In this document: piece after piece, positions 1 through 64,000 of the stretch
Position numbering within the stretch: the first letter of the stretch is position 1
How the letters are laid out: every line of letters begins with the position of its first letter
Source: Desulfobacter sp.
GTDB taxonomy: Bacteria; Desulfobacterota; Desulfobacteria; Desulfobacterales; Desulfobacteraceae
Direction: 5' to 3'
Length of the DNA: 64,000 nucleotides
Assembly (NCBI GenBank): GCA_028768545.1
Contig: CP054838.1
Location: 3,903,001 to 3,967,000 of the forward strand
The notes under the pieces: model-generated
What the model was told of the DNA's origin: nothing
The model's input: the letters and a program-made list of their open reading frames with translations, nothing else
The model's database searches: none
Made by a program: the position numbers and the translations under genes

Positions 1-18
1 CAAGCAAAAGGCCTGTTC

Positions 19-1785
19 ATGAAAAAAGCCTGGCACCATATTGTCCTTTTGCTTGTCCTGATGGGATTTTGCTCCCTCGTCGTTGGGCACAAGGCCGTGG
101 CAGGCCCTGCCAAGTCCAAATACCTGTCAGCAGATGGCTGCATCAAGCGGGTTAAAAAATCTCCTGTTGAACGCCAGAAAATTTCTTCATGGCTCAGGTG
201 CATTAACCGATACAAGGATGTATACCAGCTTTATCCCGAAGATTCCTGGGCACCGGCAGGCATGTTCAAGGCAGGAGAACTCTATCACCAGCTTTACCGG
301 CAGTCGGGCAGCATGGCCTATGAGGACAGGGCCCTTGAACTATTGACGCGGATTACTAAAAAATATCCCCAAAGCGCCTACAGCGGCAGGGCTAGAATCC
401 TGAAAAAATCCATTGGTAAAAAACCATCCCCAGCAATCAAAACCTTGACGTCCAAAAAGGCAAAAACAAGGGATGACAGGGCCATTGCCCTTTACCAAAA
501 AGAACTCAAGTCAAAACTTCGAACCAAGCATGCCAAACCGGTCCAGGCCAAATCCCCTGAAAAGAAAAGACCCGATCCCCTGCCCCTGGCAAGGCCTAAA
601 AATATCCCGGTTCCTCTTCCTTTGCCCAAAACAGACACCCGGGTGACCGGCTTAAGGTTCTGGTCAAACCCGGAGTATACCAGAATCGTTGTCAACGCCG
701 AAGGAGAAAGGCCCTATGCCCACAGGCTCCTGAAAAAAGATCCAAAGCTGAACAAACCCTTTCAGCGGCTCTACGTGGACATTGAAAAGGCAAGGCTTGG
801 CAACAATGTATCCGAACACACACCCATTAACGATAATTTACTCAAACAGGCCAGGGCAGGACAATATAAGCCCCACACCGTCAGGGTGGTGGTGGATATA
901 AAGGCCTTTGAAAACTATAAAATATTTTCATTGAAAGATCCTTTCCGAATTGTCATAGATGTCTGGGGGAAAAACGGACAATCTGCGCCCATGGACCAGA
1001 TGCAGACCGCCTTGAATACAAAAGCCCTACCGGAAAAACAAGACCGGGTGACCACGGACAATCTTAAATCCTCGGACATTGCAAGACAGCTGGCCCTTGG
1101 GGTCAGAAAGATTGTTATTGACCCTGGACACGGGGGCAAGGACCCTGGGGCGCCCGGCTATATCAAAGGGTTCTGGGAAAAGGATATTGTACTCAAACTA
1201 TCCAAAAACCTGGCAGAAAAACTGCGCAAGCGGCTCAACTGCGAAGTGCTGCTCACAAGGACATCGGACAAAAAACTCACCCTTGAAGAACGCACCGCCA
1301 TTGCCAACACCCAAAGGGCAGACCTGTTTATTTCCATGCATTGTAATGCCGCCCGAAACAAACGGCTGGCCGGTATCGAGACCTATATCCTCAACCTTGC
1401 AACCGATGACCAGGCCATTGCCGTTGCTGCCAGGGAAAATGCCACATCTGAAAAAAATATCTCAGACCTGGAATATATTCTGAGCGATCTGATGAAACAT
1501 GCAAAAATCGAAGAATCCACCCGACTGGCCAATGATGTTCACAAATCAATGGTAAAGGGAATGAAGAAAAAACATTCAAAGATCAACGATCTTGGGGTAA
1601 AACAGGCTCCCTTTTACGTTCTTTTAGGGGCCAGGATGCCCTCTATTCTCATTGAATCCTCCTTTATCTCCAATAAAACAGAATGCAAGCGGCTCATGAC
1701 CCAATCCTTTAGGGATGATATCTGCAACGCCATCACCGACGGGGTTGAAAAATATATCAATGCCACAAACCCAAAACATCTATAA
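19..1785 (+). CDS. N-acetylmuramoyl-L-alanine amidase, AMIN plus Amidase_3
   Basis: Periplasmic zinc amidase that cleaves the amide bond between MurNAc and the stem peptide during cell separation. The 588-residue protein starts with a signal peptide (hydrophobic residues 8-28). A TPR-like helical stretch follows at about 60-125, then a Lys/Pro-rich linker, an AMIN domain at about 210-320 that would target peptidoglycan or the septum, and the catalytic Amidase_3 domain at about 365-580. Family motifs are visible: IDPGHGGKDPGAPG (zinc His), SMHCNA (second zinc His) and ESSFISN (catalytic Glu). The TPR-like front is an extension compared with enteric AmiC. It lies 21 bases ahead of the hydratase gene on the same strand. 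The family call is secure; assignment to AmiB or AmiC is not. Confidence 0.93.
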   Translation: MKKAWHHIVLLLVLMGFCSLVVGHKAVAGPAKSKYLSADGCIKRVKKSPVERQKISSWLRCINRYKDVYQLYPEDSWAPAGMFKAGELYHQLYRQSGSMAYEDRALELLTRITKKYPQSAYSGRARILKKSIGKKPSPAIKTLTSKKAKTRDDRAIALYQKELKSKLRTKHAKPVQAKSPEKKRPDPLPLARPKNIPVPLPLPKTDTRVTGLRFWSNPEYTRIVVNAEGERPYAHRLLKKDPKLNKPFQRLYVDIEKARLGNNVSEHTPINDNLLKQARAGQYKPHTVRVVVDIKAFENYKIFSLKDPFRIVIDVWGKNGQSAPMDQMQTALNTKALPEKQDRVTTDNLKSSDIARQLALGVRKIVIDPGHGGKDPGAPGYIKGFWEKDIVLKLSKNLAEKLRKRLNCEVLLTRTSDKKLTLEERTAIANTQRADLFISMHCNAARNKRLAGIETYILNLATDDQAIAVAARENATSEKNISDLEYILSDLMKHAKIEESTRLANDVHKSMVKGMKKKHSKINDLGVKQAPFYVLLGARMPSILIESSFISNKTECKRLMTQSFRDDICNAITDGVEKYINATNPKHL

Positions 1786-1806
1786 TCTATTAATAAGGAG
1801 AAGCCC

Positions 1807-2595
1807 ATGTCTTTTGAAAACATTATTCTCGAAATCCAAGAGAGCATTGCCACAATTTTTTTTAACAGGCCAAAAGCGCTGAACGCATTGAACAATGCCC
1901 TGTTTAACGAGCTGGACACGGCCCTTGACCAGATTATTGAAAATGAGGATATCAAGGTTCTTATCCTTACCGGCACAGGAGACAAGGCCTTTGTGGCAGG
2001 AGCGGATATCTCCGAACTGGCCAAAATGACCCCGCTTCAGGCAAAAGCCTTCTCCCGCAAGGGACAAAAGGTCTTTTCAAAAATCGAATCCCTTTCCATT
2101 CCCGCCATTGCAGCGGTTAACGGATTTGCCCTGGGCGGCGGCTCTGAAGCAGCCCTTGCCTGTGATTTTATCTATGCCTCTGAAAAGGCCATTTTCGGCC
2201 TGCCTGAAATCAGCCTGGGCCTGATCCCGGGGTTTGGCGGCACCCAGCGCCTGGCAAGACTGGTGGGAAACAACCGGGCCAAGGAAATGGTATTTACCGG
2301 CAAAAATATCCCTGCTGACAAAGCCATGGAATATGGTATGGTAAACCAGGTATTTCCCCATGAAGAACTCATGGAAAAAACGCTTAAAACCGCGGGCCTC
2401 ATCGCTTCAAAGGGTCGGGTGGCATTACGGGCGGCAAAACAAGTCATCCACAACGGAACCGCAGCAGACCTTGAAACCGGATGTATTATTGAAAATGATG
2501 CCTTTGGCATGACCATGACAAGTGAAGATGCCAAAGAGGGGACCGCAGCGTTCATGGAAAAACGAAAACCAGTATTCAAAGGCACCCTTAAATAA
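1807..2595 (+). CDS. Enoyl-CoA hydratase (crotonase family)
   Basis: Adds water to trans-2-enoyl-CoA, giving 3-hydroxyacyl-CoA in beta-oxidation-type pathways; a short-chain crotonase is the best guess. Length is 262 residues, normal for the family. The oxyanion-hole motif near residue 65 (AGADISEL) and the block ALGGGSEAALACD, followed by FGLPEISLGLIPGFGGTQR, carry both glutamates expected of a true hydratase (Glu144/Glu164 in the rat enzyme). A good ribosome site (AAGGAG) precedes the ATG. It is 32 bases before paaK, so the pair probably work in one aryl- or acyl-CoA route. Exact substrate cannot be read from sequence. Confidence 0.93.
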   Translation: MSFENIILEIQESIATIFFNRPKALNALNNALFNELDTALDQIIENEDIKVLILTGTGDKAFVAGADISELAKMTPLQAKAFSRKGQKVFSKIESLSIPAIAAVNGFALGGGSEAALACDFIYASEKAIFGLPEISLGLIPGFGGTQRLARLVGNNRAKEMVFTGKNIPADKAMEYGMVNQVFPHEELMEKTLKTAGLIASKGRVALRAAKQVIHNGTAADLETGCIIENDAFGMTMTSEDAKEGTAAFMEKRKPVFKGTLK

Positions 2596-2627
2596 AGGGG
2601 GCTTAAAATAATTTAGGGAGAAAAACC

Positions 2628-3932
2628 ATGCCCATTTACGACATTGACTTTGAAACCATGCCCAGGGAAGGCCTGGAAGCCATACAATTACGAAGGCTCC
2701 AGACCACCATTGAGCGGATTTATGCCACCGTCCCCTTTTACAAGGAGACCTATAAAAAAGCCGGTATCACTCCCGGAGACATAAAAACCTTAGATGACTT
2801 GAGGCGTCTGCCCTTTACCACCAAAACAGATCTGCGGGACAACTATCCCTATGATATGTTTGCCGTGCCCATGGAACAGGTCGTCCGCATCCATGCCTCT
2901 TCAGGCACCACAGGCAAACCCACGGTGGTGGGATACACCAAGCGGGATATTTCCACCTGGGCAGATCTCATGGCCAGAAGCATGTCGGCAGCCGGTGCCA
3001 CCCAGGGAGATATCATTCACAATGCCTGGGGCTATGGGCTTTTCACCGGAGGGCTTGGGGCACACTACGGTGCCGAACGACTGGGCGCATCTGTGATCCC
3101 TGTTTCCGGCGGCAACACCAAACGTCAGATCACCATCATGCAAGATTTTAAACCCACCATTCTCTGCGGAACCCCCTCTTATATTCTTCACCTGGCAGAG
3201 GTTGCCGATGAAATGGGAGTCGATTTCAGGGATCTCCACTTTAAATCCGGTATTTTCGGGGCAGAGCCCTGGACCGAAAAAATGCGCCAGGAACTCGAGG
3301 CAAAGCTCAACCTAAAAGCCGTTGACATCTACGGTCTGTCCGAGGTGATGGGCCCAGGGGTCTCTGTTGAATGCGTTGAAGAACAGGCTGGCCTCCATGT
3401 ATGTGAAGACCATTTCATCGTCGAGGTGGTGGACCCGGATACCCTGGAACCCGTCCCTTACGGAGACCCGGGAGAATTGGTGTTCACCTCTATCACCAAA
3501 GAGGCCTTTCCTGTCATCCGCTATCGGACCAAGGATATCACCTCTTTGAATCCTATTCCCTGCACCTGCGGCAGAACCCATGTCAGGATGAACAAACCCA
3601 CGGGCAGAACCGATGACATGCTCATTATCCGGGGGGTTAATGTATTCCCCTCCCAGATCGAAAGCGTTCTCATGGAAACCCGTGAAATTGCCCCCCACTA
3701 TCAAATGGAAGTGGACAGGGTAGATAATTTAGACACCCTGACCGTAAAAGTAGAAATTGACGACACCATGTTCAGTGACGATATCAAGGGGCTCCAGTCC
3801 ATGGAATCCAAAATTTCCCATGATATTAAAGAACATCTCGGCGTTTCTGCCAAAGTGGCTTTAGTGGAGCCTAAAACCATTGAACGAAGCCAGGGCAAAG
3901 CCGTCCGGGTCATAGATAAACGTAAACTATAA
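2628..3932 (+). CDS. paaK: Phenylacetate-CoA ligase (PaaK family)
   Basis: ANL-superfamily ligase forming an aryl-CoA from an aryl acid, ATP and CoA. The protein is 434 residues, the normal PaaK size. It has the family N-terminus ([20 protein letters not shown]), an intact phosphate loop [16 protein letters not shown] near residues 88-103, the [11 protein letters not shown] block, and the C-terminal [20 protein letters not shown] hinge and lid. A Shine-Dalgarno (GGGAGAAAAACC) precedes the ATG. The gene is followed after 35 bases by a double-ACT protein. In anaerobic deltaproteobacteria this pair often accompanies indolepyruvate oxidoreductases in aromatic amino acid breakdown; no such gene lies in this window. 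Compare the divergent paralogue at 25572-26852. Confidence 0.93.
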
Positions 3933-3967
3933 GCTCAAGGGTAAAAACACCTTAAAGGAGAAAAAAT

Positions 3968-4399
3968 ATGATGGCTGAACAGATATCCGTATTTATCGAA
4001 AACAAGGAAGGCCGCCTGGCTGAAGTCACCGCAATCCTAAGGGACGCCCAGGTCAACATCAGAGCCCTTTCCCTTGCAGACACCACGGATTTTGGTGTGC
4101 TGCGCCTTATTGTGAACGACAATGACAAAGCCACGGCAGCTCTAAAAAGTCAAGGATTCACCGTGGGCAAAACCCAAGTGCTTGCCGTGGAGGTCAGTGA
4201 TGAGCCCGGGGGCCTGAACCGGGTACTGGACCCCTTAAGCGAGTTGGACGTCAATGTGGAATACATGTACGCCTTTGCCAATCCCCAGTGCAAAAATGCC
4301 ATCATGATTTTCCGGTTTGACGATATTATAAAGGCAAAAGAAATTCTTACACAAAACAAAATAAAAGTCATTAACGCCCAGGAAATCTGTAGCCTATAA
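3968..4399 (+). CDS. Tandem ACT-domain protein
   Basis: A 143-residue protein made of two ACT domains (about residues 4-68 and 71-138). ACT domains bind small ligands, usually amino acids. The first has the classic pattern ISVFIENKEGRLAEVTAIL and NIRALSLADT; the second has AVEVSDEPGGLNRVLDPLSE. No catalytic domain is present. Stand-alone double-ACT proteins are regularly found next to paaK in anaerobes, so it probably senses an aromatic or branched amino acid and modulates the pathway (inference). AAAGGAG lies seven bases before the chosen ATG; a second ATG follows immediately. Confidence 0.88.
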   Translation: MMAEQISVFIENKEGRLAEVTAILRDAQVNIRALSLADTTDFGVLRLIVNDNDKATAALKSQGFTVGKTQVLAVEVSDEPGGLNRVLDPLSELDVNVEYMYAFANPQCKNAIMIFRFDDIIKAKEILTQNKIKVINAQEICSL

Positions 4400-4413
4400 T
4401 GGTTTCAGATCCT

Positions 4414-4443
4414 TCATCCCTTGTGGTCACCCACAAGGGATGA
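4414..4443. terminator. Strong hairpin between convergent genes
   Basis: A perfect 13-base-pair stem (4414-4426 with 4431-4443, four-base loop) sits between the ACT gene and the convergent histidine kinase gene. There is no long T run on either side, so it may be a bidirectional but weak intrinsic terminator. Confidence 0.55.
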
Positions 4444-4509
4444 TCTTGGGATACTCCCAAAAGCCAGCCTCTCCTCCCAAAACGTACCCCAGGACTGCAA
4501 TTGTTCAGA

Positions 4510-6550
4510 TCAAAGATTCAAGGGAAGCCTGACAATAAAACTGGTGCCCCTGCCCTGCATGGAATCCACTTCAATCCGGCCGTTGTGATTTTCAGTGATA
4601 ATAAAGTAGGACACAGCGAGTCCCAGACCGGTGCCGGCCCCGACCGGTTTGGTGGTGTAAAAAGGTTCAAAAATCCGCTTTTGGTTTTTTTCTTCCATGC
4701 CTTGGCCATTGTCCCTGATCTCTACGCAAACCTGATCTTTTTTCATGAAGGTCTTCATGAAAAATTCAGGCGCATCTTTTGACGGCATGTTAAACATGGC
4801 CTGGGCCCCGTTGGAAAAAATGTTGAAAAACACCTGTTGAATTTCACTGGCCCGGCACTTCACCTTTGGAAGGTCAGGGTCATATTGCCGGGTAATTTTA
4901 ATCTGCTTGAAATCAAACTTCTTTTTCAGGTTGTAATCACTTACGGCCAGTTCCAGGGTCTGATCAAGGAGCAGGGAAATATCTTCAGCAATAAAGCCTG
5001 AATCACTTTTTCGTGAAAAAGAGAGCATGTTGGCAACAATGGCAGCGGCCCGCTTGCCGGCATCCATGACAGAATCGAGCATCTTATGAATATCCCGGCG
5101 GTGCATATAGGTGTCCATGGCGGTGAAGCTCAGTCCCAACTCCTCTGCCGTGGCCAGATTTTTCTGAATGGGCTTTTGGATCCGATTTCTGATGACCTGG
5201 ATATTCTGAAGAATGCCTGCCAGAGGATTGTTGATCTCATGGGCCATGCCGGCCGCAAGTCCACCCAAGGAGACCATTTTTTCAGATTGGACAATCATCT
5301 CTTCGAGCCTGAGTTTGTCATCCTGTTGTTTTTTAAGGCTCAGGGCCTCTACCAGGGCCATGGAAAGCATCTTGGCAGCATCCCTGTCTTCTGAGTTAAA
5401 CCCGTTCTGCCTGCCGGCAAAAGCCACCATCCCCAGCACCTTGGATCCCAAAACCATGGGAATTCCCATAAACGAGTCCACCTGAAGATGGTCTTTGGGC
5501 AAAAAGGCAAAATCCGGATGTTCAGACGTATCGTTTACAACCACACATTCCTTGTCAACAAGGATTTTAGACCACCCGCCCTGGATCGGTTTTTCAATAT
5601 CCTCCATCCTGCGGCCGCTTCCCATCTTTGGGCTGTCCTGACCGGACCTGTCCGACATGGCCAAAATATTTAAAAGAGAGCCGTCTTCACTGATTTCTCC
5701 CACAATCCCACAAAACAATAGGGGCCCGGAATTACCGAAAGGGCAATGGGGATAAACAATTGAGCGATCTGCTCGTAAGAATCGGCCAGCATGGATTTAT
5801 GAAAAAACATATTCACAGATGACATGACCTTGCTCTGGTGAAGTATCTTTTTTTCCTTGAGAATTTTCTGCTGGATCTCATCTTCGAGGTCGGCATTGGT
5901 GTGGGCCAGATCTTCAATCTTATCTTTGATGGCATCACGCATGATGGCAAAATTCCGGGATAAGATCCCGACTTCGCCCACCCCGCTCTCCTCGATCTTT
6001 TTGTCCAGATTGCCGGCAGCAATCTCCGAGGCAACGTCTGCCAGAGTGATCACAGGCTTCATCAGGGCATTGATTACAAAGACCAGCACAATGGCCAGCA
6101 CCAGGATAACCGAAAAAGTAAACCAGAGCATTTCCCCCCGGAATCCGGCCAGTCTTTTTTCGATCAGGCTGGTGGAGTAAACCACAGAAATTTTACCCAG
6201 TTTCAACCCGTTATAATAGATGTAAAAACTTTTATGAATATCCATTCCGCCGGGATCAAACTCGCGTTCCAAATAGATGTCAATATCAATATCTGATTCG
6301 AAAATACCGATACTCTTCATATTTTCATCATCAAAAAAGGTTCCATATTGACTTTAAGCGTTTCTAAATCGACATTGTAGAGGGGACGGGTATTGACCAG
6401 GCGCATGACATAGGCGGCCTTGTCGATTTTGGTCCGCAGACTTTGAAGCTCAATATCCCGAACCTGCTGGGTAATATAAAAGCACAAAAACAGGCTGATA
6501 ATACTGCATGCAACAACGACAACCGTGATAATTCGCGATCTCAGGCCCAT
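4510..6550 (-). pseudogene. Membrane sensor histidine kinase, two frameshifts
   Basis: Read as one gene, this encodes about 680 residues. Parts in order: an N-terminal membrane helix, a periplasmic sensor, a second membrane helix (MLWFTFSVILVLAIVLVF), HAMP, a coiled coil, a GAF-like domain, HisKA (AAGMAHEINNPLAGI, phospho-His) and HATPase (DNGQGM, GTGLGLAVSYF). The sequence breaks it into three frames: 6550-6317, 6320-5670 and 5718-4510. Each break sits at a short A run on the + strand (6333-6338 and 5712-5715), and adding one A to each restores a clean reading frame. It is thus either a recent pseudogene or an intact kinase with two assembly errors. It lies 78 bases downstream of the ParA-like gene. 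No response regulator is adjacent. Confidence 0.85.
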
Positions 6551-6628
6551 GAATTTTTCATTCCTGTGAATGCAATCTCAACAATTTTAATTGTGACGTC
6601 TCTCTATTTTCCCCAACAGCCAACTCTC

Positions 6629-7561
6629 CTAATTCCGGGATATTTTTTGAATCAATGCCCTATAATCTTCCGATGCGGTTGAGCCCGGTGCGAATTCAAA
6701 AATGGTCTTGCCAAAAGAGGGTGCCTCAGCCAGGCTCTCGTTGTATCGGATAGGGGTGCACAAATGCTGGGGATATAATTTTTGAAGCTGTTCATAAAGG
6801 GCCTGGGGCCCCTTGATCCGGGCATCCAAAAAGGTGGGGACAATATATTTCAGCTGGATTTCCTTTCTGTACTTCTGGATGGCCCCAAGGCTTTTGATAA
6901 ACTCGGAAAGACCGTGAAGCGGCATGACTTCAAGGGCCACCGGCACCAGAACCTCCCTGGCATAAAAAAGCACATTCACGATCAGCTGGTCCCAGCCCGG
7001 GGAGGTATCAATGAGGATAAAGTCAAAGTCCCGGTCCAGGGGGGTCAATGCCTCGACCAATGTCCATTCCGCACCAAAACTCTTGCGGTCAATGATCCGC
7101 TTTACACCGGCCAGAGATTTTCCGCCGGAAAGCAGCCATAAATTCTTGCGGGCCTCGACCAGGCACTCTTTAACAGGCAGTTCCTTGGTCAACAGTTCAG
7201 TCAAACCGGCTTTGGGCCGTTTGCCGAGAATATATGAGGACTGGCCCTGGGTGTCGGTATCCACCAACAATACCTTATATCCGGCCAGGGCAAGGCCTGC
7301 GCCAAGATTCACACTGGTGGTTGTCTTGCCCACACCGCCTTTGCTCAAGGTAATACAGATTTTTCTGGCAGGCAGCCGGTCCTGGATTGGGGGAGGGGCG
7401 TCTTGATGAGGCCCGAGCAATGTCTCCATGGCTACCGGAAATTTGAATTTACACGAACGGCAGGTGACCAGAAGATTTTTTCTGCCGCTTTTGGCATATG
7501 CTTTGATATTGTCAGGATTAACCTTGTGTTTTCTGGCACATTTCGGGCAGGTGATAATCAC
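6629..7561 (-). CDS. ParA/MinD-like ATPase with N-terminal zinc ribbon
   Basis: A 310-residue P-loop ATPase. Residues 1-45 form an MJ0042-type zinc ribbon with two CxxC pairs (ITCPKCARK, VTCRSCKFK). The rest is a ParA/MinD fold with the deviant Walker A KGGVGKTT near residue 75, DTDTQGQSS as switch region and IDTSPGWD as Walker B. Such ATPases dimerise with ATP and position plasmids, chromosomes or cell-surface machines. No ParB gene is adjacent. The gene starts one base after a small conserved-looking gene and follows a PilZ gene, so a role in placing a c-di-GMP-controlled or polar structure is possible (inference). Zinc ribbon plus ParA is an uncommon arrangement. Confidence 0.86.
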   Translation of the reverse strand: MIITCPKCARKHKVNPDNIKAYAKSGRKNLLVTCRSCKFKFPVAMETLLGPHQDAPPPIQDRLPARKICITLSKGGVGKTTTSVNLGAGLALAGYKVLLVDTDTQGQSSYILGKRPKAGLTELLTKELPVKECLVEARKNLWLLSGGKSLAGVKRIIDRKSFGAEWTLVEALTPLDRDFDFILIDTSPGWDQLIVNVLFYAREVLVPVALEVMPLHGLSEFIKSLGAIQKYRKEIQLKYIVPTFLDARIKGPQALYEQLQKLYPQHLCTPIRYNESLAEAPSFGKTIFEFAPGSTASEDYRALIQKISRN

Positions 7562-7873
7562 TTAGGATCCCTCCTTTTCTAACTCAGCCATAATGGCATC
7601 CACTGCAATACTAGCCAGTTTCCTCATGGAAACATGGGTCGCCTCACCCGAACCGACCTTGATCTTAATCTTGGCCTTTCCTTCCCAGATTTCAACCGAG
7701 ACATTTCCCTTGGATGCCTTCCAGGAGGCTGGAGAGGCAGGTTCAACAACCTCTTTTTTACTTGCCTGATTTCCGGTGCGGTAAATCAGGCAGTCCAGTT
7801 CACGGGTTGAGCTTTCAAATTCCTTGTCATCGGCGCCAAGGATACTCTCCATGACATCTTTCTTTTTCGCCAT
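7562..7873 (-). CDS. Small hypothetical protein, PilZ-ParA operon
   Basis: A 103-residue soluble protein with an acidic N-terminus (MAKKKDVMESILGADDKEFE) and a C-terminal half that alternates as beta strands and then a helix (VEIWEGKAKIKIKVGS, then ASIAVDAIMAELEK). I do not recognise the family. Its stop codon lies directly against the ATG of the ParA-like gene and it starts 14 bases after the PilZ gene, so the three are almost certainly co-transcribed. It may be an adaptor or regulator of the ATPase, by position only. Confidence 0.75.
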   Translation of the reverse strand: MAKKKDVMESILGADDKEFESSTRELDCLIYRTGNQASKKEVVEPASPASWKASKGNVSVEIWEGKAKIKIKVGSGEATHVSMRKLASIAVDAIMAELEKEGS

Positions 7874-7887
7874 TCTTACACCACCGC

Positions 7888-8310
7888 CTATTGTGCCTGC
7901 TCGTCAGGCAGATCATCTTTTTCCAGGGCCCTGGCCTTCATTTGCCCAAGTATTTTTTCTAGCTTTTGTCTTTTGTCATTGGCCATATTCAACCAGACCA
8001 TTCCGAATTGAAGGTCGCCGGAGTCGTGAACAGAGCAATGGATTACTTTGGCGGTAAGGTTGGTGATCCGCTGGGTCCCCAACAGAAGTTCGGCATCTTC
8101 AATCTCCTGGTTGGATTCAAATGCAAGACAGGAATCTGCACGGATGGCAATGCCGCTGACCGAAACATTGGCCACAGAATAACTCTGCCCAAAAAATACA
8201 GCCAGAATATTGTCCTTGTCAGACGCCGGTACTCTGAAAAAATGGCGTACTGACTCGTCCTCATTATTGTCGCCGGGCATGGGCTGGAATTCTATGGAAT
8301 TTTCATTCAT
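7888..8310 (-). CDS. PilZ-domain c-di-GMP receptor protein
   Basis: A 140-residue single-domain protein. The PilZ signature is present: an arginine cluster near residues 22-28 (VRHFFRVPA) and the strand motif NVSVSGIAIRA, matching (D/N)xSxxG. These residues hold a c-di-GMP dimer in characterised members. A helical tail (MANDKRQKLEKILGQM) follows. It is first in an apparent operon with a small protein and a ParA-like ATPase. The start is supported by AGGAGGAT upstream. Target unknown. Confidence 0.85.
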   Translation of the reverse strand: MNENSIEFQPMPGDNNEDESVRHFFRVPASDKDNILAVFFGQSYSVANVSVSGIAIRADSCLAFESNQEIEDAELLLGTQRITNLTAKVIHCSVHDSGDLQFGMVWLNMANDKRQKLEKILGQMKARALEKDDLPDEQAQ

Positions 8311-8423
8311 TCTTATCCTCCTGCCAGCAATTATATTCAGAAAAATTTATGACATTTATTACATAACATTCAAAACATATCAGTTCACCCGGAGCCATGC
8401 AAGAAAAAACCCGGGGAATTGGA

Positions 8424-8468
8424 GATAAAAAAAAGGGGGTTCTCCAATTTCTGGAAAAACCCCTTTAA
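8424..8468 (-). terminator. Intrinsic terminator of the Fo operon
   Basis: On the minus strand the region just after atpE folds as AAAGGGG...CCCCCTTT, with an inner paired part (TTTCC with GGAGA), and is followed by a run of eight T. This is a good rho-independent terminator placed 26-70 bases past the atpE stop. Confidence 0.8.
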
Positions 8469-8493
8469 AACTTTCTAATGAAAGCTATACGGC

Positions 8494-8763
8494 TTAATGT
8501 CCGCCAAGTGCAGCTACTGCAGGAGCGATAGCAGGATGAACAAAAAGAAGAATCATTGCAACAACGAGAGCATAGATACAAAGAGACTCAATAAGAGCCA
8601 GACCGATCAGCATGTTCACCTGAATTTTACCGGCTGCTTCGGGGTTTCTTGAGATACCGGCCATTGCGCCGTTCAAACCAAGACCCTGACCAATGCCGCA
8701 ACCAAATGCTGCAATACCGATGGCAAGACCTGCTGCCCATACACTACCAACTAGAAATTCCAT
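8494..8763 (-). CDS. atpE: ATP synthase Fo subunit c
   Basis: An 89-residue double membrane hairpin forming the rotor ring. Helix 1 contains CGIGQGLG, the loop contains the conserved RNPEAAGK, and helix 2 contains [12 protein letters not shown] with the ion-binding carboxylate Glu59. Gln26, Glu59, Ser60 and Tyr64 are all present. These are the positions of the Gln/Glu/Ser/Tyr set that coordinates sodium in Ilyobacter tartaricus subunit c, whereas chloroplast-type proton rings have Ala in place of Ser. The Thr that holds a water in Ilyobacter is Leu here, so coupling ion is uncertain. Last gene of atpZ-I-B-E; F1 genes are not in this window. Confidence 0.96.
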
Positions 8764-8835
8764 GTTTTACTCCTTAAAATGATATATATTATAAACAAAC
8801 GGGGCTTCTTCCAAAAATCCCGTAAAACGCTTAGA

Positions 8836-9525
8836 TTAATGCGCCTCTTCTATGGCACCCGCAATGTACATGGTGGGCAGTAAAAAGAAGACAATGGCCT
8901 GAATCAAAGAGACCAAAATACCCATTGCCATGATGGGAAGGGGTACGAGGAACGGTCCTGCCAGCATGAGAAGAATTCCAACAACCAGCTCATGGCCCAT
9001 CATGTTGCCGAAGAGACGAAGGGTCAATGAGAGCACCCGTGCCAGATGGCCGATGACTTCGATAACAAAAAACAGGGGCATCAATGCTTTGACCGGCCCT
9101 AGAAAATGTTTGATGTATTTGATTCCGTGCATCTGAACGCCGATGACATGGCTCCATAAAACCACGATAATGGCCAATGCCACTGTGGTATTGATATTTG
9201 CAGTCGGCGGGTACAATGCCGGAACCAGTCCGAACAGGTTGCCCAGAAGGACAAACAAAAAAACAGTCAGCAGCAGGGGAAAAGATTTTCGGCCTTCTTC
9301 ACCGGTAATCCCCACCATAAACTCTTCAAGGCCGGAAATGATGACTTCGAATACATTCTGGATTGTATTGGGAACCATGGAGATTCCTTTGCCGCCCAGC
9401 CAGCCGAGAATAACCAAAATAACCATGGCCAGCCACATATATGTTACATGGGGATGACTTGCCGCCCATTCTTCCAAACCGAACATGCCGAACAATGAAG
9501 TAAGAATTAAATATGGATGTTCCAC
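8836..9525 (-). CDS. atpB: ATP synthase Fo subunit a
   Basis: The 229-residue stator channel subunit of Fo. Several membrane helices are evident. The key helix reads VLSLTLRLFGNMMGHELVVG, with the essential arginine in LRLFGNM. A C-terminal helix FLLPTMYIAGAIEEAH closes the protein. Length is typical of bacterial short-form subunit a. It lies 72 bases upstream of atpE and one base after atpI in the same operon. Confidence 0.96.
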   Translation of the reverse strand: MEHPYLILTSLFGMFGLEEWAASHPHVTYMWLAMVILVILGWLGGKGISMVPNTIQNVFEVIISGLEEFMVGITGEEGRKSFPLLLTVFLFVLLGNLFGLVPALYPPTANINTTVALAIIVVLWSHVIGVQMHGIKYIKHFLGPVKALMPLFFVIEVIGHLARVLSLTLRLFGNMMGHELVVGILLMLAGPFLVPLPIMAMGILVSLIQAIVFFLLPTMYIAGAIEEAH

Positions 9526-9526
9526 C

Positions 9527-9928
9527 TTATACTGCCTCCTTGAATAATAATCTGGTTAACTCAATCGCCGCCGCCAGAAAAGTGCTTGCAACAACAACCG
9601 AAAGGCCCGCCAGAAGACCTATCGGATGCACAATATGGTTTGATATCAGCAGGAAGATAATGGCTGCGGTCAATGTAAACCGAAGATAATACTTGACCAG
9701 GATATTCCCGACCAGGGATTTTCCCTTTTCCATCACCCGTTCCTCACAGATATTTTTGGTGACCGTTCTCTTGAGCATTTGAAAATTCACCGTCACGATC
9801 AGACCGCCCAGCAACACCCCCAGATATACCTTGTGGGGCGCAAGCCAAAGGGCAATAAGGCTGGTTCCCAAAAAGATCAGCCAATTGCTCCGTGTGATAA
9901 AATTTACAATTTTTTCAAGATCCGCCAT
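9527..9928 (-). CDS. atpI: ATP synthase subunit I
   Basis: A membrane protein of about 133 residues with four hydrophobic helices, matching the AtpI family that assists c-ring assembly. I place the start at the ATG of MADLEKIVNFITRS. The longer frame to 9982 adds only residues read out of phase from atpZ. It overlaps the end of atpZ by 14 bases and is followed one base later by atpB. Sequence conservation in AtpI is low, so the call rests on topology and position. Confidence 0.85.
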   Translation of the reverse strand: MADLEKIVNFITRSNWLIFLGTSLIALWLAPHKVYLGVLLGGLIVTVNFQMLKRTVTKNICEERVMEKGKSLVGNILVKYYLRFTLTAAIIFLLISNHIVHPIGLLAGLSVVVASTFLAAAIELTRLLFKEAV

Positions 9929-10145
9929 CAATTTTTCTACTCTTTTGCCCTGCCCTGATGATGTTGCTGAATCCGGCTGCAATACCGAATCCCAATCCCA
10001 CCATCAATAAAACAGGCTGTGTGTCAAATTTTTTATCCAGCCAGTATCCAATGGCCATTCCGATACAAATGGATAAAGCCACGGACATGCCGAGACTGGC
10101 AAAATACCCAAGTTCCCTGATGGTTTTGCCCTTATCCTCTTTCAT
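9915..10145 (-). CDS. atpZ: AtpZ-like Fo-associated membrane protein
   Basis: A 76-residue protein with two membrane helices (YFASLGMSVALSICIGMAIG and LLMVGLGFGIAAGFSNII) separated by YWLDKKFDT, the hallmark of AtpZ/ATPase gene 1 proteins. It opens the Fo operon. AtpZ and AtpI together have been linked to magnesium or calcium transport and ring assembly in other bacteria. The ATG is supported by an AGGT-type site and by the operon order. Confidence 0.85.
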   Translation of the reverse strand: MKEDKGKTIRELGYFASLGMSVALSICIGMAIGYWLDKKFDTQPVLLMVGLGFGIAAGFSNIIRAGQKSRKIDGGS

Positions 10146-10238
10146 CTTTAACCTTTGCAGCCACTGGTCTTTTCGGCTTTCAAATTATCAAATATCATGA
10201 GAGCAAATATCATATGCTTTGGACGAAGTCAATGTGAA

Positions 10239-10260
10239 AAAAGGGTAAAAAAACCCTTTT
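10239..10260 (-). terminator. Intrinsic terminator after pgeF
   Basis: A 7-base-pair hairpin AAAAGGG/CCCTTTT with an A-rich loop, followed on the minus strand by six T. It lies between the pgeF stop and the atpZ start and probably ends the nitrilase-rfaE2-pgeF transcript. Confidence 0.7.
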
Positions 10261-10305
10261 AAAATCTTCTTTTTGATCCAAAACACATCCTCGTTTACCA
10301 CCGAA

Positions 10306-11097
10306 TCAGCCCCGCTCCTTTGTCACAGCAATCACAGCCCCGAACCGGCCTGTATTTTTTTCTTCCCGAAATGAAAAAAATCGATCCGTCCTGCATTGAG
10401 TGCAAATTCCCATGGAAAGGATGTTCTCCTTTTTTACCCCTTTTTCAACAAGTTGATCACAGGACAGCGTCCAAAAATCAAAATATGAACCTCCCTTTAA
10501 TTTATAGGCCCACAAAGATTTGGGAATTTCTCTTTTATAATGGATAAATTCAGCACAGCAGGGCCCCAGAGAGGGAGAGATTCCGGCAAAAATATCCCTG
10601 GGCTGAGATGAGAACGCTTCTGCCATGACCTGAACACAACGGCCTATAATATTGGCAACACTTCCCCGCCATCCGGAATGGACATTGGCAATCACCTGGT
10701 TCACAGGGTCATAGAGCATTACCGCCTGGCAGTCTGCCACCTGGATGACAAGGGCCAGATCCCTGATATTGGTAACAATACCGTCAGCCGAAATGGGGCA
10801 AGGGGTCCTGCCAAATCCTTTATCCCAGGTCACAGCCTTGATATCCTCTCCCTGCTTGAGCACCTTAATCTCTGTGCCGTGAACCTGGTTTAAAAAAACA
10901 GCCCGGACCACCCCAAGGGTATCCATCATGTAATTCCGGTTTTGAACCACGGCAGGTTCATCGTCCCCGCAGTTCAAACCGATATTCAGGCTGGCATGGG
11001 GCCCTGTGCTCATCCCGCCTTTTCTGGAAAACACCCCGTGAACCAATTGGGGAAAAGATTTAAAATGATCAAAGGCCAGGATATCAGGATGCGCCAT
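10306..11097 (-). CDS. pgeF: Purine nucleoside phosphorylase / laccase-domain protein
   Basis: YfiH/PgeF family zinc protein. Members cleave purine nucleosides and correct misincorporated residues in peptidoglycan precursors. The active-site residues appear in order: NQVHGTEIKV (His), VADCQAVMLYDP (Cys), NVHSGWRGSV (His), and later the SLGPCCAEF block. I start it at the ATG of MAHPDILAFDHF, giving 263 residues. The longer frame to 11253 only re-reads rfaE2 in another frame. It overlaps the end of rfaE2 by 14 bases, so the two are translationally coupled. Confidence 0.92.
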   Translation of the reverse strand: MAHPDILAFDHFKSFPQLVHGVFSRKGGMSTGPHASLNIGLNCGDDEPAVVQNRNYMMDTLGVVRAVFLNQVHGTEIKVLKQGEDIKAVTWDKGFGRTPCPISADGIVTNIRDLALVIQVADCQAVMLYDPVNQVIANVHSGWRGSVANIIGRCVQVMAEAFSSQPRDIFAGISPSLGPCCAEFIHYKREIPKSLWAYKLKGGSYFDFWTLSCDQLVEKGVKKENILSMGICTQCRTDRFFSFREEKNTGRFGAVIAVTKERG

Positions 11098-11572
11098 AGA
11101 AACGCTTTCCAATCCGCTGGATGATTTGGGTGGTGGAAATATCCTGGTCAAAGGCAATCCGGGCCACCTGCCCCTGATTGGCCTTGACAAAGTCGCCCCC
11201 GATAATTTTATCCTCAGGCCAGTCCGCCCCCTTGACCAAGACATGGGGAACAATCACCCGTATCATATCCCCCGGATCAGGCGCATCAAAAATCACCACA
11301 TGATCCACAACCTCCAGAGCAGACACCACACAGGCCCGCTGTTCCTGGGAGACCACCGGCCGCTGGTCCCCCTTAATTTCCCGAACCGAGGCGTCTGAAT
11401 TCAATCCAACCACCATCACGTCTCCCAAGGCCTTTGCCCGGGTCAGGTAGGAGACATGACCGGCATGGAGAATATCAAAACATCCGTTTGTAAAGACCAC
11501 GGTCCTGCCCTGGCTGCGGTATTCATAGGACAACCGGCACATCTCATCCAGGGTAACAATTTTCTTATCCAT
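11084..11572 (-). CDS. rfaE2: Heptose-1-phosphate adenylyltransferase
   Basis: A monofunctional 162-residue nucleotidyltransferase, the equivalent of the C-terminal half of HldE. It makes ADP-glycero-manno-heptose for the LPS inner core. The HxGH motif is in TNGCFDILHAGHVSYL, and the C-terminal STTQIIQRI contacts the nucleotide. The kinase half (RfaE1) is absent here and must be elsewhere. The gene overlaps the nitrilase gene by eight bases at its start. A Gram-negative LPS-bearing cell is implied. Confidence 0.94.
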   Translation of the reverse strand: MDKKIVTLDEMCRLSYEYRSQGRTVVFTNGCFDILHAGHVSYLTRAKALGDVMVVGLNSDASVREIKGDQRPVVSQEQRACVVSALEVVDHVVIFDAPDPGDMIRVIVPHVLVKGADWPEDKIIGGDFVKANQGQVARIAFDQDISTTQIIQRIGKRFYGAS

Positions 11573-12353
11573 ATATATCCTCTCTTCTATCCTCTATTAT
11601 AGGGATCAGGGCCCTTGCCCGGTCCACCTCGCCCATATCCACCCCTGCCGTGATCGTTCCGGGATCATCATCGGCCTGGGCCAAAATTTTTCCCCAAGGA
11701 TCCACAATGGCGGAAAGTCCGGGAAAAACAAGGTCCTCATCCTCTCCTGTCCGGTTGCTGCAGATAAAAAAGGCCTGGTTTTCAATGGCCCTGGCCTGGA
11801 TCAGGGTCTGCCAATGCGCCTTTCTGGGACTTGGCCACTGGGCGCAGACTATACATATTTTTGCTCCCTTTATAAAGAGATGCCTTGCCAATTCCGGAAA
11901 TCTTAAATCATAACAGATCATCAGCCCGACTCGGCCAAAGACAGTATCAATCACCACCGCCTTATTTCCGGGGGTATAAAACGCATCCTCACAGGTAAGC
12001 CTGAAAAGATGAAGCTTATCGTATGCCCCTTTTATCTCTCCTCTTTGATCAATAAAATAAAGGGTATTAAACACCTTGTCCCCTTCTGCCCTTGCAAAGG
12101 TGCCTGCAACGGCCATTGAACGCTTCTTTGCAAATTGAGCCAACCGGTCCAGGCAGTCTTGGGTTGTCCGGGCATGAAACCGGATGTTTTCATTGTCAAA
12201 CCCCGAGGCAAAAAGCTCGGGCAGCACCCCTAAAGAACCGCCCTGGTCAGCCAGGCAACCAAGATAATAAAGTGCCTTGTCCATATTGGCATTAATATCT
12301 CCGTTGATAATATCAAACTGGATGACCCCTGCCTTAAATTTGTTGGTTATCAT
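11565..12353 (-). CDS. Carbon-nitrogen hydrolase (nitrilase/omega-amidase type)
   Basis: A 262-residue nitrilase-superfamily amidase. The Glu-Lys-Cys triad is visible: Glu46 in VLPELFASG, Lys near residue 116 in YDKLHLF, and the nucleophile in LMICYDLRFPE near 150. The family includes omega-amidase (Nit2) and deaminated-glutathione amidase (Nit1), which repair metabolites. Substrate cannot be told apart from sequence alone. First gene of a three-gene overlapping operon with rfaE2 and pgeF. Confidence 0.9.
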   Translation of the reverse strand: MITNKFKAGVIQFDIINGDINANMDKALYYLGCLADQGGSLGVLPELFASGFDNENIRFHARTTQDCLDRLAQFAKKRSMAVAGTFARAEGDKVFNTLYFIDQRGEIKGAYDKLHLFRLTCEDAFYTPGNKAVVIDTVFGRVGLMICYDLRFPELARHLFIKGAKICIVCAQWPSPRKAHWQTLIQARAIENQAFFICSNRTGEDEDLVFPGLSAIVDPWGKILAQADDDPGTITAGVDMGEVDRARALIPIIEDRREDIYG

Positions 12354-12698
12354 TTTCTTTTTCCTCTACTCCCGGGTATCTGTTCCATGCGTTCCTGAAT
12401 CCGATACCATAACGATTCATCAGATTCAGGTCAATATTTTGCTTTTGCAGTTGCAGACGATTCTTGGCAAAAATCAGTGTAATTTTTTTTTAAGGGATTT
12501 AGATAACGATTGGATTTTTTGACCCGGCAAAACAGATCGGCTGCCCTGTGCCCGTAGGATTGAACAGCAGCGAACCGTTCGTGGCCTGGACTAAAATTAT
12601 ATCTATTTGTTTTTTTAATAAAAAATTGCCATAATGGCCAAAGCATTTGTTCAAGATATTACCTCTTTGACCGGTCTCAATAGATGCAAGGATACAAA
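12354..12698. other. Intergenic, no supported gene
   Basis: About 345 bases upstream of the nitrilase gene. A 71-codon frame on the minus strand (12646-12431) has no ribosome site and no recognisable features. It presumably contains the nitrilase promoter, but I could not pick a convincing one. Confidence 0.5.
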
Positions 12699-12770
12699 AT
12701 GAGAGAGCCCACGATCAAAAGCACCTACAAAGATTCAACCCGGGATATTACTTTTGAAGTCATTTATTTT

Positions 12771-14099
12771 ATCCCAATTCAGTAGTGTCCGGTTAGGTTG
12801 TTGCATATAAAAAGCATCTAAAATCATTGAAAAAACAGTCTGTTTTGTGTTGACAAATGTGCGTAAAAATTTTTGTGCGCCTTGAAAATTTAACTCAAGG
12901 AGCTCAAATGACGCACATCTCAGTCCCTAAAAAACAACTACGGTCCCTGAACTTTGACAATTTCAGGTGCCCTCTGATAAAGTCACTTTCAAAAGCACCG
13001 GAATTACAATCTCGAGGAGACCGCCCTTTAAAAATGACATTCGAAGACCAGATAAATGCTTTGGTTTATTTCCATCTTCAGGAGCACAAGTCTGCCCGAC
13101 ATTTAATTCAGGATCTCAAGGAGAATGTTTTTGCTAAAGAAAATATTGCGCCAGACGGTGGTATCAGCCGTAGTAGTTTCTGTGAAGCCATCAATCACAG
13201 GGGACTCGAACAACTGCAATTTATCTTTGAGGATCTTTATAAACAGGCTCTTGAGTGTCATCCGGGTGAACACGCCGAGTTAGGAGAGTTGGTTTCCATT
13301 GACGGTAGTCTCATAAATGCAGTCCTTTCAATGCACTGGGCGAACTACAGAAAAGGAAGTAAAAAAGCCAAAGTACATTGCGGATTTGACATTAATCACG
13401 GAATCCCAAACAAAATCTTTTTGACTGAAGGCAACGGCGCTGAACGCACTTTTGTTCCCAAAATACTTTCCAAGGGGCAAACAGGTGTTATGGATCGTGG
13501 ATATCAATCCCATAAAGAATTTGACCTGCTTCAGGAGCAAGGCAAACATTTTGTCTGCCGTATAAAAACCAGGACAACAAGAACAATTATTGATAACCAC
13601 GAGACCCCTTCCGACAGCTACATTTTTTATGATGCACTGGTTAAACTTGGTACTCCGAATCAAAACCAGACGAAAAGGCCTGTTCGGGTTGTTGGCTATA
13701 AAATTGCTGGCGTCAAATACTATGTGGCAACTGACAGGCATGATTTAACAGCGGAACAAATAGCAACAATTTATAAACTCCGGTGGACCATTGAGGATTT
13801 TTTCAAATGGTGGAAAGAACATCTGAAGGTATATCATCTCATTGCCCGCAGTGAATACGGCCTTATGGTTCAGATTCTTGGCGGCCTTATCACTTACCTG
13901 TTACTGGCAATCCATTGCCAAAAACAGTTTAATGAAAAGGTCACGATCAAAAGAGTTCGGCAGCTGCGAACCGCCATTCTAAATGACCTGTTTGGCTGCG
14001 AGGAGCAGGGCTCTCATAGTTCAAACAGGGACAATATTGTCAAAGATCAAAAAATTATTGAGCAAGCAAAAACCTAACCGGACATCACTGATCCCAATT
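12771..14099 (+). mobile_element. IS4-family insertion sequence, copy 1
   Basis: The element itself is 12780-14090 (1311 bases), bounded by imperfect inverted repeats CAGTAGTGTCCGGTTAGGTT and, from the right, CAGTGATGTCCGGTTAGGTT. It is flanked by a perfect 9-base target duplication ATCCCAATT (12771-12779 and 14091-14099). Copy 2 at 36477-37787 has the same length and ends and only a few base differences, so both insertions are recent. Confidence 0.95.
12908..14077 (+). CDS. IS4-family transposase
   Basis: A DDE transposase of 389 residues. The first Asp is in VSIDGSLINA, the second in TGVMDRGYQSHKE, and the IS4 signature Y-(2)-R-(3)-E-(6)-K is in YKLRWTIEDFFKWWK. I start at the ATG preceded by AAGGAG (MTHISVPKKQLRSL); the frame is open to 12857 but without a better site. 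The gene appears intact. Confidence 0.94.
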   Translation: MTHISVPKKQLRSLNFDNFRCPLIKSLSKAPELQSRGDRPLKMTFEDQINALVYFHLQEHKSARHLIQDLKENVFAKENIAPDGGISRSSFCEAINHRGLEQLQFIFEDLYKQALECHPGEHAELGELVSIDGSLINAVLSMHWANYRKGSKKAKVHCGFDINHGIPNKIFLTEGNGAERTFVPKILSKGQTGVMDRGYQSHKEFDLLQEQGKHFVCRIKTRTTRTIIDNHETPSDSYIFYDALVKLGTPNQNQTKRPVRVVGYKIAGVKYYVATDRHDLTAEQIATIYKLRWTIEDFFKWWKEHLKVYHLIARSEYGLMVQILGGLITYLLLAIHCQKQFNEKVTIKRVRQLRTAILNDLFGCEEQGSHSSNRDNIVKDQKIIEQAKT

Positions 14100-14100
14100 A

Positions 14101-14166
14101 AAAAAAAACAAATAAAACAAATAAAACAAATAAAACAAATAAAACAAATAAAACAAATAAAACAAA
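14101..14166 (+). repeat. 9-base tandem repeat (CAAATAAAA)n
   Basis: Six full copies of a 9-base unit plus partial ends, directly beside the right target duplication of IS4 copy 1. Because the unit is three codons (Gln-Ile-Lys) it keeps the reading frame of the interrupted small ORF, and copy number could vary without frameshift. Confidence 0.9.
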
Positions 14167-16248
14167 TTCTGGACGAATATTACCGAAAATACAATATTGT
14201 TTTCCCTGAAAACGGAAGCACCGTAAAAGTTGTTTGCGACCATTTAAGCCCCCGCCCTCCGATCCGCCCGATATAAAAAAGCCTCGCCTTTTAGTTTAAA
14301 AATTTGAGTTGTTCCCAAAAAACGCTCCCGAACAGTTCATCCAACAACTTGCATAGGCCAATAAAACAGATCAAAATGAACCGATACGTTCATTCAAACA
14401 AGCTATCGCGAACAGAGTCTTCCAGCAAAGTGTCATATCAACGCAAAAAACAGGGCGGTCATCTAAACTTAGCAATCGATCCGTATCAACCGATCATCAG
14501 GTTGACTCTTTCTTCATCATAATCCGCGTGTTCAATAGCTATTTTTCTAAACTCTTCTTTTAATTGCCAAAAAGCCTCAACCATGTCCGGATCAAAATGA
14601 CTGCCTTTGCCCTCCATTATAATTTCAACAGCTTTGGAGTGGGTAAAAGGTGGTTTATAGGCCCGCTTGCTGATCAAAGCATCGTATACATCTGCAATGG
14701 CCATCAAACGGCCTGACACAGGGATCTTGTCTCCCTTTAATCCATTCGGATATCCGGAACCGTCCCATTTTTCCTGGTGGCTTTCAGCAATTTCAAGTGC
14801 AAGAAGCAAGAAAGAATCACCTCCCAGTTTATTTTCCTGGATGGCAATTGCCTCCTTTCCATAGGTTGTATGCTTTTTCATGATTTCAAACTCTTCATCG
14901 GGGGCGCATTCCCATTTTCCCGGTTTTAAAAAGGCCTGTCTTTTAGAGCAAAAAGAATGATATCCTCTGTTACGCTGAAATGAACATAAATGGATTGTGC
15001 TAATGAAGAAAGCTGAAGATTGTAATACTGTTGATGAAGTCCTTGCATGCCTCAAAGAACTGGAAGAAGATCCAAATCGCTTGGTTCGTAACGCTAACGA
15101 ATTAGAACAGATGGAGCAGGAAATCCTTGAGTATACAAATCGGATAAGCGCCTTTTTTTTAAAAAAAAGATCCAGGCCTCAGTAGATTCCTCTGAACAGG
15201 TCGACCAAGAAAAAGAATTGATGTCCAATTGGCCGGGACGGATGAAAAGCGAAGGGCTTGAGACCGTTTGGATTCAGCTTTGTACAGATAGTTCGGTTGA
15301 TATTCATGTTCGATACTATCGAAGGTCCTGTGACCGCCGAAAAGGAAAAAGATATAAAGGTGCATACGCTGGCTTAATCCTTCTTGGAATCCATGATCGC
15401 TGCTCGCCTGCTTTGGCTTCTATGGTGAGTTCTTGGTCAGCCTTATTAAGTTCTTTTGAAGAAGTCCGTCAAGTGCTTTGTGACCGTGGGATGACGTTGG
15501 GTATAAAGGTCATCCGTAAACTGACCTATCGGTACGCATAGCGGGCTCGAGCCGAACAACAAGCGGGCCGAATCCCATTAAATGATAGAGATTTACTTGA
15601 AGGGCGGCGAGTCGTTATCAGCACTGATGGTGGCCGCACTCGGCTCAGAGAGAAGAAAAGGGGACCAAAAACCCAAAAGGATAGAACCCGATTTCGTGGG
15701 GCATGGCGAGAACCCAAGCTTTTGATCATTTATGTAGTGGACGCCCATGGAAAACAAGAAAAAAGCTTTTCACCATTTATTGATGGCTGTTTCAATGGAC
15801 CGGATGGTGTATTCCACTTGTTAAAGGGTTATTTGAACTCCCTTCATATTCAGAACTCAGACAAAATACTGTTTGTTGCAGATGGGGCACATTGGATTTG
15901 GAATCGAATCCCCGGACTGCTAAAAGCATTGGGTTTGGCTCCTGAGCGTGTGTATGAACTTCTCGATTTCTACCATGCAGTTGAGCATCTGGGTAAAGTA
16001 GCAGGCTTAAGGAAGACCTGGTCATCCAAGGAACGCAAACACTGGGTATCGAAGCAGCGAGGTCTTCTGCTGAAGGGAAAGGCGATTGAGGTGGTACAGG
16101 CCGTCCAGAAGCTTTGTAGAGGCAGAAACAGTAAGGCTATCAAGACGGAACGGGATTATTTTGTGCGCAATGAACTGAGGCTTAATTTCTCAACTGTAAA
16201 AGCGTTGAACTTACCTATTGGCAGCGGTGCTATTGAAAGTTCGATTCG

Positions 16249-17715
16249 GAGAGTCGGGGAATGTTCAGAATTCTGTGTCACGGTTTCGGTTCCCGGATCT
16301 GCCTCAGCGCCAGCGGAAGTAAAAGTCAGGTCCGAGAATGGGCCTTCAATCAGCCACGTCGGAGGAGTTGACTTTTGCTGGAGTGGAGTTCCTGGAACCA
16401 TCTTTTCCATCTGTAAATAAATCCCTATCAAATTCCCAGCTCTTTATCCAGCCGGCCTTCAAAGAAAATTGCCAACTGGGAAATTGTCAGTGACCAATTT
16501 TGAATCGGTATTGTCCATTTTTTACTGGCGTTCTGGATCCCCATGTAAAGCAGCTTTAACAGGCTGTCCTGGTTCGGGAATGATCCCTTTGTTTTGGTCA
16601 GTTTTCGAAACTGTCGATGCACAGCCTCAATGGTATTTGTGGTGTATATTATCCGTCGAATCTCTTCTGGATATTTAAAGAAATGACTGAGGCGTTCCCA
16701 GTTGTTCCGCCAGGATTTTATCACAATCGGGTATTTGTCATTCCATTTATTTTCCAAGATATCCAGTTCTTCTTCGGCCAGATCCTTATTGACCGCTTTA
16801 TAAACACGTTTTAGATCTGCCATAAATTCCTTTTTATTTTTGGAACCAACGTATTTCAATGAATTTCGGATCTGGTGGACTACGCAGAGTTGAACTTCTG
16901 TGTCCGGGAATATGGTCTCAATGGCCTCGGGAAAACCTTTTAGACCATCAACACAGGCAATCAGGATATCTTTTACCCCTCGGTTTGAAAGGTCTGTTAA
17001 CACCTGCAGCCAGAAGTTCGCACCCTCATTCTCGGATATGTACAGCCCAAGAACCTCTTTGCGGCCCTCGATATTCACCCCAAGAATTGTGTAAACGGCC
17101 TTGCTGCCGACCTTTCCGTTTTCTCGTACTTTATAATGTATGGCATCAAGCCATACGATTGGGTACACATTTTCCAACGGCCTGGCCTGCCATTCTTTGA
17201 CGGTATGGATGATTTTATCGGTAATGGTGCTCAGAGTGGCATTTGAAATCTCAAGTCCATAGATTTCCTGTAAATGGGAAGCCATATCATTATAACTCAT
17301 GCCCAGGCCGTAAAGGGCTATTATCTTTCTTTCAATTTCATCGCTGAGCGTTGTCTGATGTTTTTTGACGATCTGTGGAGAGAAGGTTCCGGCCCTGTCA
17401 CGCGGGGTTTCTAGCTCAAATTTACCATCCAGGGATTTAATGGTCTTTTTGCTTTTTCCATTACGGCGGTTGGCAGAAACTTCCTGCCCGAGATGGGACT
17501 CCAACTCTCCTTCAAGAGCAGCTTCAGCAAGATTTTTGATTAATGATGTAAGGACGCCGCCCTTACCTGTGAAGGGTTTACCTTCCTGGATGCCTTTAAG
17601 GGCTTTTTGAAAATCAAATTCGGTGTTTTCTTCGGTCATGTCAGTTCTCCTTATTTAGCTGAGTATATCAGCTTTCATTCAACTGACACAGAATTTTGAA
17701 CGCCCTCGAGAGTCG
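16249..17715 (-). mobile_element. IS256-family element, copy A
   Basis: The element is 16257-17707 (1451 bases) with imperfect inverted repeats (GAGGGCGTTCAAAATTCTGT and GGGAATGTTCAGAATTCTGT) and an 8-base duplication GAGAGTCG (16249-16256, 17708-17715). It is inserted inside the ISLre2 transposase gene, so it arrived later than that element. Confidence 0.95.
16428..17639 (-). CDS. IS256-family (mutator type) transposase
   Basis: An intact 403-residue transposase. The DDE residues lie in PIVWLDAIHYKV, ILIACVDGLKGF and YTTNTIEAVHRQF; the CVVHQIRNSLKYV block between them is typical of the family. AAGGAG precedes the ATG by eight bases. It differs from copy B by one residue near the end (WTIPIQ here, WTMPIQ there). 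Confidence 0.95.
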   Translation of the reverse strand: MTEENTEFDFQKALKGIQEGKPFTGKGGVLTSLIKNLAEAALEGELESHLGQEVSANRRNGKSKKTIKSLDGKFELETPRDRAGTFSPQIVKKHQTTLSDEIERKIIALYGLGMSYNDMASHLQEIYGLEISNATLSTITDKIIHTVKEWQARPLENVYPIVWLDAIHYKVRENGKVGSKAVYTILGVNIEGRKEVLGLYISENEGANFWLQVLTDLSNRGVKDILIACVDGLKGFPEAIETIFPDTEVQLCVVHQIRNSLKYVGSKNKKEFMADLKRVYKAVNKDLAEEELDILENKWNDKYPIVIKSWRNNWERLSHFFKYPEEIRRIIYTTNTIEAVHRQFRKLTKTKGSFPNQDSLLKLLYMGIQNASKKWTIPIQNWSLTISQLAIFFEGRLDKELGI

Positions 17716-18907
17716 TGAATTTACGTCTTAAAGGTCCATGCATCTTTTGGTATCGAGAGAATGCAGAAAAAATGATTATGCTGCGATCATTTTATAAAGC
17801 AGGGCGTTGGAACTGCCTGAAGCAGATGGCAAACATGCACAATCCAGTGCCAGCGGTATAACCGGGAAAATGGGAATGCGCCCCTTCATCGGTTAATTTG
17901 CCGGGCTTGAGCAAAATATTATCCGGTATCCCAACCTTGCCGATATCATGAAGAGGTGCAGACTTATATAAGAGCTCTATGGTTTCATCATTTAAAGCAT
18001 CTTTGAATTTTGGATGATCTTTTAATTGGGCGGCTAAAATTTTAACATACCCCCGGGTTCGCTTAATATGCCCGCCTGTTTCCGGATCCCGATATTCGGC
18101 CAGGGTGCCCATACTTTCAATGGTGACATCCTGGGTCAAAGAAATTTTTTCTTCTGCCGCTTTGAGTTTGGATATGTCCTTGGCGATTGTGGCGATGCCG
18201 ATGGGGTGATTATTGTCATCTTTTAAAACAGACAGGGTTAATAATACGGGAATAATTTTTTTTTCTATGTTCCATCTTAACCCCTCTATATTTTTGACCC
18301 TTTCTCCTTTTTTACTCCGCCTGAGCAAATCATCCGCCTCCTTGTACCGTTCCGGAGGTACTATGGTTTTTATGGGCTTGCCCACAAGATCTTCATGGGA
18401 CCATCCATAGGCAAGTTTGGCTTCATTATTCATATCAATGACAATACCGTCAAGATCCTCAATAAGAATTGGCACGGTTGCATCCATAAACACCTTAGAC
18501 ATTCGTCGATATTTTTCTTCTAATTTTTTTTGCCTGCTAATATCTTTTACAAATGTCGCCACGGCCGTTGGTTTTCCAGCCTCGTCTTTGAGCAATGACA
18601 AGGTGATCAAAACCGGTATAATCGTCTTGGATTTATCCCATCTCAACCCTTCAACATTTCTGACGCCCTTACCTTCCCTGCAACGTTCCAGCAGTTCATC
18701 TGCCTGCTTGTGCCTGTCAAAAGGAACGATTGTTTTGATCGGTTTTCCGATCAACTCTTTCCTGGACCATCCATAAGATCGCTCGGCTTCTAAATTCATA
18801 TCCACGACAATCCCATGAAGATCTTCAATAAGAATTGGATCGGTGGCATCCATGAATACTTTTGTCAATAAGTGGGTGTTGACTTTATTTTTTTCAATCT
18901 GAGTCAT

Positions 18908-19509
18908 ACGATCCTCCAGTGAATCGAACAGCCATGATTTAGCAGCCGTGTCTGCAGGGTGCTATTTATTGCTGAATCAGGACCTCTTGGTTGTTTTTAA
19001 GTCCAATACCAATTTTTTTTCGAGGGGTGGTATAAACAGACAGGATCATTTCATCCCTCTTTGATATGCATCGTATTGTCACGTGTTAAAATCGCCGCCC
19101 GGGCAAAGAGCGAACACGCCATGGGCTTAGGACATTCCGGTAATATTATTTTCTCTGTAACCTTTTATTTATCTTCCGATAATTGGCCAAATCAAAAAAA
19201 GAGTAGCACACCACCTGAAATAATCATCCCTGGTACTAAAAAGCAACAGAAAACCGATAATACACGACTCACCTATTCGGTTGTCATAAACATTGGCATG
19301 CACCCAAATTGTTTTTTGGCAACAGATCAATTTCAGCTATTCAGATTTAAACATACTCCTTGGGATTTGGTTTCCAGAGGGCTCAGGCCCAACGGAATTT
19401 ATGATAGCTATTCTCTGTAAAATATTTTATATCTTTTTTGATGCCCCTTGTTTAAGTGTTTGCTTAAATGCGGGACTTACCCAAACCACTATAGGAAAAA
19501 GGTTTTTAT
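18908..19509. other. Intergenic, nothing clear
   Basis: About 600 bases between the divergent HD-GYP and radical SAM genes. A frame at 19061-19420 lacks a ribosome site and looks non-coding. It must hold the promoters of both flanking genes, but I see no convincing box. A short AT-rich stretch around 19190-19260 is without structure that I can support. Confidence 0.45.
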
Positions 19510-20406
19510 ATGACCCCCAAACTGATTCCAAATGGATTTCACCACGTGGGAAATTGCATCCGCCCGCCAAGTGAAGCCAATGCCATACTCCTCCAGGCAA
19601 CACTGGGTTGCTCCCACTCTAAATGCACCTTTTGCGGTGCTTATGAAGGCAAACCATTTGCCCTGAAAGAAAGAAAATACCTGGAAGACGATTTTGAATT
19701 TGCCAAAAGATACTGCCGGCACCAGGACCGGGTTTTTGTCATGGACGGAGACGCACTTATCATGCCCATGAAAGACTGGAAATGGCTCCTGGAGATGATC
19801 CACGAGCACCTGCCATGGGTCAAAAGGATCACCTGCTATGCCAATTTAAAATCCATTTGCCTTAAAACAGATGAGCAATTGGCCTATCTTCATCAAAACG
19901 GTCTAAAGGCTGTTTTTCTCGGGTTGGAATCAGGCCATGCACAGGTCCGAAAAGAGATCAAAAAAGGCGGCACCCCAGAAGAGTTAATCCGGCACTGCCG
20001 GCGCCTCAGAGCTTCGGGCATCAAATTGGTCACCATTGTGCTGCTGGGACTGGGTCAAATTGAATTGAGCCTTGCCCATGCCCGGGAAACAGGAAAAGCC
20101 CTGACGGCCATAGATCCTGAAGCGGTCAGTGCCCTAAGCCTCATCCCCTTGCCAAACACCCCCCTAGGCCGGGCCTTTGAACGGGGTGAATATAAGATTC
20201 CCGATGCCCTGGGCATGATAAAAGAACTCAGAGAACTGGTAAAGCACACCACCCTGACAAGGGGGGCGTTCCGGTCGGTTCATGCCAGCAATTATTTGTC
20301 GGTTGATGCCAGGTTTCCCCAGGATAAAACAGCAGTGCTCAAAACCCTGGATCTGGCAATGAACGGCGATATCGACCTTAAACCGGAATGGATGCGCGGA
20401 CTATAA
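19510..20406 (+). CDS. Radical SAM protein, function unassigned
   Basis: A 298-residue radical SAM enzyme. The cluster-binding cysteines are in LGCSHSKCTFC (spacing CxxxxCxxC, near residues 34-41), not the usual CxxxCxxC. The text around it (LLQATLGC) and later VFLGLESGH and GIKLVTIVLLGLG match the Elp3/HemN-like radical SAM fold. No accessory domain is visible. The reaction is unknown. It stands alone, followed by a hairpin. Confidence 0.82.
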   Translation: MTPKLIPNGFHHVGNCIRPPSEANAILLQATLGCSHSKCTFCGAYEGKPFALKERKYLEDDFEFAKRYCRHQDRVFVMDGDALIMPMKDWKWLLEMIHEHLPWVKRITCYANLKSICLKTDEQLAYLHQNGLKAVFLGLESGHAQVRKEIKKGGTPEELIRHCRRLRASGIKLVTIVLLGLGQIELSLAHARETGKALTAIDPEAVSALSLIPLPNTPLGRAFERGEYKIPDALGMIKELRELVKHTTLTRGAFRSVHASNYLSVDARFPQDKTAVLKTLDLAMNGDIDLKPEWMRGL

Positions 20407-20444
20407 TACCTTTTAAGGATTTTTTCTTCCCCGGGGAGGCCATG

Positions 20445-20473
20445 GTCAGGCAATCAACATTGACATGCCTGAC
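20445..20473 (+). terminator. Hairpin after the radical SAM gene
   Basis: GTCAGGCA (20445-20452) pairs with TGCCTGAC (20466-20473) around a 13-base loop, 39 bases after the stop codon. There is no T tract, so termination is only suggested by position. Confidence 0.4.
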
Positions 20474-20672
20474 ACCCCCATGGTTCTGGCCGGTGCAAAA
20501 TAATATTTTTTTATATTAGGAACTTTGTTCAAATCCATTAATTTTCTATACCTAAAAAAAGATTTCACAGAACTTTCACAGGTATTTCCAGCCCTTCCCC
20601 TTTGATCTGGTTTGGCGCAAGTATCTGTGTTCTTTAAAAATGCTTAACACCTTTGGCAGGGTCCTTTAGGTA

Positions 20673-20688
20673 TGTACGAGCCTGTACA
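20673..20688 (+). promoter_or_regulatory. Palindrome TGTAC-N6-GTACA upstream of leader
   Basis: A perfect 5-base inverted repeat 11 bases before the Shine-Dalgarno of the leader peptide. It could be an operator for a dimeric regulator or a small 5' hairpin in the leader RNA. No regulator is known for it. Confidence 0.35.
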
Positions 20689-20707
20689 TTTTAAATTTGG
20701 AGAAAAA

Positions 20708-20791
20708 ATGATTTTCCGGTATTTTAATTTTTTTATATTTACACTCTTTAGCGGCTTCTTTATGGGGTCTGCCTGTGGAGAGTTTATGTAA
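20708..20791 (+). CDS. Phe-rich leader peptide of the liv operon
   Basis: A 27-codon ORF with a strong ribosome site (GGAG at 20699-20702, five bases before ATG). Nine of its 27 residues are Phe (positions 3, 6, 8, 9, 11, 14, 17, 18, 26), as in MIFRYFNFFIF. It ends 27 bases before a terminator hairpin, and its last codons can pair with that hairpin's 5' arm (see the attenuator entry). This layout matches Phe-type transcription attenuation leaders such as pheA and pheST. The alternative is a tiny membrane peptide or lipoprotein whose Phe content follows from T-rich DNA. It is too short for normal gene calling. Confidence 0.55.
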   Translation: MIFRYFNFFIFTLFSGFFMGSACGEFM

Positions 20792-20856
20792 AATATCGGA
20801 AGATATCAGGTAAACTCGAACCATGGGCAGACTGGCAGCCAGTACCCATGGTTTTT
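20767..20856 (+). promoter_or_regulatory. Transcription attenuator: antiterminator and terminator
   Basis: Terminator: AACCATGGG (20819-20827) pairs with CCCATGGTT (20845-20853), with an inner stem ACTGG/CCAGT, followed by TTTTT. Competing antiterminator: 20767-20778, inside the leader peptide codons, pairs with 20821-20832 over 12 consecutive pairs including two G-U. If ribosomes stall at the early Phe codons the antiterminator can form and transcription continues. If they reach the stop codon they cover the 20767-20778 strand and the terminator forms. The regulated genes would be livKHMGF and the paaK-like gene. Pairing was worked out by eye, not by energy calculation. Confidence 0.55.
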
Positions 20857-20979
20857 GTATTTAAGGGACTGTGGGGAAATTCGACCCGCATTTTAAGTTT
20901 TCAGTCAGTTCTGGGTCGAGCCAATAAAACCCATGGGTAATTTTCATATTTTAATCATTTTTTTAAATTAAAGGAGAAA

Positions 20980-22131
20980 ATGAAAATGGTAATGAAAAAA
21001 ATGGCAATTGCCGCCCTGGCCCTGACCCTTATCTGTTTACCCGCATCAGGCCTCATGGCCGGGACCGTGTATAAGGTGGGGGGCATTTTCTCTTCCACCG
21101 GCCGGGCCTCTTTTCTGGGGGATCCGGAAAAAAAGACCATGGAAATGATGGTCGAAAAAATCAATGCCCAGGGCGGTATTGACGGAGTCATGCTCGAAGC
21201 GGTGATCTATGATTCAGAAGGCGACCCTGCCAAGGCGGTGAGCGCTGTAAACAAGCTGATCCACAAGGACAAGGTTTTGGCCATCATCGGTCCTTCAACC
21301 ACACCCACAACCCTGGCCATTGTCAATTTTGTAGAACGGGCAAAAGTGCCTTTGATCTCCTGCGCCGCAGGCGTTAAGATCACCTCGCCTGTAAAACCCT
21401 GGGTATTTAAGACCGCCCAGAGCGATCTTCTGGCCGTGGCTGCCGTGTATCAGCATATGCAGGCGGCAGGCATTAAAAAAATCGGGGTGCTGACCGTGTC
21501 CAACTCCTTTGGGGAAAGCGGGAAACACCAGCTTTTAAACCAGGCTGAACATTTTGGTCTGGAAGTAGTAAAAGCGGAAAGCTTCGGGGCCAAGGATACA
21601 GATACCACAGCCCAGCTTACCAAGATCAAGGCCGCCTCTCCTGATGCCATTGTCTGCTGAGGAACCAATCCCGGACCTGCGGTTGTCGCTAAAAACGTCA
21701 AACAGCTTAAGATTGATCTTCCCTTGTACCAAAGCCATGGGGTTGCCTCTCCCAAATTCATCGAGCTTGCAGGGGATGCAGCAGAAGGCATTATTCTGCC
21801 CACAGGCAAAATTCTGGTCACCCCGCTTTTAGATGAGACTGATGTTCAAAAAAAGATCCTCACCAGCTACCAGAATAACTATCACGCCAAATACAAGGGC
21901 AATGTCTCAGGGTTCGGCGGGTATGCCTATGATGCTGTAAACATTCTTGCAGCAGCCCTCAAAGGAAGCAATGGAGACAAGGATAAAATCCGCCAGGCCC
22001 TTGAAGCCACACAAAATCATGTGGGCGCCACAGGTGAATTTAACTTTTCGGCCAAGGATCACAATGGGCTGTCTCCTGAAGCCTTTGTCATGGTGGAAAT
22101 TAAAAACAGCACCTGGAAACTGATCAAATAA
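20980..22131 (+). pseudogene. livK: LIV-type substrate-binding protein with in-frame TGA
   Basis: A periplasmic binding protein of the branched-chain/aromatic amino acid ABC family. The first 25 or so residues are a signal peptide (MKKMAIAALALTLICLPASG). The type I fold follows, with YDSEGDPAKAVSAVNKLI and IIGPSTTPTTLAIV. The frame is stopped by TGA at 21658-21660 within DAIVC-stop-GTNPGPAVVAKN and then runs on, fully alignable, to 22131 (383 codons in total). Family members usually have Trp here (WGT), so one G-to-A change of TGG explains it. The codon before is Cys, so Cys-Sec readthrough was considered, but I see no good SECIS hairpin just after the TGA. AAAGGAG supports the ATG. Confidence 0.88.
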
Positions 22132-22179
22132 ACATGGTCACCCATGAAAATCTCCCAGCTTATTATTTAAGGTAAATCC

Positions 22180-23055
22180 ATGCAGGAAATCATTCAGTAT
22201 CTTTTTTCAGGCATTACCACCGGCGCCATATATGCGGTGATTGCCGTGGGTCTGTCCATGCTCTACGCCTCAACCGAACTCATCAACTTTGCCCATGGGG
22301 AATTTGTCATGGTCGGAGCCATGGCACTGGTCACCCTCTGGGTTCACCTGGGCCTGCCCCTGCCCATCGCAATGGCAGGGGCTGTGCTCCTGGGCTGTGT
22401 CCTGGGGCTCTTGTTTGAACGATTTGCCATACGCCAGGTCAAAACCCCCAACCCCATTGTCCTTGTGATCATCACCGTGGGGGCCTCTATTTTTCTGCGG
22501 GGCCTTGGAATGGTGGCCTGGGGAAAAGACCCTTTCAGCATTCCCTCTTTTTCCAGTCATGACTCCATTGAAATTGCAGGGGCAGCACTTTTGCCCCAGA
22601 GCATCTGGATTGTGGGAACAGCCCTGCTCCTGGCAGGAGGCATTCATTTTTTCCTTAAAAAAACCCTCATGGACAAAGCCATGGTGGCCTACGCCGTAAA
22701 TCAGACGGCTGCCTTTCTCACTGGCATTCCATCGGAAAGAATGGGGGTGCTGGCCTTTGCCATCAGCACGGGATGCGGCGCCATTGCCGGGATCTTTATT
22801 GCCCCCATCACCATGAGTTCCTATGATATGGGCACCATGCTGGGGCTCAAAGGCTTTTGCGCGGCAATGATCGGGGGACTTGGAAGTCTCTGGGGCGCCT
22901 TTGCCGGAGGAATTTTGCTGGGGGTGCTGGAATCTTTGGGCGCCGGCCTGATTTCATCGGGCCTCAAGGATGCCATTGCCTTTATTCTGCTTCTCCTGAT
23001 CCTCTATGTCCGTCCCGGAGGCATTTTTTCAGCCCAGGAGGCCAAACGGTTTTAA
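22180..23055 (+). CDS. livH: LIV-type ABC transporter permease LivH
   Basis: A 291-residue inner-membrane permease with about eight hydrophobic segments. Typical LivH text includes GAIYAVIAVGLSMLYAS, INFAHGEFVMVGAM and the EAA-like loop GLKGFCAAMIGGLGSLWGAF near residue 230, which docks on the ATPase. It lies 48 bases after livK and one base before the livM start. Confidence 0.94.
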   Translation: MQEIIQYLFSGITTGAIYAVIAVGLSMLYASTELINFAHGEFVMVGAMALVTLWVHLGLPLPIAMAGAVLLGCVLGLLFERFAIRQVKTPNPIVLVIITVGASIFLRGLGMVAWGKDPFSIPSFSSHDSIEIAGAALLPQSIWIVGTALLLAGGIHFFLKKTLMDKAMVAYAVNQTAAFLTGIPSERMGVLAFAISTGCGAIAGIFIAPITMSSYDMGTMLGLKGFCAAMIGGLGSLWGAFAGGILLGVLESLGAGLISSGLKDAIAFILLLLILYVRPGGIFSAQEAKRF

Positions 23056-23056
23056 T

Positions 23057-24013
23057 ATGGATGCCATCAAGAAACAACACTGGAGAGAAAACACCATCTT
23101 TCTGGGACTGATCCTCCTGGCCGGAGGCATGACCGAAAACACCTACTATCTCCAGATCATGACCTTTATCGGCATCAACACCCTTTTGGCATTGGGGCTT
23201 AATATGCTCATGGGGTATGCAGGCCAGGTATCACTTGGCCATGCCGCCTTTTACGGTATCGGGGCCTATACCACGGCCATTCTGTCCGGCAGCTTTGGAT
23301 TTTCCCCCTGGATCGCCCTGGTCTGTGCTGTGGCCTGTGCCGTATTCATTGCCCTTGTGGTGGGACTTCCCACCCTCCGTCTCTCGGGATACTATCTGGG
23401 AATGGGCACCCTGGGGTTTGGCATGATCGTTAATATTTTATTCAGGGAATGGTCCAGTGTGACCGGCGGTGCTTCCGGGTTTGTGGGAATTCCCGTACTC
23501 CAAGCAGGACCGGTCTCTTTTATGTCGGGGAAAAACTATTTTTTTCTGGTCTGGGGAGTGGTGCTTCTGGCCATCCTTGTCTGCAAAAGAATTTTATCCT
23601 CGCGCATGGGAAGAGGGCTGCGCGCCATCCATGACGGGGAAAACGCCGCCCTGGCCGTGGGCGTAAACACCCATTATCTAAAACTTCAGATCTTTATGTT
23701 TTCGGCAGCCCTGGGCGCTGTGGCCGGATTCTTATATGCCCATTTTGTCCTTTTTATCTCCCCTGAGTCCTTTGGATTCATGGTTTCAGTAAAAATGGTA
23801 ACCATGGTGGTTATCGGCGGGATGACCAGTGTCTGGGGGGCTGTTTTAGGGGCTGCCCTGCTCACCCTTTTACCCGAAGTTCTCCACGGGTTTGCCGAGT
23901 ATGAAATGATCATTTTCGGCCTGATCCTCATGACGGTGATGATTTTCATGCCCCAGGGCCTGACCCGGGGATTTATTGATATTTACCAGAGGGCAAGGAA
24001 AAAAAGACAATGA
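23057..24013 (+). CDS. livM: LIV-type ABC transporter permease LivM
   Basis: A permease of 318 residues starting at MDAIKKQHWRENTIF; the longer frame to 23006 lies inside livH and is not used. The N-terminal part has GLNMLMGYAGQVSLGHAAFY, the conserved LivM signature. The C-terminal docking loop is KMVTMVVIGGMTSVWGAVLG. About nine membrane helices are expected. It overlaps livG by four bases (ATGA). Confidence 0.94.
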   Translation: MDAIKKQHWRENTIFLGLILLAGGMTENTYYLQIMTFIGINTLLALGLNMLMGYAGQVSLGHAAFYGIGAYTTAILSGSFGFSPWIALVCAVACAVFIALVVGLPTLRLSGYYLGMGTLGFGMIVNILFREWSSVTGGASGFVGIPVLQAGPVSFMSGKNYFFLVWGVVLLAILVCKRILSSRMGRGLRAIHDGENAALAVGVNTHYLKLQIFMFSAALGAVAGFLYAHFVLFISPESFGFMVSVKMVTMVVIGGMTSVWGAVLGAALLTLLPEVLHGFAEYEMIIFGLILMTVMIFMPQGLTRGFIDIYQRARKKRQ

Positions 24014-24828
24014 TATCCCCTTCAAAAAAAGAGATGGACCGTTCCAGGGATGATAAAAAGAGCCAGGCCCGAAAAATTCTCAAGGTTCAGGGCCTGACCA
24101 AGATGTTCGGAGGGGTCAGGGCCCAGGACAATATCAGTTTTTCCATTGAACAAGGCATTGTATGCGGGCTGATCGGCCCCAACGGGGCAGGCAAGACCAC
24201 CTTGTTCAACATGATCACAGGAATTTACCCCCCGGACAAGGGACAGGTGATTTTCAACGAGAAAGACACCCGTAAAATGGCGGTGCACCAGCGGGTCAAG
24301 GCCGGCATTGCAAGGACCTTTCAGCATGTGGAGCTGTTCAGCTCCATGACCCTGGTTGAAAATATCATGGTCGGCATGCATGTCAGAACAAAGACCGGAT
24401 TCTGGGGCGCTGTGACCTGCCTGCCCTGGGTACAAAAGGAAGAAAAACAGGCCCGGCAGAAAGCCTTTGATCTCCTTGAGTTTACCGGGTTGAGCCCGTA
24501 TGCCCAAACCCCTGCCTGCGACCTTCCTGTGGGCCGCCAGAAAATGGCGGAGATTGCCAGGGCCCTGGCCTCAGATCCCCTTTTACTGCTTTTGGACGAA
24601 CCGGCCGCAGGCCTCAATGCCGTAGAGACCGAGACCTTGGGCAAACTCATTGCACGGGTCAAAAAAAAGGGGGTGACCATGATGCTAGTGGAACACGACA
24701 TGAGCCTTGCCATGGGGATCTCAGACAAAATCATTGTCCTTGACCAGGGCATAAAACTGGCCCAGGGCACCCCAAGACAAATTCAGAACAATGAAGCGGT
24801 CATGGCCGCCTACCTGGGACAGGGGTAA
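24010..24828 (+). CDS. livG: LIV-type ABC transporter ATPase LivG
   Basis: A 272-residue ATP-binding subunit. Walker A is GPNGAGKTTLFN, the Q-loop region is ARTFQHVELF, Walker B is LLLLDEPAAGLN and the H-loop is MLVEHDM. The usual ABC signature LSGGQ is replaced by LPVGRQKMAEIARAL, which is normal for LivG proteins. Residues 1-22 are a charged extension before the core and may be mistranslated if the true start is later. Confidence 0.94.
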   Translation: MISPSKKEMDRSRDDKKSQARKILKVQGLTKMFGGVRAQDNISFSIEQGIVCGLIGPNGAGKTTLFNMITGIYPPDKGQVIFNEKDTRKMAVHQRVKAGIARTFQHVELFSSMTLVENIMVGMHVRTKTGFWGAVTCLPWVQKEEKQARQKAFDLLEFTGLSPYAQTPACDLPVGRQKMAEIARALASDPLLLLLDEPAAGLNAVETETLGKLIARVKKKGVTMMLVEHDMSLAMGISDKIIVLDQGIKLAQGTPRQIQNNEAVMAAYLGQG

Positions 24829-24831
24829 TTC

Positions 24832-25575
24832 ATGCTCAAGATTAAAAATCTTAAATGCCGTTACGGCAGTATTGTGGCCATTCACGGGGTCAGCCTCTCG
24901 GTTAAGCAAGGAGAGCTGATCTCCATTATCGGGGCCAACGGGGCCGGAAAAAGCTCTTTGCTCCTGGCCATTTGCGGGCTTTTAAAAAACTGGTCAGGAG
25001 AAATCTTTTTCAAGGATCTCCCCATCAAGGGGATGTCTCCTCCGGCCATTGTCAAGTCCGGTATCAGCATGGTGCCCGAAGGCCGGCAGATTTTTTATCC
25101 CTTGAGTGTCATGGACAATCTTGAAATGGGGGCCTTTACCCGGTACCAAAAGGGAGAAAAAAAACAAGTGGCAAAGGACTTTGAGATGGTCATGGATATG
25201 TTCCCCATTTTAAGGAAACGGGCAGACCAGCTGGCAGGGACGTTGTCCGGCGGAGAGCAGCAGATGCTGGACATTGCCAGAGCCTTGATGGCAAGACCCT
25301 CCCTCCTTGTTCTGGACGAGCCCTCCATGGGGCTTGCCCCGAAATTTGTGGAGATGATTTTTAAGACCGTCCAGCACCTGAGAAACCAGGGGGTGACCAT
25401 CCTTTTGGTGGAACAAAATGCCAGGGCCGCACTCAAAATTTCTGACCGGGGCTATGTGCTTGAAACCGGAAAAATGGTACTCCAGGGCAGTGCAGATGAA
25501 CTTTTAGTGGATGATGATGTCAAGCGGGCCTATCTGGGTCAGGATTATGGGAATTTTTATGACGGGAGGGATTGA
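24832..25575 (+). CDS. livF: LIV-type ABC transporter ATPase LivF
   Basis: A 247-residue ATPase partner of LivG. Walker A is GANGAGKSSLL, the signature is LSGGEQQMLDIARALM, Walker B is LLVLDEPSMGLAP and the H-loop is ILLVEQN. It begins three bases after livG and overlaps the following paaK-like gene by four bases, so the ligase is part of the transport operon. Confidence 0.95.
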   Translation: MLKIKNLKCRYGSIVAIHGVSLSVKQGELISIIGANGAGKSSLLLAICGLLKNWSGEIFFKDLPIKGMSPPAIVKSGISMVPEGRQIFYPLSVMDNLEMGAFTRYQKGEKKQVAKDFEMVMDMFPILRKRADQLAGTLSGGEQQMLDIARALMARPSLLVLDEPSMGLAPKFVEMIFKTVQHLRNQGVTILLVEQNARAALKISDRGYVLETGKMVLQGSADELLVDDDVKRAYLGQDYGNFYDGRD

Positions 25576-26852
25576 TGATGCCGGATATGACCTTTGAAGA
25601 AAAAGAACAACTCAAACTGGAAAGACTCCAGAGCACCTTGAACCGGGCCTATAAAAATGTTCCCTTCCACCGCAAACGGTTCACGGAGAATACGCTTCTT
25701 CCCCAGGATATTGTGGCTCTCAAGGATATTGTGGCTCTCAAGGATATTGAAAAACTGCCCTTTATGGACCGATCCCATTTGAGCACCCATTACCCTTACG
25801 GTCTATTTGCCGTGCCCCTAAGGGACATCGTTCGTATCCATACCGCTCCCGGAACAGGAAAAAATCCATCCATCAGCGGATATACCAAGGCAGATCTTTT
25901 GATCTGGAAAAAACTTGTGGCCAGAAGCTATGAGGCTGCCGGCATCACCCAGATGGATATTATCCAGATTCACCTGCCCCCGGGACTTGCCAATTGGGGA
26001 CGGGATTACAAAGACGGGGGCGAGGCTGTGGGGGCAGGGGTTATTCCAAACAGCTCACTTTCCCTGTCAAAAACCTTGATGGTGATCAGGGATTATAAAA
26101 CCACCACCCTTGTCACCACCCCTGCCTTTGCAGAAAAGCTCATGGCGCATATGTTTGACCTGGGCCAGAACCCCAATGAACTCAACCTCAAGCGGATCAT
26201 TCTTGTGGGAGAACCTGTGACCGGGAAAACCTTATCTAACCTGGCAGAACGCCTGCATGTGGATGTGTGGCTCAATTACGGACTCAGTGAAATCCCGGGA
26301 CCAGCCATTGCCCATGACTGCGGCACAACACCCTTGGGAACAGACCATGGCCATCGCCTCCTCCACATCAATGACGATCATATTTTACCGGAAATCATAG
26401 ATCCTGAAACAGGCACCCGGGTTGAATCCGGAAAAAAAGGAGAATTGGTACTGACCACACTTTCGGCCAGGGCCTTGCCCCTGATCCGGTTCCGCACAGG
26501 CGACATGGCAAAATTTGTGACCCAGCCCTGCGGGTGCGCCTCTGTTTTGATGAAAATTGAATGGCTGGACGAACGGGCGGATAATGCGATCATCATTTCC
26601 GGAATCAAGGTCAGCCGGGACCAGGTAAAACAATATCTTAAGGCCGCCTTAAAATGCAAAACCCCTGACTGCACCATGGAAAAAATCCGCCAGAACGGCA
26701 GTGAAATCCTCATGATCTCCCTGGTCATGGATGAGACGCTTTTTTCCGACGAAATCAAGGGACTGGAAAGACTCATGGCCGGCACCCAGAAAAAACTCAC
26801 AGAACAGACAGGCATCCCTGTCAAAATCGGCCTGGTTCAAAAAAGGGAATAA
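25572..26852 (+). CDS. Divergent PaaK-like aryl-CoA ligase
   Basis: A 426-residue ANL-family protein close in size and layout to the PaaK at 2628, including LQSTLNRAYKNVPFHRKRF and LNYGLSEIPGPAIAHDCGT. The phosphate loop is altered: HTAPGTGKNPSISGYT where the other gene has [16 protein letters not shown]. The lid reads RADNAIIISGIKVSRDQVKQ rather than [11 protein letters not shown]. These changes make ordinary adenylation doubtful. An exact 18-base duplication (GGATATTGTGGCTCTCAA, from 25708) adds six residues. It is translationally coupled to livF, so it may activate the imported acid or act as a regulator. Confidence 0.84.
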   Translation: MMMPDMTFEEKEQLKLERLQSTLNRAYKNVPFHRKRFTENTLLPQDIVALKDIVALKDIEKLPFMDRSHLSTHYPYGLFAVPLRDIVRIHTAPGTGKNPSISGYTKADLLIWKKLVARSYEAAGITQMDIIQIHLPPGLANWGRDYKDGGEAVGAGVIPNSSLSLSKTLMVIRDYKTTTLVTTPAFAEKLMAHMFDLGQNPNELNLKRIILVGEPVTGKTLSNLAERLHVDVWLNYGLSEIPGPAIAHDCGTTPLGTDHGHRLLHINDDHILPEIIDPETGTRVESGKKGELVLTTLSARALPLIRFRTGDMAKFVTQPCGCASVLMKIEWLDERADNAIIISGIKVSRDQVKQYLKAALKCKTPDCTMEKIRQNGSEILMISLVMDETLFSDEIKGLERLMAGTQKKLTEQTGIPVKIGLVQKRE

Positions 26853-26993
26853 AACGAATCGGATTCAAGCATAATAACCGTGGTTAAATTCAGTCTATGG
26901 TTTGAAATTCAAAATCGGGTAGAGATCTGAATTTTCTGATTCATAGAAAGGCTGATCTGTACCTAATGTTTCAACACGGCTGTTTATCCGAAC

Positions 26994-27302
26994 TCAGAGG
27001 ATTGTTAATAAAGCTGGAACCTTTTTGGCTATCTTGACAGATAGTTCACCCAAGGCACGAATCCTGCCGGCCAATTGAGCCTGATTTTCGTTCCTTGCAG
27101 AGGCTTCCTGAACAACGGCCATTAATTGCTCATACATGGCCTCGTCACGGGTATCGGGTGTGATGTTTTCGATTGTATCAGGATCAAGGCTCCGCAGGCC
27201 TTTATACTCGTTTGCAAGAGAGCCTTCAAGTGCCAAACGGGCGCGTTCTGCCGCAAGGTCCATTTGTGCAAACAAGGCGTCAAGATCAGTATAATCAGTC
27301 AT
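26994..27302 (-). CDS. Small helical protein downstream of a lipoprotein gene
   Basis: A 102-residue, mostly helical acidic protein (LDALFAQMDLAAERARLALE, later AQLAGRIRALGELSVKIAKK). I do not recognise the family. Its ATG lies one base after the stop of the broken lipoprotein gene on the same strand, with GAGGAG as ribosome site within that gene's end, so they formed an operon. The IS256 insertion upstream may now separate it from its native promoter. Confidence 0.65.
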   Translation of the reverse strand: MTDYTDLDALFAQMDLAAERARLALEGSLANEYKGLRSLDPDTIENITPDTRDEAMYEQLMAVVQEASARNENQAQLAGRIRALGELSVKIAKKVPALLTIL

Positions 27303-27385
27303 TTTAATTCTCCTCAGGCTTTATTTGGTTGATGGTCTCTTTTATTTTCAACAAAACCTCTTCGACTTTGTCCATTTTCCCTTCT

Positions 27386-28851
27386 GCTTTTTCGAGGGCG
27401 TTCAAAATTCTGTGTCAGTTAAATGAAAGCTGATATACTCAGCTAAATAAGGAGAACTGACATGACCGAAGAAAACACCGAATTTGATTTTCAAAAAGCC
27501 CTTAAAGGCATCCAGGAAGGTAAACCCTTCACAGGTAAGGGCGGCGTCCTTACATCATTAATCAAAAATCTTGCTGAAGCTGCTCTTGAAGGAGAGTTGG
27601 AGTCCCATCTCGGGCAGGAAGTTTCTGCCAACCGCCGTAATGGAAAAAGCAAAAAGACCATTAAATCCCTGGATGGTAAATTTGAGCTGGAAACCCCGCG
27701 TGACAGGGCCGGAACCTTCTCTCCACAGATCGTCAAAAAACATCAGACAACGCTCAGCGATGAAATTGAAAGAAAGATAATAGCCCTTTACGGCCTGGGC
27801 ATGAGTTATAATGATATGGCTTCCCATTTACAGGAAATCTATGGACTTGAGATTTCAAATGCCACTCTGAGCACCATTACCGATAAAATCATCCATACCG
27901 TCAAAGAATGGCAGGCCAGGCCGTTGGAAAATGTGTACCCAATCGTATGGCTTGATGCCATACATTATAAAGTACGAGAAAACGGAAAGGTCGGCAGCAA
28001 AGCCGTTTACACAATTCTTGGGGTGAATATCGAGGGCCGCAAAGAGGTTCTTGGGCTGTACATATCCGAGAATGAGGGTGCGAACTTCTGGCTGCAGGTG
28101 TTAACAGACCTTTCAAACCGAGGGGTAAAAGATATCCTGATTGCCTGTGTTGATGGTCTAAAAGGTTTTCCCGAGGCCATTGAGACCATATTCCCGGACA
28201 CAGAAGTTCAACTCTGCGTAGTCCACCAGATCCGAAATTCATTGAAATACGTTGGTTCCAAAAATAAAAAGGAATTTATGGCAGATCTAAAACGTGTTTA
28301 TAAAGCGGTCAATAAGGATCTGGCCGAAGAAGAACTGGATATCTTGGAAAATAAATGGAATGACAAATACCCGATTGTGATAAAATCCTGGCGGAACAAC
28401 TGGGAACGCCTCAGTCATTTCTTTAAATATCCAGAAGAGATTCGACGGATAATATACACCACAAATACCATTGAGGCTGTGCATCGACAGTTTCGAAAAC
28501 TGACCAAAACAAAGGGATCATTCCCGAACCAGGACAGCCTGTTAAAGCTGCTTTACATGGGGATCCAGAACGCCAGTAAAAAATGGACAATGCCGATTCA
28601 AAATTGGTCACTGACAATTTCCCAGTTGGCAATTTTCTTTGAAGGCCGGCTGGATAAAGAGCTGGGAATTTGATAGGGATTTATTTACAGATGGAAAAGA
28701 TGGTTCCAGGAACTCCACTCCAGCAAAAGTCAACTCCTCCGACGTGGCTGATTGAAGGCCCATTCTCGGACCTGACTTTTACTTCCGCTGGCGCTGAGGC
28801 AGATCCGAGAACCGAAACCGTGACACAGAATTCTGAACATTCCCGCTTTTC
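27386..28851 (+). mobile_element. IS256-family element, copy B
   Basis: The element is 27394-28844 (1451 bases), with the same ends as copies A and C. The target duplication is GCTTTTTC on the left (27386-27393) and GCTTTTC on the right (28845-28851), differing by one T in a T run. Inserted in a lipoprotein gene on the opposite strand. Confidence 0.93.
27462..28673 (+). CDS. IS256-family transposase, intact
   Basis: 403 residues, with the same DDE landmarks as the copy at 16428 (WLDAIHYKV, CVDGLKGF, TNTIEAVHR). This is the intact reference for the degraded copy at 60680. AAGGAG precedes the ATG. Probably able to act. Confidence 0.95.
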   Translation: MTEENTEFDFQKALKGIQEGKPFTGKGGVLTSLIKNLAEAALEGELESHLGQEVSANRRNGKSKKTIKSLDGKFELETPRDRAGTFSPQIVKKHQTTLSDEIERKIIALYGLGMSYNDMASHLQEIYGLEISNATLSTITDKIIHTVKEWQARPLENVYPIVWLDAIHYKVRENGKVGSKAVYTILGVNIEGRKEVLGLYISENEGANFWLQVLTDLSNRGVKDILIACVDGLKGFPEAIETIFPDTEVQLCVVHQIRNSLKYVGSKNKKEFMADLKRVYKAVNKDLAEEELDILENKWNDKYPIVIKSWRNNWERLSHFFKYPEEIRRIIYTTNTIEAVHRQFRKLTKTKGSFPNQDSLLKLLYMGIQNASKKWTMPIQNWSLTISQLAIFFEGRLDKELGI

Positions 28852-29457
28852 TGCCTCTTCAATCAAACAACTGATGCGGTTGGATACTTTTTCGGTATTT
28901 TCAGATAATTTTTCACGCATTCCTTCAAGACCGACAGTCTTCAGGACGTCATTCTGGGCATCATGGACGTTTCGCACGGAGGCAAGATGACCGGAAATTA
29001 TTGCTTGAGCTGCCTGCAATTGCCGATGAGAGGCATCTATGTCCTCGATAAGCTGATTTCGCTGGGATCTTACCGGATTGAGCAGTTCGCCTCTTTTCTT
29101 CTCAATGACTTCGTAGGATTTTTCCACAAACCGGGTCAGTACCGGCAAAAGATTTTCAGGCGCATTTTCTACAATCCCTTTGACCTTATCATCCAGCCTG
29201 TAATCGTCTGCAAACTTTTTAATGTATGCAGGCGCTTATATCTCATCAATAAATTTGTTGATATCTTTTTCCATAATATCAAAAAGAAGTGAGGCCAATG
29301 CTCTGTGAGCCCTGTGGACTTCCTCAAGATCACGACCAACGGTATTGGCCAACTCAATTGACGCCTTGGGGACACTTGCACACGAACTCAAAATAAGTGC
29401 AAACCCCAAAAATATAAAAAGCAGAACTCTTTGAACAGGATGTTTGGTTAATTTCAT

Positions 29458-29905
29458 CTTGGCTCCTATTTTTAAATTATTGTCAAATTAAAGGCCCTTG
29501 TTTTGCCATTGAATCGTCAAGGCTAAGTTTATGACTTTCATGTAATTGCTGCTCTATCTGAAAAACTTCGCCGAAATAAGCGTCTCCATTTTCAGTTTTG
29601 GCATCAAACGAACATGAATTTTCGCTTCATTGAGAAACAATACCACAGCGAGGCATTGTTCAATTATGGGGTTGGTCCCTGAATTGACAAGGGCAATTTT
29701 ACCCAGGCCGTTAAAGCATCGTGACCTTACTGCGAAAGGTCTGCAAAGCCGCAGATAAATTAAAACCGGTTCGCCCCAAGGGTGACAATTTACCCCTTAA
29801 AACTGGCGTGGCAACTTATTACAAGTCACTGTATTTAATACTCTTACAATTCAATTTACCCAAAGTATCATGAAATATCCTGGCCAAACCATGGAACCTA
29901 TATAT
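29458..29905. other. Intergenic, possible coding remnant
   Basis: About 450 bases. On the minus strand a frame without any start codon, from about 29797 to a stop at 29554, reads protein-like text (GKIALVNSGTNPIIEQCLAV, then LFLNEAKIHVRLMPKLKMET). It may be the tail of a lost gene or chance. The upstream side should contain the promoter of the lipoprotein gene. Confidence 0.3.
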
Positions 29906-30382
29906 TTATACCCGATGCTCTTCTTCCAAATCCAGGGTCAGTTTTTTTTTGTCCTTGATGCTGTCAATAACAAAAGATGATTGGATTTTTTGGATCCCCT
30001 GAATCTGGGTGAGTTTGTTGTTCATGAACTCGCCATAAGCCTTGATATCCCTGGCGATGACCTTGAGAATGAAATCATTGGCTCCTGCAATCTGATAGCA
30101 CTCAATCACCTCTTCAAGCTGGCAGAATCGTTCCTTGATCTGTGCAACCGAGGACAGCTTGCTTAAACTCAGGGAGATGGAAACCAGGGCCATGATGGAA
30201 AAACCGATCTTTTCGTGGTCCACCACTGCCGTGAAATGAGAAATCACCCCTGAAAGTTCCAGGCGCTTGACCCGCTCCAGAGTTGCCGGCGCAGAAATCC
30301 CCACAATTTTAGACAATTTTGCATTGGTCATTTTCCCATTTTCCTGAAGGGTATTAAGTATTTTTTTATCGATTCTGTCCAA
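29906..30382 (-). CDS. Lrp/AsnC-family transcriptional regulator
   Basis: A 158-residue regulator with an N-terminal winged helix (IDKKILNTLQENGKMTNAKL, then VGISAPATLERVKRLELSGV) and a C-terminal RAM ligand domain (about 65-145, with CYQIAGANDFILKVIARD). Members bind amino acids and control their metabolism or transport. A divergent acyltransferase gene lies 180 bases away. It is also a plausible regulator of the nearby amino acid genes, but nothing here shows that. Confidence 0.92.
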   Translation of the reverse strand: MDRIDKKILNTLQENGKMTNAKLSKIVGISAPATLERVKRLELSGVISHFTAVVDHEKIGFSIMALVSISLSLSKLSSVAQIKERFCQLEEVIECYQIAGANDFILKVIARDIKAYGEFMNNKLTQIQGIQKIQSSFVIDSIKDKKKLTLDLEEEHRV

Positions 30383-30579
30383 TAGTCCATGTCCCCTGAA
30401 TTAAATTAAAATTTTCGCCTTTCCATGGTTATAGTTTTATGATCCCTTTCGCAATACTTTACCCTGATTCGTCCAAAAAACTTTGTATTTTAATTGTAAA
30501 AAGGCCTTTGATGAATATCTTTTAACTTGCCTGGTGAATTATAAGTTAATCTATTTTTCAAAATTTGAAGGGAAACATT

Positions 30580-31146
30580 TTGTACCCAAGCCTGTTAAAC
30601 AATCCAATTCTCAAACCGATATTCTACCTGGTTGCCAGGATAGGACTCTTTATCTTTGGATGGAAAACCTGCGGCAAAATGCCTGCTATGAAAAAATTTA
30701 TTCTCATTGCAGCACCCCATTCCTCCAACTGGGATTTTGTTTTTTTTCTGCTCATCATTTTTAAATTCCAGATTCCCGTGCACTGGATGGGAAAAGACAC
30801 CATGTTCCCTCCCCTGTTCAGCCATTTGCTCAAACGGCTGGGGGGAATCCCCATTAACCGATCCCAAAAGGGAAATACCGTCAAACGCATGGCCCAGGAG
30901 TTTAACCGGGCAGACCAGCTTATCCTGACCATTGCGCCTTCAGGCACCCGGCAGAATGTGGACCAGTGGAAGACCGGGTTTTACAGGATTGCCCTTGAGG
31001 CAGAGGTACCCATCGTCTGCGGGTTTGTGGATTATAAGCGTAAAACAGGAGGGATCGGCCCCATTGTTCACCCCAGCGGCGACCTTGAAACGGATTTAAA
31101 TCAAATGCGCCGATTTTACAAGGACAAGTCCGGCCGGTATGATTGA
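30580..31146 (+). CDS. PlsC-like acyltransferase
   Basis: A lysophospholipid acyltransferase-type protein of about 188 residues. The catalytic HxxxxD is in APHSSNWDFVF, and the later blocks are MGKDTMF, GGIPINRS and APSGTRQNVDQWKTGFYRIA. One membrane segment precedes the motif. I choose the TTG at 30580, with AAGGG upstream; another TTG at 30565 is possible and no ATG fits. Proteins of this short type sit outside the main phospholipid pathway, so the lipid acceptor is unknown. Confidence 0.8.
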   Translation: MYPSLLNNPILKPIFYLVARIGLFIFGWKTCGKMPAMKKFILIAAPHSSNWDFVFFLLIIFKFQIPVHWMGKDTMFPPLFSHLLKRLGGIPINRSQKGNTVKRMAQEFNRADQLILTIAPSGTRQNVDQWKTGFYRIALEAEVPIVCGFVDYKRKTGGIGPIVHPSGDLETDLNQMRRFYKDKSGRYD

Positions 31147-31159
31147 TGAGCGTCCGGCT

Positions 31160-31184
31160 AAAAACGCTTTGTGAAATATGCGGG
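31160..31184. repeat. Short interspersed repeat, partial
   Basis: These 25 bases are the exact reverse complement of 50407-50431, where the sequence forms part of a longer intergenic element. Located just after the acyltransferase gene. Confidence 0.65.
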
Positions 31185-31199
31185 CTAGGTCTTGATTGA

Positions 31200-31695
31200 T
31201 CAGTCCGGGCAAAGGTATGCCAGCAAGATATTTCTCAATTCATTTAAATGACCCGAATAAAAATGATCCCCGCGGTCAAGAACGGCAAGCGTTGGCGATA
31301 TGCCCCATTGGTCAGCAAGGGATTGAATTTTGTCCAAAGGCGCCAGGTCATCGGCATCGCCGGCAATGATCAGCCCGGTGCTGGGCAGCCTTGGAATGGA
31401 ATCAAAAGAAAGAAAAGCCGCTGGCGGGGAAACCATGATATGATCATCAACCCTCGCTCCTGCGGCCACCACATGGGCATTGACCCAGGCCCCAAAAGAA
31501 TATCCGGCCAGAAAAAGAGAGGAGACATGATGTTCTTTAAGCCAGTCCAAGGCCGCCTGCACATCCTTTTGCTCCCCGTCCCCGTTGTCATAAAACCCAA
31601 GGCTTTTACCCGTGCCCCTGAAGTTAAACCTCAAGCAGGTGAATCCGGCTTCAAAAAACGAATTTGCCATCTGCTTCACCACAGGACTATCCATG
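31200..31695 (-). pseudogene. Alpha/beta hydrolase, N-terminus lost at ISLre2
   Basis: Native sequence begins at the ISLre2 edge with MDSPVVKQMANSFFEAG and continues with FRGTGKSLG, a nucleophile elbow LAGYSFGAWV (Ser), an Asp loop IIAGDADDLAPL and the His in DRGDHFYSG. This is the dienelactone-hydrolase-like family that usually starts with an HPHP..GG..D.. segment just before this point, so roughly the first 30-40 residues are missing. The frame runs into the element to 31772. Unlike copy 1, there is no matching target duplication, so the missing 5' part was deleted, not displaced. Probably non-functional unless the IS supplies a start. Confidence 0.8.
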
Positions 31696-33218
31696 GGGCG
31701 CATTCCCATTTTCCCGGTTATACCGCTGGCACTGGATTGTGCATGTTTGCCATCTGCTTCAGGCAGTTCCAACGCCCTGCTTTATAAAATGATCGCAGCA
31801 TAATCATTTTTTCTGCATTCTCCCGATACCAAAAGATGCATGGACCTTTAAGACGTAAATTCACGACTCTCCGAATCGAACTTTCAATAGCACCGCTGCC
31901 AATAGGTAAGTTCAACGCTTTTACAGTTGAGAAATTAAGCCTCAGTTCATTGCGCACAAAATAATCCCGTTCCGTCTTGATAGCCTTACTGTTTCTGCCT
32001 CTACAAAGCTTCTGGACGGCCTGTACCACCTCAATCGCCTTTCCCTTCAGCAGAAGACCTCGCTGCTTCGATACCCAGCGTTTGCGTTCCTTGGATGACC
32101 AGGTCTTCCTTAAGCCTGCTACTGTACCCAGATGCTCAACTGCATGGTAGAAATCGAGAAGTTCATACACACGCTCAGGAGCCAAACCCAATGCTTTTAG
32201 CAGTCCGGGGATTCGATTCCAAATCCAATGTGCCCCATCTGCAACAAACAGTATTTTGTCTGAGTTCTGAATATGAAGGGAGTTCAAATAACCCTTTAAC
32301 AAGTGGAATACACCATCCGGTCCATTGAAACAGCCATCAATAAATGGTGAAAAGCTTTTTTCTTGTTTTCCATGGGCGTCCACTACATAAATGATCAAAA
32401 GCTTGGGTTCTCGCCATGCCCCACGAAATCGGGTTCTATCCTTTTGGGTTTTTGGTCCCCTTTTCTTCTCTCTGAGCCGAGTGCGGCCACCATCAGTGCT
32501 GATAACGACTCGCCGCCCTTCAAGTAAATCTCTATCATTTAATGGGATTCGGCCCGCTTGTTGTTCGGCTCGAGCCCGCTCTGCGTACCGATAGGTCAGT
32601 TTACGGATGACCTTTATACCCAACGTCATCCCACGGTCACAAAGCACTTGACGGACTTCTTCAAAAGAACTTAATAAGGCTGACCAAGAACTCACCATAG
32701 AAGCCAAAGCAGGCGAGCAGCGATCATGGATTCCAAGAAGGATTAAGCCAGCGTATGCACCTTTATATCTTTTTCCTTTTCGGCGGTCACAGGACCTTCG
32801 ATAGTATCGAACATGAATATCAACCGAACTATCTGTACAAAGCTGAATCCAAACGGTCTCAAGCCCTTCGCTTTTCATCCGTCCCGGCCAATTGGACATC
32901 AATTCTTTTTCTTGGTCGACCTGTTCAGAGGAATCTACTGAGGCCTGGATCTTTTTTTTAAAAAAAAGGCGCTTATCCGATTTGTATACTCAAGGATTTC
33001 CTGCTCCATCTGTTCTAATTCGTTAGCGTTACGAACCAAGCGATTTGGATCTTCTTCCAGTTCTTTGAGGCATGCAAGGACTTCATCAACAGTATTACAA
33101 TCTTCAGCTTTCTTCATTAGCACAATCCATTTATGTTCATTTCAGCGTAACAGAGGATATCATTCTTTTTGCTCTAAAAGACAGGCCTTTTTAAAACCGG
33201 GAAAATGGGAATGCGCCC
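31696..33218 (-). mobile_element. ISLre2-family element, copy 2
   Basis: 1523 bases with the same GGGCGCATTCCC inverted ends as copy 1. The left flank CTATCCATG is not repeated at the right flank (TTATAGGTT), so the junction is a product of deletion or recombination. The left neighbour is a truncated hydrolase; the right neighbour is the end of a secreted-protein gene. Confidence 0.93.
31718..33123 (-). CDS. ISLre2 (UPF0236) transposase in two frames
   Basis: ORF1 is 33123-32935 (62 residues) and ORF2 is 32902-31718 (394 residues). ORF2's frame is open back to the T8A8 run at 32952-32967. A -1 shift there joins SAFFLKK to KIQASVDSSEQVDQ and gives one protein of about 467 residues, the usual UPF0236 size. 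The central part includes CSPALASMVSSW and ISTDGGRTRLREKK, and the end SGAIESSIRRVVNLRLKG. The same run is present in copy 1, so the shift is a property of the element: programmed slippage or an inherited defect. Confidence 0.85.
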
Positions 33219-34247
33219 TTATAGGTTCTGCAGGTTTTAAAGTTGAAATTCTTTCCTTTGTAAGTAAAATAGTAGGTGTAGTAGGTGGTCTTGCCTCTGA
33301 AGTCAGCACTGTTTGAGATATGGTAGCCTTGTTTCACACTGGCCTGGCAACAGAACATTGGTGGATTGCTCGTTAACCCTTAAAACGGTTTCGCTGCCGT
33401 CCAAGTGTTTAACCTTTCTTTTGGATTTACCACAGGGATACTTTGTACCGTCGGGCTTGGTGCAGAAATGAGCCATCTTTTTAAATGCATCAATTACAAC
33501 CTTGGTAAATTTGATTTCAGAATCCGAATGATTTTCCGTGATGATTCTGTAAAACATACGATATTTTGTTGATTCCCAGCCTTTGCCGATCTTTTCATTG
33601 TTAAAGGGCTTGGTTCCCATATATGTGGATTGAAAATCCATGATATGGTGGCCAAAAGGATCATAAATTTTGAGCATGGCCTCGCATCCCTTGCCATGGC
33701 GGTCCACCTTAATGGCGGAGGAGGTCTGAAGCGTGTTCTGATCAGGTGTTGACTGCGGTTGATCGGCACCCGGATAATACCAGGTATTCATGGCATGCCT
33801 GACCTGCTGCCTGTCTTTCAAAGACAAGCCCTGGAACACATAGCTCACCCCTTTGTACCTTGACGCGACCAGGGATGAATCAAAGAATGCGCCATTGGGG
33901 GTGTGCCCGGAATATACCCGGGTTACGGCGGGGTATCCAGAGACCTGGCCGGGTTGTTCTGAAATAAAATTCTGAAAGGGCAGGCCCTTGTTGGTCATTT
34001 CCCTGGTCCAAAAATCCAGGAGTTGCTTGAGGGGAATTTCCTGTCCGGGAGCTGCATATAATTCAATGACTGCGTCCTGTCTCGGGGCAATACATTGTTT
34101 TATGAGATCATTTCCCCTTGCCGAGGTATTGTCCGTCCATCCCTTCGGGCATTGCAGCCCCTGGGACATATCCATTCCAAAGGCGGATGAAATAAAAATC
34201 AAAGATGCGAGGATACTCAACCACAAAACATTAGAGGCCCGGTTCAT
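33219..34247 (-). pseudogene. Secreted protein, frameshift near the C-terminus
   Basis: The main frame starts at MNRASNVLWLSILASLIFISSAFG (signal peptide; GGAG site upstream) and runs to 33303. It resembles the product at 38038-38996 (PxGW, then QDAVIELYAAPG, then YPAVTRVYSGH), so they are paralogues. Near 33345-33375 the frame ends in unlike text (ETRLPYLKQC). A +1 frame from there reads VKQGYHISNSADFRGKTTYY and FTYKGKNFNFKTCRTYK, reaching the ISLre2 edge. A one-base frameshift is therefore likely, perhaps in GGCC. Family unknown; periplasmic by signal peptide. Confidence 0.6.
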
Positions 34248-36467
34248 TTTGTTCTCCTTTAATTTTCAACTATTTTATTCGATAAAAAATCACTTTAACA
34301 TCATTGGAATGCTTTTCAGACAGGTTAAGACTGTCAGGTCTATAATTTTATATTCAGGGTCAACCCCAAATATGGCACCTCACTTTTTTTTCTTTTCAAA
34401 TTTTACAGAGGCATACCGGATTGTTCTGACGGCATATCCCTGCTCGTTTGTAATGGTGGCCACAAAGGGCATGAGTACGGCAGCATCCCATCCAAGGGCG
34501 GTACGCTGGTATTCAATATAGCAGTCATGGGTGGTTTTGGCTGCCGTATAGATCAACTTGAGTGCAATCAGCCGTTTTCCCGCCTGGTCAATGGCCTTGC
34601 TTCCCCACTTCGTAACCCCTGCGCCAGCCTCAAAAAGCCCGTATGCCGTTGAGCCAAGCTCAATGGCATTTTTCTGGGCAGACAATTGCCCGGAAAAGGG
34701 TCTTCCCCCTTGGGCCATGGCCCTGAGGGACAGACCGGCTTTTGCATTTTCAAGAATTGCCCCGGACACCGCCAATATCTCGTCTCCGGTTACCCCTGCG
34801 GTGATATACCTTCCAGCCTTGGACTGCATCTCTTTGGCAGATGTCATCACCATGGCGGCATGGTCTGCATCAAATTTTGCCTTGGCAGCTGCCTGCTGGA
34901 ATCCCTGGGCCCAGTCCATCTTGTTTTGGGCCGCTTTTTTCATCCGATCAACAGCATCTGTTGATCCCACCCGGGTGGTGCCGTATTGGTTCATCAGGTT
35001 TCCGCCCAGCTCCCCCACGGCCAGCTCGACCACGGAATCAGACATGGCCTTTCCCATGGCCATACCATAGTCAGGAATATCATTGAAATCATCAGCCCCT
35101 TCAACCCTGGGCATATAACCGAAAAAAAGACTTGGATCATTGTCCGTCCAGACCTTAACGGTTTTATCCGCCTCATATCCCTTGACCCTGAACCTGCCGT
35201 ATGCCTTGAGTTCCACCTGGCATTGATTTTCACTTAAGATCAGCTGTCCCCTTGCAGAAGGCCACTTCCCATTCCAGAGGCCCGGCAGAACAAGTTTTAA
35301 AACCCTGGGATATGGATTCCCGTAATTCACAGACGCTGTGACCGATTTCTCAGTCATCCCGTCAACAAAGGTCACCTCCCCTGAAATGGGAAACAATAGA
35401 TCTGCAGGATTCTCCTTTGGGGTCTGCTTTAACAGATATTTTTTCACCCTGGGCACGGGGAATAAAATCTTTGCCCGGCCCTGTTCGTCGGTGGTAAAAG
35501 CGGTTGAAAGACCTGCTGGAAAGGGTCGCTCAATATACCATACCGGTATTCCCTTGACCATGAACCTGGAAGGCGGATTGAACATCATTTTTTTGTTTGC
35601 CCAGGGCTGCCCTTGATTGGTAACAAGAATCTGGGCTTCCAAGGATCGGCCGTCAGCCCGGGGCATCTGGTCCGTATTAAAATCAATACTCACGCCAAGG
35701 GCGTTGGGAGTGGTCTGAAGGACAAAATCCTGGGTATGATTTAAACTGCCCTTACCGTCAACAAAGGCCAGTTTGAGGCTATATTTCCCGTCTTCATCGG
35801 TTTTTGCGGTCTCATCATATTCATCAATGCGGATGAGGGCTCCCTCAACCGCGTCCCCTGTTTCATTTTTTACAACGCCGCTGACCCTGATGGTCTGGGG
35901 TTCAGTTTTACTCCCAACGCTCCGGACTTGGGTTTTATACCCGGTTGCCTGGCAGCTTATATCCACAATATAAGGGTCTTGCCCTGTCTTTTCGACCATT
36001 TTCCCCCCAGACCCCATGGCCTTGAACAGCCCGTCTGCAGCCAGCCTGAAAACATCAACAGGAATATCGTCCCCGACCCTCTGGGGGCGCAAGGAAACCG
36101 CCCAGCACCCTTCAGTCATCCATGCATTTTTGCCCCCCCGGTCATTGACCAGCTGAATGGAGTTGCCCAAAAGGGTTTCAACCCTTTGCCCCCTGGGAAA
36201 AAAAACATTGTACTGAAAATTGGGTTTCTGGGTTGCCGATTGGGCAAGGTTTCCGGAAAACCCATAGATTTCAAGTGTGAGAATCATCCGGGTTTTTGCA
36301 TTGCTGGACACAGGTCTGGCCTTTCCCCCTTTATGGGTCGCCCCCATGGTATATTCGGGTTTTAAAGAAGGATAGGCCTGCCATGCCGCTTCAAACGTAG
36401 GCTTGACTTTGCGCTGGAGCATATTTGAAGAGGCCGCGGTAAAATACAGGGTATAGGCTTTTTTCAT

Positions 36468-37796
36468 AAATAAAATCAGTAGTGTCCGGTTAGGTTGTTG
36501 CATATAAAAAGCATCTAAAATCATTGAAAAAACAGTCTGTTTTGTGTTGACAAATGTGCGTAAAAATTTTTGTGCGCCTTGAAAATTTAACTCAAGGAGC
36601 TCAAATGACGCACATCTCAGTCCCTAAAAAACAACTACGGTCCCTGAACTTTGACAATTTCAGGTGCCCTCTGATAAAGTCACTTTCAAAAGCACCGGAA
36701 TTACAATCTCGAGGAGACCGCCCTTTAAAAATGACATTCGAAGACCAGATAAATGCTTTGGTTTATTTCCATCTTCAGGAGCACAAGTCTGCCCGACATT
36801 TAATTCAGGATCTCAAGGAGAATGTTTTTGCTAAAGAAAATATTGCGCCAGACGGTGGTATCAGCCGTAGTAGTTTCTGTGAAGCCATCAATCACAGGGG
36901 ACTCGAACAACTGCAATTTATCTTTGAGGATCTTTATAAACAGGCTCTTGAGTGTCATCCGGGTGAACACGCCGAGTTAGGAGAGTTGGTTTCCATTGAC
37001 GGTAGTCTCATAAATGCAGTCCTTTCAATGCACTGGGCGAACTACAGAAAAGGAAGTAAAAAAGCCAAAGTACATTGCGGATTTGACATTAATCACGGAA
37101 TCCCAAACAAAATCTTTTTGACTGAAGGCAACGGCGCTGAACGCACCTTTGTTCCCAAAATAGTTTCCAAGGGGCAAACAGGTGTTATGGATCGTGGATA
37201 TCAATCCCATAAAGAATTTGACCTGCTTCAGGAGCAAGGCAAACATTTTGTCTGCCGTATAAAAACCAGGACAACAAGAACAATTATTGATAACCACGAG
37301 ACCCCTTCCGACAGCTACATTTTTTATGATGCACTGGTTAAACTTGGTACTCCGAATCAAAACCAGACGAAAAGGCCTGTTCGGGTTGTTGGCTATAAAA
37401 TTGCTGGCGTCAAATACTATGTGGCAACTGACAGGCATGATTTAACAGCGGAACAAATAGCAACAATTTATAAACTCCGGTGGACCATTGAGGATTTTTT
37501 CAAATGGTGGAAAGAACATCTGAAGGTATATCATCTCATTGCCCGCAGTGAATACGGCCTTATGGTTCAGATTCTTGGCGGCCTTATCACTTACCTGTTA
37601 CTGGCAATCCATTGCCAAAAACAGTTTAATGAAAAGGTCACGATCAAAAGAGTTCGGCAGCTGCGAACCGCCATTCTAAATGACCTGTTTGGCTGCGAGG
37701 AGCAGGGCTCTCATAGTTCAAACAGGGACAATATTGTCAAAGATCAAAAAATTATTGAGCAAGTAAAAACCTAACCGGACATCACTGAAATAAAAT
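36468..37796 (+). mobile_element. IS4-family insertion sequence, copy 2
   Basis: The element is 36477-37787 (1311 bases), with ends as in copy 1. Perfect 9-base duplication AAATAAAAT (36468-36476, 37788-37796). Inserted antisense into a large secreted-protein gene. The two copies differ at only about three positions. Confidence 0.95.
36605..37774 (+). CDS. IS4-family transposase (copy 2)
   Basis: 389 residues, intact, starting at MTHISVPKKQLRSL after AAGGAG. DDE landmarks are as in the copy at 12908. Differs from it at two residues that I noticed (FVPKIVSKG here for FVPKILSKG, and EQVKT for EQAKT at the end). Confidence 0.94.
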   Translation: MTHISVPKKQLRSLNFDNFRCPLIKSLSKAPELQSRGDRPLKMTFEDQINALVYFHLQEHKSARHLIQDLKENVFAKENIAPDGGISRSSFCEAINHRGLEQLQFIFEDLYKQALECHPGEHAELGELVSIDGSLINAVLSMHWANYRKGSKKAKVHCGFDINHGIPNKIFLTEGNGAERTFVPKIVSKGQTGVMDRGYQSHKEFDLLQEQGKHFVCRIKTRTTRTIIDNHETPSDSYIFYDALVKLGTPNQNQTKRPVRVVGYKIAGVKYYVATDRHDLTAEQIATIYKLRWTIEDFFKWWKEHLKVYHLIARSEYGLMVQILGGLITYLLLAIHCQKQFNEKVTIKRVRQLRTAILNDLFGCEEQGSHSSNRDNIVKDQKIIEQVKT

Positions 37797-38037
37797 ATCT
37801 GTATCCGGGATGCTGCGCTCCTTGCCGCCCCCGGATTGCCGTAGTTCTGACCAAACATAGGGTCCGGTTGTCCTGGACCAGCCTTTTCTGATAAATTCCT
37901 TAAACCCTGGCAGAGATTTTTCCGTGTTGATCTTGGCGGCAATAATTCCAGGATCCGGCGCACCGGCAAACCCAGGGCTGCTGCCCATAAACATCAAAAA
38001 AAAGATAAATACAAGTCTCATATAAACGCGCATCTGC

Positions 38038-38996
38038 CTAGTCTCCCATCAATTTTTTCAATGCATTTTCAGCGGTTATCCCAAGGGTGGAAAGCCTCAT
38101 GGCACTGGCCCTGAAAACCCTTTCAATCTTCCAGTTGTTATTTCGTGCACGCCGCATGCAGACCATAAACGGCTCATTGATCTTGAACCGTTCTTTTCCA
38201 TCCCCCCGGATCACCTCACCATTGACCCTTACCTTGACAATACACCCGGTGCCGTCGGCACTGTATTTTTTTCCATAATATCCAGGTCACGGATCTTTTG
38301 GTCCACAGAACTGAACACCAGGCGGTAGGCCCCAAGCTCCTGACTGAGACGTCCTCCTGGAGAAGCAATTAAAATAGTTTCAAGGGCGTTAAGGTCCTCA
38401 GACTCCAAAATCCCATAGTAGGTTTTCACCATCTGTTCAGGTGAAACCGTCCCCTTGGTTTCAGGCCGGGGCTGCTTTGAGACGGGTCCTGCTGTTTTTT
38501 TGGGGGCCCTGCCCGGTGTAAAGGTTGAAAAAGCCGATAAAAGAGGACCGCCATAGGTCTTGTAATCTTTTGGATAAATCCCCACCACAATGACAATAAA
38601 CCCGTCATACTGCATAAAATTTACGATGCATCCAAGGGTTGACCCATTGTGCACCCCGGAGTAGGTTCGCTGGATGGCAGGGGTGTTTTTATAGGCATAG
38701 GAAAGGTGTTTTGAGGTATGTTTATAGGTCAGATAAGGGGTGCCCCTTTGACGGCCGGCACCTTCCCACTGGTCAGCCATATTTTCTAAACTGCCTACGG
38801 ATCCCTTGTTATAATACACTTCAATCATGGCATTATTGCCCGGTTCCACAATCTGATGAAGCAAATCCTGTGAGAGATTTTTTCTTTGGGCCCACCCCGC
38901 GGGTGTCTGAATTCCATACTCAGGATAATTAGCAGCCAGACCAGCACTGCATAAAAATAAAAGTACCGCAGCAGCAATAACAAAAATTTGTTTCAT
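38038..38996 (-). pseudogene. Secreted protein paralogue, one-base frameshift
   Basis: Starts at MKQIFVIAAAVLLFLCSAGL (signal peptide; AAGGAT site). The first frame ends at 38229 in unlike text. Adding one base to the T run 38266-38272 continues it as MEKKYSADGTGCIVKVRVNG and RFKINEPFMVCMRRARNNNW to a stop at 38038, 319 residues. The domain at about 25-160 (TPAGWAQR, NAMIEVYYNKG, AIQRTYSGVHNGS) matches the protein at 33303. A Pro/Lys linker and an NTF2- or DUF-like tail (KTYYGILESEDLNALETIL) follow. The next gene starts a few bases after the stop, so this is an operon. Role unknown. Confidence 0.78.
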
Positions 38997-39222
38997 AACA
39001 TATCCTTTTTTATCCAGGCATAATCTATTCAACCATTTTAATCTTGATTATAAAAAAAAATCTCCGTCCAGCGTATGCCAGTTAAACTGGCTGGTCAAAA
39101 CGAATCAACCAGGATCATCTGGATAGGCCATCTCTCCTCCCGAATTGACAAATTCAGAAAGATCTCGACGCCAAGAGACTCTGGGATGCAGTGCTGGGTT
39201 TTTCGCGGACCGCCTTGCTCCC

Positions 39223-40344
39223 CTATTGTCCAAGAAGAGACTCAATGGTTTCGGCCAGATCATTTCTGCCCTGTTCTTTGAGCAGGGGAATCATGGGCCG
39301 GTAAAAAGGCGGCCGGACCCGGATGGTAATATCATATTGGGCAATATCTTCAGGCCGGACCTCATCGGCCTCAAAGGCCCGGGTCTTGTCCAAAAGGCCC
39401 AGGGCGGTAAGCTCGGTCATGGTGCGCACGCATTTTTCACATTTCCCGCAGTTGAGCTGGTCCTCCACATTGGCCAGGCAGACCCGGAAATTCTGAAAGG
39501 CTGCATCCCATTGGGAAACAACCTTTATTTTTTCCAGGCGGGACAATTCATAATCCCTGTGCCGGATCCGCATCCCATAGGAAGAATATTCAGGATCCAA
39601 AAGGGGATGGGATCCGCAGGGATGAAGATTGGTAATATCATAGGAAGAGGGAATGAACATCAGGTTAATCCTGCCTGAAAACGCGTGGGCCATGGCCGCC
39701 AGAACCGCGCCGAAAAAAGAATCCAGCCAGAGTTCTCTTTCATCACAAAGATGGCGCAGGTTGGTATACACCGGAACAAGGGTTGTGCCGGCATCCTGGG
39801 TCACCTTTGAAATGGCCTCAACAGCCCGGTCAAACACATGGTACTTCATCCCCCGTTCCACAACCCCGCCAATATCAAAGCCGTGGAGAAAAAATGAATC
39901 CTTTACCCGGGCAGGATGACCCTCAGGATAGTGAAGATGGTTCAGCCTTAGCCCGGCCAAAGAATCCATGCCCCCGGACATGACCATCCCTGCCCTGGGG
40001 CTTTGGGGTAATTTGATCTGTTTACGGACCTTTGTTTCCAAAGCAATGGGGGCATACCTGCCTAAGGTCCAATGGGAAAAAAGATTCATGGCCACCTCTA
40101 ATCCCTCTTTTAAAAAGGGAGAGACCTCCTGGTCCACAAAAATTCGTTTTTCTCCCAGGTGAAGGGCCGGCAAGAGCGCCCCCACCAAAAAGGCATCCGG
40201 GTTTGCACCAAACCCATGGGCAAACTCTTTTTTGGTTTTAATAAACACGGTCTTGTCTTTTTGATCTGTCTCTTCAAACACCACACGGGCTGAGGCCGTT
40301 TGCATATCTGCATTGGTTTCAAGATTAAAATCCGAAATTTTCAT
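39223..40344 (-). CDS. QueC-like PP-loop ATPase, third gene of unassigned operon
   Basis: A 373-residue protein with the ATP-pyrophosphatase loop MVMSGGMDSLAGL near residues 118-130, as in QueC, ExsB and other PP-loop enzymes that adenylate a substrate. A cysteine cluster CGKCEKC with an earlier Cys (RVCLANVEDQLN) resembles the QueC zinc site. An N-terminal 100 residues and a C-terminal tail are not in QueC, which is about 230 residues. No glutaminase domain is present. It follows an ATP-grasp ligase by 23 bases. QueC itself is unlikely, as no queD/queE is near. It probably activates a carboxylate or carbonyl for amide formation (inference). Confidence 0.78.
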   Translation of the reverse strand: MKISDFNLETNADMQTASARVVFEETDQKDKTVFIKTKKEFAHGFGANPDAFLVGALLPALHLGEKRIFVDQEVSPFLKEGLEVAMNLFSHWTLGRYAPIALETKVRKQIKLPQSPRAGMVMSGGMDSLAGLRLNHLHYPEGHPARVKDSFFLHGFDIGGVVERGMKYHVFDRAVEAISKVTQDAGTTLVPVYTNLRHLCDERELWLDSFFGAVLAAMAHAFSGRINLMFIPSSYDITNLHPCGSHPLLDPEYSSYGMRIRHRDYELSRLEKIKVVSQWDAAFQNFRVCLANVEDQLNCGKCEKCVRTMTELTALGLLDKTRAFEADEVRPEDIAQYDITIRVRPPFYRPMIPLLKEQGRNDLAETIESLLGQ

Positions 40345-40367
40345 ATCTATATCGTATCCTTATTTAT

Positions 40368-41258
40368 TTAGGGTAAATCAGGTGTCTCGGTCAGGGACAG
40401 GACATGGTCGAGAATCTGTCCTGCAATATTTTTTCTTGTTGCCCCTTCAAGCCCCCTAAATCCAGGGGAATAGTTGACCTCAAGAACCTTGACCCCATGG
40501 TCCGGGGTGAGGATCATGTCGACCCCGGCGATCTCAAGGGAACAGGCCCGGGCCGCTGCAACCGCTATTTTGGCCATGGATTCGGGCAGATCAAATTCAC
40601 AGGCACTGGCCTGCTGGTGAATATTGGCCTTAAACTCTCCAGGTGCCGGAGTCAATGCCATGGCAGCGGCAATTGTATTTCCCGTGACCAGCACCCTTAA
40701 CGCCTTGACATGGTCTATGAAAGACTGAACCACCACCCCTTTTTGGGCAAGAAAATTTGAGGCCATAAAATCCGCGGCATCCTGGTCGCAGGTGAGCATG
40801 GCCACCCCGTCCCCGCCCATGCCGTCCACCTGCTTGGCCACCACGGGAAATCCGCCCAGCCGCTCTATGGACTTAAAAAACATGGATTTGCAGGTCACAA
40901 AAAAAGACTTGGGTATGGGCAGGCCTGCCCGTAAAAGCTGCTGAAGACTGATATATTGATTCCGGGCAATCATAACCCCTTCAAGTGAGTTGACCAGAGG
41001 GATGCCAAGGGCGGCAAACTGCCCAAGCAGCACAAATCCGTATTCTCCCATGGGAGAGCCCTGTCTGGGCATGACAAGGTCGGGCAGGCGTTCATCCTTG
41101 TCCATGAATATGGCGGGGCCAATGGTTTGGTCAAGAACACAGCCCATGCCGTAAGGATCGATAAGCAGGATCTTATGGCCTTTTTTTTCAGCCTCGGCCC
41201 TGAACCTTGAGTTGGGGTGAAAATCAAAATTATTCACCGTCATGATACCAATCTTCAT
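40368..41258 (-). CDS. RimK-like ATP-grasp ligase
   Basis: A 296-residue ATP-grasp enzyme that joins a carboxylate to an amine or thiol via an acyl phosphate. The N-terminal domain starts MKIGIMTVNNFDFHPNSRF. The ATP-binding loop is KQVDGMGGDGVAML near residue 155, and the metal site is VKVLEVNYSPGFRGLEGAT near 260. It resembles RimK/LysX-type peptide ligases. Its ATG overlaps the stop of the GNAT gene by four bases, and the PP-loop gene follows. Substrates are unknown; a short peptide or amino acid conjugate is the best guess. Confidence 0.86.
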   Translation of the reverse strand: MKIGIMTVNNFDFHPNSRFRAEAEKKGHKILLIDPYGMGCVLDQTIGPAIFMDKDERLPDLVMPRQGSPMGEYGFVLLGQFAALGIPLVNSLEGVMIARNQYISLQQLLRAGLPIPKSFFVTCKSMFFKSIERLGGFPVVAKQVDGMGGDGVAMLTCDQDAADFMASNFLAQKGVVVQSFIDHVKALRVLVTGNTIAAAMALTPAPGEFKANIHQQASACEFDLPESMAKIAVAAARACSLEIAGVDMILTPDHGVKVLEVNYSPGFRGLEGATRKNIAGQILDHVLSLTETPDLP

Positions 41259-42871
41259 TTTTCAGCCCCTGTTGGATCAGGATTCATATGGGCCGGCATC
41301 CACACCCCCATTTCCTTTTTAAGTTTTTCTGAAAAATAGGTGGTGATTTTCCGGGTATTGTTTCTCTCGGCAATTTTCTGGGTGGCCAGATTATCCTCTG
41401 AAATAATGGAAAACACCTTTTTATCTTTTGCCCGTTTGGTCAGTCCTTCGAGCAGTCTTGCCCCGATTCCCATGGCCCGGTATTCTGGCCTGACCGAGGT
41501 ATATCCTCGCTCCACGCAATGGGTAAAGTCAAGGCCGGTAATCCCTTTGATCCGGTCAATAAACACCTGCCGGGGATGCTTGAGACTTGAATTACCCACA
41601 ATACACCCGTTTTCAACTCCATACCCGATCAAAAAGGCCCGTTCAAGATTGGCACGGACATGGGTGATATCCACAGACCCGCCCGCATCAACCATGGCCA
41701 CAATCTCATCTAAAATAGGGGGGGATATCTGCCCGGGCTTTTTAAAATAAAATTTAATGTTCTGGCCCAGCCGGGACAGGGCCCCGTTTGCAGGACTCAC
41801 TCGCATTCCGGCCAATTGCTTTTTTTCCATCTGCCCTAAAAAGGTCAAAATAAGGCCGGGATCCCGGACCGCCTGCCAAAGTGGAATATTGGGCAGGCAG
41901 CCAAGCCTGCCATAGTCCAAAAGATCGTCAGGCACCTGAAACCGATCAGACATGGTCCCATTTGCCGGGCTTAAATTTTCAAAAGAATGGACAATATTGG
42001 GAGTATTGCCAATCCAGGCGGCCAACGTTTTTTTTTCAGGATCTGACCCAAAAAGATCTATACCTGACACATGGTTCCAGACGCCCTGTTTTGACACCTG
42101 CCACAAAAGGGCTCTTGGCAGCTCTTTTCCATGGGGACCAAGACGCCAGTGAATCATCCTCAACCCCTTTTGATACCAGAAGGCCAGCCTTGATTTGACC
42201 CGGGTAAAATCCATTCCAGGAAAAAGACAGATTTCCAGACTAAAGGGGGAGGAATCTGATTTTTGATTCAGCCAGGGAGCTAAAAAAGCATCAAGCGCTT
42301 CAAGTTCTTGGCCCGGATCTTTTCCTGGCATACAGGTCTCGGACTTTCCTTTTAGATCAACGGCCCATAAAAATGAAATGGCGTGGGGTAAAATTGTTTT
42401 TACACCTGTTTCAATATAGTTTAAAACCCCATGACCATCCTTGAATCCCCACACACAGACCGGCAATACCGCCATGGGCATTTGTCCGGACAAAGGCCTT
42501 GTTTTGGCCGCAGAACACAAAACAAACCCGTGATCCCCCTTCTTTGACATTTGGATGCCCGGACAGGCCTCAAAAATCATCCGTTCAAGAACAGGCCCCC
42601 AACAATCATTAGGGGGTAAAAGTATCAAAGCAAAACAAGGGACCTGGCACAAAAGGATCTGATCCAAAGCGGTTTTTAAATCTTTGATAATTTCTTGCTC
42701 ACCCTGGACATCCACAACCCTGCGAATGAAAAAACCATCGGCGTTGTGAGAAAAGGACAGGCCTGCACAGACCAGTTCAATTCCGGCAAAAAAGCCTTGG
42801 GAGCATGGTGCAAGTCCTTGGGTGATATTTGTTTCAGGTCTGCGGACAAATAAGATAGGTGACAAATTCAT
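41255..42871 (-). CDS. Large protein with C-terminal GNAT acyltransferase
   Basis: A 538-residue soluble protein, first in a three-gene operon. The C-terminal 150 residues are a GNAT domain, with the acyl-CoA loop SVRPEYRAMGIGARLLEGL (R/Q-x-x-G-x-G/A) and ISEDNLATQKIAERNN. The first 380 residues have no recognised domain; they contain SLEICLFPGMDFTRVKSRL and IPLWQAVRDPGLILTFLG and may be a substrate domain. No clear ribosome site precedes the ATG. Presumably it N-acylates a substrate handled by the ATP-grasp ligase. The GNAT call is good; the rest is unknown. Confidence 0.78.
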   Translation of the reverse strand: MNLSPILFVRRPETNITQGLAPCSQGFFAGIELVCAGLSFSHNADGFFIRRVVDVQGEQEIIKDLKTALDQILLCQVPCFALILLPPNDCWGPVLERMIFEACPGIQMSKKGDHGFVLCSAAKTRPLSGQMPMAVLPVCVWGFKDGHGVLNYIETGVKTILPHAISFLWAVDLKGKSETCMPGKDPGQELEALDAFLAPWLNQKSDSSPFSLEICLFPGMDFTRVKSRLAFWYQKGLRMIHWRLGPHGKELPRALLWQVSKQGVWNHVSGIDLFGSDPEKKTLAAWIGNTPNIVHSFENLSPANGTMSDRFQVPDDLLDYGRLGCLPNIPLWQAVRDPGLILTFLGQMEKKQLAGMRVSPANGALSRLGQNIKFYFKKPGQISPPILDEIVAMVDAGGSVDITHVRANLERAFLIGYGVENGCIVGNSSLKHPRQVFIDRIKGITGLDFTHCVERGYTSVRPEYRAMGIGARLLEGLTKRAKDKKVFSIISEDNLATQKIAERNNTRKITTYFSEKLKKEMGVWMPAHMNPDPTGAEK

Positions 42872-43005
42872 GGTGGAATATTATTAAACACAGGGCCGGC
42901 ATTAAGTAAACCCCTTTCAAGCTTTTATTGACAATGAACAACCCCATGGCCTATTTTAAAGTAACTGACCCCACTTGTGACCCCGGCTAAGGAGGCAATT
43001 GATCC

Positions 43006-44400
43006 ATGATCAGACACATGCTGGTATGGGCTTTTTTTTTAATTTTCCTGTTCCCGGCAGGCAGCATTGGCCGGACAATACCAAGGTGGACCGGGGATTT
43101 TGACCAATTGGTTGATCATAGAGTCATCCGGGCCTTGGTCCCCTACAGTAAAACCTTCTACTTCCTTGACAAGGGCCGGCCAAGGGGACTGACCTATGAA
43201 AGCCTCACAGCCTTTGAAAAAATGATCAACACCCGCCTTAAAAGCCGGCATCTGAAAATTCACCTGGTCATCATCCCCACCCCGAGAAAAGAATTAATCT
43301 CATCCCTTGTTGAGGGCAAAGGAGATATAGCTGCCGGAAACCTGACCATGACTGAAGAACGGTTGAAAAAGGTATATTTTTCCCATCCTTTTTTTACCCA
43401 GGCCACTGAAATCCTCGTCTCAGGCCCGAAAAGTCCCAAAATGACAGATATCCAGGACCTTGCCGGCCAGACAATCCATGTCAGGTTCTCTTCAAGCTAT
43501 TATGCGAGTCTGGTCAAACTCAACACCCAATTCAGGCTTCAAAAGAAAAAAGCGATCCAGATCATCCGGGTTGATGATTTTTTAGAAGATGAAGATCTTC
43601 TGGAAATGCTGAATGCCGGAATGATCTTTCATCTGGTTATGGACAGCCACAAGGCAAAATTCTGGGCAAAAATTTTTGACCACATTGTTCTCCACCCCAA
43701 AATCGTGTTGAGAACCAAGGGACAAATTGCATGGGCCGTAAGAAAAGGCAGTCCCAAACTGATGGAACAGATCAACGCCTTTGTGGAAACAAACAAAAAA
43801 GGCAGCCTTCAGGGCAATATCTTGTTTGAACGCTACCTTAAAAATACCCGGTTTGTAAAACCTGCCGATCAACACCGGACAAATTTTGAAAAAACAGCTC
43901 AGATTTTTAAAAAATATGGGGACCAATACCAATTTGACTGGCTCCTGCTCAAGGCCCTGGCCTTCCAGGAATCAGGCATCAACCAAAATAAAAAAAGCCA
44001 TCAAGGGGCGGTGGGAATAATGCAGGTTATGCCCTCGACCGCAAAAGACCCCAATGTCAACATTGGCGACATCCACCTTTTGGACAATAATATCCATGCC
44101 GGTACAAAATATCTCAGATTTTTAAAAGACCGGTATTTTTCCGATGCCCAAATAGATGACAGAAACCAGACGCTGCTGGCTTTGGCAGCCTATAACGCCG
44201 GTCCAAGACAGGTGGCACGCCTGAGAAAAAAGGCAAAAGAATTAAACCTGAACCCGAATATCTGGTTTAAAAATGTAGAAGTTGCCGCGGCCATGCAGAT
44301 TGGGCGGGAAACGGTTCAATATGTAAACAATATATTTAAATATTATATTGGCTACAGCCGTATCCATACAATTCAGGATCAAAAAAAAGAGGAGAGATAA
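43006..44400 (+). CDS. mltF: MltF-like membrane-bound lytic transglycosylase
   Basis: A 464-residue exported protein: signal peptide 1-22, a periplasmic binding protein-type sensor domain (SBP family 3, about 35-280, with LISSLVEGKGDIAAGNLTMT) and a C-terminal SLT lysozyme-like domain (about 305-450). The catalytic Glu is in LAFQESGINQNKKS, followed by GAVGIMQVMPSTAK and LAAYNAGPRQVARL. This is the MltF architecture. It cleaves murein to 1,6-anhydro products, with the sensor domain modulating activity. Stand-alone gene with GGAGG upstream. Confidence 0.93.
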   Translation: MIRHMLVWAFFLIFLFPAGSIGRTIPRWTGDFDQLVDHRVIRALVPYSKTFYFLDKGRPRGLTYESLTAFEKMINTRLKSRHLKIHLVIIPTPRKELISSLVEGKGDIAAGNLTMTEERLKKVYFSHPFFTQATEILVSGPKSPKMTDIQDLAGQTIHVRFSSSYYASLVKLNTQFRLQKKKAIQIIRVDDFLEDEDLLEMLNAGMIFHLVMDSHKAKFWAKIFDHIVLHPKIVLRTKGQIAWAVRKGSPKLMEQINAFVETNKKGSLQGNILFERYLKNTRFVKPADQHRTNFEKTAQIFKKYGDQYQFDWLLLKALAFQESGINQNKKSHQGAVGIMQVMPSTAKDPNVNIGDIHLLDNNIHAGTKYLRFLKDRYFSDAQIDDRNQTLLALAAYNAGPRQVARLRKKAKELNLNPNIWFKNVEVAAAMQIGRETVQYVNNIFKYYIGYSRIHTIQDQKKEER

Positions 44401-44438
44401 GCCTTTCTCCTCTTTCTTTAACAGATCGAACAAATGGC

Positions 44439-44717
44439 TTATTCAGCCGTCTTGGTTTCACTGGTGCTTGAGGGTCTGCGAAGGTAATATTCCCAGCCAA
44501 GCTCTCTCATGCATCGCCTGGCATGATCTGTCTCATCTTTATAGGTCATCTGCTCACGACGCTCCATGGTATATTCCCGGGCTTTTTTCTCGCAATAGGC
44601 CTGATCTTCATAATATTCCTGATTGCTTTTTTCAGGGTGTTTGGCCATAAACTGATAACATCCGGCCAGTCCGAGACTTAAAACCAATACCATTAATGCA
44701 AATAATAATCTTTTCAT
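44439..44717 (-). CDS. Small lipoprotein
   Basis: A 92-residue lipoprotein with signal MKRLLFALMVLVLSLGL and lipobox LAGC at residues 17-20. The mature part is short, charged and has two further Cys (YCEKK, ARRCMREL). No family recognised. It lies 35 bases downstream of another, frameshifted lipoprotein on the same strand and converges with mltF. Confidence 0.75.
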   Translation of the reverse strand: MKRLLFALMVLVLSLGLAGCYQFMAKHPEKSNQEYYEDQAYCEKKAREYTMERREQMTYKDETDHARRCMRELGWEYYLRRPSSTSETKTAE

Positions 44718-44752
44718 TTTTTTTCTTCCGTTTGTTTTAAATCAGACTTTTT

Positions 44753-45291
44753 TTATTGTTTTTCTTCTGTGATCACGACCACCAGCTGTTTTGATATAAG
44801 CTTGCCTTTGACTCTGAGGGCAAGACGAATACCATTTTCACCCGGAGGAAGAATACCGCTGTATATCCCGGACTTATCCTTGCCTGCGGCATAATCACTG
44901 CGATGGGCAATGGCCAGCTTCTCCACGGGAGAAATCTGCCTGGAAAAATGTTGCCCGGGAGCAATCTGGGTTTCCGGGATGGTCAATTCTTTGATTTGCT
45001 CGGGGTTTATGCCTTTCCACACAAAAGGCCCCGGTGTTTTCCATTCAAAAGGTAGGCGGTCTTGTTCCAGTCAATCTCAATGGGATCCTGGGACAGGTTC
45101 TTTAAATCAAGCTTAAAATAGGTAAAATAACGGGTTTGATTTTTCTCTGGTGTAAACCTGGCTTGAAACAACTCCGTTTCAAGATTCTGGGATACGGGTG
45201 CGCTTTGATAATCATAAACAGCAACAGAGCACCCGGCCAAAACCAGGGCCAAAATACAGATTTTAATTACAAAAATTATTGGGATCTTCAT
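44753..45291 (-). pseudogene. Lipoprotein, one-base frameshift
   Basis: Starts at MKIPIIFVIKICILALVLAG (GGAGG ribosome site) with lipobox LAGC. The first frame ends at 45007 after LLNGKHRG. Adding one base to the GG at 45027-45028 continues it as PFVWKGINPEQIKELTIPET to 44753, 179 residues. The body is a beta-sandwich-like sequence (FTYFKLDLKNLSQDPIEIDW, then GIRLALRVKGKLISKQLVVV). Unknown family. Probably a real gene if the missing base is an error. Confidence 0.75.
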
Positions 45292-45316
45292 TGAACCTCC
45301 GGGCAGATGTGGCAAC

Positions 45317-45340
45317 TTAGGGTTACAATTGATACCCTAA
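45317..45340 (-). terminator. Hairpin upstream of the lipoprotein gene
   Basis: TTAGGGT and ACCCTAA form a 7-base-pair stem around a 10-base loop between the divergent lipoprotein and rplU genes. It cannot be a simple 3' terminator given gene directions; it may be an operator or a 5' leader hairpin. Function open. Confidence 0.3.
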
Positions 45341-45487
45341 ATTGTATTCAAACTTGAGGATGAAGTCAAGATGAGAAAATTTTGTTTAGCATGGACAAAT
45401 CCGGTATAAAAAGGTATGACCCAGATAGAAGCAGGCGCAAATCAGGCTCTGCTTTACCTGCTTTTGTCCTCTGAAACCAAAAAAATA

Positions 45488-45516
45488 TTGACAAGCCAAA
45501 GAAATAATTATAGAAT
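45488..45516 (+). promoter_or_regulatory. Sigma-70 promoter of rplU operon
   Basis: Perfect -35 TTGACA (45488-45493), 17-base spacer and -10 TAGAAT (45511-45516), 54 bases before the rplU ATG. Together these are a strong housekeeping promoter. Confidence 0.8.
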
Positions 45517-45570
45517 TCAGAGTTTTTTAAACTTGCAAAAAAGTATTGAGATAATGAAGGAGAGTGTAAC

Positions 45571-45882
45571 ATGTACGCAGTAATCAGAACCGGTGGAAAA
45601 CAATACAAGGTTCATGAAGACCAGGTACTGAGAGTTGAAAAACTGGACGGATCCGAAGGATCTGAGATTGAATTCAACGATGTCCTCTTGTACTCTGATG
45701 GTGAAACCGTCACCCTTGGAGCGCCCCAGGTCGAAAATGCAATTGTCAAAGCCCATGTTCTTGAACAGGGCCGGGACAAAAAACAATTGGTATTCAAGTA
45801 CAAACGGCGCAAAGGCTATCGTAAAATGAGAGGCCACAGGCAGCATTACACTGAAATCAGGATTGAATCCATTTCAGCATAA
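45571..45882 (+). CDS. rplU: 50S ribosomal protein L21
   Basis: The 103-residue large-subunit protein L21. It begins MYAVIRTGGKQYKVHEDQVL and has KYKRRKGYRKMRGHRQHYTE near the C-terminus, both canonical. Length is typical. First gene of rplU-rpmA-obg-nadD-rsfS-gpmI; AAGGAGAG precedes the ATG. Confidence 0.98.
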   Translation: MYAVIRTGGKQYKVHEDQVLRVEKLDGSEGSEIEFNDVLLYSDGETVTLGAPQVENAIVKAHVLEQGRDKKQLVFKYKRRKGYRKMRGHRQHYTEIRIESISA

Positions 45883-45930
45883 TTCAGGCCTGTTGGTTAA
45901 CTTAAATCAAGATTTACAAGAGAGAAAAAA

Positions 45931-46185
45931 ATGTCACATAAGAAAGCAGCAGGTAGTACTAAAAATGGTCGTGATTCAAACGCCCAGCGGCGTGGAGTTA
46001 AAAAATTCGGCGGAGAAAAAGTAGTTGCCGGAAATATTATTGTCAGACAGGTCGGCACCAAAATCCATCCGGGCAACAATGTAGGTGTGGGTAAAGACTA
46101 TACCATTTTTGCTAAAATGGACGGTGTTGTGACCTTTGAAAGAAAAGGCCGCGACAGAAAAAAAGTCAGCGTTTATGAAGCGTGA
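45931..46185 (+). CDS. rpmA: 50S ribosomal protein L27
   Basis: An 84-residue protein that reaches the peptidyl-transferase centre with its N-terminal tail. The start [16 protein letters not shown] and the block [20 protein letters not shown] are canonical. No N-terminal cleavage extension of Firmicutes type is present. It overlaps obg by four bases. Confidence 0.98.
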
Positions 46186-47177
46186 AATTTGTAGATGAAG
46201 CAATTGTTACCATCAAGTCCGGTGACGGTGGAGCTGGCTGCGCCAGTTTCAGGCGGGAACGGTTCATTGAACGGGGCGGACCTGATGGTGGAGATGGCGG
46301 CGATGGAGGGGATGTACTTTTCCGGGTAAACCCGGCAAAACGGACCCTCTACGATTATCGCCGTCAAAAGCTCTTTAAGGCCAAAAACGGGGCTCCCGGG
46401 CTTGGCCGCCAAAAACACGGCAAAAACGGTCCTCACTGCGTTCTTGAACTTCCGCCAGGCACTCTGGTTTCCGATGCCGAGACCCTGGATCCCATTATGG
46501 ATCTCACCGACCTTGACAGGGAATTTGTCATTGCCCAGGGCGGTAAAGGCGGGCGGGGAAATAAACGGTTTGCCTCGGCCACCAACCGAGCCCCCCGATA
46601 TGCCCAGCCCGGTCTTCCAGGCATGGAAATGAAACTGCGCCTGGAACTCAAGCTTTTGGCGGATGTTGGCCTTGTAGGCCTTCCCAATGCAGGAAAATCC
46701 ACCCTTATTTCAGCCATGTCTGCAGCCCGTCCCAAAATTGCAGATTATCCTTTTACCACCCTGACCCCCACCATCGGCATGGTCGAGCCTCCCTTTGGAG
46801 AGCCTTTTGCCGTGGCAGACATCCCAGGGCTGATTGAAGGGGCCCATGAAGGCATCGGTCTTGGAATCAAATTTTTAAAACACATTGAACGGACCGGTAT
46901 CCTCATCCATCTCATTGATTGTGGTGGTATTGATCCTGAGGACCCTTTGGCCGCCTTAAATCTGATCAACAATGAATTGTCCATGTACTCCAATACCCTG
47001 GCAGGAAAAACCCAGATACTGGTTCTTAACAAAATCGATCTCACCGGAACCAAAAACCGGATCAATGCCTTTAAGGAACAACTGCCGGACCGTGACATTC
47101 TGACCATTTCCGCGGCAACCGGTCAAGGGGTAAAGGCCTTGATCAAAACCCTGGCAAAAAAATTAAAAAAAGACTAG
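46182..47177 (+). CDS. obg: Obg-family GTPase
   Basis: A 331-residue ribosome-associated GTPase acting in 50S maturation and stress response. The glycine-rich Obg fold occupies 1-158 ([13 protein letters not shown] region). The G domain follows with G1 [12 protein letters not shown]2 [10 protein letters not shown]3 [13 protein letters not shown]4 LNKIDL and G5 ISAATGQG. No C-terminal OCT domain. The start is GTG, overlapping rpmA, which suggests translational coupling. Confidence 0.97.
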
Positions 47178-47184
47178 GCCGACA

Positions 47185-47829
47185 ATGGATGCAGGACTTT
47201 TTGGAGGGACATTCAATCCGCTTCACAATGGTCATTTGGGTATCATCCAATATGTAAAAGACCATTGCGGCCTGGATAAAATCTTTTTATTCCCGTCTGC
47301 AACACCGCCCCACAAACCAGATCATAACCTGGCCCCGGCAGAAGAACGGCTGGCCATGGTGACGGATGCCATAGAGGAATTGCCCGGTTTTTTTGCCTCG
47401 GATATCGAACTCAAACGCCGGGGGCCCTCGTTCACCATCGACACCATCCAGACCTTTAAAAAAATCCATGGGCCCCATTTAAACTTTTCTCTTTTGATGG
47501 GATCTGATGCTTTTTTTGATATCACCACCTGGAAGGAAAAAGAAAAAATTTTTAAAATTGTCCCGATCATTGTCATGCTCAGGGGCAAACCCATTGGACT
47601 TGATTCCATTGTATCCTTTATTGACGAACAGATTTCAAAAGGATACACATTAAAAGCAGAAAATTTTTTTATCCATGACCAACTTAAACCCATCCGTATC
47701 TGCAAGGTACCCAGGATAGATATCTCATCCACCCAGATCCGGAACAGGGTTAAGGCAGGACGCCCCATCACGGGGTTGGTCCCGCAAATCATAGAGACAC
47801 GCATTAAAACAAAGGATTTATATAGATGA
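47185..47829 (+). CDS. nadD: Nicotinate-nucleotide adenylyltransferase
   Basis: A 214-residue NaMN adenylyltransferase of NAD synthesis. The HxGH-type motif is in GGTFNPLHNGHLG and the second phosphate motif is ISSTQIRNRVKAG. SATPPHKPDHNLAPAEERL is the substrate loop. Located seven bases after obg and overlapping rsfS by four bases. Confidence 0.96.
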   Translation: MDAGLFGGTFNPLHNGHLGIIQYVKDHCGLDKIFLFPSATPPHKPDHNLAPAEERLAMVTDAIEELPGFFASDIELKRRGPSFTIDTIQTFKKIHGPHLNFSLLMGSDAFFDITTWKEKEKIFKIVPIIVMLRGKPIGLDSIVSFIDEQISKGYTLKAENFFIHDQLKPIRICKVPRIDISSTQIRNRVKAGRPITGLVPQIIETRIKTKDLYR

Positions 47830-48215
47830 CTTTTCTGACCCAAGAGTACCTCCCTTATATCACCCCGATATTTGAACGCAAACCCAAGGCTGTTACGGCG
47901 ATCAATGTAAAGGACATGACCTCGTATACGGATATGGTGGTCATTGTGGAGGCAGGATCCAACCGCCAGGTCACCTCTTTGGCTGAACATCTGATCAAAA
48001 CGCTCAAAGGACAGAATATCAAGGCCATGGGGGTTGAAGGGGTAAAACAAGGAGAGTGGGCCCTCTTGGATTTCGGCCATATCATCATTCATTTTTTTGA
48101 ATCCCAGGCCAAGGGATTTTATGATATTGAAGGGTTGTGGAGCGATGCGCCAAGGGTGGACCTTGCCGAATTTGCCAAAAACATCCCGGACCCAGAGGAC
48201 GATGATGAGTTCTGA
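47826..48215 (+). CDS. rsfS: Ribosomal silencing factor RsfS
   Basis: A 129-residue Iojap/RsfS protein that binds L14 and blocks subunit joining when nutrients are low. Typical text includes AINVKDMTSYTDMVVIVEAG, SNRQVTSLAEHL, and GEWALLDFGHIIIHFF with the conserved WxLxDxGxxxxH. Overlaps the end of nadD and the start of gpmI, in the common nadD-rsfS order. Confidence 0.95.
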   Translation: MTFLTQEYLPYITPIFERKPKAVTAINVKDMTSYTDMVVIVEAGSNRQVTSLAEHLIKTLKGQNIKAMGVEGVKQGEWALLDFGHIIIHFFESQAKGFYDIEGLWSDAPRVDLAEFAKNIPDPEDDDEF

Positions 48216-49746
48216 AGCCTTGCCCGTAAACATCCTCATGATTCTGGACGGATGGGGAATCAGTGCACCCGGTCCGGGCAATGCCGTTGCAAAAGCCAAC
48301 ACCCCGTTTCTGGACCATTTGACCGAACAATTTGCCCATACCCATCTTAAATGCTGCGGCCCTGATGTGGGTCTGCCCGACCGGACCATGGGCAACTCAG
48401 AGGTGGGGCATATGAATATCGGTGCCGGACGCATTGTCCCCCAGGACTTTGTCCGGATCAATACCGCCATTGAAAACAAGCGCTTTTTTGAGAATTCAAC
48501 CCTGAAAAAGGCCATGGTCCAAATCAAAGCCCAAAATCAATCCCTCCACCTTCTCGGCCTGCTGTCCGATGGCGGTGTGCACAGCCATATTTCCCACCTT
48601 TTTGCCCTCATGGACATGGCCAAGGCCATTGGCATCCAAAATCTGTATATTCACCCCATCCTTGACGGCAGGGACACCTCTCCTCGGAGCGGAATCAGCT
48701 TTATCAGACAGGTCCAGGAAAAAATCAAGGCCTTGGGCTTGGGCAAAATTGCCACCCTTGCAGGACGGTTCTGGGCCATGGACAGAGATACCCGGTGGGA
48801 CCGGGTTCAAAACGCCTATGATCTTTACACCCAGGGCAAAGGCATTTTTTCTGCCGGACAAAATCCTGTTGATCTTGTCCAAAAGGCCTATGACCGGGAT
48901 GAGACCGACGAGTTCATCAAGCCAATCTTTCTGGGCAAAAAAAATGAGGGGGTTATCCAGGACCACGACGGGGTTATTTTCTTTAATTTCAGGGCGGACC
49001 GGGCCAAGGAGATCACCCGGACATTTACCCAGAAAGAGTTTACAGAATTTAACCGGCAAACCTGCCCGGATTTATCTGCCTTTGTGTGTATGACCCAGTA
49101 CGATGAAACATTTAACCTGGATTCAGCCTTTGGCCCCCAGCATCTGACAGGAATTTTAGGTGAGACTCTCAGCAAGAATAAAATGACCCAGCTGCGCATC
49201 GCAGAAACAGAAAAATATGCCCATGTCACTTATTTTTTCAACGGGGGAGATGAGGCCGTATTCAACCTTGAAAAACGGATTTTGGTTCCCTCGCCAAGGG
49301 ATGTAGCCACCTATGACCTCAAACCTGAAATGAGTGCTCAAAAAATAGCTGACAACGCCTGCGAGCAGATTGAATCCCAAACCGTCCAGTTTATTGTCCT
49401 CAACTTTGCCAACATGGACATGGTCGGTCATACCGGGATCATGGATGCGGCAATTCAGGCCTGCGAAACCGTTGACAGATGTGCTCAGCAAGTGGTCGAG
49501 GCCATCTGGAAAACCTCCGGTACCGCCTTTATCACGGCAGACCACGGTAATTCAGAACAGATGATTGCAAAGGACGGGTCTGCCCACACGGCCCATACCC
49601 TGAATCCTGTCCCCTTTATCCTTGCAGGGGAGGCCTTTAAACAGACACGGCTCAAAAACGGAAAACTCGGGGACATTGCCCCCACAATTCTAAAGGCCCT
49701 GGGGATCAAACCGCCCAAAGAGATGACAGGCACCCCTTTATTTTAA
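48202..49746 (+). CDS. gpmI: 2,3-BPG-independent phosphoglycerate mutase
   Basis: Interconverts 3- and 2-phosphoglycerate in glycolysis/gluconeogenesis using two Mn ions. Starting at MMSSEALPVNILMILDGWG it has about 514 residues, the usual size. The metal and Ser motifs are ILMILDGWG, MGNSEVGHMNIGAGR (phospho-Ser) and ITADHGNSEQM, with NFANMDMVGHTG. The longer frame to 48097 lies inside rsfS and is rejected. Start overlaps rsfS by 14 bases. Confidence 0.95.
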   Translation: MMSSEALPVNILMILDGWGISAPGPGNAVAKANTPFLDHLTEQFAHTHLKCCGPDVGLPDRTMGNSEVGHMNIGAGRIVPQDFVRINTAIENKRFFENSTLKKAMVQIKAQNQSLHLLGLLSDGGVHSHISHLFALMDMAKAIGIQNLYIHPILDGRDTSPRSGISFIRQVQEKIKALGLGKIATLAGRFWAMDRDTRWDRVQNAYDLYTQGKGIFSAGQNPVDLVQKAYDRDETDEFIKPIFLGKKNEGVIQDHDGVIFFNFRADRAKEITRTFTQKEFTEFNRQTCPDLSAFVCMTQYDETFNLDSAFGPQHLTGILGETLSKNKMTQLRIAETEKYAHVTYFFNGGDEAVFNLEKRILVPSPRDVATYDLKPEMSAQKIADNACEQIESQTVQFIVLNFANMDMVGHTGIMDAAIQACETVDRCAQQVVEAIWKTSGTAFITADHGNSEQMIAKDGSAHTAHTLNPVPFILAGEAFKQTRLKNGKLGDIAPTILKALGIKPPKEMTGTPLF

Positions 49747-49809
49747 CAGCTTAGGCTAAGTTCGGGCCGGTTTTACTCTGGCCTTACCTTTAATAGAACA
49801 GGATATACC

Positions 49810-50319
49810 ATGTTTGATCAGATCACCGATTTTATCACGGGACGTGAAATAGACAATGTCGGCGCAGAAGCCAGCCGGCAGATTTTTGAAAAGTTTTTAG
49901 TAAAAACCAAGGGGTATGAAAAAACCGATATTCAGGTGGATGTGCCGCTCATTGTCCAGTTTAAAGGAGAGGATTACCACTCTGCCATAGACCTTGTGGT
50001 CTTTTGCCAGGACCGGCCCTTGATGGCCGTCACCTGCGTGGCCGGATCCATTGGCTCCTATGAAAGGGAAATCCTGGCCGGGGCCCGCCTTTGCCATGAT
50101 CATATGATTCCCTTTGCCGTGAGTACAGATGCCAGGGATGCCATTGTAATGGACACCCTGTCAGGAGAAACCGTGGGCAAGGGCCTTGATTCAATTCTTT
50201 CCCAAAAACAGGCCCAGGCAGAAATAAAAAACATCACACCCGCACTTTTAGATCCGGCCAAACGAGAAGGAGAAATGATCATTTACCGCTCTTTTAACCT
50301 GGAAAAGGTCAACAAATAG
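49810..50319 (+). CDS. HsdR N-terminal-like small nuclease-fold protein
   Basis: A 169-residue stand-alone domain like the N-terminus of type I restriction R subunits (PD-(D/E)xK fold). It has IQVDVPLIVQFKGEDYHSAI followed by DLVVFCQDRPLMAVTCVAGS. The usual DxxxExK core is partly replaced: the Glu is in place of neither K pair clearly (LMAVTCV), so catalysis is doubtful. Small proteins of this type are common in deltaproteobacteria with unknown role. No hsdM or hsdS is adjacent. Last gene of the rplU cluster direction. Confidence 0.7.
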   Translation: MFDQITDFITGREIDNVGAEASRQIFEKFLVKTKGYEKTDIQVDVPLIVQFKGEDYHSAIDLVVFCQDRPLMAVTCVAGSIGSYEREILAGARLCHDHMIPFAVSTDARDAIVMDTLSGETVGKGLDSILSQKQAQAEIKNITPALLDPAKREGEMIIYRSFNLEKVNK

Positions 50320-50399
50320 CCGAATATGTCATCACCTGAAGGTCAGAAACTGACAATTTGAAAAAACCGGATCTTAATATCTTTAAATATGCGGAGTGT

Positions 50400-50520
50400 C
50401 CTTTAACCCGCATATTTCACAAAGCGTTTTTGCCTTAGATGCAAGGCACAGACCGAGAAGCCGTAGTCTTTACTGCGAGCGGACTGTAACCCAGCAGATG
50501 AGGTAAAACGCTTTGCCCGG
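50400..50520. repeat. Interspersed intergenic repeat element
   Basis: A palindromic stretch: CAAAGCGTTTT near the left (50419-50430) and TAAAACGCTTTG near the right, with inner GAAGCCGTAGTCTTTACTGC. Bases 50407-50431 recur in reverse complement at 31160-31184. This looks like a REP-type or small non-autonomous element of the genome. Its boundaries are estimates. Confidence 0.55.
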
Positions 50521-50574
50521 AGGGTGAGATTTTATATAATGGGAAACGACTTAAAAAACGACCACAAAAAAAAA

Positions 50575-50613
50575 CGGTACCACAGAAAAGAGTTCTTGGG
50601 TACCGCTTTTTTT
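50575..50613. terminator. Bidirectional intrinsic terminator
   Basis: CGGTACC (50575-50581) pairs with GGTACCG (50599-50605), with A8 before and T7 after. It serves both the + strand genes ending at 50319 and the - strand gene ending at 50644. Confidence 0.82.
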
Positions 50614-50643
50614 ATTCTTTTAAAAAAATGTCCTGCCTTGAAT

Positions 50644-51321
50644 TCAGGCCCGGGACACCTCTTTGCCGCAATGTTTACACACCTTGGCCCGTCGCTTAAT
50701 AATCTCGGCACAATAGGGGCATTCCCTTGTAAAATGACGCTCATGGAGCTGGTCTATGGCCTTTTTCACCCCCTCCTGAAGCACGGGCGTGGGAAAATTA
50801 TGGTTGAGCAGATGCTCTGCAGCCTCGGTATCTCCTAGTTCTCCGACCATCTCTGCTGCCTTGAGCCTGGCCTTGGCCGGTATTTTGGGATCCAGACAGA
50901 TCTTGAGGATCTCATCCCAGTCCTTGGAAATATAATAATCAGTGAGCAGAGAAAAAGTCTGCTTCATCAACTCTTTTCTGGCCTCCTGCTCGATCAGGGC
51001 CGCATCATCCACCTTGCCGCCGGTCCCGCCCATGGGGCTGAACACGGGCATATAGTCAAAATGGTCATTGCCCGGCTCATTGATACACCGATAGGAGGCC
51101 GGTGATGCCATGGTCTCCTGAAGATGCTCCCACCCCTTTCTAAAGGAGGGGCAGTCGTCATTAAAGCAGATGAACAGATATGGGGTTCCCCATCCCAAGC
51201 CATCGGAAAAATTAAAGGGCGGCACCTCCCAAAGCGTCATTTCCTGATCACAATGGGGACAATGGGGTTTGTCCATTTTTAAATATTTTTCAAGAAGTTC
51301 TTCTCTTGTTTCAAAAGCCAT
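50644..51321 (-). CDS. Protein with two zinc ribbons and HEAT-like repeat
   Basis: A 225-residue protein. The N-terminal zinc ribbon has HCPHCDQEMTLW and a second Cys pair ICFNDDCPSF. The middle (about 150-200) reads like HEAT/ARM helices (DPKIPAKARLKAAEMVGELG, DTEAAEHLL). The C-terminal zinc ribbon has ECPYCAEIIKRRAKVCKHCG. No enzyme motif. It is probably a binding or quality-control protein; partner unknown. AAGGAGAG lies before the ATG. Confidence 0.75.
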   Translation of the reverse strand: MAFETREELLEKYLKMDKPHCPHCDQEMTLWEVPPFNFSDGLGWGTPYLFICFNDDCPSFRKGWEHLQETMASPASYRCINEPGNDHFDYMPVFSPMGGTGGKVDDAALIEQEARKELMKQTFSLLTDYYISKDWDEILKICLDPKIPAKARLKAAEMVGELGDTEAAEHLLNHNFPTPVLQEGVKKAIDQLHERHFTRECPYCAEIIKRRAKVCKHCGKEVSRA

Positions 51322-51370
51322 TATTACTCTCCTTATGCGGGTTCTAAAATACCTTGAACCAGCATAATAA

Positions 51371-51401
51371 GCATGGGAGTTTGCTTGTCAAACTCCCATG
51401 C
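51371..51401 (-). terminator. Hairpin ending the carboxyltransferase operon
   Basis: A perfect 13-base-pair stem (51371-51383 with 51389-51401) with a five-base loop, 10 bases past the stop at 51412 on the minus strand, followed by TTATTATG. Confidence 0.7.
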
Positions 51402-51411
51402 CCTATCCAGA

Positions 51412-53475
51412 TTACTCGATTGTGGCAAGTACATCATCCTTGGCCACGGAATCACCCGAGTTGTAATGAATGGCTGTAATGGTGCCGCTGGCCGTTGCCG
51501 GCAATGCGTTTTCCATTTTCATGGCTTCAATCACCACCACGGTTTCCCCTTCATTTACCGCATCCCCCACATTTTTTTCGTACTTGATGACCATGCCGGG
51601 CATGGGCGCCTTGACCGGGGTACCGGCACCTGTATCCGCAGCAGGCTTGGGTGCGGGTGCCACAGGCTTGGGAGCCGGAGCTGCAGGCGCTGCTGCCGGA
51701 GCAGGCTTGGGTGCGGGTGCCACAGGCTTGGGAGCCGGAGCTGCAGGCGCTGCTGCCGGAGCAGGCGGTGCAGGAGCCGCAGGCGCTGCAGCAGCTGGAA
51801 CTGCAGCAGCAGGAGCTGCGTAGGTGATCACAGGAGATCCGCCCACCTCATCCACGCCAACCTCAAAATATTCCCCTTCCACAAATACATTAAAGGTCCT
51901 TGCAAATTCACTCTTTTCAGGCATCTGCTCAGCCGGTTCAATGAGTTTGCCTGCCTTGGCCTTTTTAATGATCTCGTCTTGTTTTTTCACGTCATCCAGG
52001 GTAATGGGCTTGATGGCGTCAGGCACCTGCTCCTTGCCGTATTTTTGCATGAGATATTTTTTCCCGGTCACCGGAAACAGGGTGTAAAGGATAAGATCTT
52101 CATCATCCATGGCCAGATCTCCGATCTGTTCTCTGGCCTTTTCAAGTTCAGGCTCAAGCACTTCGGCAGGACGGCAGGAAATGGGTTCTTCACCCCGGTC
52201 ATAGCCTTTGAGGGCCTTTTGCTGAACCTCGGCATCAATGGGCACGCTGGTTTTTCCGTACAGACCATAGCAAAGATCTTTGACCTGGGCGGTAATCATC
52301 TTGTACCGCTCGCCATCACCGTCAAACAAGACGTTGTTCACAGTCTGGGTGCCAACGATCTGGCTTGTGGGAGTCACCAGGGGAATCTGGCCCAGTTCTT
52401 TTCTCACCCGGGGCAGTTCCTTGTATACCTCATCAATCTTGTCAATGGCATCCATTTCACGCAGCTGGTTGACCAGATTTGAAAGCATGCCCCCCGGCGT
52501 CTGGTGAAGCAGCACGTTGATATCGATCATGGACACCTTGGTGTCGTCCAGAAGATGCTTGTACTTGGGCATGACATCTTTTTCCAGGGTCTCATTGATG
52601 GCGGCCAGGGCCTTAATGTCAAACCCTGTATCCCGGTTGGTTCCCAAAAGGCTCATGACCAGAGGCTCAAGTGCGGCATGGGAGGTTCGGTAGGCATAGG
52701 GCGTCATGCAGGTGTCAATGATGTCCACACCGGCTTCCACAGCCTTGAAATGGGTCATGGGCGACATGCCGGAGGTAAAATGAGAATGAAGATGAATCAA
52801 GGGTTTAACCTCGGCCTTCATGGCCTTGATCAGTTCATAGGCATCATAGGGAGACATGAGCCCTGCCATGTCCTTGATGCAGATGGAATCGGCCCCCATG
52901 TCCTCAAGGTCTCTTGCCTTTTGAAGATAATAGTCCAGGTTGTAGACCTCTCCACCCAGGCGGGGTTCGGTCAGGGTATAGCAGATACAGCCCTGGAAAT
53001 GGGCCCCGCATTCCTTGATCACAGGGACCACGGTTTCAAAGTTTCGATAGTCGTTGAGGGCGTCAAAGGTTCTGAACACTTCCAGGCCGTTGTCCACCGT
53101 CTTTTTAACAAAGAGCTTGGCCACGTCATCGGCATAATTCCGATAGCCCACCAGGTTCTGGCCGCGAAGGAGCATGGAAAAAGGGGTTTTCTTAAAGTAG
53201 CGTTTCAAGGTCCGCAGCCGCTCCCAGGGATCTTCTCCCAAGAATCTGTGCATGGTGTCAAAGGTGGCCCCGCCCCAGACTTCAACCGCCCAGAACCCGA
53301 TCTCATCCATCTGCTCGGCCACCGGAATCATATCTTCTGTGCGTCCCCTTGTGGCAAACAAAGACTGATGGCCGTCACGCAGGGAAAGATCTTCCACCAT
53401 CAAGGGCTTTTCCGCCTTGGGCCGGTCCTTTTTGTAGTTCATCTCAACCATTTTAACTTGATTGTGCTCACTCAT
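51412..53475 (-). CDS. Biotin-carrying carboxyltransferase subunit (5S/OadA type)
   Basis: A 687-residue fusion. Residues about 25-300 are a TIM-barrel carboxyltransferase of pyruvate/oxaloacetate type (LSLRDGHQSLFATR, SICIKDMAGLMSP, HLHSHFTSGM as metal-site His pair). Residues 300-500 are the conserved carboxylase domain. A Pro/Ala linker follows, and a biotinyl domain with EAMKMEN near 653 closes it. The linker carries an exact 60-base tandem duplication (51641-51700, 51701-51760). With the 12S-like gene two positions upstream this fits a methylmalonyl-CoA/pyruvate transcarboxylase, or oxaloacetate decarboxylase alpha. Confidence 0.92.
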   Translation of the reverse strand: MSEHNQVKMVEMNYKKDRPKAEKPLMVEDLSLRDGHQSLFATRGRTEDMIPVAEQMDEIGFWAVEVWGGATFDTMHRFLGEDPWERLRTLKRYFKKTPFSMLLRGQNLVGYRNYADDVAKLFVKKTVDNGLEVFRTFDALNDYRNFETVVPVIKECGAHFQGCICYTLTEPRLGGEVYNLDYYLQKARDLEDMGADSICIKDMAGLMSPYDAYELIKAMKAEVKPLIHLHSHFTSGMSPMTHFKAVEAGVDIIDTCMTPYAYRTSHAALEPLVMSLLGTNRDTGFDIKALAAINETLEKDVMPKYKHLLDDTKVSMIDINVLLHQTPGGMLSNLVNQLREMDAIDKIDEVYKELPRVRKELGQIPLVTPTSQIVGTQTVNNVLFDGDGERYKMITAQVKDLCYGLYGKTSVPIDAEVQQKALKGYDRGEEPISCRPAEVLEPELEKAREQIGDLAMDDEDLILYTLFPVTGKKYLMQKYGKEQVPDAIKPITLDDVKKQDEIIKKAKAGKLIEPAEQMPEKSEFARTFNVFVEGEYFEVGVDEVGGSPVITYAAPAAAVPAAAAPAAPAPPAPAAAPAAPAPKPVAPAPKPAPAAAPAAPAPKPVAPAPKPAADTGAGTPVKAPMPGMVIKYEKNVGDAVNEGETVVVIEAMKMENALPATASGTITAIHYNSGDSVAKDDVLATIE

Positions 53476-53536
53476 AATGTCCTTCCTTTATATAAAATAT
53501 TTATCTCTTTTTTTTCGTTGCAGGATCTTTATTCCA

Positions 53537-53755
53537 TCATTTGAACATCCGCATCTGCATCATGGTGTTGGCGTTCATTAACGCCTGTCTTCCGGTCATG
53601 CCCCAGGCATTCATCAAAAAGGCCTGGGCGTTGTGTGAAGGTTCACTCACAGCCTGGGCAGGCGGCTCAACCGCGGTTGCGGCAGCCGTTTCTTCCCCGG
53701 TTCGGATGGCCATGTACACGGCAGCCATGGCTGCGGCCAATTTTTTATTCTCCAT
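53537..53755 (-). CDS. Small Ala-rich protein between carboxyltransferase genes
   Basis: A 72-residue protein starting MENKKLAAAMAAVYMAIRTG, followed by an Ala/Pro/Glu linker (EETAAATAVEPPAQAVSEPS) and a Met-rich helix (WGMTGRQALMNANTMMQMRM). The N-terminal helix recalls the assembly segment of small decarboxylase or transcarboxylase subunits (OadG/MmdD C-terminus). It sits between the two large subunits with GGAG before its ATG, so it probably helps assemble the complex. Family not certain. Confidence 0.7.
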   Translation of the reverse strand: MENKKLAAAMAAVYMAIRTGEETAAATAVEPPAQAVSEPSHNAQAFLMNAWGMTGRQALMNANTMMQMRMFK

Positions 53756-53781
53756 TGTATTTTCCTCTCCTATGGCGTTGA

Positions 53782-55335
53782 TTAAACCGGAATATTTCCG
53801 TGCTTCTTGGCCGGCCGCATTTCCCGTTTGGTGGACAATGCCTCCAGGGCGTCTATGAGTCTTGGCCGTGTTTCAGAAGGAACAATCACCGCATCCACAT
53901 AGCCCCTTGCTGCCGCGCAATAGGGATTTGAAAACTGTTCATTATACTCATCAATTTTTTCCTTGCGTTTGGCCACAGGATCATCTGACCCTTTGATTTC
54001 CCTTGCATGGATAATATTAGCGGCACCCTCAGCGCCCATGACCGCAATCTGCGCCGAGGGCCAGGCAAAGGCCATATCTGCCCCAAGGTGTTTGGAGCAC
54101 ATGGCAAGATAGGACCCCCCATAGTCTTTTCGGGTGATGAGCAAAAGCTTGGGCACGGTGGCTTCGGAATAACACCAGAGCAGTTTGGCCCCATGGCGGA
54201 TGATCCCGCCCCATTCCTGATCTGACCCGGGCAGGTAGCCGGGCACATCAGCAATGGTGAGCATGGGGATATTAAAGGCATCGCAGAACCGGATAAACCG
54301 GGTGGCCTTGTCCGAGGCGTCAATATCAAGACACCCTGCCATCACCTTGGGCTGATTGGCAATAATCCCGATGGGCCGGCCGTTAAGACGGGCAAAGCAG
54401 ATCACGATATTTTTGGCAAAATACTGGTGGGGCTCAAATATGGATCCATTATCCACGATGGAAGCGATCACCTCTTTGATGTCATACCCCTGGTTGGGGT
54501 TGTCCGGAATAATGGTATCCAAAGAGGCATCCATGCGGTTGGGATCATCACTTGGGGGCAAAATTGGCGGATCTTCCATGTTGTTTGAAGGCAAAAAAGA
54601 TAAAAGTTCTTTCATCTGATTGATGCAGTCCTCATCAGACTCGCAGGCAAACTGGGCCACCCCTGATTTTTCATTGTGGGCCATGGCACCGCCCAAGTCC
54701 TCAAAACTGACCTCTTCGCCAGTCACCGCCTTGATCACATTGGGGCCTGTGATGAACATGTAAGAAGATTCTTTGACCATAAAAATAAAATCGGTCATGG
54801 CAGGTGAATATACGGCCCCCCCGGCGGTGGGTCCCATGATGGCCGATATCTGGGGAATGACGCCGGAAGCGCCTGAATTTCTAAAAAAGATTTCCCCGTA
54901 TCCTGAAAGGGCGTCAATTCCCTCCTGGATTCTGGCCCCGCCCGAATCGTTCATCCCGACGATGGGCGCACCTGATTTCATGGCAAGATCCATGACCTTG
55001 CAGATCTTTTTGGCCTGCATCTCACCCAGAGAGCCTGCCCGGGCAGTAAAATCCTGGGCATAGGCAAAAACAACTCTTCCGTCCACCCGGCCATGACCTG
55101 TGACAACCCCGTCTGCCGGAATTTCCTTGGTCTCCATCCCGAAATTGGTACACCGGTGGGTCACAAACATATCCACTTCCCTGAAACTGTTGTCATCAAA
55201 GAGCAGGTCAAGGCGTTCCCTGGCATTGAGTTTGCCTTTTTCACGCCGTTTGGCCAGGGCTTTTTCCCCGCCCATGGCCTTGATCTTTTTTTCTTTCAAC
55301 TTTAATTCCTGGATCTTGTCCGATACGACTCCCAT
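53782..55335 (-). CDS. Acyl-CoA carboxyltransferase (12S/MmdA/PccB type)
   Basis: A 517-residue crotonase-fold carboxyltransferase. It has RREKGKLNARERLDLLFD, the acyl-CoA oxyanion site NDSGGARIQEG near residue 125 and the biotin-side site ADVPGYLPGSDQEWGGIIRH near 375. Methylmalonyl-CoA or propionyl-CoA is the likely substrate. With the biotin-carrying 5S-like subunit downstream it would form a transcarboxylase linking methylmalonyl-CoA and pyruvate, as known in sulfate reducers that oxidise propionate. Confidence 0.93.
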   Translation of the reverse strand: MGVVSDKIQELKLKEKKIKAMGGEKALAKRREKGKLNARERLDLLFDDNSFREVDMFVTHRCTNFGMETKEIPADGVVTGHGRVDGRVVFAYAQDFTARAGSLGEMQAKKICKVMDLAMKSGAPIVGMNDSGGARIQEGIDALSGYGEIFFRNSGASGVIPQISAIMGPTAGGAVYSPAMTDFIFMVKESSYMFITGPNVIKAVTGEEVSFEDLGGAMAHNEKSGVAQFACESDEDCINQMKELLSFLPSNNMEDPPILPPSDDPNRMDASLDTIIPDNPNQGYDIKEVIASIVDNGSIFEPHQYFAKNIVICFARLNGRPIGIIANQPKVMAGCLDIDASDKATRFIRFCDAFNIPMLTIADVPGYLPGSDQEWGGIIRHGAKLLWCYSEATVPKLLLITRKDYGGSYLAMCSKHLGADMAFAWPSAQIAVMGAEGAANIIHAREIKGSDDPVAKRKEKIDEYNEQFSNPYCAAARGYVDAVIVPSETRPRLIDALEALSTKREMRPAKKHGNIPV

Positions 55336-55376
55336 AGTACAATCCCTTCCTTATATATTTACAATATCTTGTTTTA

Positions 55377-56153
55377 TCATTTATCAAGGCTGAACCGCCA
55401 TGCGCAAAACCATTCCTTGGGATGGGCATCCGGCGGGCAGCCAATACATTGGGTCTTAATCCGAGTATCAATGGCCTCGGCAAAATAGGCATATTCAACG
55501 AGCCCTGCGGACTTGCAGGGGTAATCGTCCAGATTTTTCCTCTGCCTTGCCAGCTGAACCCTGCATTCATTCATCTGAAATACAAAACTTTTGGGTCCCT
55601 CGTCAACAATTGTCTGCTGGTTTATGAAGGCGTACATCCTGAAATTCAAAGCTTTTTTCAGCCCTTCCAGCCCTGGATTTTCTCCCAGCCCCAAAATATT
55701 TTTTATGGCATGGGCCTCATAGGGTGAAAATTTTGTCCAACACGAATCATTGCACCGTTTGGCATCGTTCATTCCATGGTCAAACTCCACCGCCTGGAAC
55801 CAGACCCCGTCATTGGCCAGCCAGGATTTGGCCACGCCGGCCATGAGCTTTTCCATGGTATCATCCTCCAGATTTACCAGGGCTTTGGGCATTTTGTTGT
55901 CCAATTCAAAGCCCAGAGTCGCGGACAGATGCTTCATGGCAATGGCCACAGAATTTTTTGTGGCCTTGTCCAAAGCCGTTAATGCTTTTTCCATACCCAT
56001 CTGGTGGCGAACCTCATTAAACCAAAGACCGTGGTGAACCATGATCCGGGTGAGCATGTCAACCACCAGGGCGGATTTATCCTCTTTGCTGAACTGACCG
56101 GGACCAAAAGAATCAAGACCAACTGAATCAAAATTAGACGGAGCATCTTCCAT
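55377..56153 (-). CDS. DUF6125-like conserved protein
   Basis: A soluble protein of about 258 residues starting at MEDAPSNFDSVGLDSFGPG, chosen for the GGAGG site seven bases upstream; the frame is open to 56210 without a site. The C-terminus has CIGCPPDAHPKEWFCAWRFS and the middle CNDSCWTKFSPYEAHAIKN, which resembles the DUF6125/ATC-hydrolase-like proteins of deltaproteobacteria. The conserved Cys and His suggest a metal or cofactor site. It precedes the carboxyltransferase genes on the same strand; a metabolic link is only positional. Confidence 0.72.
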   Translation of the reverse strand: MEDAPSNFDSVGLDSFGPGQFSKEDKSALVVDMLTRIMVHHGLWFNEVRHQMGMEKALTALDKATKNSVAIAMKHLSATLGFELDNKMPKALVNLEDDTMEKLMAGVAKSWLANDGVWFQAVEFDHGMNDAKRCNDSCWTKFSPYEAHAIKNILGLGENPGLEGLKKALNFRMYAFINQQTIVDEGPKSFVFQMNECRVQLARQRKNLDDYPCKSAGLVEYAYFAEAIDTRIKTQCIGCPPDAHPKEWFCAWRFSLDK

Positions 56154-56206
56154 GGGGCAAGCCTCCTTTTTTATAAAAAACCATCGTGGGTAATTTTCCA
56201 AACTAA

Positions 56207-56437
56207 TCAATCCCTCCGCACCTTGTCAAGCACCTTGTGCATATCCGCCCTGTTTGCCTCTTTTAAATGCCTAAAAAAATAACCACCAGGATAATAAAGG
56301 TCAACGGCCAGGCAGGATAACAAGAATAAAAAGAAAGGCGCCCCAAAAACCCATAAACGGGGCCCCACAAAAGTAACCATAGAGAGGTTCGGCTGAAAAT
56401 TCAATCTTGGCAAACCTGATATAAGGTAAAATCCCAT
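56207..56437 (-). CDS. Short membrane protein, possibly decayed
   Basis: A 76-codon frame with one membrane segment (WVFGAPFFLFLLSCLAVDLYY) and a charged tail (FFRHLKEANRADMHKVLDKV) that looks coded. The start is uncertain and an internal ATG (MVTFVGPRLW) may be used. Other frames in the same stretch also look partly coded (ILVVIFLGI), so a frameshifted remnant is possible. Not recognised. Confidence 0.4.
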   Translation of the reverse strand: MGFYLISGLPRLNFQPNLSMVTFVGPRLWVFGAPFFLFLLSCLAVDLYYPGGYFFRHLKEANRADMHKVLDKVRRD

Positions 56438-56605
56438 AAAAAGCGGGCTTGAGCCTTAGGTCTTCTTGTTCATGATCCTGGACTCCCTAAAATCAAGTTT
56501 TATTCATCCGGACTGCCCTTTGGAGTGGACAATTGATTTTATTTTTATTAGAAATTGTCTCTAACTCCTGAATATTATCAAACATAAACGCCAGCAGAGG
56601 AGATC

Positions 56606-58147
56606 ATGTCCATGACAGCATATCTTGGAGCCGTAGACCAGGGAACCACCAGTACACGATTTATCATCTTCGACAAAAACGGGGCCATCATCGGTTTGAG
56701 TCAGATGGAACATGACCAGATATGTAATCAGCCCGGCTGGGTTGAACACGATGCAATGCAGATCTGGAACAATACCCGGGTGGTGATCCAAAAGGCCCTT
56801 AAAAAAGCCGGCATCAAAGGAAGCGACCTGGCGGCCATTGGGGTGACCAACCAGAGAGAGACGGTTATGGCATGGGATAAAACCACAGGAGAACCGCTTT
56901 ACAACGCCATTGTGTGGCAGTGCACAAGAACGGATAAAATCTGCCGGGAGTTGGACAAAGTCCATGGCCAGAACGGATTTAAAAAAATAACAGGCCTGCC
57001 CACGGCCACCTATTTTTCAGGACCGAAAATCAAGTGGATGCTCGAAAATGTACCGGCGGTAAAACAGGCCGCAGATAAAAATCAGGCCTGCTTCGGCACC
57101 ATGGACACCTGGGTGGTTTGGAACCTTACCGGAGGCCCGAAAAAAGGCCGATATGTCACGGATGTGACCAATGCATCCAGAACCCTTCTCATGAATTTAA
57201 CCACCCTGGAATGGGATAAAGATATACTCAAAGCCATGGGTATCAGCCTTGGCTGTCTGCCAAACATCATTGCCTCTTCAGATGCTGAAAATTTCGGAAG
57301 AACCGATCCTGAGGGTCCTTTGGGAACAGATGTCCCCATTGCCGGCGCTTTGGGTGACCAGCAGGCCGCCCTGTTCGGCCAGACCTGTTTTTCACCGGGA
57401 GAAGCCAAAAACACATACGGTACCGGGTGTTTCCTTCTATTTAACACCGGCAGTGAAATCAGGTTCTCCAGCCATGGACTGCTCACCACTCTGGGATACC
57501 AGATCGGCTCCCAGCCACCGGTGTATGCCCTGGAAGGTTCAATTGCCTATGCCGGAGCCCTGGTTCAATGGGTCAGGGACAATTTAGGGTTGATCAAAGA
57601 TGCACCCCAGATTGAAACCCTGGCCAATACCGTTCCGGATAATGGGGATGTCTATTGCGTGCCTGCATTTTCAGGTCTGTTTGCCCCCTATTGGCGGTCC
57701 GATGCCAGGGGCGTGATCACAGGACTCACCCAGTTTGCAAACAAGGGACATATTGCAAGGGCCGTGCTTGAAGCGGCTGCCTTTCAGACCAAGGATATTG
57801 CCCAGGCCATCCTCAAGGATCTTGAGGATGACCAGGAAAAGGACTGGGAGCTTAAATCCCTGAAAGTAGACGGGGGCATGGTGAACAACAACACCTTGAT
57901 GCAGTTCCAGGCAGACATGCTCAATGTCTCTGTCACCCGTCCCAAGGTGGCTGAGACAACGGCCCTTGGCGCCGCCTATGCCGCAGGACTGGCCGTGGGA
58001 TTCTGGCCGGACACCCGGGCGCTGAAGGAAAACTGGCATGTTCATTCCACCTGGGACCCCAAAATGGAAGATGACCAGCGTGAGGACCTTTACAAAGGAT
58101 GGAAAAAGGCCGTGGACCGGACCTTTGGCTGGAAGGATCAGGCGTAA
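56606..58147 (+). CDS. glpK: Glycerol kinase
   Basis: A 513-residue FGGY kinase making glycerol 3-phosphate from glycerol and ATP. Landmarks: [16 protein letters not shown] (phosphate 1), [19 protein letters not shown], the catalytic-region [34 protein letters not shown] (phosphate 2) and [24 protein letters not shown] precedes the first ATG by five bases, and a second Met follows at residue 3. No glpF or glpD is adjacent. Confidence 0.96.
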
Positions 58148-58334
58148 GCCAGACCGCCGTCCATGATCCAGAGCTTTGCCATATCTCTCACTAAAGCCGG
58201 ATTTCAGCAAGGAAAGGGACATCAATACAGCTATGTTTACCCAATAGGCTTGATTTTATACCCCTTTCCCTTTAAACTGTTAGCAGTTATAATAGGGTGA
58301 AATTCTTCAGCTTAACCTTAAAAAAGGCTCTTTC

Positions 58335-59101
58335 ATGACGCTTAATTCCGGACATCCCCCCCATAAACACAAGGTTTTGATCGTGGCTCACAAAGTGCCC
58401 AAAGACCAGACAGTCGGCCCTGTTCTCGAAGATCTGGGCCTGGGATTTATCCACGATGAGACCGGAGAAGAGGGCCTTGAAAGCGTCAGAAAAGCAACCA
58501 CTCCCTTTTCCCTGGTGCTGTGCGACCAGCGTATGCCCGGCATGAAGGGCAGCCAGTTTCTGGCAAAGGTAAAAGAAATTTCCCCTGAAACCATCCGGGT
58601 TCTGATCACGGGATATTCTGACATAAAGACCATTATCCGGGCGGTCAACAAGGGCGCGGTTCAACGGTATATCTCAAAGCCCTTAAAAAATGATGACATC
58701 ACCCAAACCATCCGGTCAGGCATCGCACAATATGAAAAATACCTGGAAAGTCAGCAATTATATGGGGTGGCCAAAAAACAAAACAAAAAATTGTACGAAC
58801 TCAACTGCGAGCTTATGGAAGCCACAAAGGCCACGGAAAAAAACTCACCCGTCTTGAAAAGGAAATCCTGACCATTGCGGCCCAGCTCAAACAAAAGACC
58901 GCCCAAAGGCCCCTGACCCAGGCGCAGGCCGTTGGCCTTGTGGTAAAATGTATAGATGCCATCCCGGGCGACAGCCAAAAAGAGTTGAATTTTCTGTATG
59001 AAAAGTCCATCCAGACCCTGTACAAACACTTTGAAGAACTGGCCTTGAGAAACGGAATTGAAATGCCTGATCCGCTGGGCCAAGGGGAGAACCATGACTG
59101 A
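58335..59101 (+). pseudogene. Response regulator, one-base frameshift
   Basis: An N-terminal receiver domain (about 13-130) with LVLCDQRMPGMKG (phospho-acceptor Asp), VLITGYSD (Thr) and RYISKPLKND (Lys). The first frame ends at 58871. Adding one A to the run 58837-58843 continues it as KKLTRLEKEILTIAAQLKQK and YKHFEELALRNGIEMPDPLG to 59101, 255 residues with a helical tail. It overlaps the fapA start by eight bases. No DNA-binding or enzyme domain, so it probably acts through protein contacts on the neighbour. Confidence 0.8.
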
Positions 59102-61858
59102 GACCCCCAGAATCCTTATTCTTGAAGCAGAAGAGGCCGTAAAAAACAACACCAGACAACTATTGGAAGAACGAGGATGGGATGTGGTCTGTGAAACCGT
59201 TTCCAAAGACGCATTGGACCGCCTGGAACAGGCAGGAACCTCTTTTTTTCATCTTTTTATATCCAGTTTTAAACTTCCCAAAATGGAAGGAGATGATATT
59301 CTTGAAAAAGCCAGGGCCCTCTCCCCGTTGACCCAGCGCATGCTCATGGTCCCCTCAGACCAGTCCGAAATGGTTATCCGGGCCATCAACAAGGCTGAGA
59401 TAAATGCCTGCATCGTGACCCCGGCATCGGACCAGGACCTTTTAAGCCAGGTTGAATCCAGCCTGAGAAGATTTGCCAAAGATATTAAAAATGAACGATT
59501 AAAACGGGTGATTGCCCATCAGAACAAACAAATGTTTATTGTTGCCCAGCGGCTGAAGAAAAAACATGCACTTTGCCAGGCCCGGATTAAAAACAAAACA
59601 GCAGATAAAATAAAGCTGGGTTCAAAATTGAGCCAAGCCAAAAAGCAGCGCAAAGATCCTGTAACTCTTGTAGAGAGGATTGACTTTTTCGGCATTCCCA
59701 TCACTCCCCAGACCCTGATGGATGAGTTTGAAAAACTGGCCGGACACACCCGGGAACTATTTGTCAAAGCTGCGGCCCAAAAAGATCTTGACACCACCCT
59801 GCCAGAGCCCCAAACCATTATGATTGCACCGGAGACAGATCAGACAGAGACTGAACCAGACAAAAAACAAAAAATAATGGCCAAAATTCTCAGATCTGTT
59901 TTTTCCCTGGCGGAAACCCCGGATACAGACATGTCAGAGGACAAAAACAAAACCGCTGGGGAAGATGCCCTGTTAGACGAATTTATTGATGTATTGATAT
60001 CCAAGGATCAGGCCCGGGCATTTATCAAGATGAAAATCCGTCCTGAAAACAAGGATGTCCTGACCACGGAAAGCCTTCTTGAATTTCTTCGCCAAAAAGG
60101 AATCAGCTTTGGCATTGTTGATGACAAGGCCATTGAGACCTGGATAGACTCTGCAACCCCGAAAGATGAAACCTTTATTGTGGCTCAGGGTAAAAAACCG
60201 ATTTTAAGCACAAACGGCACCATCACCTATGAATTTGAAACCCTTTACGCCAACCCCGGAAAAATAATGGAAGATGGCCGCATTGATTTTCGGGACAGGG
60301 GTGATATCCCCTATGCAAGCAAGAATGACCTTCTGGCCACCAAAACCCCGGCCCAGGAAGGCAAGGACGGAATCAGCGTTGCCGGGTTGCCCATCCTTAT
60401 AGAAGAGGCGGAAGACCCTGTCTTTACGGCCGGAAACGGCACCCGGCTTTCCCAGGACGGATTAAAAATTTACTCGACCCTGGACGGCCAGCCCCACCTG
60501 GACCCTCTGGGCGAAATCAGTGTGAACCCGGAACTTTCCATTGCCGGAGATGTGGACTTTGAGACCGGGAATATTGATTTTAAGGGAAATGTTGTTGTGG
60601 CCGGAACCATCGAGGGCGTTCAAAATTCTGTGTCAGTTGAATGAAAGCTGATATACTCAGCTAAATAAGGAGAACTGACATGACCGAAGAAAACACCGAA
60701 TTTGATTTTCAAAAAGCCCTTAAAGGCATCCAGGAAGGTAAACCCTTCACAGGTAAGGGCGGCGTCCTTACATCATTAATCAAAAATCTTGCTGAAGCTG
60801 CTCTTGAAGGAGAGTTGGAGTCCCATCTCGGGCAGGAAGTTTCTGCCAACCGCCGTAATGGAAAAAGCAAAAAGACCATTAAATCCCTGGATGGTAAATT
60901 TGAGCTAAAAACCCCGCGTGACAGGGCCGGAACCTTCTCTCCACAGATCGTCAAAAACATCAGACAACGCTCAGCGATGAAATTGAAAGAAAGATAATAG
61001 CCCTTTACGGCCTGGGCATGAGTTATAATGATATGGCTTCCCATTTACAGGAAATCTATGGACTTGAGATTTCAAATGCCACTCTGAGCACCATTACCGA
61101 TAAAATCATCCATACCGTCAAAGAATGGCAGGCCAGGCCGTTGGAAAATGTGTACCCAATCGTATGGTTGATGCCATACATTATAAAGTACGAGAAAACG
61201 GAAAGGTCAGCAGCAAAGCCGTTTACACAATTCTTGGGGTGAATATCGAGGGCCGCAAAGAGGTTCTTGGGCTGTACATATCCGAGAATGAGGGTGCGAA
61301 CTTCTGGCTGCAGGTGTTAACAGACCTTTCAAACCGAGGGGTAAAAGATATCCTGATTGCCTGTGTTGATGGTCTAAAAGGTTTTCCCGAGGCCATTGAG
61401 ACCATATTCCCGGACACAGAAGTTCAACTCTGCGTAGTCCACCAGATCCGAAATTCATTGAAATACGTTGGTTCCAAAAATAAAAAGAAATTTATGGCAG
61501 ATCTAAAACGTGTTTATAAAGCGGTCAATAAGGATCTGGCCGAAGAAGAACTGGATATCTTGGAAAATAAATGGAATGACAAATACCCGATTGTGATAAA
61601 ATCCTGGCGGAACAACTGGGAACGCCTCAGTCATTTCTTTAAATATCCAGAAGAGATTCGACGGATAATATACACCACAAATACCATTGAGGCTGTGCAT
61701 CGACAGTTTCGAAAACTGACCAAAACAAAGGGATCATTCCCGAACCAGGACAGCCTGTTAAAGCTGCTTTACATGGGGATCCAGAACGCCAGTAAAAAAT
61801 GGACAATGCCGATTCAAAATTGGTCACTGACAATTTCCCAGTTGGCAATTTTCTTTGA

Positions 61859-63494
61859 CGGAATGTGTCAATGACAATGAGACACTTTATGCCTAAAATT
61901 AGGCTCCAATCTTATCCTTCTCTTCCTGTTCCGGTTTGTTGATCCAGGCTGCTTCTGGTAAAGCTGGTGGCCGAGGGATTTTCCCCTTAAAGCGTATTGG
62001 GTTTTTAATAAACACCTCTTTCAAAGTTCTACAGCGAGACCCATAAATCTCTTTAGCAATGCCATAATGAAACTGTTCCGGGGTTACCAGGCCAATACCA
62101 GAATGGTAATGCTCTTTATTGTAGTATCCAAAGAAATCCTGGCAAAAGGTTCTTGCATCCTCAATCGAACCAAAATGATTTGGAAATTTTGGACAATATT
62201 TCAATGTTTTAAATTGAGCTTCAGAGTAAGGGTTATCATTGCTGACGTGCGGTCTGTGTGGGTTTTGGTTACCCCTAAATCGACAAGAAGCTGGGCAACC
62301 CCTTTGGATTTCATACTGGCTCCCCGATCTGCATGAAGTCCAAGCTGACCGGGTAATATATTTTGGTTTTCACAGGACTTCTCAATAAGCCTTTTGGCCA
62401 ATGCTGTTTGTTCCCTATGGGCGACCATCCAGCCGACAACATACCTGCTGAAAATATCCATGATTACATACAGATAGAAATAAGTCCATTTTGTGACGCT
62501 TTTCAACTTGGTAATATCCCAGGACCAGACCTGATTCGGTCCGGTTGCCAGCAATTCAGGTTTTTTATATTTCGGGCGATTTACCTGCCGTCTTCGTTCC
62601 GGCACAGAACCATGTTCTTTGTGAAGAAGCCGATACATCGTTCTGATGGAGCAATAGTATTTTCCTTTCTTTATCAAGAAGAGAGGCATAGACCTGGTAT
62701 GGGGCCTGGTCTCGATACGTGTCCGAGTGAAGAATATCCAAAACCGTTTGTTGTTCATCAGGATTCAAAGAAAGAGGAGAGCTGCCCCGCTTTGATTTCA
62801 CCTGTTTTTTCGGAGAATAAAACCTATAAAAAGATGAGCGAGGGACACCGAAAGCCTCACATGAAGGCTTTTTCCCAAGATCGTGACTTAACGTTAGGGC
62901 GGCATTCATCAGTCGTCTCCTTTGAGGTCGTCCAGATTTTGTTGGATTCCCAGGATCTGAAATTTTTTTTTTTTTGGGCTTCAATGATGAGTTCCGCCTG
63001 TTTTAACTTATGCTCTAATTTAGATTTTTCTTTTTGAAGTCTGGCGACCTCTGTTGCCAATGGGTTCTTCTCTTTGGATTTCCTCCCTCGCTTTCGAGGT
63101 GCCATGGCGTTGAGAAGTCCTTTATTCCGGGCTTTGCGCCAATCGGCTAAATTTGAAGAATAGAGGCCCTCTCTTCGAAGTATCCTACCTATTCCTCCGG
63201 ATTCATTGCAGTTTTCAACCTCTTGGAGAATACGCAGTTTATAAGAAGCAGTGAAATTACGCCGGGGCTTTTTCTCAGGAACTTCAGGATCAGTGATTGA
63301 ATCCTGTCCCCCCAAGGAGGCACCAATTCCAGTCGCCCTATGGGCTCCTTCCATTGGTGCCTCCTTGGGGACTGCCTGTTTTTCGGACTCTGGTAGTGGG
63401 TTCATTTTTATCGGTTTCATATAAGTATTGCCTTACCCGCCCTACACTAATTTATCAAGGGGTAAGTGTCTCACTTATATTGTCACAGAGGGGA
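61859..63494 (-). mobile_element. IS3-type element nested in IS256, decayed
   Basis: Ends share TGTG-CAATG/ATA...GAGACACTT inverted repeats (left 61864-61887; right, reversed, near 63463-63487). No clear target duplication beyond possibly 2-3 bases. Codes for a decayed IS3-family OrfA/OrfB pair on the minus strand. Boundaries are good to a few bases only. Confidence 0.8.
61899..63420 (-). pseudogene. IS3-family OrfA/OrfB transposase, frameshifted
   Basis: OrfA (63420 down to about 62960) has an HTH (ASYKLRILQEVENCNESGGI) and a leucine-zipper-like coil. After a long A run at about 62970 comes OrfB with the rve integrase core: WSWDITKLKSVTKW (first Asp), LGLHADRGASM (second Asp) and NPYSEAQFKTLKY (Glu). 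OrfB is spread over three frames, with breaks near 62670 and 62255. The first A-run shift may be the normal IS3 frameshift; the other two are lesions. Confidence 0.82.
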
Positions 63495-64000
63495 AGGCCG
63501 GCTGGATAAAGAGCTGGGAATTTGATAGGGATTTATTTACAGATGGAAAAGATGGTTCCAGGAACTCCACTCCAGCAAAAGTCAACTCCTCCGACGTGGC
63601 TGATTGAAGGCCCATTCTCGGACCTGACTTTTACTTCCGCTGGCGCTGAGGCAGATCCGGGAACCGAAACCGTGACACAGAATTCTGAACATTCCCGAAC
63701 CATCAAGGAAGGCTTTACCGTTAAAGGCATCAATCTGACGGCCAAAGAAATTGAGGGTGCAGTGATTGATCTGACCGGTGATCTGCATATCTCAGACGGG
63801 ATCAATGATGCCACCATCAATTCCAAGGGAAATATCTTTGCCAAATTTATCAATAATTCAAAGGTCAGCGCCTTTGGAGACCTGGAAATTCAAAAAGAGA
63901 TCATTGATTCAAACATCATGTTGTCCGGGTGTTGTAAAAATCCCGGGGGCGTAATTATATCCTCACAAATTATTGCAAAGGCAGGAATTGAGGCAGGCAA

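Follow-up and report, generated by a model that had tools for sequence, protein, structure and literature searches.

Why should an operon for a LIV-type transporter and a PaaK-like protein be preceded by a short open reading frame (ORF) rich in phenylalanine (Phe) codons and by RNA that can fold in mutually exclusive ways? This arrangement is found in a stretch of 64,000 nucleotides from Desulfobacter sp. (contig CP054838.1), called the window in the following. With a probability of roughly 0.9 positions 20644-20894 form a transcription attenuator ahead of livKHMGF-paaK2 in which a translating ribosome senses charged Phe-tRNA, and comparison with related genomes points to a conserved Phe attenuator of an operon for uptake and activation of aryl acids that appears to be wired like a biosynthetic one. 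The elements of the leader region are the following.

20644-20672, plus strand: promoter-like site, TTAACA (20644-20649), 17 nt, TAGGTA (20667-20672), from the sequence and own-genus relatives
20699-20702, plus strand: ribosome site GGAG of the leader ORF, read in the sequence
20708-20791, plus strand: Phe-rich leader peptide MIFRYFNFFIFTLFSGFFMGSACGEFM, ATG to TAA, 27 codons, 9 of them Phe
20711-20726, plus strand: arm 1, codons 2-7, part of the MFE fold
20767-20778, plus strand: arm 2, codons 20-24, 5' side of the antiterminator, GTCTGCCTGTGG (folding, pairing, covariation)
20789-20804, plus strand: partner of arm 1, beginning at the stop codon (pairing test against shuffles)
20819-20856, plus strand: terminator 1 (arms 3:4) with T run (folding)
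20821-20832, plus strand: arm 3, CCATGGGCAGAC, 3' side of the antiterminator and 5' side of terminator 1 (folding, covariation)
20845-20851, plus strand: arm 4, CCCATGG, pairing with arm 3 or arm 5 (pairing, covariation)
20869-20875, plus strand: arm 5, CTGTGGG, pairing with arm 4 or arm 6 (pairing, covariation)
20885-20894, plus strand: arm 6, CCCGCA and TTTT, terminator 2, weak here (-9.0 kcal/mol) and stronger in relatives

How might these elements work together? From their arrangement we infer that the leader is translated, that it responds to Phe and in which direction control runs. When Phe is plentiful, the ribosome would reach the stop codon and cover arm 2, arm 3 would pair with arm 4 and transcription would stop, and the second hairpin could catch leakage past terminator 1. 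When Phe is short, the ribosome would stall on a Phe codon, covering arm 1 and leaving arm 2 free; the free arm 2 would capture arm 3, the freed arm 4 would capture arm 5, and with 2:3 and 4:5 formed the polymerase would continue into livKHMGF-paaK2.

In the window the leader ORF with its ribosome site lies upstream of the terminator, and antiterminator and terminator exclude each other through one common arm. A preliminary description of this DNA had pointed to the 27-codon ORF with a good ribosome site and nine Phe codons, to 12 consecutive base pairs between 20767-20778 and 20821-20832, and to the terminator at 20819-20856. All of these are present at those positions, the two arms pairing at 12 of 12 positions including two G-U pairs. 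Folding in competing states, which had been proposed as a check, bears this out, with -54 kcal/mol for 20690-20860 (z -4.55, 0 of 200 shuffles as good), -35.0 kcal/mol for the antiterminator region 20755-20835 (z -6.85) and -22.4 kcal/mol for the terminator region 20810-20865 (z -4.07). Pairings that the description did not contain are 1) a prolongation of the antiterminator by GAGTTTA (20780-20786) with TAAACTC (20811-20817); 2) the pairing of arm 1 with 20789-20804, which 3 of 500 shuffles equal; 3) the pairing of arm 4 with 20869-20875 at 7 of 7 positions, the latter segment doubling as 5' arm of a second hairpin that is weak in the window. Over the length of the leader ORF the three frames contain 9, 2 and 4 Phe codons (ORF frame first), and base shuffles contain 3.8 ± 1.4 as compared to the real 9 (p about 0.001, 1000 shuffles). 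The earlier caveat that T-rich DNA favours Phe codons by chance is justified as far as composition goes, the ORF having a G+C content of only 35%, but T-richness alone is insufficient as the cause of nine such codons. In own-genus relatives the promoter-like site at the corresponding place reads TTGACA-17-TAGGTA. A simple pattern scan of the window listed neither the terminator at 20819-20856 nor the promoter-like site at 20644-20672, and terminator 1 was probably missed owing to its internal loop and large loop. The covariance models of Rfam release 15 gave no gathering hit in the window, and the only match of 20600-20980 by E-value was SAM_alpha on the minus strand (11.7 bits, E 4.6); an Rfam riboswitch or known leader was ruled out on the ground that no family matched.

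How widely is this leader found? With the PaaK2 protein as query the operon was found in 59 genomes, that of the window included, and about 9 kb upstream of PaaK2 were read in 24 other genomes, 20 of which have livK. In the window, G008, G011 and G020 livK is preceded by an intact leader; homologous Phe leaders were seen before livK in the latter three genomes and in G033, G092 and G025, and G014 has a version with Tyr and Phe codons. Within the family, a search with model R1 gave 25 places in 21 of 86 genomes. Of these places 18 precede livK, 3 true PaaK (G025, G092, G033), 3 DAHP synthase and 1 ADH synthase; the targets at L087 and L081 were named by NCBIfam, and the remaining two DAHP synthases were recognised from the similarity of their N-terminal residues. 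The refined model R2 matched 87 of 389 genomes of the order, in 38 of 150 genera, at 92 places, of which 20 are in the own family and 72 outside. Behind the 61 outside places that were read, the 11 weak ones being left out, stand PaaK (57), livK (2) and ADH synthase (1), one place giving no match, and these PaaK proteins are 66-75% identical to the PaaK of the window. A search of 395 genomes of the phylum gave matches in 22, of which 19 lie outside the order. Of these 19, 17 were read: PaaK follows directly in 9 and further on in 1, and the remaining 7 have an ORF that begins like a DAHP synthase, an identity that NCBIfam bore out for L237. The target named in the preliminary description, a LIV transporter and a PaaK-like ligase, thus holds for the window, but outside the own family it is chiefly true PaaK. 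When loci were picked by the PaaK protein alone, 8 of the 30 best-scoring loci of 118 genomes had the leader, two of them (G127 and G153) identified through the earlier locus reading and not by the threshold of the script, and one (G262) printed with a helix that differs from the usual one. The leader before PaaK is common but patchy.

For comparison of the leaders a set of 55 intact homologues was used, 42 from the 61 outside-family loci and 13 from earlier leaders. From the 61, two duplicates (L118, L139) were dropped, and 17 loci (L125, L138, L147, L151, L152, L156, L159, L165, L166, L167, L170, L172, L173, L176, L177, L181, L183) were left out for an unclear or truncated start, no Phe ORF at the expected place or another target. 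Phe makes up a mean share of 28% of the codons versus 10% after base shuffling, figures that do not describe an unbiased sample since the choice of loci favours Phe-rich ORFs and both models were built from such leaders. After the start codon 429 of 1456 codons are Phe, 81 Tyr and 5 Trp; the Phe content lies above 95% of base shuffles in 53 of the 55 leaders, and in every one the highest Phe content is that of frame 0. At one leader column Phe is found in 47 of 52 sequences, as TTT in 18 and as TTC in 29, a change of base that preserves the amino acid, and the GC-richer homologue L161 (54% G+C) still has 6 Phe codons among 27. The excess of Phe codons is therefore conserved in homologues, despite losses within the own genus that are described below.

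Are the alternative pairings conserved as well? All 46 distinct arm sets were compared, taken from the 49 of the 55 leaders that have the arm 5 motif. The 2:3 pairing, which is favoured by the placement of arm 2 by best fit to arm 3 (arms 3, 4 and 5 were placed by motif), is 96.4% paired, with five double-changing pairs and 22 double-change cells (0 of 500 shuffles). The 3:4 pairing is 99.4% paired, with two double-changing pairs and 4 double-change cells (0 of 500 shuffles). The 4:5 pairing is 88.9% paired, with 27 double-change cells (0 of 500 shuffles) and four double-changing pairs, although this latter count of double-changing pairs and the count of pair types are not above shuffles (432 and 129 of 500 reach them). 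Slid controls gave pair counts below 50% throughout, and counting on 34 of the 46 arm sets gave the same outcome. Exchanges between arms 2 and 3 comprise GTCTG/CAGAC, GTCTA/TAGAC, GTCTT/AAGAC and GCCTG/TAGGC, and arm 2 starts 22 nt before the stop codon in 38 of 49 leaders. Complete 4:5 pairing (7 of 7) occurs in 30 of the 43 leaders (of 55) in which arm 4 was found, where 1.5 would be expected with the downstream sequence shuffled, and in 37 of the 49 with the arm 5 motif. Furthermore, arms 5 and 6 pair at 6 or more of 7 positions in the 32 leaders in which the arm 6 motif was found, and in many relatives a second hairpin with arm 5 as its 5' side is followed by a T run. Across 13 leaders the 1:2 pairing is matched by at most 50 of 500 shuffles (10% level) in 8, and by 77 to 393 in the other 5. 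The six segments thus follow the chain 1:2, 3:4, 5:6 versus 2:3, 4:5, with 4:5 intact and 5:6 weak in the window. Given the 4:5 pairing and the second hairpin with T run in relatives, 1:2, 3:4 and 5:6 together would form the off state and 2:3 with 4:5 the on state. The covarying arms among homologues that the preliminary description had suggested looking for are present in 2:3 and 3:4, and also in 4:5, which it had not listed; it is by these arms and the conserved Phe codons of the leader ORF that amino acid attenuation by Phe, as then proposed, is the best reading of the layout.

The genes that would be controlled, and those that form the other half of the operon in relatives, are given here.

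2628-3932, plus strand: PaaK, without leader, other operon half of relatives, family match below the equivalog cut-off
3968-4399, plus strand: ACT-domain protein (Pfam), without leader, other operon half of relatives
20980-22131, plus strand: livK-type binding protein, with an in-frame TGA at 21658-21660
22180-25575, plus strand: livH, livM, livG and livF, family matches below equivalog cut-offs
25572-26852, plus strand: PaaK2, PaaK-like, without the C-terminal lysine segment (motif comparison)

Eleven PaaK leader loci of the author's choice were extended. Seven of them have the order PaaK-ACT-livKHMGF-PaaK2, 2 have PaaK-ACT-liv but no PaaK2, and the last 2 have just PaaK-ACT, one of these at a contig edge; in three of the eleven the liv genes share no more than 37-55% identity with those of the window, so that orthology there is uncertain. 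In the window the operon consists of two halves, PaaK-ACT (2628-4399) and livKHMGF-PaaK2 (20980-26852), 16.6 kb apart. Both halves carry a Phe leader in G033, G025 and G092, and in the window genome the liv half only, no Phe attenuator being seen before the window's own PaaK. The simplest reading would be that the operon was split and that each half took a copy of the attenuator.

The liv operon is bracketed by two nearly identical genes of 403-aa Mutator-family transposases in opposite orientation (16428-17639 and 27462-28673). Beyond it an Lrp/AsnC-type regulator is encoded on the minus strand (29906-30382), and an ORF with the same start as this regulator adjoins paaK2 in G008 and G011.

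Two of the proteins deserve comment. At the site of the livK TGA all 20 orthologous livK genes that were read have Trp, which excludes selenocysteine and suggests a nonsense mutation or a sequence error; the operon may therefore be failing in this strain though its leader is intact. Moreover, PaaK2 lacks two conserved catalytic motifs of PaaK, the SSGTTG P-loop and the GKA lysine segment at the C-terminus: both are absent in 18 of 18 PaaK2 proteins, their C-termini read to the stop codon, and both present in 7 of 7 PaaK proteins. PaaK2 is therefore probably not a working ligase, and might be a conserved pseudo-enzyme tied to the liv transporter.

What would such an operon do when Phe is short? 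We infer that the function of the wider operon, PaaK-ACT-livKHMGF-PaaK2, is to import phenylacetate or a similar acid and to activate it, so that a cell short of Phe can make or save this amino acid. Synthesis of Phe from phenylacetate has been reported for anaerobes (PMC7356843, citing Allison 1965). Such a route, described for other organisms than these, would account for the control of an aryl-CoA ligase by Phe, and a ligase of this kind induced by Phe shortage fits the salvage of Phe from phenylacetate. It is conceivable, at somewhat less than even odds, that Desulfobacterota make Phe from scavenged phenylacetate by an operon induced on Phe starvation, whose LivKHMGF would take in the acid and whose PaaK would activate it for an indolepyruvate ferredoxin oxidoreductase (IOR) running reductively. 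The operon would be under a domino attenuator with two terminators, the second of which is disarmed by arm 4 once 2:3 has released that arm. Prephenate dehydratase was found in 8 of 8 genomes tested and IOR alpha above the cut-off likewise in 8 of 8. An IOR gene beside the operon was dropped as a candidate since iorA had no match in the 11 extended stretches. If this reading is true, the PaaK of Desulfobacterota would be biosynthetic and not catabolic. Gene regulation can indicate in which direction metabolism runs, and the apparent wiring of these genes makes it a testable proposal that PaaK-ACT-liv clusters in sulfate reducers and their relatives be re-annotated as aryl-acid salvage.

Alternatively, the same attenuator could control an operon that simply takes up aromatic amino acids, Phe or others, with high affinity, PaaK and the ACT-domain protein being present for some other reason. 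Liv-type transporters carry amino acids, in the own genus only the liv half is under the leader, and PaaK2 looks inactive, all of which would suit such a role. However, the leader outside the own family precedes PaaK and not livK (57 of 61 loci read), and the liv-type genes stand behind PaaK in 9 of the 11 extended loci. Such a role is less likely than not, if still to be reckoned with.

Could the leader, conversely, respond to an excess? The direction of control is suggested by the company that the leader keeps. In the window genome pheA (L110) has an aromatic leader of its own, MNFTENRYFYFCTPFKRGPACLW, followed by a terminator-like hairpin, and three relatives have pheA leaders likewise; pheA is also described as attenuated in E. 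coli and other gammaproteobacteria (PMC5343134). In addition, leaders with Phe, Tyr or Trp codons and terminator-like hairpins precede DAHP or ADH synthases in relatives (L087, L082, L083, L081, L183, L231, L235-L239, L242). Genes named for phenylacetate degradation and for transport of branched-chain amino acids appear to be wired to Phe shortage in many families of a single phylum, like pheA and DAHP synthase. A catabolic inducible leader of the kind of TnaC, which acts through a ribosome arrest motif, would work in the opposite sense, an excess of Phe or aryl acid stalling the ribosome and inducing degradation through PaaK. PaaK is indeed named for phenylacetate degradation, albeit with a family match below the equivalog cut-off. 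Against this, the leaders have many scattered Phe codons and not one arrest motif, and their counterparts stand before pheA, DAHP synthase and ADH synthase, which are needed when Phe is short, so that induction by excess is very improbable. The scan for aromatic ORFs also met LFYLFYLFYLFYLFYLFYLFFFNWDQ (14085-14165, minus strand), an ORF from repetitive DNA that is probably not a leader.

Does the RNA require a translating ribosome at all? Homologues in many cases keep both Phe codons and pairing, on which the preliminary description had staked its proposal, but 12 of the 16 own-genus genomes read (of 19) are without the intact ATG-started leader that the other 4 have. Nine of the 12 have the arm region and the terminator, and an ATG-started Phe frame through arm 2 was not found in them (G003, G004, G005, G006, G009, G010, G015, G016, G018): in G003 a TTG-started ORF has 5 Phe codons of 23 and a separate ATG-started ORF with 4 ends earlier, and in G004, G015 and G018 the Phe frame is interrupted by stops. 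One (G013) has lost the peptide and kept the terminator alone, and two (G002, G017) are without leader, a promoter-like site lying close to the livK ribosome site with nothing in between. The leader before livK was also not found in G019, of another genus. These losses count against strict conservation, and the case that the preliminary description had named as a refutation, homologous loci without Phe codons or pairing, is present in part; they can also be read as a natural deletion series within one genus, in which the start codon is lost, the peptide deleted or the whole leader deleted.

Stalled ribosomes were modelled for the 55 leaders. With RNA up to arm 3 only, stalls at those Phe codons where arm 2 stays uncovered give a mean P(2:3) of 0.92, with values above 0.5 in 53 of 55 leaders, as compared to a mean of 0.44 for no ribosome; with the ribosome at the stop codon P(2:3) is zero by construction, arm 2 being covered. 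In 31 of the 55 leaders a stalled ribosome raises P(2:3) by more than 0.2 over no ribosome; in 25 of 55 2:3 forms readily without one (0.99 in the window). Once terminator 1 is complete, an equilibrium model gives switching in just 18 of 55 leaders, so that the attenuator would need kinetic folding. Attenuation is usually kinetic, and more weight was therefore given to the test with arm 3 just transcribed. Nevertheless, the equilibrium switch model fails for most leaders, and this real weakness was counted against the attenuator.

A structured leader that binds a protein or metabolite and acts independently of translation, the ORF being incidental, would account for the nine relatives that keep arms and terminator without the Phe frame and for the formation of 2:3 without ribosome in 25 of 55 leaders. 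It would leave unexplained why the Phe frame is conserved in many families with TTT/TTC exchange, and no Rfam family matches, for which reasons it is given hardly any credence. Mere coincidence of T-rich DNA and an accidental 12-mer, which only the low G+C content of the leader ORF invites, is practically negligible in view of the shuffles, the other frames, the GC-richer L161 and the covariation.

How does the proposed Phe attenuator compare with known systems? The literature search, which covered titles and the beginnings of abstracts, found no Phe attenuator of paaK or liv genes, which is weak evidence of absence as most subscription papers were outside its coverage. The class of mechanism is known; the set of targets and the chained double terminator that the leader displays are new to us. 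In E. coli pheL and pheM, the leaders of pheA and pheST, are Phe attenuators, and hisL, the leader of the his operon, has six segments. With pheL and pheM the leader shares a short Phe-rich ORF, arms pairing as 2:3 and 3:4 and putatively as 1:2, an intrinsic terminator and a Phe-related target. It differs from them in that the targets are liv transporter genes and PaaK, that a second terminator is chained by 4:5, and that it has no Rfam match. With hisL it shares the domino topology of 1:2, 3:4 and 5:6 against 2:3 and 4:5. In contrast to hisL, the amino acid here would be Phe, and a T run follows 3:4 and in many relatives 5:6 as well, which gives both hairpins the look of terminators.
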